Shown one piece after another: positions 1-23,959 of a stretch of 23,959 nt of DNA. Made by a program: the position numbers and the translations under genes. The stretch is from positions 1 to 23,959 of IMG/VR virus record IMGVR_UViG_3300009593_000121. One strand, written 5' to 3'. This DNA is from a virus. The notes beneath the pieces were generated by a model. The model was not told the origin of the DNA, made no database searches, and was given only the letters and a program-made list of their open reading frames with translations. The stretch's first letter is position 1; each line of letters begins with the position of its first letter.

Positions 1-405
1 ACTAACAATACCTTTTAATGTAACTCCACTAGCTGGATCATACACTACAATTGTATTATTAACTCTAATTGCTAAAGGATCACCTGTACTGTTTACTGTG
101 AAAGTACCAGCGTTTTCTGAAACGTCTGTATAAGCAATGTGTAATCTATTTTGTTCAGACCAGATTACTTGATCTGAGGTCATTGGCATTTCTGCTCCGA
201 CCATTCTAAGAAATCCAGAAATGGTTCTATTACCAAATCTTTCGACTTCTTGTTCGTATAATTCCGGCAAGTATTGTTGAGCAAAATCTGCAAAATCAGT
301 TCCTGCACCGCCACCACCTACATCTGTCCATTGTAGGTAATTACTTGATAATACTTGTTGCTCCGGGTACGGTTGTAACCCCGCATGCATAGCTGTAAAA
401 CTCAT
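1..405 (-). CDS. Major capsid protein, N-terminal 135 residues (runs off the left edge)
   Basis: This reading frame opens with ATG at 405-403 and stays open to base 1, giving 135 residues with no stop, so the gene is cut by the window edge. The protein starts MSFTAMHAGLQPYPEQQVLS. It has a Gly-rich turn (GGGGAG) near residue 30, and then a conserved-looking stretch that includes RTISGFLRMVGAEMPMTSDQ and VIWSEQNRLHI. Lying directly downstream of TerL, portal and scaffold genes, and resembling N-termini of HK97-fold capsid proteins of Bacteroidetes podoviruses as I recall them, it is best read as the shell protein that assembles around the scaffold. It begins 11 bp after the scaffold stop, so the two are probably co-transcribed. 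The fold cannot be confirmed from this fragment. Confidence 0.75.
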   Translation of the reverse strand, partial: MSFTAMHAGLQPYPEQQVLSSNYLQWTDVGGGGAGTDFADFAQQYLPELYEQEVERFGNRTISGFLRMVGAEMPMTSDQVIWSEQNRLHIAYTDVSENAGTFTVNSTGDPLAIRVNNTIVVYDPASGVTLKGIVS

Positions 406-416
406 AATTTATTAAT

Positions 417-1577
417 TTACGTTTTTCGTTTAATTTTTAACTTAGAACTATCAACTCCGTTTACTGCTTTAATTTTCATTCCTTTAAACCTTATATCAGT
501 GTCTCCACTTCTAGTTGGTCTTGAACCATCACTTATATTTTTAGACTTTTTATATTCAGAGCGAATCGCATCTGCTTTGCCTTGTTCATAAAAGTGATTA
601 GCTAAGGAATCAGCATTTCTAGCCGCGTAAAGAGCTTTGTGATAGCCTGCCATGTCTACAATATCGCCTTTTTCATCTAAGAACCTCTTAACGAAATTTT
701 CTATATCTGATTGTTTACTAGCAACATCTGAAGGGTTGTTGACTTTGTATCTAAATTTCTTTTCTCCTACACTGAAATCAAAACCTTTGAATTCATCAGA
801 AAAATGTGTCTTAGTACGGTCAACAAAATCCTCACGTCTCTTTTGAGCAGTTTCCTGTTCTTTGTTATATCTGTTGAAAAAGTCCATGGCTTTTTGTTGA
901 TCTTGTGATATACCTGGTCTCATTTTGATCTCATCGTAATAATCACTTTTCATCTTGTCCAAATAGCCTTGAGCTTTCGCAACTTCTTCTTTAATCGCAA
1001 GCTTTCGCTTACGTATTTCTTTTTCACTATCCACATCTGAATTATAAGCGAATTTATCATCAATCATGAATTCAACTTCGTCTCTATCTAGATGTGGTTT
1101 AGATTTTTTATAATATTCTCTTAATAAAGTTAAATCATCTGCTTTACTATAATCAGCATTTAACCTTATATAATCTTCCATATTACCACCTGTATCTTGC
1201 ATAAACTTAACAAGTTTTTCTACATTTTCAGGTAATTGTAATTCTGGTTTTTCTTTTAATTCTTTTTTAATATCTTTAACTACTTCTTCAGTAGTTGTAT
1301 TAGAAGTTATTTCTTCTAGTACTACTACTTCTTCTTGTTCTTCCGTATTCTTGTCTTCGTGTGACACTTCCACTTGGGTATCTTTCCCGCTTTCTTCGCT
1401 TTGCTCTCCTGCGCTTTGCACGCTTTCAACTGTTTCCCCTTGTACGGCATCTGTTTCTTCTTTCTTAGTTAAATCTACTTTAGCTACTTCGGTTTTTTTA
1501 TTAGCTAGTTTTCTAGGTTTCTTTTTTACTTTGAGTGGTTCTACCTTAGTATCCACTACTGGTTTTTCTTGTTCCAT
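417..1577 (-). CDS. Capsid scaffolding protein
   Basis: A 386-residue, very charged, Cys-free protein. Residues 1-110 are low-complexity Lys/Glu/Thr/Val and probably disordered. The middle (about 120-260) is helical and contains phrases typical of phage scaffolds lying between portal and capsid genes: FMQDTGGNMEDYIRLNADYS, LLREYYKKSKPHL, then KRKLAIKEEVAKAQGYLDKM. The C-terminus is strongly basic (KLKIKRKT), as in scaffolds that bind the capsid shell through a basic tail. The gene lies 17 bp after portal and 11 bp before the capsid gene, the usual place for a scaffold. Such proteins guide procapsid assembly and then leave or are degraded. No protease gene is visible in this window. Confidence 0.8.
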   Translation of the reverse strand: MEQEKPVVDTKVEPLKVKKKPRKLANKKTEVAKVDLTKKEETDAVQGETVESVQSAGEQSEESGKDTQVEVSHEDKNTEEQEEVVVLEEITSNTTTEEVVKDIKKELKEKPELQLPENVEKLVKFMQDTGGNMEDYIRLNADYSKADDLTLLREYYKKSKPHLDRDEVEFMIDDKFAYNSDVDSEKEIRKRKLAIKEEVAKAQGYLDKMKSDYYDEIKMRPGISQDQQKAMDFFNRYNKEQETAQKRREDFVDRTKTHFSDEFKGFDFSVGEKKFRYKVNNPSDVASKQSDIENFVKRFLDEKGDIVDMAGYHKALYAARNADSLANHFYEQGKADAIRSEYKKSKNISDGSRPTRSGDTDIRFKGMKIKAVNGVDSSKLKIKRKT

Positions 1578-1594
1578 GATATGATATTATATAA

Positions 1595-4054
1595 TTATTG
1601 TGGCGGCATCATTGGAGCGCCGGGCCCAGGCGGAGGAGTCATTCCCTCACCAGTATTTAATAAAGGTGGATCTCCACCCATCTCAGATGGATCTCCTTGT
1701 GATTTTTCAAAGTTCATTGGTAATCCACCATTTTTTCTTTGAGCAATCATTTCACTTTGTTGTGTAGCTTGTAATTTAGTTCGTTTATCTTTTCTATCTT
1801 CAATCTCTGCTTCCTTTGTAGTAGCAGCACCTATTTCCATTTGCTTTAACTGTTTGTCAAATTCAAACTTCATAGTCATTAATTCTTTATCTATTTGAGC
1901 TTTGGCTTGTAATTTTTGAATATCAAACTGTGACTTACCTTGTTCTATTTGTAGTTCACTCTGTGCTAAAGCTTGTTGTTTTTGCATTTCAGCAGTAGCA
2001 GCCGCTTGAACCTGTTTAGCATTCTTCTGCTCTTCCATAGCCATCATTTGTTTTTGTTTGGCCATATCCTCTTTAGCTTTCTTTTTTCTTAATAGCTTTA
2101 AATATTGATTAGCTAATTTTAAGTTGTTTATTTCCCTAATGTCAATAGCGTCTTCTAAGTTTATTGACTGCTGCTGTAAAGCCATTTGAATATTTTGCTC
2201 AAGCATTGCTTTTTCTTCTTCGTCAGGTTCTACTTGAAGATAAATTCCAAAGTCATATAAATGTAGAGATTGAATTTCTTCTAAAGTTTTAACATTATAA
2301 AGACTAATGCTATTTATCAAAGCTTCTTTTGTTAAATCAAATTCTAAGCAGTCTGCAACTCTTAATGATATATTTTCACAAGCTCTTAACGTTAAATACA
2401 AACTAGCGTTTAATATATGTTTAGTAGCAGTGTTAGACGCAGCTGCTGCTAATTTCTGTAAACCTACTAAAGCTTCTTCATTTGGAGTACTACCATCACG
2501 CGCTTCGTTCAATCCGGTGACATCTCTGATCATTTGAAGGTAGTATTGATATGTTTGTATGAGAGACTGTATTTTAGCTTGTCCTGATGAGCTATTTAAT
2601 TCCTGAATAGGTACTTTACCATGGTTTAGATCACCATCTTGCGTCATAGACCTACCTACGATACTACCAGTCTGGAAATACATGTTTAATGCTTCTGCTG
2701 GATTATAATTAGTACCATTCCCTAAATCAACCTCTGCTAATCCATCTACATCTACAAAAACTCCATCTGGAACAGTCCTAGCTAATACTTGTTGAAGTTT
2801 TAATGAAGTCAATTGAATCATATCAGCAAACCCCATCATCCTTTCTACTAGAGATTCAATTCTACCTTTGTACATGTGTGGAGCACACAATTGGTAATTC
2901 ATGTTTACTTTAGTAAGGTCGGAAAATGGTCTTGTCATGTTTTCAGCAACTTTCCACTCTAACATTATTGGATGACCTAATATTTTAGCTCCATGATATA
3001 ATACTTCAATTGATCTAGAAACTCTATCATAATTATCGCTAGGTGGTGGATTAAAAAAGTCATGTTTTTGTATTGCTTTTTCTAAACCACTATCAGTACG
3101 TTTTATTTTAAATACTTGATCACCATAAGTTTTATATTCAAAATATAATACTTGGACGGTGTTGTTATCGTCTTTTCCCGACCAGTTTCTAGTATAGTTT
3201 CTTGTTCCAGGGTATTTTTGAATTTCTTGTAATTCTTGAGAAGTTATATCCGGAAATTGTTTCTTTAATTCTGGTAAAGATATATTTTTAACTTCTCCTA
3301 CGTAATATATATCTTCAAAGTTGGGATCTTCAGTATATGACCAAACCATATTTGCTGGATCACAATATTCTACTACTATTCCATTAGATCTATTATAATT
3401 AGTTTTTACTGCACCTATTCCTAAAACTACTAAATCTCTATTAAATCTATTCTTTGTTAAATTATATTTATTTCTTTCTAATACGTTGTCAATTAGTTCT
3501 TCTTCTGCAATTTCTATAGATTGTTTATAATCTAATTGCATATGAATTTCTAACTCTTGTTCATCTTGAGGAACATTTTCCATTCCTCTAGTTTCACTTA
3601 TATCTACACCAAGAGACTTTTCTACGGCTTTAGTAAACTCTCTTGTTGCAATATCTTTTGCAATTTTTTCTGCATACTTAGTTCTAGTTTGTCTTGACGC
3701 TGGGTCTTGAGCAAAAGCTTTTATTTCGTAGTTTTTGTTACTCATACCATTAACTACTATATCAACAAATTTAGGAATAACCGGGACTGGTTTCCAATCT
3801 AAATTTAGATAAGATAAATCTCCGTTTATAGAAAGTTCATCTTTATATTTTTGTACTGATTGTTCTCCTCGAGAATACAGTCTTCTTTGGTGAAAAATAT
3901 TATAGTTAAAAGAATATCTTTCTCCTCCTAATCCTTGACTGAACCATTCACTTTCTATTGCTCGTCCTACTAACAATCCATATTCTAAACTCATTTTCTC
4001 TGCCTCAGGTACTACCTGATCAGGAAATGAACTTCTAGTATTCGTATAAATCAT
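1595..4054 (-). CDS. Portal protein
   Basis: An 819-residue protein starting at the ATG that overlaps the TerL stop (ATGA, 4054-4051). Portals form the dodecameric ring at one capsid vertex through which DNA is packaged and to which the tail attaches. Supporting phrases are VPVIPKFVDIVVNGM near residue 90, and the later GQAKIQSLIQTYQYYLQMIR and VTGLNEARDGSTPNEEAL, which match the long helix and following loop of portals from Bacteroidetes podoviruses as I recall them. Residues about 648-768 are an unbroken Gln/Lys/Ala/Glu-rich coiled coil, followed by a Gly/Pro/Met-rich tail ending PPGPGAPMMPPQ. This long C-terminal part probably forms a crown projecting into the capsid. Position between TerL and scaffold supports the call strongly. 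Confidence 0.9.
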   Translation of the reverse strand: MIYTNTRSSFPDQVVPEAEKMSLEYGLLVGRAIESEWFSQGLGGERYSFNYNIFHQRRLYSRGEQSVQKYKDELSINGDLSYLNLDWKPVPVIPKFVDIVVNGMSNKNYEIKAFAQDPASRQTRTKYAEKIAKDIATREFTKAVEKSLGVDISETRGMENVPQDEQELEIHMQLDYKQSIEIAEEELIDNVLERNKYNLTKNRFNRDLVVLGIGAVKTNYNRSNGIVVEYCDPANMVWSYTEDPNFEDIYYVGEVKNISLPELKKQFPDITSQELQEIQKYPGTRNYTRNWSGKDDNNTVQVLYFEYKTYGDQVFKIKRTDSGLEKAIQKHDFFNPPPSDNYDRVSRSIEVLYHGAKILGHPIMLEWKVAENMTRPFSDLTKVNMNYQLCAPHMYKGRIESLVERMMGFADMIQLTSLKLQQVLARTVPDGVFVDVDGLAEVDLGNGTNYNPAEALNMYFQTGSIVGRSMTQDGDLNHGKVPIQELNSSSGQAKIQSLIQTYQYYLQMIRDVTGLNEARDGSTPNEEALVGLQKLAAAASNTATKHILNASLYLTLRACENISLRVADCLEFDLTKEALINSISLYNVKTLEEIQSLHLYDFGIYLQVEPDEEEKAMLEQNIQMALQQQSINLEDAIDIREINNLKLANQYLKLLRKKKAKEDMAKQKQMMAMEEQKNAKQVQAAATAEMQKQQALAQSELQIEQGKSQFDIQKLQAKAQIDKELMTMKFEFDKQLKQMEIGAATTKEAEIEDRKDKRTKLQATQQSEMIAQRKNGGLPMNFEKSQGDPSEMGGDPPLLNTGEGMTPPPGPGAPMMPPQ

Positions 4055-6279
4055 TTATTAATTATTTTTGAAAGAATTCCATCATTGTCGTATCTCTTTA
4101 TTCCTAAGTTTACTTCTCTAACTGTTCTAGCAGCTAGTGGTTTATACTTGTTTTTATTACAAGCCATTATAGCTAACCCAGAACTAATAGAAGCATCATG
4201 CTTGGTTCTATTGTTTATATTAAATTTTGCCCAATCTTCTAGAGTTTCTTGAAAATACATATCACCATATGCATCGTTTTTAAAACCTACGTAATTGTCA
4301 ATATAAGATTCAATTGCGGCGGCGTGTGCTTGTATCACATCTTGACTTGAATTTGGAATGCCACCAATTTCTTTCTCGGTTATAGAAAGTTTATTCCATA
4401 TTTTATCTGGTCTATTCATAGAGAACATTCTATATCCTCTTCGCTTTAAATAATAAAGTAATCTTGGTTTATTATTTTCTGCTAATATTGGCATTCCGTA
4501 AAATACCAATGCCATTAACACATCTTCAAAAAATGTTTCAGCAGTTGGAGGTCTAGAAATGTATTGCAAAAAAAACTTATTAGACGGAGCGTCTTCCATA
4601 CTAAATTTAGTTAGACCATGTAAAGAGCCTTTTGATCCTCTACCATCAACTGTTCCACTGATATCGTAACTATCACATCCAAATCCACCAAGGTGATCAT
4701 TGCCAGGATATTTTAATCCATTTTTTATAATCACTTGATTTTGTAAAGATCTAGGTGGCACCCAGCTAATTTTAAACCTACCTGTTGGAGAAGGCAGAAA
4801 TTCTACTTGAGTATCTCTTACTCCATTTTGCCATTGAAAACTTCCAGTGGTAACTTCCGCTACATTATTTAGTTCTTCATTATAATCAATTTGCTCGTAT
4901 ATTTTAACCAAATTAAATAACGATTCCTTAGTCTCATCTCTAAAAGCGTGTTTTTCTGTACGAGGAAATTGTCTATAATATTCGTTAAGTCCGTCTTGAT
5001 CTTGTTTTAATCCTTCAACTTCATTCTCCCAATGTTCAATTACCCCTATTCTTATCAAAGTACCATCAATACCTTTAATAGGGTTTTTAGGAGTGTCAAA
5101 TACGGGATAGCCATATTTATCTATAAAACCTTCATAATTCCATTCCATAGGAATAAAAAGTGAATATAAACCTTCTTTAGTTTGACCGTTTTTGTTTCTA
5201 TTTAAAACATTAGAACCAGTGTATATATCTTTAAAGTTTTGTCCTCCTTTGTCCAAAGCGTTAGATGTTGAACCCATCATACACTTACCTACAATCCTAC
5301 TACCTAATCTTAAACAGGTTTTTGTTACTTTCCAGTTGTTTTTAATATTGTCAGGTTTCTCCCACTTACCGCTTTCATCATGTGCTAATAGTTTTAACTT
5401 TTCACCATCATAGCTATTGTCTCCAGTATTCTTCCAATCTATTGTTGTATCTAATCCTTCTAGTTCTCTAAGTTCTTCATTAACCTCCAACTTTCTACGT
5501 GTAAGTTTAGATGCCGGAACCCTATATGCCAGTTCGGTTTTAGGGCGATCCATACCATCTTGGATTGGTTTGAAGAAAAACGGATAGTTAATCGAGATTG
5601 GTACAACTTTATCTGTGAACATTTTTTTAGCATCTGCACCAGTTTTAGATAAAATCCCGTATCTACTGTCGGATGATATGGTTGCTTCATTAACGAGTTC
5701 AGCTGATGACATAAACGAAAATCCCGATCGTCTATTTTTAAGATAGCACATTCCATAGGATCTAGTATCGGCTTTACAGGCTTCCCAAAAGATAAAAAAT
5801 AATCTGTTCGATTCCCTATAGTCGGGAGCTCCAACGTCAATTTTTGACCATTGCAAGTACATGTAATGAGTACCAGTAATATAAGTAGGTTTACCATTGT
5901 TATAAAACCAGTGTCCTTCATCTCTTCTTTTAAATTCTTCATCTATATAATCCCACCATTCTTCACGGAAATCTTGAGGATATTTTTCCCAATCAAAACG
6001 GTTTTTAATTCGTTTTAATTCTTTAGGGTATTCTTGTTTTTCCCAGTACTGTTCCTCTTTATCTTCGCTTCGTTTAAAACATTCATCTTCTGCTGGTAGT
6101 GCAATACGCAGGTTTTGAATTTCAATGATCTCTCCAATTTGTCCAGTTTTACTTATTACTATGAAATCATAATCTGAATTATAGCCATACTCCCACTTCT
6201 TTAAACGGTTGTTTGTTTTTAAAAGCTTTGGATTAACTACATCATTTACAATTTTAGATAATGTAGGTACATAAGTCAT
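4051..6279 (-). CDS. terL: Terminase large subunit (packaging ATPase and nuclease)
   Basis: A 742-residue DNA-packaging motor. The N-terminal ATPase half has a degenerate Walker A-like loop KNRRSGFSF (181-189), a Walker B LLAHDE (297-302) with its acidic pair, and a coupling-motif candidate MMGSTSNA (334-341). The C-terminal RNase H-like nuclease half shows the three expected acidic positions: D536 in GCDSYD, E601 in ILAENNKPR, and D695 in RTKHDASISSGLA. The start overlaps the preceding small gene by ATGA, and the stop overlaps portal by ATGA, so translation of the three is likely coupled. Walker A lacks the classical GKS/T order, as in several Bacteroidetes phage terminases. The protein docks on portal, translocates the genome into the procapsid and cuts it. 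Confidence 0.92.
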   Translation of the reverse strand: MTYVPTLSKIVNDVVNPKLLKTNNRLKKWEYGYNSDYDFIVISKTGQIGEIIEIQNLRIALPAEDECFKRSEDKEEQYWEKQEYPKELKRIKNRFDWEKYPQDFREEWWDYIDEEFKRRDEGHWFYNNGKPTYITGTHYMYLQWSKIDVGAPDYRESNRLFFIFWEACKADTRSYGMCYLKNRRSGFSFMSSAELVNEATISSDSRYGILSKTGADAKKMFTDKVVPISINYPFFFKPIQDGMDRPKTELAYRVPASKLTRRKLEVNEELRELEGLDTTIDWKNTGDNSYDGEKLKLLAHDESGKWEKPDNIKNNWKVTKTCLRLGSRIVGKCMMGSTSNALDKGGQNFKDIYTGSNVLNRNKNGQTKEGLYSLFIPMEWNYEGFIDKYGYPVFDTPKNPIKGIDGTLIRIGVIEHWENEVEGLKQDQDGLNEYYRQFPRTEKHAFRDETKESLFNLVKIYEQIDYNEELNNVAEVTTGSFQWQNGVRDTQVEFLPSPTGRFKISWVPPRSLQNQVIIKNGLKYPGNDHLGGFGCDSYDISGTVDGRGSKGSLHGLTKFSMEDAPSNKFFLQYISRPPTAETFFEDVLMALVFYGMPILAENNKPRLLYYLKRRGYRMFSMNRPDKIWNKLSITEKEIGGIPNSSQDVIQAHAAAIESYIDNYVGFKNDAYGDMYFQETLEDWAKFNINNRTKHDASISSGLAIMACNKNKYKPLAARTVREVNLGIKRYDNDGILSKIINK

Positions 6280-6560
6280 GTCTTACTTCTCCCTTCTGCA
6301 AAACCCTTAAAACCTCTAGGTGTTTTAGTAACCTCTTCTACAGGTTTTTCTTTTAATAATTCTTCTTCTTCTTCGATTCTTTGTAGAATTTCAAAAGCGT
6401 CGAAAATAGCTAGTTTCTTAGTGGCAGCTGCGTTCTTTAGTCGGTCCGCAGATACATCCTCCCCCGTATCTACAATCTCCTCTTTCGCTACTTTTATTAA
6501 TTCCTTCACTGCTTCGTGCCCAGCTTGGATTATAAACCTCTTCGTTTCTTTCGTGTTCAT
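6276..6560 (-). CDS. Small helical protein, putative terminase small subunit
   Basis: 94 residues starting MNTKETKRF at an ATG (6560). A TTG three codons upstream would also be in frame, but the ATG is preferred. The sequence is strongly helical (AVKELIKVAKEEIV, then RLKNAAATKKLAIFDAFEIL) with an acidic stretch EEEEELLKEK and a basic Gly-containing tail ending RGFKGFAEGRSKT. It sits immediately upstream of TerL with a 4-bp ATGA overlap, where the small terminase subunit that recognises the packaging site normally lies. The size is on the short side for TerS and no helix-turn-helix is obvious, so the function is inferred from position. Its first 143 bp are also read in another frame by the preceding gene. 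Confidence 0.5.
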   Translation of the reverse strand: MNTKETKRFIIQAGHEAVKELIKVAKEEIVDTGEDVSADRLKNAAATKKLAIFDAFEILQRIEEEEELLKEKPVEEVTKTPRGFKGFAEGRSKT

Positions 6561-7110
6561 ATTTAACAACTATATCATTTAATTTCATACAATACAATAA
6601 TTGGTTATTTATAGTAAACTCAAATTCTCTATCTTTTTTGAAAGATATTAAATCTCCTACCTCTAAATTATATTCTTTTAACTTGGGATTACCATAAACA
6701 ATTACTCCTTTTTGAATACTAGTTTTTTCTGTAGTAAATTTATCATTACTTTTAGTTGGAGCAATAAAACATCTATCTAAAAAACTTATCCATTCATTAT
6801 TTTTGTTATATAAATACAATTGATCAATGGCGCAAAAGTACAAGTTTTCCTTAAAATAAGAACGACTATTAACTTCTTCCCCTCTAATGTTATGAAATCT
6901 TCTAAATATATTATGATGAACTACAACTATATCTCCTTTCTCAATGTCAGTGGTATAAGCTAGAGGAGTTGATATCACTCTAGCTAGTTTATTAACACTT
7001 TTAAAATTAGAAATATTAGTATTTAAAATTAACTCTGAATCAGAAATTTTTTTAGTATTATTATATCTCTTTCCTAAAGGTTCTATTACAAAATCATATA
7101 TACTTCTCAT
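6418..7110 (-). CDS. Tandem GroES-like fold protein with an overprinted C-terminal tail
   Basis: 230 residues as read. Two halves look like GroES/Cpn10 domains. Half 1 (about 5-101) runs FVIEPLGKRY, LILNT, ARVIST, IEKGDIVVVHHN and LYFCAIDQLYLY. Half 2 (about 110-185) runs CFIAPTK, KGVIVYGN, LEVGDLISFKKD and NNQLLYCMKLNDIVVKY. Each follows the GroES order: an 'I-x-PL' strand, a mobile-loop region, G-x-V-x-x-x-G, GD-x-V-x-F, and 'x-LY-x-M-x-x-x-DI'. It may help head assembly or chaperonin binding, which is inference. The last ~46 residues lie over the next gene in another frame and look like out-of-frame translation (Cys/Gly/Arg-rich). The domain ends naturally at KYE, where the next gene starts. 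It overlaps the upstream gene by ATGA. Confidence 0.6.
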   Translation of the reverse strand: MRSIYDFVIEPLGKRYNNTKKISDSELILNTNISNFKSVNKLARVISTPLAYTTDIEKGDIVVVHHNIFRRFHNIRGEEVNSRSYFKENLYFCAIDQLYLYNKNNEWISFLDRCFIAPTKSNDKFTTEKTSIQKGVIVYGNPKLKEYNLEVGDLISFKKDREFEFTINNQLLYCMKLNDIVVKYEHERNEEVYNPSWARSSEGINKSSERGDCRYGGGCICGPTKERSCH

Positions 7111-7334
7111 GAAAAAGCTAAGTCAAATTCAATAGCTATAGCCATATTAGAATTGAACTTTTTCCAAGGAAGAATTTCATCATTTTTCTTGATATATATC
7201 ATATATTCCCCTTGTTCTGGTTCTAGTATATCTGATATAATATGACCACCATAAACTTCTTGCCCTACAGAATAATGCATAGCTTCATTTTTATAATCAG
7301 AACCTATACTTATTTTTCTAATTTTATTAGACAT
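7107..7334 (-). CDS. Hypothetical protein, 75 aa
   Basis: A 75-residue protein that I do not recognise. It is predicted to be mostly beta (KISIGSDY, YGGHIISDIL, GEYMIYIKKND), with no Cys and no membrane segment. Phrases such as YSVGQEVYGGHIISDIL resemble small SH3-like barrels, but this is only an impression. It overlaps the upstream coiled-coil gene by 8 bp and the downstream tandem GroES-like gene by ATGA. It is therefore translationally embedded in the packaging/head operon and probably expressed with it. Confidence 0.65.
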   Translation of the reverse strand: MSNKIRKISIGSDYKNEAMHYSVGQEVYGGHIISDILEPEQGEYMIYIKKNDEILPWKKFNSNMAIAIEFDLAFS

Positions 7335-7593
7335 CTTTTACTGCTTCTAACTTAGGTTTTTCACTATCACTTTCTGCAATAACAGTGTATTCCCCAGTGT
7401 TTAGATCAATGTTCACAGAACCATATTCTTCTTCTAGTTCTTTTTTAAACATGTCTACTGATTGGTTAATACTGACCATTTCGTGAAGATACCCGTGTTT
7501 TTGAGTTTCTAAATATCCTATTTTACTTAAAAGAGCTGCAATAGCTTCTTGCTGTTCGTTTATTTTTTTTAATTGTTCTTCTTTAATTTTCAT
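7327..7593 (-). CDS. Small coiled-coil protein, 88 aa
   Basis: 88 residues. The first ~58 form a coiled coil (EEQLKKINEQQEAIAALLSK, then YLETQKHGYLHEMVSI). A short beta-like end follows (SVNIDLNTGEYTVI) and then a charged tail. Small proteins with this layout, 'IGxLExQKxxLL' then 'GxVNINLxTGEY', are common next to terminase genes in marine phages as I know them. Their role is not established. It follows the lectin/fibre gene after a 58-bp gap, the largest break in the left block, and starts at an ATG with an A-rich leader. Confidence 0.65.
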   Translation of the reverse strand: MKIKEEQLKKINEQQEAIAALLSKIGYLETQKHGYLHEMVSINQSVDMFKKELEEEYGSVNIDLNTGEYTVIAESDSEKPKLEAVKDV

Positions 7594-7651
7594 TTTATAA
7601 AATTTAATTATTATTTATGTTATATCTCGTAAGAGAATTACCTATCATGAT

Positions 7652-9604
7652 TTAAACTATAGGTTTGTTGATATAGTCATCTCTAGTAGCTGCCCAATTT
7701 CCTATAACTTGTGCCTCTGTTGGAGTTTGACCATATATAGCAAATTTACTATGACATAATCCACTGCTTACATTTGCGCTCCAATAAGAATTACCTATCA
7801 TAGCGGTTACAACATCACTATTACCGTTATCATCAATATCAACATTGAGTTCTTCGTATTTTACTAAACCATCAGATCCAGCTACTAATGTATAAGTGTT
7901 ACCATCTCCTGGTGCCCAGTTTAAGTTTCCTGGATTATTTTGAGACCAATCGTATGATCCTTTACAACCTAAGTATATGATTATTTTACCATCAGCTGCT
8001 CCACTAGAAGTTTCACCTACTAAAGTAAAACTTACAAATGTCCAGTTATTTAAAATATCATCACCACCACTACTGGCATAGTTTTTAAACTCAGGATAAA
8101 AGTCGGTGTAAAAGTCTGATTCACTTATTACACCTGTATTAGAAGTAAAATCGGTTGAAGAATAACTACCTTGTTTTAATACAGCTAACTTGTTATTTAA
8201 AACATTAGGCCATTGATCTATATTTATCATAAACAACCCAAACTCATATGGATTATCATACCACTCTGCGATCATTCCGAATATAGATTGTCCAGCTCCA
8301 GAAGGTAAATTAGTACTAGGTGTACTAAACCAATGTGTTATGTTTAATCCAGGTTGAAAACCATTAGTTAAAGTAGTATTTCTATTTAATTCAATGCCAC
8401 AATCTGTAAGTCCCGCAGCATTACTACTACCTACTTCAGCAGGGTCAGTTCCATTTTGAAAAAATGATTGAACTTGGTAAGCGCCTGAATTATCTGTAGG
8501 ATAGTAAGCTGTTCCATTTCCATCGCTAAAATCTGTCCAAGTTCCAGTAGGGAAATAAGTAGTACTTGTAAGTATATTACTTATAAAGTTTCCACTATTT
8601 ACAGGGTCACCAGGGTTTACCCATCCAGCCGGTGGATTGAAGTTAGCTGGATCATAATAAGCTAATAAATTAGTTGTATTAAACTGAACAACCGCAGGAT
8701 AAGATATGCTATTAGTCATACTGGTGTTTAATACAAAATAAAACTTACCAGTAGCACCAGATACGTCTTTTCTATATACATAATCTAACCTCACTGGCTC
8801 TATACCACCTAAAGCAAATAAACCGCCAGGTAAAAAACTAGAAATTCCAGATCCACTTCCATATATAGAGTCAGGTAATTTATAATCGGTACTATTTGTG
8901 GGATCTAGTATTATATAACCTGAAGTTCCATCATCAATAGTAGTATAATCACCTGATATTGTTAATATATTAGTAAAACCTGCAGCTAATGATAAAAATG
9001 CGTTAGGATTTGTTTGAGGATCCCAAGCAACAGTACTACCACCAGTTAAAACAGTAAATGGAGAAACACCACCTCCACTACTAGGAGTTACCCAAGATAA
9101 AGTAACATCATTAGTAGATATTGCGTTAGCTTCTAATACTTGTCCTGATGTAGGTAAATCTTCAGGCAGTAACCAAGTTTGATCAGCTCCATCAGATTGA
9201 GTTGTTATTTTAAAAGTTTTAGGGCTATTTGTTGTTTCTCCAAATTTAAAGTTTATTTCTGGTTGATCACTTCCTGCTATGTAATTACCAGATAATTCTA
9301 AATCAGCATTTAAACCTGCAGCACCTCCTGGTGTTCCTATTGCCAAAGTGTCTGTAGTTTGGTTCCAAGTTAAACTACTTGAGCCTCCTAAACTATCACC
9401 ACCAACGCCATAAAAAGTTATTCTACCTACAGTCGCTGTTGATGGGGTACCACTACCATTACTGTTTATAACACTTTCAACTAAAAAATCTCCAGTTATT
9501 TTAGCATTGTTAGATCCTTTGTATCCAGCGAGGCCATCTATTAATCTAATGTCTGTTGTTTCTGGTATAAATACCGAATCATCACTTATTTTTGCGTTTG
9601 CCAT
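7652..9604 (-). CDS. Tail fibre / appendage protein with a LamG-like C-terminal domain
   Basis: 650 residues. The N-terminus (KISDDSVF, then LIDGLAGYKGSNNAKITGDF) is the attachment-type start common in marine phage fibres. It is followed by a beta-rich shaft (FYGVGGDSLGGSSSLTWNQT, LELSGNYIAGSD) and a Gly/Ser hinge near 175-180. From about residue 312 (LLAYYDPANF) to the end, FAIYGQTPTEAQVIGNWAAT, the layout is that of concanavalin/LamG lectin domains. These usually begin with a Tyr/Asp-Pro phrase and close with 'x-AIYGxxLTEAQVxxNW'. The protein is rich in Gly, Ser, Thr and Asn, as fibres are. It probably sits on the virion surface and binds host glycans. Genes for other appendages lie upstream in the same operon. 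Confidence 0.75.
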   Translation of the reverse strand: MANAKISDDSVFIPETTDIRLIDGLAGYKGSNNAKITGDFLVESVINSNGSGTPSTATVGRITFYGVGGDSLGGSSSLTWNQTTDTLAIGTPGGAAGLNADLELSGNYIAGSDQPEINFKFGETTNSPKTFKITTQSDGADQTWLLPEDLPTSGQVLEANAISTNDVTLSWVTPSSGGGVSPFTVLTGGSTVAWDPQTNPNAFLSLAAGFTNILTISGDYTTIDDGTSGYIILDPTNSTDYKLPDSIYGSGSGISSFLPGGLFALGGIEPVRLDYVYRKDVSGATGKFYFVLNTSMTNSISYPAVVQFNTTNLLAYYDPANFNPPAGWVNPGDPVNSGNFISNILTSTTYFPTGTWTDFSDGNGTAYYPTDNSGAYQVQSFFQNGTDPAEVGSSNAAGLTDCGIELNRNTTLTNGFQPGLNITHWFSTPSTNLPSGAGQSIFGMIAEWYDNPYEFGLFMINIDQWPNVLNNKLAVLKQGSYSSTDFTSNTGVISESDFYTDFYPEFKNYASSGGDDILNNWTFVSFTLVGETSSGAADGKIIIYLGCKGSYDWSQNNPGNLNWAPGDGNTYTLVAGSDGLVKYEELNVDIDDNGNSDVVTAMIGNSYWSANVSSGLCHSKFAIYGQTPTEAQVIGNWAATRDDYINKPIV

Positions 9605-9614
9605 TTTGTATTTT

Positions 9615-9785
9615 TTATTCTAATTCTGCTTTGTTAGTAAGACCTGATTCTAATGCCATTAAGTTCGTCAATGCTGATTCTAAGGCTATGAAATTACTTA
9701 CTGGTGGAATAGGTCCACCTCCGGGGTTGCCTTGGCCAGGTAGATTAGATATTGCAGGTATTGTATTTTTATTACCTATCCTCAT
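9615..9785 (-). CDS. Small protein, 56 aa, with repeated ALES-LTN motif
   Basis: An open frame from ATG 9785-9783 to TAA 9617-9615 encodes 56 residues, starting MRIGNKNTIPAISNLPGQG. Its A is also the last base of the preceding gene's TGA (TGATG), which suggests coupled translation and supports it as real. The C-terminal half holds a tandem heptad-like repeat (IALESALTN, then MALESGLTN, then KAELE) consistent with a short coiled coil. A Gly/Pro hinge (GNPGGGPIPP) separates it from the N-terminus. It lies 10 bp before the lectin fibre gene and could be a small tail or fibre accessory. Function is unknown. Confidence 0.65.
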   Translation of the reverse strand: MRIGNKNTIPAISNLPGQGNPGGGPIPPVSNFIALESALTNLMALESGLTNKAELE

Positions 9786-10432
9786 CAGAATAAAGCTAAT
9801 ACGTCTGTTAAACCACCTGTTGATTTAGCTGTAACACTTAACACTGATACTGGTAAAAAGCTACCTGATGCTACACCTGTATATTCTACTATAGTTCCCG
9901 CTTCATTTATAACTGTAATATCCATATCAGCTCCGACATATAAAGCAGCTCCAGGACCTGGAGTGTGAAATGTTCCAAAATTACCTGGAACTTCTACTGC
10001 AGTAGTAGTATATGTATAAGACATTTTTTCATTCCAATATGGTACTGTATTGAATGTAGGTTCAGGAGCTATTATAGGATCTCCAAGTGCCCAACTTCCA
10101 GTAGCTGCTACAGTAGCAACTTCTAAGATGCAATCAAAATTTCCTCCAGACAATCTTAATCTATCTCCTACAGTGTAGTTTATTCCACCATCACCACCAG
10201 CTAAATTAACACCAGTTACAACTCCAGCCGGAGCAGTAACGACGTTTACATTTGCAAATTTTCCACCATCTAAAGTAGTAGTTCCGAGAACTCCCGGTGT
10301 ATAATCTGTTCCTCCATCAATAATAGTAAAAGTAGCAGCTGGAGTGGGAGGGTATCCAGTCAAGTCTTCCAACGCTATAGCATCGTGTGCAAATACTCTT
10401 GGCTCTTTTAATGTTGTTCCTATTGTACTCAT
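9785..10432 (-). CDS. Virion appendage/decoration-like protein, 215 aa
   Basis: 215 residues, beta-rich and Gly/Thr-rich. Residues about 37-110 carry two copies of a GG-x-DYTPG / GG-INYTVGD motif, the second followed by LSGGNFDCILEV. The same motif family appears in the long fibre at 18720-21173 (GGTGYSAGE...GGNEDCVL). The C-terminus (YTGVASGSFLPVSVLSVTAK, then TDVLALF) resembles ends of phage head/tail decoration proteins I have seen ('GSFLPVxVxxVxxTGTTAxDIIAL'). It probably coats the particle or forms part of a spike. It overlaps the holin by ATGA and the following small gene by one base. Confidence 0.6.
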   Translation of the reverse strand: MSTIGTTLKEPRVFAHDAIALEDLTGYPPTPAATFTIIDGGTDYTPGVLGTTTLDGGKFANVNVVTAPAGVVTGVNLAGGDGGINYTVGDRLRLSGGNFDCILEVATVAATGSWALGDPIIAPEPTFNTVPYWNEKMSYTYTTTAVEVPGNFGTFHTPGPGAALYVGADMDITVINEAGTIVEYTGVASGSFLPVSVLSVTAKSTGGLTDVLALF

Positions 10433-10896
10433 TTTTTGTTTTTATTTATAAATACTTTTTCAGCTCCTCTAGAACCAAAGTATGCTACATATACTGTAAC
10501 TAATAATGTTTGTAATAAATCTATCCATGCAGCATTCATGTCAAAAAGTAAATCGATAGAATCGAAAACTATAAATAATGTCATGCATACTGTCAAATAA
10601 ATTAATGTTAATGGTCTTGTATTTTTACTTAACCACGAATCAGACTTCATATCGTATTGCCATCTTTCTGAAACACTATTCATTTCAGCAACATCTTGGT
10701 CAATTAACTTTAATGCTAATTCTTTGTCTTTTGGAGCAATTTCATCATCTTGACTTATTAAGTTTTTAACAACTCCGTATACTCCGTTATTCGGAAGTAC
10801 ATCTCCTATTGAATCTAAAATTTTTGGTGCTTTTTCTTTTAAGAAAATACCAACTTTTGTATCTTTAAACTTTTTCTTAGGTTTGTTCTTCTCCAT
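10429..10896 (-). CDS. Holin, GTA-type 3-TM family
   Basis: 155 residues. A basic N-terminus (MEKNKPKKKFKDTK) and an amphipathic region lead into DMKSDSWLSKNTRPLTLIYL. Hydrophobic segments follow (TLIYLTVCMTLFIVF about 97-111, and LLQTLLVTVYVAYFGSRG about 128-145), then a Lys-rich end. The phrase 'SWxSKNxRPxxLxYL ... AYFGxRGxEK' is the hallmark of the 3-TM GTA-type holin family. Holins make the inner-membrane lesion that times lysis and lets the endolysin reach the wall. The amidase gene lies about 900 bp upstream in the same operon, with a set of small genes between. Confidence 0.85.
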   Translation of the reverse strand: MEKNKPKKKFKDTKVGIFLKEKAPKILDSIGDVLPNNGVYGVVKNLISQDDEIAPKDKELALKLIDQDVAEMNSVSERWQYDMKSDSWLSKNTRPLTLIYLTVCMTLFIVFDSIDLLFDMNAAWIDLLQTLLVTVYVAYFGSRGAEKVFINKNKK

Positions 10897-11113
10897 TTTT
10901 ATTTCCTTGAAACATATTAGATACTGTTTCGTGTAAGTTGTCTATTGTTCTTGCTCTTTTTTTACAACCACAATCCTTTTTCCCTACCGCTTTAGCTACT
11001 TTATTAGCTGCTTTATCTAATCCTATTTTCTTATTAAATTCTAAAATCTTAGTTCCTAAATATTTTTTAGGTTCTTGTGATTCACTGCTTCTTCTTTTTC
11101 TTGGTGATTCCAT
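10877..11113 (-). CDS. Small basic protein with CGCKKR motif, 78 aa
   Basis: 78 residues, strongly basic, starting MESPRKRRSSES. An amphipathic helix (LGTKILEFNKKIGLDKAANK) leads to a KDCGCKKRARTIDNL motif. Small proteins ending in a 'DCGCxxR' box followed by a helix recur in Bacteroidetes phages as I know them, without a known job. The paired cysteines could bind metal, but only two are present. It overlaps the holin start by 20 bp, so it may be regulatory for or expressed with the lysis genes. Confidence 0.6.
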   Translation of the reverse strand: MESPRKRRSSESQEPKKYLGTKILEFNKKIGLDKAANKVAKAVGKKDCGCKKRARTIDNLHETVSNMFQGNKNGEEQT

Positions 11114-11132
11114 TTAATTTAATTATTTTATT

Positions 11133-11288
11133 TTATTTTTTTAGTGCTAGTAGAAATTCTCTAACACCAATACCAAATGCCATGCCACTCATCATTGAAT
11201 GTCCATGTGCTAGTATTAAACCACCTATCGCTCCGAAAACTACAGCTTTAGACAATGGATGATTAACAATATTTTTTACAGTTTCCAT
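11133..11288 (-). CDS. Small membrane protein, 51 aa
   Basis: 51 residues from ATG 11288, METVKNIVNHPLSKA, then a hydrophobic Gly-rich segment (VVFGAIGGLILAHGH, and MSGMAFGIGVREFLL) ending in two lysines. One or two short membrane helices are likely. An upstream in-frame GTG (11348) would add 20 residues but would overlap the preceding gene by 59 bp. The ATG, one base after that gene's stop, is far more natural. Lying in the holin-amidase cluster, it may be a second holin, antiholin or spanin-like factor. That is inference from location only. Confidence 0.6.
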   Translation of the reverse strand: METVKNIVNHPLSKAVVFGAIGGLILAHGHSMMSGMAFGIGVREFLLALKK

Positions 11289-11289
11289 A

Positions 11290-11550
11290 TTATGATCTTT
11301 TACCTCTATCCATACCTTTTTTAAGACCAGGATATTTTTTATATACACACGCTTTAATTCCTTCTGGATTTGGAGCGTTATGTGCTAGCTTAAGAGCTGA
11401 CTTAGCTCTTTTTCTAGTATTCACAGGATAAGTACCTTTAGCAGCTCCTCCTGCTGGACCACAGAAATCTCCCTTTTTTACATTAGGATATTCTCCAGCA
11501 TTTGAACTACCAGGTTCTTCTCTTATTTCACTTATAGTTTTCTTTGCCAT
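11290..11550 (-). CDS. Small phage protein with FCGPAGG...VYKKYP motif, 86 aa
   Basis: 86 residues. The N-terminus (MAKKTISEIREEPGSSNAGE) is polar. It is followed by DFCGPAGGAAKGTYPVNTRK, RAKSALKLAHNAPNPEGI and KACVYKKYPGL. The pattern 'F-x-GP..G-x-YP-x-N...A..AL.L.HNA..P..I....Y.KYP' is a short motif widespread in phage proteins, sometimes free-standing and sometimes attached to capsid-maturation proteins, with no role known to me. It sits 3 bp after the 73-aa repeat protein and 1 bp before the small membrane protein. Confidence 0.6.
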   Translation of the reverse strand: MAKKTISEIREEPGSSNAGEYPNVKKGDFCGPAGGAAKGTYPVNTRKRAKSALKLAHNAPNPEGIKACVYKKYPGLKKGMDRGKRS

Positions 11551-11553
11551 AGC

Positions 11554-11775
11554 TTAGTGTTTATTACCACCCATGTGCTTAAGAATACAATGCTTTTGAT
11601 TATCTATTCTTTCAATCTCTTTTCCTGCATCATATATCAATTCTCTATCATGGATCATAGTTTTCTTTGCGCCTTTATCACCTTTTTTATATCTTAAATC
11701 AGCGCGGTGTAATTGCTTTTTAGCATCAGAGATCAACTCTCTATTATGCATCATATCTTTATCGTATCTATTCAT
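11554..11775 (-). CDS. Small helical protein with internal duplication, 73 aa
   Basis: 73 residues built from two similar helical units: DMMHNRELISDAKKQLHRAD (7-26) and TMIHDRELIYDAGKEIERID (39-58). A basic linker (LRYKKGDKGAKK) joins them and a His/Lys tail closes the protein. The shared core is M-[MI]-H-[ND]-RELI-x-DA. The protein is highly charged with no membrane segment and probably folds as a helical hairpin. I know no function. It lies 17 bp downstream of the amidase gene. Confidence 0.6.
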   Translation of the reverse strand: MNRYDKDMMHNRELISDAKKQLHRADLRYKKGDKGAKKTMIHDRELIYDAGKEIERIDNQKHCILKHMGGNKH

Positions 11776-11792
11776 TATTTTAGATTTTTGTA

Positions 11793-12206
11793 TTATAGGT
11801 TTTTGTATTCTTCTGTCGCATCAAAAGAAGGACAGGCTTTGTTTGCGAAATCTCTATGTGAATGTATCTTCGCATCAGGATACATTGCTTTTAATGTTCT
11901 AAGCACGCATAGTAGTGCTTCTTCTTGTTCAAATGTTCTAGTATCAGCAGGGGTTTTACCGTCTTGTTCAACACCACCCGCATAACATATACCTATTGAA
12001 TTTCTATTGTATCCTTTACAGTGAGCACCCATTTTAGCTATATCTCTACCTTTGTGAATTTTACCAAAAATATCAATATAGAAATGATAACCTATATCAG
12101 ACCAGCCTCTACCTTCCACGTGCCATTTTCTAATTGTCTCAACGGTTACATCTTGACCTTCACGAGTAGCAGAACAATGTACGATAAGTTTATTTATTTG
12201 TCTCAT
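11793..12206 (-). CDS. Endolysin: N-acetylmuramoyl-L-alanine amidase (T7-lysozyme type)
   Basis: 137 residues, the length of a bare amidase_2/PGRP domain such as T7 lysozyme. Zinc ligands are clear: H10 in LIVHCSAT, H117 in IHSHRDF, and C125 in NKACPSFDA. The spacing H117, K123, C125 equals that of H122, K128, C130 in T7 lysozyme, so the catalytic Lys is also present. Y40 (GYHF) matches the catalytic Tyr. It cleaves the bond between the sugar chain and stem peptide of peptidoglycan at lysis. There is no signal peptide, so export needs the holin encoded downstream. It starts with an ATGA overlap with the preceding 69-aa gene. In T7 the homologue also inhibits T7 RNA polymerase, and whether that holds here is unknown. 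Confidence 0.93.
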   Translation of the reverse strand: MRQINKLIVHCSATREGQDVTVETIRKWHVEGRGWSDIGYHFYIDIFGKIHKGRDIAKMGAHCKGYNRNSIGICYAGGVEQDGKTPADTRTFEQEEALLCVLRTLKAMYPDAKIHSHRDFANKACPSFDATEEYKNL

Positions 12207-12412
12207 GATCCGTACTTAGCTACTTCCATTGCTTTTTTGCGCTCAATTGCACTCAATGTAATATTACCGGCTTTATCATTTTCTAACCACTTATTTGCTA
12301 TTTCTTGAGTGAATTGCTTAGGGTCATTCATATTAATACCTGGCTTCTTACCACCTTCGCCTTCATCACCAGTAGCTATTTCTTTTACTTCTTTAAAATC
12401 TCCGTATGCCAT
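12203..12412 (-). CDS. Hypothetical protein, 69 aa
   Basis: 69 residues, MAYGDFKEVKEIATGDEGEG, then GGKKPGINMNDPKQFTQEIA and a helical end (ANKWLENDKAGNITLSAIER, with KKAMEVAKYGS). It is soluble and polar, with no recognised domain. It overlaps the amidase start by ATGA and follows a 54-aa membrane protein by one base. This suggests a role tied to virion structure or lysis, but nothing in the sequence decides it. Confidence 0.6.
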   Translation of the reverse strand: MAYGDFKEVKEIATGDEGEGGKKPGINMNDPKQFTQEIANKWLENDKAGNITLSAIERKKAMEVAKYGS

Positions 12413-12413
12413 T

Positions 12414-12578
12414 TTATTTATTTTTATCTTTTTTTAATAAATACCACTTATGTAAAGTATATCCTAATGTTGCTCCTAACAATAATATCTTCAACGTTGG
12501 TTCTAACCAATCACAACAGCTAGCGGCAAATGCTCCCGTATTTACTGCGTACAACTTAATGCTGTCTGCTACTTCCAT
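12414..12578 (-). CDS. Small membrane protein, 54 aa
   Basis: An open frame from ATG 12578 to TAA at 12416-12414 encodes MEVADSIKLYAVNTGAFAAS, then a CCDWLEP turn, one membrane helix (TLKILLLGATLGYTLHKWYL) and a basic KKDKNK tail. This looks like a single-pass protein with its C-terminus in the cytoplasm. It starts 2 bp after the stop of the 42-aa gene and ends 1 bp before the 69-aa gene, so it fills the space between neighbours exactly. That argues it is real. Its place near holin and amidase suggests a lysis accessory (inference). Confidence 0.6.
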   Translation of the reverse strand: MEVADSIKLYAVNTGAFAASCCDWLEPTLKILLLGATLGYTLHKWYLLKKDKNK

Positions 12579-12580
12579 AG

Positions 12581-12709
12581 CTATTTGTTGGCACGCAATA
12601 CAGCGTTACCTTTATAAGTTGGATATTCTTGTCCTGGAAGAGGAATGTTTTTTACTTTAGGTTGGGTAATGATATTAACTTTACCTGCCGGTTTTTGTGT
12701 TTTTTTCAT
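12581..12709 (-). CDS. Small basic protein, 42 aa
   Basis: An open frame from ATG 12709 to TAG (12583-12581) encodes 42 residues: MKKTQKPAGKVNIITQPKVK, then NIPLPGQEYPTYKGNAVLRA and NK. It is basic and Pro/Lys-rich, with no membrane segment. It ends with TAG, so TAG is a normal stop in this phage and not reassigned. It sits 17 bp after the 104-aa gene and 2 bp before the next one. Function is unknown. Confidence 0.5.
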   Translation of the reverse strand: MKKTQKPAGKVNIITQPKVKNIPLPGQEYPTYKGNAVLRANK

Positions 12710-12726
12710 CTTTATATATTTATAAC

Positions 12727-13041
12727 TTAAACTATTCTTGTGTAATCTACATTGTAATCTACATCTTCAAAACCATCAGCTCCGCTTATAGATCTAAAAT
12801 TTCCAGGCATGTTAGGCATTAAATTTCCCGTAGAAATACCATTAAGCATTTTTGGTTTTTGTCTTACGTTTAACACTGGTTCAAACTCACTACTATATGA
12901 ACCAGGGATATTTAATTCACGGTTACCCGCTACTTCTTCTCCGGTAGTAGGATCCTTTCCTCCTGTTACGTTAGCGTTAGCTTGAGGATATAATTCGTTT
13001 TGATATTCCAGTGAGTTGTTGGGATCTTCAAATCTAGCCAT
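12727..13041 (-). CDS. Hypothetical protein, 104 aa
   Basis: 104 residues rich in Asn, Gly, Pro and Glu and likely loosely folded: MARFEDPNNSLEYQNELYPQ, a PTTGEEVAGNRELNIPGSYS stretch, and a tail GFEDVDYNVDYTRIV. It has no Cys and no hydrophobic segment. The composition resembles minor virion or linker proteins, but I do not recognise a family. Its start overlaps the end of the 150-aa gene by 8 bp. Confidence 0.6.
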   Translation of the reverse strand: MARFEDPNNSLEYQNELYPQANANVTGGKDPTTGEEVAGNRELNIPGSYSSEFEPVLNVRQKPKMLNGISTGNLMPNMPGNFRSISGADGFEDVDYNVDYTRIV

Positions 13042-13486
13042 AACTTTTTTTATTAATATTCATATTTTTTATAGTAGTAGCTAATACTCTATCACTATAA
13101 GTTTTTCCTTTCATTAAATGATTGGAACGTTCTGTTGTGGGAATTTCTTCTTCCCCTAATATTATACGGTACATTCGGTTTATCAACTGTTTACACTTGA
13201 AAGAAACTTTATATATATGATACTTCTGAGTGGTGCGGTTTCTTTGGCGCCATACCACTATCCATCCCTCCTTCAGTAATCTGTTCCAGCGTCTGTTATC
13301 CCAGCTGTATGCGTGTGTACCGTTTTTAAAATCTTGTTTAGTAAATAAGTCTGTAGCTTCTAAGTATATTAATAACTCTAAATCTGCTTCTTTTAAACTA
13401 TTTGTTTTAGCAGCCCATTTCCTTATTATTCTATAATGCTTTAGTAAATTTAATTCTTTTACATCTTTTGATGTTAATCTTTTCAT
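13034..13486 (-). CDS. Putative winged-helix DNA-binding protein, 150 aa
   Basis: 150 residues, basic. The layout is helical N-terminus (LNLLKHYRIIRKWAAK, DLELLIYLEATDLFTKQDF), a recognition-helix-like stretch (WDNRRWNRLLKEGWIVVWRQ), a strand-turn-strand (RNRTTQKYHIYKVSFKCKQL) and helices to the end. This is the order of a MarR/PadR-type winged helix, with 'W-x-x-LL-x-E-GWI-x-x-WR' as the helix-wing junction. Similar proteins occur in late operons of Bacteroidetes phages as I recall. It may control late transcription or be packaged. The start directly abuts the fibre gene stop (TAA ATG). Confidence 0.55.
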   Translation of the reverse strand: MKRLTSKDVKELNLLKHYRIIRKWAAKTNSLKEADLELLIYLEATDLFTKQDFKNGTHAYSWDNRRWNRLLKEGWIVVWRQRNRTTQKYHIYKVSFKCKQLINRMYRIILGEEEIPTTERSNHLMKGKTYSDRVLATTIKNMNINKKSYG

Positions 13487-14566
13487 TTAGTTATATTCAA
13501 ATATAAAGCGGTATTTAAAATCTGTAAAATCATTTTGACTTTGAATAAAAAATTGCCAACCTCCAGCATACCATATATATTGCCCTGGAGTAGTGCTTGG
13601 TCCAATATATTGAGGTGGTCCAAGATTTATATAATTAGCAATTAACGACCAATCAGGTGCGTTAATAGTTATATACTGTGTACCTGGATCCCCAATATTA
13701 GGTGCTAATGTATTTGCTGTTAAAGTAGCACCAGGGACAGTTTCCCAAGTACTGCTATTACTGTTCGGTCCACTTGTTGCTGACGAAGCACCATTAGTAA
13801 GAAAACTTCCTCCTGGTTGATCACTATCATAAACAGAAAAACCACAACCTATCGCCATACCACAAAACATAGGAGAAGCGCCAGGAACATATGCGTTTGT
13901 GTATACTTTAATCTTAGTAATATTCATTATGTCTGCTGATAAAGCTGTACCAGAAACCCCATGAGTATCTCCTAAAGAATGAGGTAAAAAATCAGGTGCA
14001 TCTTCTCCAATTAAATCTCTATTTTGGCAATCAAACACCCAAAAAGTACTTGCGCTACCCGCACCATCTGACTCCTTAGCATAGTTATTACTAATCGCTA
14101 CGTTGTAACGACCAACACCACTTCCAGCTATAGTATCACAAACTATTTCTCCACTATCATATTGAGTGGTAGCGGGTGGACTCCATGTCCAAGCACCGGG
14201 AAGAGGATTTTCAATACAATAAAATGTATAAGCTTTCCCATCAGCAGGAATTGTAGCAACTCCATTTACAGTGTTATTAATACTTCCACCTAAAGCAGAA
14301 GGAAATACCAACACTGGTAAAGAAGAGTTGTTTATAAAAGTAGTTGAACGACCTGTTGTAGCTAGGGGCAATTTACATGCTCTATCTGTATTAGTACTGT
14401 TTATAATGACATTTATACCGTAAATCGCTACACTAGTAGTGGTCTCGTTTGTGTTGTTTAATACTAAATCATCTAACACTGTTTGAGTACCCCCACCACC
14501 TCCACCTCCACCAGAGATTTGACGGATTTCGTTTTCTAATTCTATGTCCTTCTTTATTCCTTGCAT
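13487..14566 (-). CDS. Tail fibre-like / appendage protein, 359 aa
   Basis: 359 residues. A short coiled coil (IKKDIELENEIRQI) is followed by eight consecutive glycines (19-26), a flexible hinge, and then a beta-rich Asn/Thr/Gly/Ser-rich body. The body starts with a strand-repeat segment (VLDDLVLNNTNETTTSVAIY) common in the shaft of phage fibres. The C-terminus ends FTDFKYRFIFEYN, as in many jelly-roll-like appendage domains. No enzymatic motif is visible. It is probably a trimeric receptor-binding or neck-whisker-type protein. It starts 3 bp after groES, so the chaperonin genes and this fibre are co-expressed, which is compatible with the fibre being a folding client. Confidence 0.65.
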   Translation of the reverse strand: MQGIKKDIELENEIRQISGGGGGGGGTQTVLDDLVLNNTNETTTSVAIYGINVIINSTNTDRACKLPLATTGRSTTFINNSSLPVLVFPSALGGSINNTVNGVATIPADGKAYTFYCIENPLPGAWTWSPPATTQYDSGEIVCDTIAGSGVGRYNVAISNNYAKESDGAGSASTFWVFDCQNRDLIGEDAPDFLPHSLGDTHGVSGTALSADIMNITKIKVYTNAYVPGASPMFCGMAIGCGFSVYDSDQPGGSFLTNGASSATSGPNSNSSTWETVPGATLTANTLAPNIGDPGTQYITINAPDWSLIANYINLGPPQYIGPSTTPGQYIWYAGGWQFFIQSQNDFTDFKYRFIFEYN

Positions 14567-14569
14567 AAT

Positions 14570-14830
14570 TTATAGTATAATTACTACATCTTTTTCTTGG
14601 ATGACTTTTAATATTTTATCATCTATTTCTATATCGCAACCTGCGTGTCTATCGAAGTAGATTTTATCTCCTTCTTTTATTACAGCTACGTCGGTTCCTA
14701 CTTTTACTATTTCTCCTTCTCTATACCTTACATCTTCTCTTTGCTTCTCACCTAGTATTAATCCACCTTTAGTAGACTTAGAAGTTTCTTTTTTCTCTTT
14801 TACTACTATATTCTTACCTATTGCTTTCAT
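14570..14830 (-). CDS. groES: Phage co-chaperonin GroES
   Basis: 86 residues, slightly shorter than the usual ~97. The GroES plan is complete: an N-terminal strand (MKAIGKNIVVKEKK), a mobile loop (about 16-34) with the GroEL-contacting GGLIL tripeptide region (GGIVL in E. coli), then REGEIVKVG, IKEGDKIYFDRHAG, DDKILKVIQEKDVVIIL. It caps the GroEL ring and closes the folding chamber. It lies downstream of groEL with a 17-bp overlap. This gene order, EL then ES, is the reverse of the bacterial operon. The shortened roof region is typical of phage versions. Confidence 0.9.
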   Translation of the reverse strand: MKAIGKNIVVKEKKETSKSTKGGLILGEKQREDVRYREGEIVKVGTDVAVIKEGDKIYFDRHAGCDIEIDDKILKVIQEKDVVIIL

Positions 14831-16370
14831 CCATCCTTAGATTATTAATTACACAATCAGTAGACAATATAGTAGTAGCTACAGAAGCCGCATTTTTTAA
14901 AGCGCTTTTAGTTACCAGTAATGGATCTATTATTCCGGCTTTAACCATATTAACCGCTTTTCCTGTAACCACGTCTAAACCTCTTCCGTTTCCTTCAGGT
15001 AATGAGATTTCTACCATTCCAGCATTTTTAAGTATAGTACTGTATGGTGCACATACTGCATTGAGCAACACTTGCTCTCCTGTACTTTTTGCTTTTATAT
15101 TGTTTGCTGCATTAAGTAATGCAACTCCTCCACCAGGAACTATTCCCTCTTTAATAGCGGCTCTTGTAGCACATATAGCATCTTCTACTCTATCTCTTTT
15201 TTCTTTTAATTCAATTTCTGAGTTAGCACCTACCTTAACTACAGCTAGCTTAGCTGACAACATTGATACTCTCTTTTCTAATCTTTTTATAAAATTAATG
15301 TTCTTTTCTTTTTTAATTCTATCTTTAAGGGATTGAATAAGATCTATTACAACTTCAGGAGTTTCTTCTACTTGTATTAAAGTATTATACGCTGTACTAG
15401 TAACTTTCTTACAAGTACCTAGTTGATCAACGTGAATAAGGTCCATATCATCACCTAGTGTTTCATCTATAACAGTAGCTCCTGTCAACGCTGCTAAATC
15501 ATCTAGAGTTTCTTTTCTACTCACACCGAATATAGGTGCTTCAACTACATTTATTTTGATATTACCCTTAACTTTATTCATTGCTAAAGCCCCTATCACC
15601 TCATGCTCTACATCTCCAATAATTAACAATGATTCTTTATTTGTAATAGCATGTTCTAAAACTGATTGAATTTTTCTAATATTTTCTATCTTACTATTAA
15701 CTATTAAGATTAAAGGGTTTTCTAATTCTGCCGTTCCTCTGGTAGAGTCCGTTATGAAGTGCTGATTAACAAAACCTTTTTCATATTGAACTCCCTCAAT
15801 GCTTTCTATAACCGTAGAAGGATCTTCATGTGTTTGCATTCTAACTACACCAGTCTCATCTACACTTTTAAAAGCTTCTCCAATTAATTCTCCTAATTCA
15901 CTATCGTTGTTAGAAGATATTGTAGCCACTTGACTTATTCTATCTCCAGTGACAGGCTTAGAAATTTTTTCTAAATAAGCTATTACTTTATCAACTGCGT
16001 TGTGTATACCTATTTTTAATTCTCGTGAATTTTCCGATTTTATCGCGCTGTATGCTTCTTTTAGTATTGCGTGCGCTAAAACCGTGGCAGTCGTAGTTCC
16101 GTCTCCAGCTTCCTTAACTGTTTTACGAGCTGCTTCTTTTAAAAGCTTAGACCCCATGTTTTCTACAGGATCTAATAATATAATATCGTTTGCGACAGTA
16201 ACACCGTCTTTAGTGATTTGTGGATCACCTTTGCTGTCTTCAAGTATTACACACTTGCCGTTAGCCCCTAAAGTGGAGCTAACAGCTTTAGTGAGTTTCT
16301 CTATTCCTTGAAATATTTTATCCTTTGCATCATCACCGAAGTTAAGATGCTTTACTATTGTCTCGTTCAT
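14814..16370 (-). CDS. groEL: Phage chaperonin GroEL (Cpn60)
   Basis: 518 residues, a full-length class I chaperonin (bacterial ones are ~545). The ATP site is intact: KDGVTVAND with D55 (E. coli D52), GDGTTTA at 89-95 with D90 (D87), and RVED with D397 (D398), followed by ATRAAIKEGIVPGGGVALL. The apical domain (about 190-375) is present, including GFVNQHFITD (199-208), so substrate and GroES binding are plausible. The usual Gly-Gly-Met C-terminal tail is missing, and the protein ends INNLRMDESNR. It forms a double ring that folds client proteins with ATP and GroES. Lying among appendage genes in the late operon, it probably folds virion proteins. A 24-bp AT-rich leader precedes it. Confidence 0.95.
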   Translation of the reverse strand: MNETIVKHLNFGDDAKDKIFQGIEKLTKAVSSTLGANGKCVILEDSKGDPQITKDGVTVANDIILLDPVENMGSKLLKEAARKTVKEAGDGTTTATVLAHAILKEAYSAIKSENSRELKIGIHNAVDKVIAYLEKISKPVTGDRISQVATISSNNDSELGELIGEAFKSVDETGVVRMQTHEDPSTVIESIEGVQYEKGFVNQHFITDSTRGTAELENPLILIVNSKIENIRKIQSVLEHAITNKESLLIIGDVEHEVIGALAMNKVKGNIKINVVEAPIFGVSRKETLDDLAALTGATVIDETLGDDMDLIHVDQLGTCKKVTSTAYNTLIQVEETPEVVIDLIQSLKDRIKKEKNINFIKRLEKRVSMLSAKLAVVKVGANSEIELKEKRDRVEDAICATRAAIKEGIVPGGGVALLNAANNIKAKSTGEQVLLNAVCAPYSTILKNAGMVEISLPEGNGRGLDVVTGKAVNMVKAGIIDPLLVTKSALKNAASVATTILSTDCVINNLRMDESNR

Positions 16371-16394
16371 TTGATTAAATTAAATTATATTGGT

Positions 16395-16688
16395 TTACTT
16401 AAATGTTTTAACTACTTTAGGTCCTTTTAAGAATTCTAGTTTTTTGGAGTAATGTTCAATTGATCCATCTATAGCGGCTTCCGCTCCATTCATCGTTTCC
16501 CTTCTAGTAACATCTACCCATAAATCTTCTTCTTCTGGGTGTTTGTATTCGGTTTGGAAAAATCCATTTGGAAGTTGTACGATGCGCCAATTGCTTTTTT
16601 CAGCAACATGGTTCCAAAGTTTGACCATCTCTTGGTCTGGGTGTTGTGGGGTACTACTCCACGATTGAGTACGGTATAAAAACGTCAT
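16395..16688 (-). CDS. Conserved-looking hypothetical protein, 97 aa
   Basis: 97 residues: MTFLYRTQSWSSTPQHPDQE, then MVKLWNHVAEKSNWRIVQLP, NGFFQTEYKHPEEEDLWVDV, and TRRETMNGAEAAIDGSIEHY before a basic end LKGPKVVKTFK. The phrases 'W.IVQLPNGFFQTEY', 'TRRET..GAE.AID.SI.HY' and 'KLEFLKGPKVVKTF' have the look of a conserved small phage family that I have seen without an assigned role. It contains several Trp residues and no membrane segment. It precedes groEL by 24 bp. Function is unknown. Confidence 0.6.
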   Translation of the reverse strand: MTFLYRTQSWSSTPQHPDQEMVKLWNHVAEKSNWRIVQLPNGFFQTEYKHPEEEDLWVDVTRRETMNGAEAAIDGSIEHYSKKLEFLKGPKVVKTFK

Positions 16689-16721
16689 TGGTTTATTGTT
16701 TTTAGGTTATTATAATGGTTG

Positions 16722-17060
16722 TTAATGTTTGTTTTCTAAGTTTAGCAGTGAATTGTCCTTGTCTGCTTGGCTTTCACCACTGTAATTTTGCATTAAAGAC
16801 TTATCATTTTGAAACTTCTCCACCGTTTTTTCACTAACAACCTCATGTTCTTTTAACGGTTTAGAGATATTGTAAATCTTTTCTGGTGTAGGTGCCTTTA
16901 CTTCAGGTGCGCTGTTACCTGCACCACCTGTTGACCCTGATTTCACAGCTTTATCTGAGGAATTAACATAATCATAAAGAGCTTTTACTCCTTGATATAC
17001 TGGTCCGGCCGCAGTTTCAGCTGCTACTTTAGCTAATTTATTATATATATTATCCGGCAT
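16722..17060 (-). CDS. Hypothetical protein, 112 aa
   Basis: 112 residues. The N-terminal helix (MPDNIYNKLAKVAAETAAGP, then VYQGVKALYDYVNSS) is amphipathic. The middle is Gly/Ser/Pro-rich (GSTGGAGNSAPEVKAPTPEK) and likely disordered, and the tail is polar and charged. No known domain is visible. It overlaps the preceding gene by 11 bp. Its low complexity suggests a minor structural or ejection-type protein, but this is only a guess from composition. Confidence 0.55.
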   Translation of the reverse strand: MPDNIYNKLAKVAAETAAGPVYQGVKALYDYVNSSDKAVKSGSTGGAGNSAPEVKAPTPEKIYNISKPLKEHEVVSEKTVEKFQNDKSLMQNYSGESQADKDNSLLNLENKH

Positions 17061-17301
17061 ATTTTTCTTTATCTAAAATTTCTTTCTCTTTACTCTTTTT
17101 TATTTTTTTAAATCTGTCATTAACAACCTGTTTTTCTCGTGGTTCACGAGTATATTTTCTAATACCTTCTTCTGGTACATCTTTACTAATCACAGATTTA
17201 TCTTTATAATTTACCTTTCTTACAAAACTTGTTTTAGCTTTTGCTACAGGCATTAGTATGTTTTTTTCTTTATCTAAAATTTCTTTATCTGTCTTACTCA
17301 T
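17050..17301 (-). CDS. Small highly charged protein with end-duplicated KEILDKEK motif, 83 aa
   Basis: 83 residues, more than a third Lys/Arg. The motif KEILDKEK occurs near both ends (6-13 and 73-80). It is encoded by an exact 24-bp direct repeat at 17062-17085 and 17263-17286, 201 bp (67 codons) apart, so in frame. Between the copies is a basic segment (KTSFVRKVNYKDKSVISKDV, then REPREKQVVNDRFKKIKK). There is no Cys and no membrane helix. It could bind nucleic acid through charge, but no fold is recognised. It follows the Cys-rich protein by 10 bp. Confidence 0.55.
   Translation of the reverse strand: MSKTDKEILDKEKNILMPVAKAKTSFVRKVNYKDKSVISKDVPEEGIRKYTREPREKQVVNDRFKKIKKSKEKEILDKEKYAG
17062..17085 (-). 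repeat. 24-bp direct repeat, copy at the 3' end of the 83-aa gene
   Basis: An exact copy of 17263-17286. It contains CTTTATCTAAAATTTCTTT on the plus strand and encodes the C-terminal KEILDKEK. It may arise from in-gene duplication or local recombination. Confidence 0.8.
17263..17286 (-). repeat. 24-bp direct repeat, copy at the 5' end of the 83-aa gene
   Basis: The partner of 17062-17085, at an in-frame distance of 201 bp. It encodes the N-terminal KEILDKEK. Confidence 0.8.
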
Positions 17302-17311
17302 CTTTTTTTAT

Positions 17312-18709
17312 TTACTCCACTATCGTGATTTTTCCTTCTAATCCTTCATATGCTTCTGGATTTATTTTTGAAGCTTGTTTTATGTTTACTTGATAAATTG
17401 CTCCTGGAACTAAGTTTCCAATACCGTTAAAATTGAAAGCTGGTAAATAACTATTAACAGAGGAATCTGTTATCAGTAATCCATTTCCAGCTAAAGCTGC
17501 AAAAGGTTCAAAAAACCCTTCAGTTTCAAAAGCCTCGTTTATAGGTATACCTTCAGGAGCGTCTTCCGCTATTTGTATACTAGTCCAATACCATCCATCA
17601 AGATCTGTACTCAGTACTTGATAAGGTAAATCTGTTCCAGGTGGCTCTGAAAAAGGGCATTCGCCAGATGGACAACTCCAATCATTACTTGCTTGCGCTT
17701 CTTCTTCCCCAATAGTTAACTTAGGAGCTTCTACTGGTGGTTCTTCATTACATTCTTCAGATTCTTCACAATTCAATAATACAACACCTTCTGGACATCC
17801 TACTGCTTCAACACCTTCTGGTAATTCAGAAGGAGCTTCAAATGTGTAACACGCGCTAGAGGGTTCAGGTAAAATAAAGTTGTTTGTAGTTGTAGCACCT
17901 GGTGTATATGATGTCTCTTCTGGAAGCTCACAACATGGTGTATAAATAAACTCATCTTCTGTTCCACATTTCACCCATCTTAAATAAGCGAAATTTTCCT
18001 GAGCTACATCACAAGGTAGTACAGAAGAAACTACTTGTTCTACTAAAGGAGTTATAGGACCTGGAAGTAATCCAGTGGTAGGACCTACTCCATACCATTG
18101 ACAGTTGTACCAAATAGATAAAGCTTCTTCACTATGTAATTGTATTTCCGAAACGAAAGCTATTTCTTCACTACCACAAACTGTATAGCTAAAGTTTTCT
18201 GATGGTGGTTCTTCTCCACAACTCTCACAACATTCAGTAGGATCTACTAAGCATTCTATTTTTTCAAAGAATACTAAATCTGGTGGAGTACATACTTTTG
18301 TACTCACAATATAACAATCTTCGCTTTCCTCAACTTTAATGACATCTCCTATAGAAACATCTAACGTTGTTAAATTTACTACTCCTGCAACTTCTCCACC
18401 ACACGTGGTAATTTCGTACGTGTCTCCATTTTGACAACACTCACATGCTGTTGGTTCATCTTCAGCAGGGAATTCTCCTTCTATTTCTTCTACCTCTATA
18501 ATTTCTGCTCCAGGTGGAAACTCTTCTATTTCTTCTACATTCCAACATACTTCCGCCACTTTTATAACAGCTCCGGTTTCTGCGTATTCTCCTAAAGGAC
18601 TTTCAGTATATAAAATTACTTCAGGATTATTGCATTCTGTTATAGCAAACTTACTACTTGGAATAACTGAGTTATTTTTAAAAAATGTTACCGGAAAAAC
18701 TATACTCAT
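17312..18709 (-). CDS. Cysteine-rich, acidic appendage protein with tandem ~70-aa repeats
   Basis: 465 residues with 24 cysteines, rare for a phage virion protein, and rich in Glu and Pro. Two tandem units align by eye. Unit 1 (about 20-92) runs KFAITEC, GAVIKVAEVCWNVEE, then CECC. Unit 2 (about 97-164) runs TYEITTC, GDVIKVEESEDCYIV, then CCESC. Weaker partial units follow (YTVCGSEE; CYTFEAPSELP). The last ~100 residues end with the module NSYLPAFNFNGIGNLVPGAI, known to me from Bacteroidetes and their phages as an appended beta domain. No signal peptide or enzyme motif is present. It is likely a surface appendage, and the paired Cys could form disulfides outside the cell or bind metal. It lies between the long fibre and small unknown genes. 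Confidence 0.65.
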   Translation of the reverse strand: MSIVFPVTFFKNNSVIPSSKFAITECNNPEVILYTESPLGEYAETGAVIKVAEVCWNVEEIEEFPPGAEIIEVEEIEGEFPAEDEPTACECCQNGDTYEITTCGGEVAGVVNLTTLDVSIGDVIKVEESEDCYIVSTKVCTPPDLVFFEKIECLVDPTECCESCGEEPPSENFSYTVCGSEEIAFVSEIQLHSEEALSIWYNCQWYGVGPTTGLLPGPITPLVEQVVSSVLPCDVAQENFAYLRWVKCGTEDEFIYTPCCELPEETSYTPGATTTNNFILPEPSSACYTFEAPSELPEGVEAVGCPEGVVLLNCEESEECNEEPPVEAPKLTIGEEEAQASNDWSCPSGECPFSEPPGTDLPYQVLSTDLDGWYWTSIQIAEDAPEGIPINEAFETEGFFEPFAALAGNGLLITDSSVNSYLPAFNFNGIGNLVPGAIYQVNIKQASKINPEAYEGLEGKITIVE

Positions 18710-18719
18710 GTTTTATTTT

Positions 18720-21173
18720 TTATTGGAATCCATTTTGCATTACACCATATAAATTAGATCCATCACAAACGAAAGTTAAAACATCTACTACTGTACCTGG
18801 GGCGCCGGCCGGTGTTAATGTAGGTGGTACACCACCTGGCCATTTCCAGTTTCCTGGTCCAAAATTTAAGGTCCATGCTGTACTTTGCGGATGGCTAATT
18901 GTCATTATATAAGTACCTGGTGCTATATTAGTAGGAAAGTCTAAAGTAAACGATGATGGGACAATTATTGTTCCATCTACGAATATAGATACTATATCTC
19001 CTAGATCCATATTTGGCACTAAAGTATCTCCATTACCTACAGTGATATATGTGTTTTGAGAAGCTATTGTTTGACCAAAGAATTGTGTTCTTTCAAACTC
19101 AAATAAGCATGTGCTTGGATCTAATGTTGGGCTTGTACTTGGATTATTAAACCCAGTTATAGTTAAATCTTTGTCTACTTGTATTTGACTAGGTAATCCA
19201 CCTCCGTTTGTTGGTGAAACAAGCTCTATTGATGGGTTTGGAGTACCACCATTGTCAAAAGCCACTTGAAAAGTAGCATCAGTAGTGATAGTGTGTTTGT
19301 GACCTAGACCAACTGAATCTAAAATAGGTACTCCACTGTACACTGGTGGATTTGGCCAATACGTTGCATTAAAACCTATTCTTCCATCTGTACCAATACT
19401 CACGTTTCTACCTCCTGCAAGTGCAGATCCACCACCAACAACTACATTATCGAAGTTTTCTTGAAAACCAACGTCTCCTATTATTGTATAATTACCTAAT
19501 TGATCATTAAAAGAACCATAACTAACCCCTTTGTTACCAACAACAGTAGTATAACATTGTCCAGCTCCAAAAGTGTTAGGAAAAAACTCAATACTTTCAC
19601 CAATTGTTACGTATCTACCATCTTCTGGGTCAAATGGGCTTGCAGCTGGGCCTAAAACCTTTGTTTTTGCACCAATACTGATGTTTCCTACGCCATATGC
19701 AGCGCTATCAGCACCAATTACTAAACTTTGATCTGGAAAAGTTGTAGGAGTTTGAATTAATTGAGCTCCGTGACCTATTGCAATAGATTCTACGGCATCA
19801 CTAACATCCGCATGTTGACCAATTAGCACGTTATTGAACCCATTTATCAATCCAGCAGAAGGAACAGCTGAACTAGGTGGTCCACCGTCTGCAACTTCAA
19901 ATCCAATTGCTACATTTCCTGAAGCAACTGTTGCTACCCAAGCAGCATTATGTCCAATAGCTGTGTTTGTTTCGCCACCATCTAAATCTTCTAAACTTCT
20001 ACCACCCATTGCTACGTTAAAAGATCCAGAATATTCATTTCCAAGACCATCTAAAGCAACTCCAGTATTAGTAGTTAAACTATTAAAACCAACAGCAACG
20101 TTTTGACCATATTGATAGTTGAATGTAGTAGGAAATACTGTTGAGGTACCAAATTGTTTAAGAGCGTCATTACCTATAGCTACGTTTTCATTGTTATTTT
20201 CAACGTTACTAACTGATGTTATACCAAGAACACAATCTTCATTGCCACCAGGAACTGTTATAGTTTCTCCTGCGCTGTAGCCAGTTCCACCTGATACAAT
20301 AGTTACACTACCTATTCTCCCAAATGGACTACCATCAAGTGTCCATTCTATTTCTAATCCTTCACCTGATCCAGATGTTGTAGTCACAAGAGTAGGTCCT
20401 GTCGATGCTGCATAACCTGTTCCGTCAGGAAGACCACTGAGATCTAAAGATAATATAGCTCCTTGATAACTAATTAATCCAGAGTTTGCTAATGCATTTA
20501 AACCTAAAGAAACAGAATCTGTATCAAATTTGTGGTTAGATAATATAGTACCTCCTTTAGTTCCACCTACATGTACGTTTCTTAGTCCTTGATTATTATT
20601 GTTTATTGGAATATACCAAGATGAATTGTTAGTAGGTAAACCAGCAGGTACAGGATTAGTTCCAAATTGTATTTGACCAGAATCAAACTTTACTACTGTA
20701 TCCCATTCTAAAGCACTTGTGCTATCTTGTGGTAATCTCGTACCTAACGTCCACGTGTGTAATGTTTCTGTTACGTTGTTCCATAAATTCGTTGTCCAGT
20801 CTCCGTCAAACCATAGATTTCTAGATGCGATATTACCATCTAACCCTTGATCTTCCATATTGACAGTGTACTGTTTAGTTACTGCATCGTACGATGTTGT
20901 GAATGTAATAGATCCTCCGGCTGACGTGAAATTTAATGTTGAATCAACTTCATCTGCAACTACTTCTGGAAATAAAGAGGCTGGGACACCGTTAGAACTG
21001 AATGTCATTTTTTGCCAGGCTTTATCTGCAAATACTGTTCCTCCACCTAACCATGCAGCTAGAGCTCCTAGAGTAGTATTTCTCGTAGCGTTTTTATTAT
21101 TTGTTTGAGAAATTACTATAGTATCTTTAATATCTAAGTCAGTAACGGCTGGATATGTGTATATTATTGCCAT
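18720..21173 (-). CDS. Long tail fibre with YadA-head-like NxAIG repeats
   Basis: 817 residues. The N-terminus (YPAVTDLDIKDTIVISQTNN, then LGALAAWLGGG) is a tail-attachment-type start. A beta-rich region follows with a GGTGYSAGETI motif near 295. From about 220 to 600 there are at least ten irregular repeats of the type N-V-A-I-G / S-I-A-I-G: VSLGLNAL, NVAIGNDAL, NVAVGFNSL, NVAMGGRSL, NTAIGHNA, NVAIGFEV, NVLIGQHA, SIAIGHGA, NISIGAKT, NVSIGTDG. This is the left-handed beta-roll pattern of YadA-type adhesin heads. The C-terminus (LNFGPGNWKWPGG, then VDVLTFVCDGSNLYGV) is a common fibre tip. It probably forms a trimeric receptor-binding fibre. It is the second gene after the divergent region. Confidence 0.85.
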   Translation of the reverse strand: MAIIYTYPAVTDLDIKDTIVISQTNNKNATRNTTLGALAAWLGGGTVFADKAWQKMTFSSNGVPASLFPEVVADEVDSTLNFTSAGGSITFTTSYDAVTKQYTVNMEDQGLDGNIASRNLWFDGDWTTNLWNNVTETLHTWTLGTRLPQDSTSALEWDTVVKFDSGQIQFGTNPVPAGLPTNNSSWYIPINNNNQGLRNVHVGGTKGGTILSNHKFDTDSVSLGLNALANSGLISYQGAILSLDLSGLPDGTGYAASTGPTLVTTTSGSGEGLEIEWTLDGSPFGRIGSVTIVSGGTGYSAGETITVPGGNEDCVLGITSVSNVENNNENVAIGNDALKQFGTSTVFPTTFNYQYGQNVAVGFNSLTTNTGVALDGLGNEYSGSFNVAMGGRSLEDLDGGETNTAIGHNAAWVATVASGNVAIGFEVADGGPPSSAVPSAGLINGFNNVLIGQHADVSDAVESIAIGHGAQLIQTPTTFPDQSLVIGADSAAYGVGNISIGAKTKVLGPAASPFDPEDGRYVTIGESIEFFPNTFGAGQCYTTVVGNKGVSYGSFNDQLGNYTIIGDVGFQENFDNVVVGGGSALAGGRNVSIGTDGRIGFNATYWPNPPVYSGVPILDSVGLGHKHTITTDATFQVAFDNGGTPNPSIELVSPTNGGGLPSQIQVDKDLTITGFNNPSTSPTLDPSTCLFEFERTQFFGQTIASQNTYITVGNGDTLVPNMDLGDIVSIFVDGTIIVPSSFTLDFPTNIAPGTYIMTISHPQSTAWTLNFGPGNWKWPGGVPPTLTPAGAPGTVVDVLTFVCDGSNLYGVMQNGFQ

Positions 21174-21183
21174 TGTCTATTTT

Positions 21184-21489
21184 TTATGCGTAATGTGTTT
21201 CTACAAACTCGTTGTTATCATCAAAGTCACTACCACCACCTTTAACAGCAGCTGCAGCAGCTGATGCGATATCATTTACCTTCTCACTAGCTTTAACTTT
21301 AGATTTTAATCCTGATTGATCAGTTATTAATGATGGACTATTATATGCTCCCGGATCTTTATGTTCAGATAATATATTTGTTATTCCGCTATTACCGGTT
21401 CCACTTCTCCCCGTCACTTTTGCGAGTTCGTCTGCAGTTATCGAGTATCGATCTTCTACAAATTCGTTGTTATAATCAAAATCGGCCAT
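21184..21489 (-). CDS. Small protein with identical-type motif at both ends, 101 aa
   Basis: 101 residues and the first gene of the leftward block. The N-terminus reads DFDYNNEFVEDRYS and the C-terminus reads DFDDNNEFVETHYA, an obvious duplicate of the opening motif. Between them are polar segments, an Ala-rich stretch (IASAAAAAVKGGG) and no membrane helix. The protein is acidic and probably extended. The repeated end motif could be a docking peptide, for example for capsid or fibre binding, or a relic of recombination. No family is recognised. The start is ATG with an A/T-rich leader lacking a Shine-Dalgarno. Confidence 0.6.
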   Translation of the reverse strand: MADFDYNNEFVEDRYSITADELAKVTGRSGTGNSGITNILSEHKDPGAYNSPSLITDQSGLKSKVKASEKVNDIASAAAAAVKGGGSDFDDNNEFVETHYA

Positions 21490-21589
21490 TTTGTTTTTAT
21501 TTTAATGTTAATATTTTTCTTTGTGTACATTAGTACCTATTCACAGGTTTTTACTCTTTTTTACAAAATATTAGATATATAGAAGTTAG

Positions 21590-21600
21590 GGGTAACCCCC
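21590..21600. repeat. Inverted repeat GGGGT-A-ACCCC
   Basis: The sequence GGGGTAACCCC at 21590-21600 is a 5-bp perfect inverted repeat around one base, at the border between the AT-rich leader and the C-rich region. It could be a small protein-binding palindrome. Confidence 0.5.
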
Positions 21601-21624
21601 ATCCCCCTATCTTTCCAACTACTA

Positions 21625-21639
21625 GGAAAACGCTTTTCC
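21625..21639. repeat. Short hairpin GGAAAA-CGC-TTTTCC
   Basis: A 6-bp stem with a 3-base loop, readable on both strands. On the minus strand it lies ahead of the leftward genes, so it may be a leader hairpin or an operator. Confidence 0.45.
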
Positions 21640-21690
21640 CATTTGACCCCCGCCTTTGTTTTAAAATCCGCAACGATATTTTTTGGCCTT

Positions 21691-21940
21691 TTTCCTCCCA
21701 TCCCCTCCCCTCCCTAGGCTTTCACCTTTTACTATCTATCCCTCACCCCTCCCATCCGATCATATCTATCCATTCGATCTTATCCTATCCCTATCCCTAT
21801 CCTTATCCCTGTCCCTGTCCCCATCCCTGTCTCCGTCCCTATCCCCTCTCCCCTCTCTCCTCTATCTATCCAATCCCCATCCTAACCTCATCATCCCACC
21901 CCCACCCCACCCCACCCCTCCTATCCCCCTCCCTCCCCTT
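21691..21940. repeat. C-rich, nearly G-free tract (G-rich on the minus strand)
   Basis: About 250 bp dominated by C and T. I count 6 G in 21721-21940, and none from 21841 to 21940. Runs of CCC/CCCC recur every few bases, so the minus strand carries dozens of GGG/GGGG runs in close spacing, suited to G-quadruplex formation. The flanking DNA is very AT-rich, so the composition break is abrupt. The inner part is a hexamer array (separate entry). An open frame here translates only as Ser/Leu/Pro repeats and is not a gene. Confidence 0.85.
21786..21845. repeat. Telomere-like hexanucleotide array, 10 units
   Basis: Ten consecutive 6-base units fit the pattern [TC][AG]TCCC with few deviations: TATCCC, TATCCC, TATCCT, TATCCC, TGTCCC, TGTCCC, CATCCC, TGTCTC, CGTCCC, TATCCC. 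Read on the minus strand this is GGGATA/GGGACA-type repeats, similar in form to telomeric repeats and suited to G-quadruplex folding. Confidence 0.85.
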
Positions 21941-21949
21941 AGAACTAAG

Positions 21950-21983
21950 TAACTACGATGTCATTAAGATAATAATAATATAA
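21950..21983 (+). promoter_or_regulatory. 34-bp repeated element, copy 1 (candidate early promoter)
   Basis: TAACTACGA (one change from TAAATACGA), 7 spacer bases, then AAGATAATAATAATATAA. It lies just after the C-rich tract and 26 bp before the first rightward gene. No Bacteroidetes-type TTG...TAnnTTTG promoter is evident within it. Confidence 0.65.
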
Positions 21984-22009
21984 TAACTTAATAACTTAAA
22001 TAACTTAAT

Positions 22010-22120
22010 ATGACAGATTTAATAATAATGATGATTGCAGCTCTACTAGCTCTAACTCCATACATTCTCGTAGAAATAATAGATTTAATTAAAAAATTAA
22101 TAAATAAATTTACTAAGTAA
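22010..22120 (+). CDS. Tiny membrane protein, 36 aa
   Basis: ATG 22010-22012 to TAA 22118-22120 encodes MTDLIIMMIAALLALTPYIL, then VEIIDLIKKLINKFTK. It has one hydrophobic helix (about 4-24) and a basic amphipathic tail. It lies behind element copy 1 with the leader TAACTTAATATG, and its stop codon is the first three bases of copy 2. Tiny single-helix proteins encoded early by phages often target host membrane processes, but no homologue is recognised. Confidence 0.6.
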   Translation: MTDLIIMMIAALLALTPYILVEIIDLIKKLINKFTK

Positions 22121-22151
22121 ATACGACCTCAACAAGATAATAATAATATAA
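22118..22151 (+). promoter_or_regulatory. 34-bp repeated element, copy 2
   Basis: TAAATACGA, 7 spacer bases, AAGATAATAATAATATAA. The first TAA is the stop of the 36-aa gene, and the next ATG follows after 25 bp. Confidence 0.7.
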
Positions 22152-22176
22152 TAATAATAAATAAAAAATAAATAAT

Positions 22177-22275
22177 ATGAATAAAATTAAATTAATAACT
22201 TTCCACTTCGCACTCGTTCTTTTCATTGCTAACATTATAAACTTCGTTTATCAATTAATTAAAATAACAATGTAA
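22177..22275 (+). CDS. Tiny membrane protein, 32 aa
   Basis: The leader AAATAAATAATATG opens a 32-residue frame: MNKIKLITFHFALVLFIANI, then INFVYQLIKITM. It is nearly all one hydrophobic helix with a few basic residues at each end. The end ...ITM-stop (ACAATGTAA) is the same as that of the 35-aa protein at 22997, and both stops are the first bases of a 34-bp element. Function is unknown. Confidence 0.55.
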   Translation: MNKIKLITFHFALVLFIANIINFVYQLIKITM

Positions 22276-22306
22276 ATACGACTTCATTAAGATAATATAA
22301 ATATAA
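22273..22306 (+). promoter_or_regulatory. 34-bp repeated element, copy 3
   Basis: TAAATACGA, 7 spacer bases, AAGATAATATAAATATAA. The first TAA is the stop of the 32-aa gene. The ATG of the next gene follows 35 bp later, after a run of AAAT repeats. Confidence 0.7.
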
Positions 22307-22341
22307 ATAAATAAATAAATAATTAAATAAAATAAATAACT

Positions 22342-22563
22342 ATGTCTAAATTAAATAAAATAACTAAAAATCGCTTCATTCTTTCTAACTCTTTACTTGG
22401 CAAATCTGCTATCATATCATTCACAAATAAAAAAGGCGAAAGCTTTACTTACAATCACGATCAAGTGTTTGCTAATAATCAAACTCGCTTACTATCTATG
22501 AATTGCTTCATTAAATATGGCAATTATACTAACTCAAATAAAATACCTACTTGGGCTATATAA
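22342..22563 (+). CDS. Small early protein, 73 aa (paralogue of the gene at 23784)
   Basis: 73 residues, starting MSKLNKITKNRFIL. The core contains SLLGKSAIISFTNKKGESFT, then YNHDQVF and MNCFIKYGNYT. Residues 11-61 align without gaps to residues 8-58 of the truncated gene at 23784, with 23 identical positions of 51 counted by hand. Conserved points are RF, SL-x-G, FTNKK-x-E, TY-x-HD and MNCF-x-x-YG. It is soluble and basic with no known domain, probably a small beta-rich fold. It has its own 34-bp element upstream and is followed by a short non-coding stretch. Confidence 0.75.
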   Translation: MSKLNKITKNRFILSNSLLGKSAIISFTNKKGESFTYNHDQVFANNQTRLLSMNCFIKYGNYTNSNKIPTWAI

Positions 22564-22641
22564 TGTACTAAAAGTCCTGTTAGTTTAAGAATTCCCAGGT
22601 TTATCAAATATGAATTCTTCAGCACCTCAACAAAAACAAAC
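22564..22641 (+). other. Intergenic stretch with an inverted repeat, possible terminator
   Basis: An 8-bp inverted repeat AAGAATTC (22587-22594) / GAATTCTT (22612-22619) with a 17-base loop follows the 73-aa gene. There is no T-run after the stem (it continues CAGCACC), so it is a weak terminator candidate. It could instead be an RNA-processing or protein site. Confidence 0.35.
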
Positions 22642-22675
22642 TAAATACGACTCTATAAAGATAATATAAATATAA
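22642..22675 (+). promoter_or_regulatory. 34-bp repeated element, copy 4
   Basis: TAAATACGA, 7 spacer bases, AAGATAATATAAATATAA. This copy is intergenic and does not overlap a stop codon. The next ATG follows after 18 bp. Confidence 0.7.
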
Positions 22676-22693
22676 TAACTTAAAATAAATAAT

Positions 22694-22834
22694 ATGAATA
22701 ATTTAACTAAAATTCAAAAAAAAGAAATTAAATCTCTTTACGAAATGATTAACCTTAAATGGCATTATACTAATCATCCTATGCATGCTAAATTCATGCA
22801 AGCTCATAACGATTTACCTGATTATAAATCATAA
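22694..22834 (+). CDS. Small early protein, 46 aa
   Basis: The leader AAATAAATAATATG opens MNNLTKIQKKEIKSLYEMIN, then LKWHYTNHPMHAKFMQAHND and LPDYKS. It has a basic helical N-terminus and a His-rich middle (H24, H28, H31, H38) with no membrane helix. The four His in a short span might bind metal, but no known finger pattern is present. It is the only gene between copy 4 and the following ~160 bp non-coding stretch. Function is unknown. Confidence 0.55.
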   Translation: MNNLTKIQKKEIKSLYEMINLKWHYTNHPMHAKFMQAHNDLPDYKS

Positions 22835-22996
22835 CTCGTTTTAGCTATGTGACATTAGCCTGTTATTCCCTATACTTATAACCCTTTTGTCACACTATTA
22901 AATACTAATATTTTAATATATCTTGTAAGATATTGAGATATCAAGTGTTAAACTATAAACTAAAAATAAACTAATTAATAAATATACACCTTTAAA
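22835..22996 (+). other. Non-coding stretch with several inverted repeats
   Basis: Here a gene start is not served by a 34-bp element. TGTGACA (22848-22854) and TGTCACA (22888-22894) form a 7-bp inverted repeat with a 33-base loop. ATATCTT-GT-AAGATAT (22918-22933) is a 7-bp hairpin, and a further GATATC palindrome follows at 22937-22942. Together they could be a terminator and an operator/promoter for the next gene, or a small structured RNA. No tRNA or gene was found. Confidence 0.4.
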
Positions 22997-23104
22997 ATGA
23001 ATAAATATAATAATAAACAAGATGAAGAAAGTGCAAATAAAGTACTTGGAATAATGGTAATACTCTTTTGTATAATAATAGTTTTAAACTATATAACAAT
23101 GTAA
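22997..23104 (+). CDS. Tiny membrane protein, 35 aa
   Basis: MNKYNNKQDEESANKVLGIM, then VILFCIIIVLNYITM. A charged N-terminus is followed by a single hydrophobic helix to the end. It shares the ...ITM-stop ending (ACAATGTAA) with the 32-aa protein at 22177, the stop again opening a 34-bp element. Its own upstream region lacks that element. Function is unknown. Confidence 0.55.
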   Translation: MNKYNNKQDEESANKVLGIMVILFCIIIVLNYITM

Positions 23105-23135
23105 ATACGAATAAGCAAAGATAATAATAATATAA
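23102..23135 (+). promoter_or_regulatory. 34-bp repeated element, copy 5
   Basis: TAAATACGA, 7 spacer bases, AAGATAATAATAATATAA. The first TAA is the stop of the 35-aa gene, and the next ATG follows after only 10 bp. It heads the three-gene set at 23146-23735. Confidence 0.7.
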
Positions 23136-23145
23136 AATAACTAAT

Positions 23146-23265
23146 ATGAAAATAATAAATAAAATAACTAAGCGAGATGTTTCTCAAGAATACTTAGGTT
23201 TAATGATGGGTTTAATCACTAATCAAGAATTTGAAGAAGTAACTTGTACTCGACCTCAAAAATAA
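23146..23265 (+). CDS. Small early protein, 39 aa
   Basis: MKIINKITKRDVSQEYLGLM, then MGLITNQEFEEVTCTRPQK. It is soluble with one Cys. The opening NKITK also starts the 73-aa protein (MSKLNKITKN), which hints at a shared origin of the 5' end. It lies 6 bp before the next gene and is probably co-transcribed from copy 5. No family is recognised. Confidence 0.5.
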   Translation: MKIINKITKRDVSQEYLGLMMGLITNQEFEEVTCTRPQK

Positions 23266-23271
23266 TTAACT

Positions 23272-23484
23272 ATGTACGAACTAGAATTTATACCTAAAAG
23301 AAAAGTAGATAACTTTGGTGAACTAATAGACTCTACTTGGTTAGAACATGAGTCAACAGAATTAACTCAAGATTTACTTGACTTTATTGAACACTATTTT
23401 GAAGATGATATAAGTGATTTTGACAAAGTAATTGTTTATGAAAAAGAATGTTATAACTTACCAGTAAATATAATAAAACTATGA
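23272..23484 (+). CDS. Acidic early protein, 70 aa
   Basis: 70 residues: MYELEFIPKRKVDNFGELID, then STWLEHESTELTQDLLDFIE and HYFEDDISDFDKVIVYEKEC before YNLPVNIIKL. It is strongly acidic with an alternating strand/helix look and no membrane helix. An acidic, compact protein of this size in a phage early region could mimic DNA or inhibit a host enzyme. That is speculation from composition alone. Its TGA stop overlaps the next gene's ATG (ATGA), so the two are translationally coupled. Confidence 0.65.
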   Translation: MYELEFIPKRKVDNFGELIDSTWLEHESTELTQDLLDFIEHYFEDDISDFDKVIVYEKECYNLPVNIIKL

Positions 23485-23735
23485 AAAAACTAATAATACC
23501 AATTATACTAATGGCGGGAGTGTCATGTAGTACACAAACAAAAGTTGAAACTAAAATATATAAAGATTTCAGTGAAGCACTCAACAATATTCAAGATATG
23601 AGAGAGTGGATGAAAGAAGATAAAGTACAAGGAATTATAGATTCTGACTATGCTGACTACTATATTGAGTATTTAAATAACAGTGAAGATTTACTAATAA
23701 CTCATTGGAATAACGAACTAAATACGAATAAGTAA
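23481..23735 (+). CDS. Putative early lipoprotein, 84 aa
   Basis: 84 residues. MKKLIIPIILMAGVSCSTQT is a short signal peptide ending in a lipobox-like GVSC with Cys17 as the likely lipidation site. The -3 residue is Gly, which is unusual, but an SCS ending is frequent in Bacteroidetes lipoproteins. The mature part is helical and acidic (FSEALNNIQDMREWMKEDKV, then YADYYIEYLNN). It would sit at the periplasmic face of a membrane. Phage lipoproteins of this size often block superinfection, which is a possible role by analogy only. The last codons overlap element copy 6. Confidence 0.65.
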   Translation: MKKLIIPIILMAGVSCSTQTKVETKIYKDFSEALNNIQDMREWMKEDKVQGIIDSDYADYYIEYLNNSEDLLITHWNNELNTNK

Positions 23736-23752
23736 AGATAATATAAATGTAA
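23719..23752 (+). promoter_or_regulatory. 34-bp repeated element, copy 6
   Basis: TAAATACGA, 7 spacer bases, AAGATAATATAAATGTAA (one change in the last part). It begins inside the lipoprotein gene, whose stop is in the spacer, and precedes the last ATG by 31 bp. Confidence 0.68.
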
Positions 23753-23783
23753 ATAAATTAATAACTAAATAAAAATAAATAAT

Positions 23784-23959
23784 ATGAATAACTTAACTAC
23801 AAAAAGATTTGTGATAAGAAAATCACTAATCGGTGAAGATGTAACAATTACATTCACTAACAAGAAAAATGAAACTTATACTTACGATCATGACGAGATC
23901 TACTCAACTCATCAAGAGAAATTTGAAACTATGAATTGTTTTCAAGAGTATGGTTCTTA
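23784..23959 (+). CDS. Small early protein, truncated by the window end (paralogue of the 73-aa gene)
   Basis: 58 complete codons from the ATG after AAATAAATAAT. The translation starts MNNLTTKRFVIRK and contains SLIGEDVTITFTNKKNETYT, YDHDEIY and MNCFQEYGS. It aligns without gaps with residues 11-61 of the gene at 22342 (23 identities of 51 by hand), so the two are diverged copies in the same block. It is preceded by its own 34-bp element. The stop is beyond the window. Confidence 0.75.
   Translation, partial: MNNLTTKRFVIRKSLIGEDVTITFTNKKNETYTYDHDEIYSTHQEKFETMNCFQEYGS

Follow-up and report, generated by a model that had tools for sequence, protein, structure and literature searches.

The region around the C-rich tract of this virus record reads, on balance, as a divergent early/late transcription-control junction, in which two boxes and a sigma-type promoter would be the conserved parts and the tract itself a variable spacer. 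Judged by its sequence, the window (the whole 23,959-base virus record) is an uncultured marine bacteriophage with a terminase kin to those of flavobacterial phages. Terminase relatives are found in phages of Flavobacterium, Cellulophaga, Maribacter and Tenacibaculum and in the uncultured phage MW202828 (63% identity to the window terminase), with further kin in at least 600 environmental stretches. The leftward strand encodes a P22-like portal, terminase, amidase, GroEL and GroES, and the rightward strand to the right of the tract carries small ORFs. This ORF layout confirms the placement of the tract, in an earlier note on this DNA, between divergent leftward and rightward blocks. The features of the junction in the window are listed here.

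21184..21489, minus strand: first ORF of the late block, 101 aa, leftward
21571..21599, no strand assigned: box 1, TTAGATATATAGAAGTTAGGGGTAACCCC, located by position weight matrix (PWM) and kept across 75 junctions
21622..21656, no strand assigned: box 2, CTAGGAAAACGCTTTTCCCATTTGACCCCCGCCTT, starting 51 bp after box 1
21691..21940, no strand assigned: C-rich, G-poor spacer tract, G-rich on the minus strand
21950..21974, plus strand: motif copy 1 (TAACTACGATGTCATTAAGATAATA), first putative phage-sigma promoter
22118..22142, plus strand: motif copy 2, putative promoter
22273..22297, plus strand: motif copy 3, putative promoter
22342..22563, plus strand: small early protein of 73 aa, with 48% identity to the one directly right of the junction in relative G026
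22642..22666, plus strand: motif copy 4, putative promoter
23102..23126, plus strand: motif copy 5, putative promoter
23719..23743, plus strand: motif copy 6, putative promoter

The abrupt, nearly G-free tract described by the earlier note is real. Positions 21691–21940 hold 131 C, 8 G, 35 A and 76 T, and the 6 G previously counted in 21721–21940 are exact. Over 250-base stretches, the excess of C over G reaches 123 at the tract versus 44 elsewhere in the window, where no comparable stretch occurs; its extent needs revision, however, as the anomaly belongs to a longer C-biased region that begins at about 21591 and includes the conserved boxes directly left of 21691. The claimed G-quadruplex (G4) potential was borne out by G4Hunter, which reaches −3.08 at 21894. 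On the minus strand, G4-type matches (GGG runs with loops up to 7) lie at three places, 21697–21714, 21807–21827 and 21895–21938, and the same pattern search returned none on the plus strand. "Dozens" of minus-strand GGG/GGGG runs was a fair description (29 runs of CCC or longer in 21560–21960), and the window spacer contains 25 CCC runs where composition-preserving shuffles predict 16.3 (z 3.7). The tract is non-coding, the 89-aa ORF that overlaps it (21683–21952) being low-complexity. An Rfam search of the window gave no match.

Comparison with relatives revealed a common order across 76 junctions: late gene, often a hairpin (GTGACAnTAGCCTGTTACT), box 1, box 2, spacer and the first copy of ACAAAnTAAATACGA-n9-GATAATA. 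The consensus of box 1 is TTAKAWATATAGRRGTAnnGTGTTGCCCC and that of box 2 is AAAAnnnnTTTnTTTnnnCCnGCCCCC. In the window, box 1 scores 34.4 and the runner-up on that strand 10.6; in the genomes scanned, the best genome-wide match to box 1 lies at the junction. Although the best box sites were chosen independently for each junction, the start-to-start spacing of the boxes is 50–53 bp in 74 of 75 cores (at 92% identity, 70 of the 75 are distinct). The pair is a single-copy element that heads the long late block, and we tentatively regard it as a candidate late promoter or operator. Descriptions of such a divergent junction or two-box element were not found in the literature searched. An inverted repeat within box 2 (GGAAAACGCTTTTCC, window 21625–21639) is a possible protein-binding site. 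A structured RNA at the junction core was considered and dropped, as RNAalifold on the 75 cores found no structure on either strand and Rfam had no match in the window. Likening box 1 to the host-type promoter of Elemovirus was also abandoned, since that promoter faces the early block and the corresponding side here is the late block. A separate recurrent inverted-repeat element, TGTGACATTAGCCTGTTACT..AGGCTAATGTCACA, lies at 22849–22893 in the window and left of box 1 in G003, G025, G031 and G033; it has matches in 52 of the 76 junctions and is found beside early genes as well.

On the rightward side, the pattern TAAATACGA-n7-AAGATAATA has six copies in the window versus 0.14 expected, and viral contigs contain it in at least 119 stretches. 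The consensus of 419 instances is ACAAAnTAAATACGA-n9-GATAATATAAATATAA. The motif sits ahead of early genes, with nearly all copies on the early strand in oriented genomes, and contigs fetched by the motif alone often have a C-rich tract where the late and early blocks meet. A different pattern, AGGCGGGGGTCAAATG, was discarded as a probe for relatives, as four of the six contigs it retrieved were unrelated. The same terminase family is encoded by all 34 motif-bearing records tested, and 28 of these, plus G003, G004 and G005, encode a sigma-70-like factor (Pfam Sigma70_r2 and r4, both above cut-off); the six without a sigma match are contigs of 48.5–57.6 kb. The complete records of MW202828, Elemovirus, phi18:3 and Panino yielded no such factor. 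The motif stands ahead of phage genes in sigma-encoding relatives and is absent from the scanned parts of the sigma-less MW202828 and Elemovirus, an association which suggests that it is very probably a promoter read by the phage sigma factor. Because the window, G001 and G002 fragments do not include the sigma gene region, we infer the sigma factor of the window from more distant relatives. The sigma factor of G004 is 55% identical to that of G026, and in G004 (63600–65600) GATAATA is kept while the upstream element differs (CACGGACTTAC).

Two known promoter types resemble the motif in part. T7-type promoters have the sequence TAATACGACTCACTATAG, and the ATACGACT core of the phage motif prompted such a reading, given a similar core (AAATACGA) and register. 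We rejected it because the T7-type single-subunit RNA polymerase (PF00940) was found in none of the 34 motif-bearing records, with T7 detected as a positive control (E=9.9e-110). Unlike T7-type promoters, moreover, the phage motif reaches ACAAA upstream and GATAATATAA downstream, and it is associated with a sigma factor. The flavobacterial sigma-A promoter is characterized by a −7 element, TAnnTTTG (PMC9723704). It shares with the motif an arrangement of two elements about 19 bp apart (here, ACAAA to GATAAT) but differs in having TAnnTTTG where the phage motif has GATAATA. Host-type promoters (TTG, 16–23 bp, TAnnTTTG) occur in hardly any of the motif-type junctions (3/76), but both the Elemovirus and the MW202828 junction have them.

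Among the flanking genes, the 101-aa ORF at 21184..21489 on the minus strand had no family match. The small early protein at 22342–22563 has a paralogue at 23784–23957, and the two window copies have diverged (44% identical). Together with L253:15843-16061 they share a family signature (KRFVIRKSLIGK..TFTNKKGE..YNHD), for which a PHROGs search was without match.

By position, the C-rich tract makes up the spacer that separates the boxes from the first motif copy. The presence of such a tract at the equivalent site in close relatives, raised by the earlier note, was confirmed: of the two nearest contigs, L089/G002 keeps it and L088/G001 starts within it. A G-rich tract is not conserved at the site across the wider group, as the spacer varies from 27 to 675 bp and from 0.04 to 0.50 in C fraction (73 junctions; highest in the window, 0.48, and G002, 0.50), and the boxes persist without a C-rich tract in G003 and G004. 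This weakens the earlier view of the tract as the functional site, the conserved element being the two adjacent boxes. Direct reading of the Elemovirus junction showed no tract of this kind. At the equivalent junction, MW202828 carries a different low-complexity tract (CGACGC/ACACACG, CG/CA-rich, L006:17900-18200), and a palindrome, TGTCGTTAACGACA, is repeated between its early genes (L006:19540-20620). G003, which has the boxes and the sigma factor, holds a CG/T-rich low-complexity stretch in the place of the spacer (27880–28040). A C-rich peak in G010 was rejected as an equivalent tract, being glycine-rich coding sequence.

The tract might be a functionless by-product, an intergenic filler driven by mutation and slippage whose only role is distance. 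Its variable length and composition fit this, as does its fast divergence: between the window and G002, substitutions amount to 11.1% in the tract, against 2.2% in the boxes and 2.8% in the first motif, and the boxes have no indels while the tract has 24 indel columns, with a 24-bp gap in its repeat part. Composition also accounts for most of the C-run clustering (median z 1.07 over 18 spacers). The clustering nonetheless exceeds composition in the window, G002, L202, L160 and L174, and 25 C runs are retained in both the window and G002 despite their divergence. Pure filler would likewise not account for the shared sense of the bias, with an excess of C over G between box 1 and the motif in 64 of 73 junctions and G4Hunter reaching −1.2 or below on the minus (late-RNA) strand in 44 of 73, against none at +1.2 for the plus strand. 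We consider filler rather unlikely and the tract probably a weakly constrained spacer with a strand bias; its one-sided G4 potential and the above-chance clustering of C runs in the window lineage could reflect a function of its own.

A further alternative is a replication origin of the transcription or R-loop type at the tract. G-rich leftward RNA would hybridize stably to the C-rich strand, the displaced G-rich strand might fold into a G4, single-stranded DNA would be left for a phage primase-helicase, and the adjoining A+T-rich early leader would serve as the unwinding element. The models are mitochondrial CSB II and T4 oriF. At CSB II, G-rich RNA is tied to transcription termination and replication priming; the phage junction likewise has a G-rich strand within a control region, but a single-subunit polymerase was not detected here, the tract sequence is not conserved, and termination and priming would be hypothetical. 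T4 oriF and oriG combine a phage-specific middle promoter with an A+T-rich unwinding element (PMC3016281). The similarities are a phage-specific promoter beside A+T-rich DNA, a primase-helicase gene (in relative G026) and, in a minority of relatives, a putative leftward promoter across the tract; the differences are the lack of MotA, a hypothetical R-loop, a C/G-rich tract, and the recurrence of promoter and A+T-rich leader before early genes generally, which makes the combination not site-specific. Wherever G4 potential exists, it is the leftward-RNA strand that is G-rich, as an origin of this kind would have it. The earlier note had proposed R-loops from a promoter right of the tract, and a strong leftward motif copy does occur at the right edge of the spacer, 20–54 bp to the left of the first copy that points rightward, in 9 of 76 junctions; if used, these copies would send G-rich RNA through the spacer. 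Most junctions, that of the window included, have no leftward motif, and such an R-loop is plausible for a minority of junctions only. Cumulative GC skew, also put forward by the earlier note, has its minimum at the junction for three relatives (G026, G035 and G038) and no more than about 1 kb away for two others (G003 and G041), so that turning points do fall at or near the site in several relatives. Skew, however, tracks the coding strand: the inverted GroEL operon of Elemovirus flips local skew (−0.29 versus +0.15 and +0.22), which shows that it reports coding strand and does not indicate an origin, and we rejected it as origin evidence. C-richness, moreover, is missing in many relatives where the boxes persist. 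An origin or R-loop site at the tract is thus possible but unproven, and in our estimate fairly improbable. A more elaborate proposal, in which the two boxes (at a fixed 51-bp spacing) and a strand-polarized G4/R-loop tract form a dedicated origin and transcription switch that links transcription by the phage sigma factor with both the start of replication and the early-to-late change of direction, appears distinctly unlikely.

The earlier note had also suggested a packaging site, and a genome end (cos, pac or fixed terminus) might explain why nine of the 17 contigs retrieved with box 1 as the sole probe end within 450 bp of it on the tract side (G066, G057, G067, G068, G061, G070, G058, G056 and G062) versus about 0.3 expected given their lengths, with none of the 17 ending within 450 bp on the other side, and why G001 begins inside the tract. 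The break points are nonetheless scattered over 0–421 bp, the tract is approximately 15 kb from the terminase gene, and assembly failure at a variable, low-complexity site accounts for the breaks. Moreover, exact end overlaps of 73–127 bp in five relatives (G003, G004, G033, G035 and G041) are consistent with circular closure, and we therefore read the cluster of contig ends as assembly failure or strain variation. A fixed terminus here seems highly improbable.

In the divergent early/late control junction that we favor, serial promoters, the first adjoining the tract, would drive the small early genes rightward, probably through host RNA polymerase with a phage-encoded sigma factor. Leftward, the two-box element would head the late block, most likely as a late promoter or operator. 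The tract sequence between them appears poorly constrained; a bias of C over G is common and is extreme in the window lineage, where it may have arisen partly through gain and loss of 6-bp repeats. At most, the tract probably insulates two divergent promoters or supplies a purine-rich late leader.

Assemblies of these genomes tend to break at the tract. The conserved parts of the junction offer a sequence handle with which to find, orient and annotate such genomes, and a short fragment suited to late-promoter and origin tests. Together, a sigma factor of their own, a promoter-like motif with 419 instances and a conserved two-box element at the sole divergent junction would constitute a coherent control system, open to experimental test, across a widespread group of uncultured phages.
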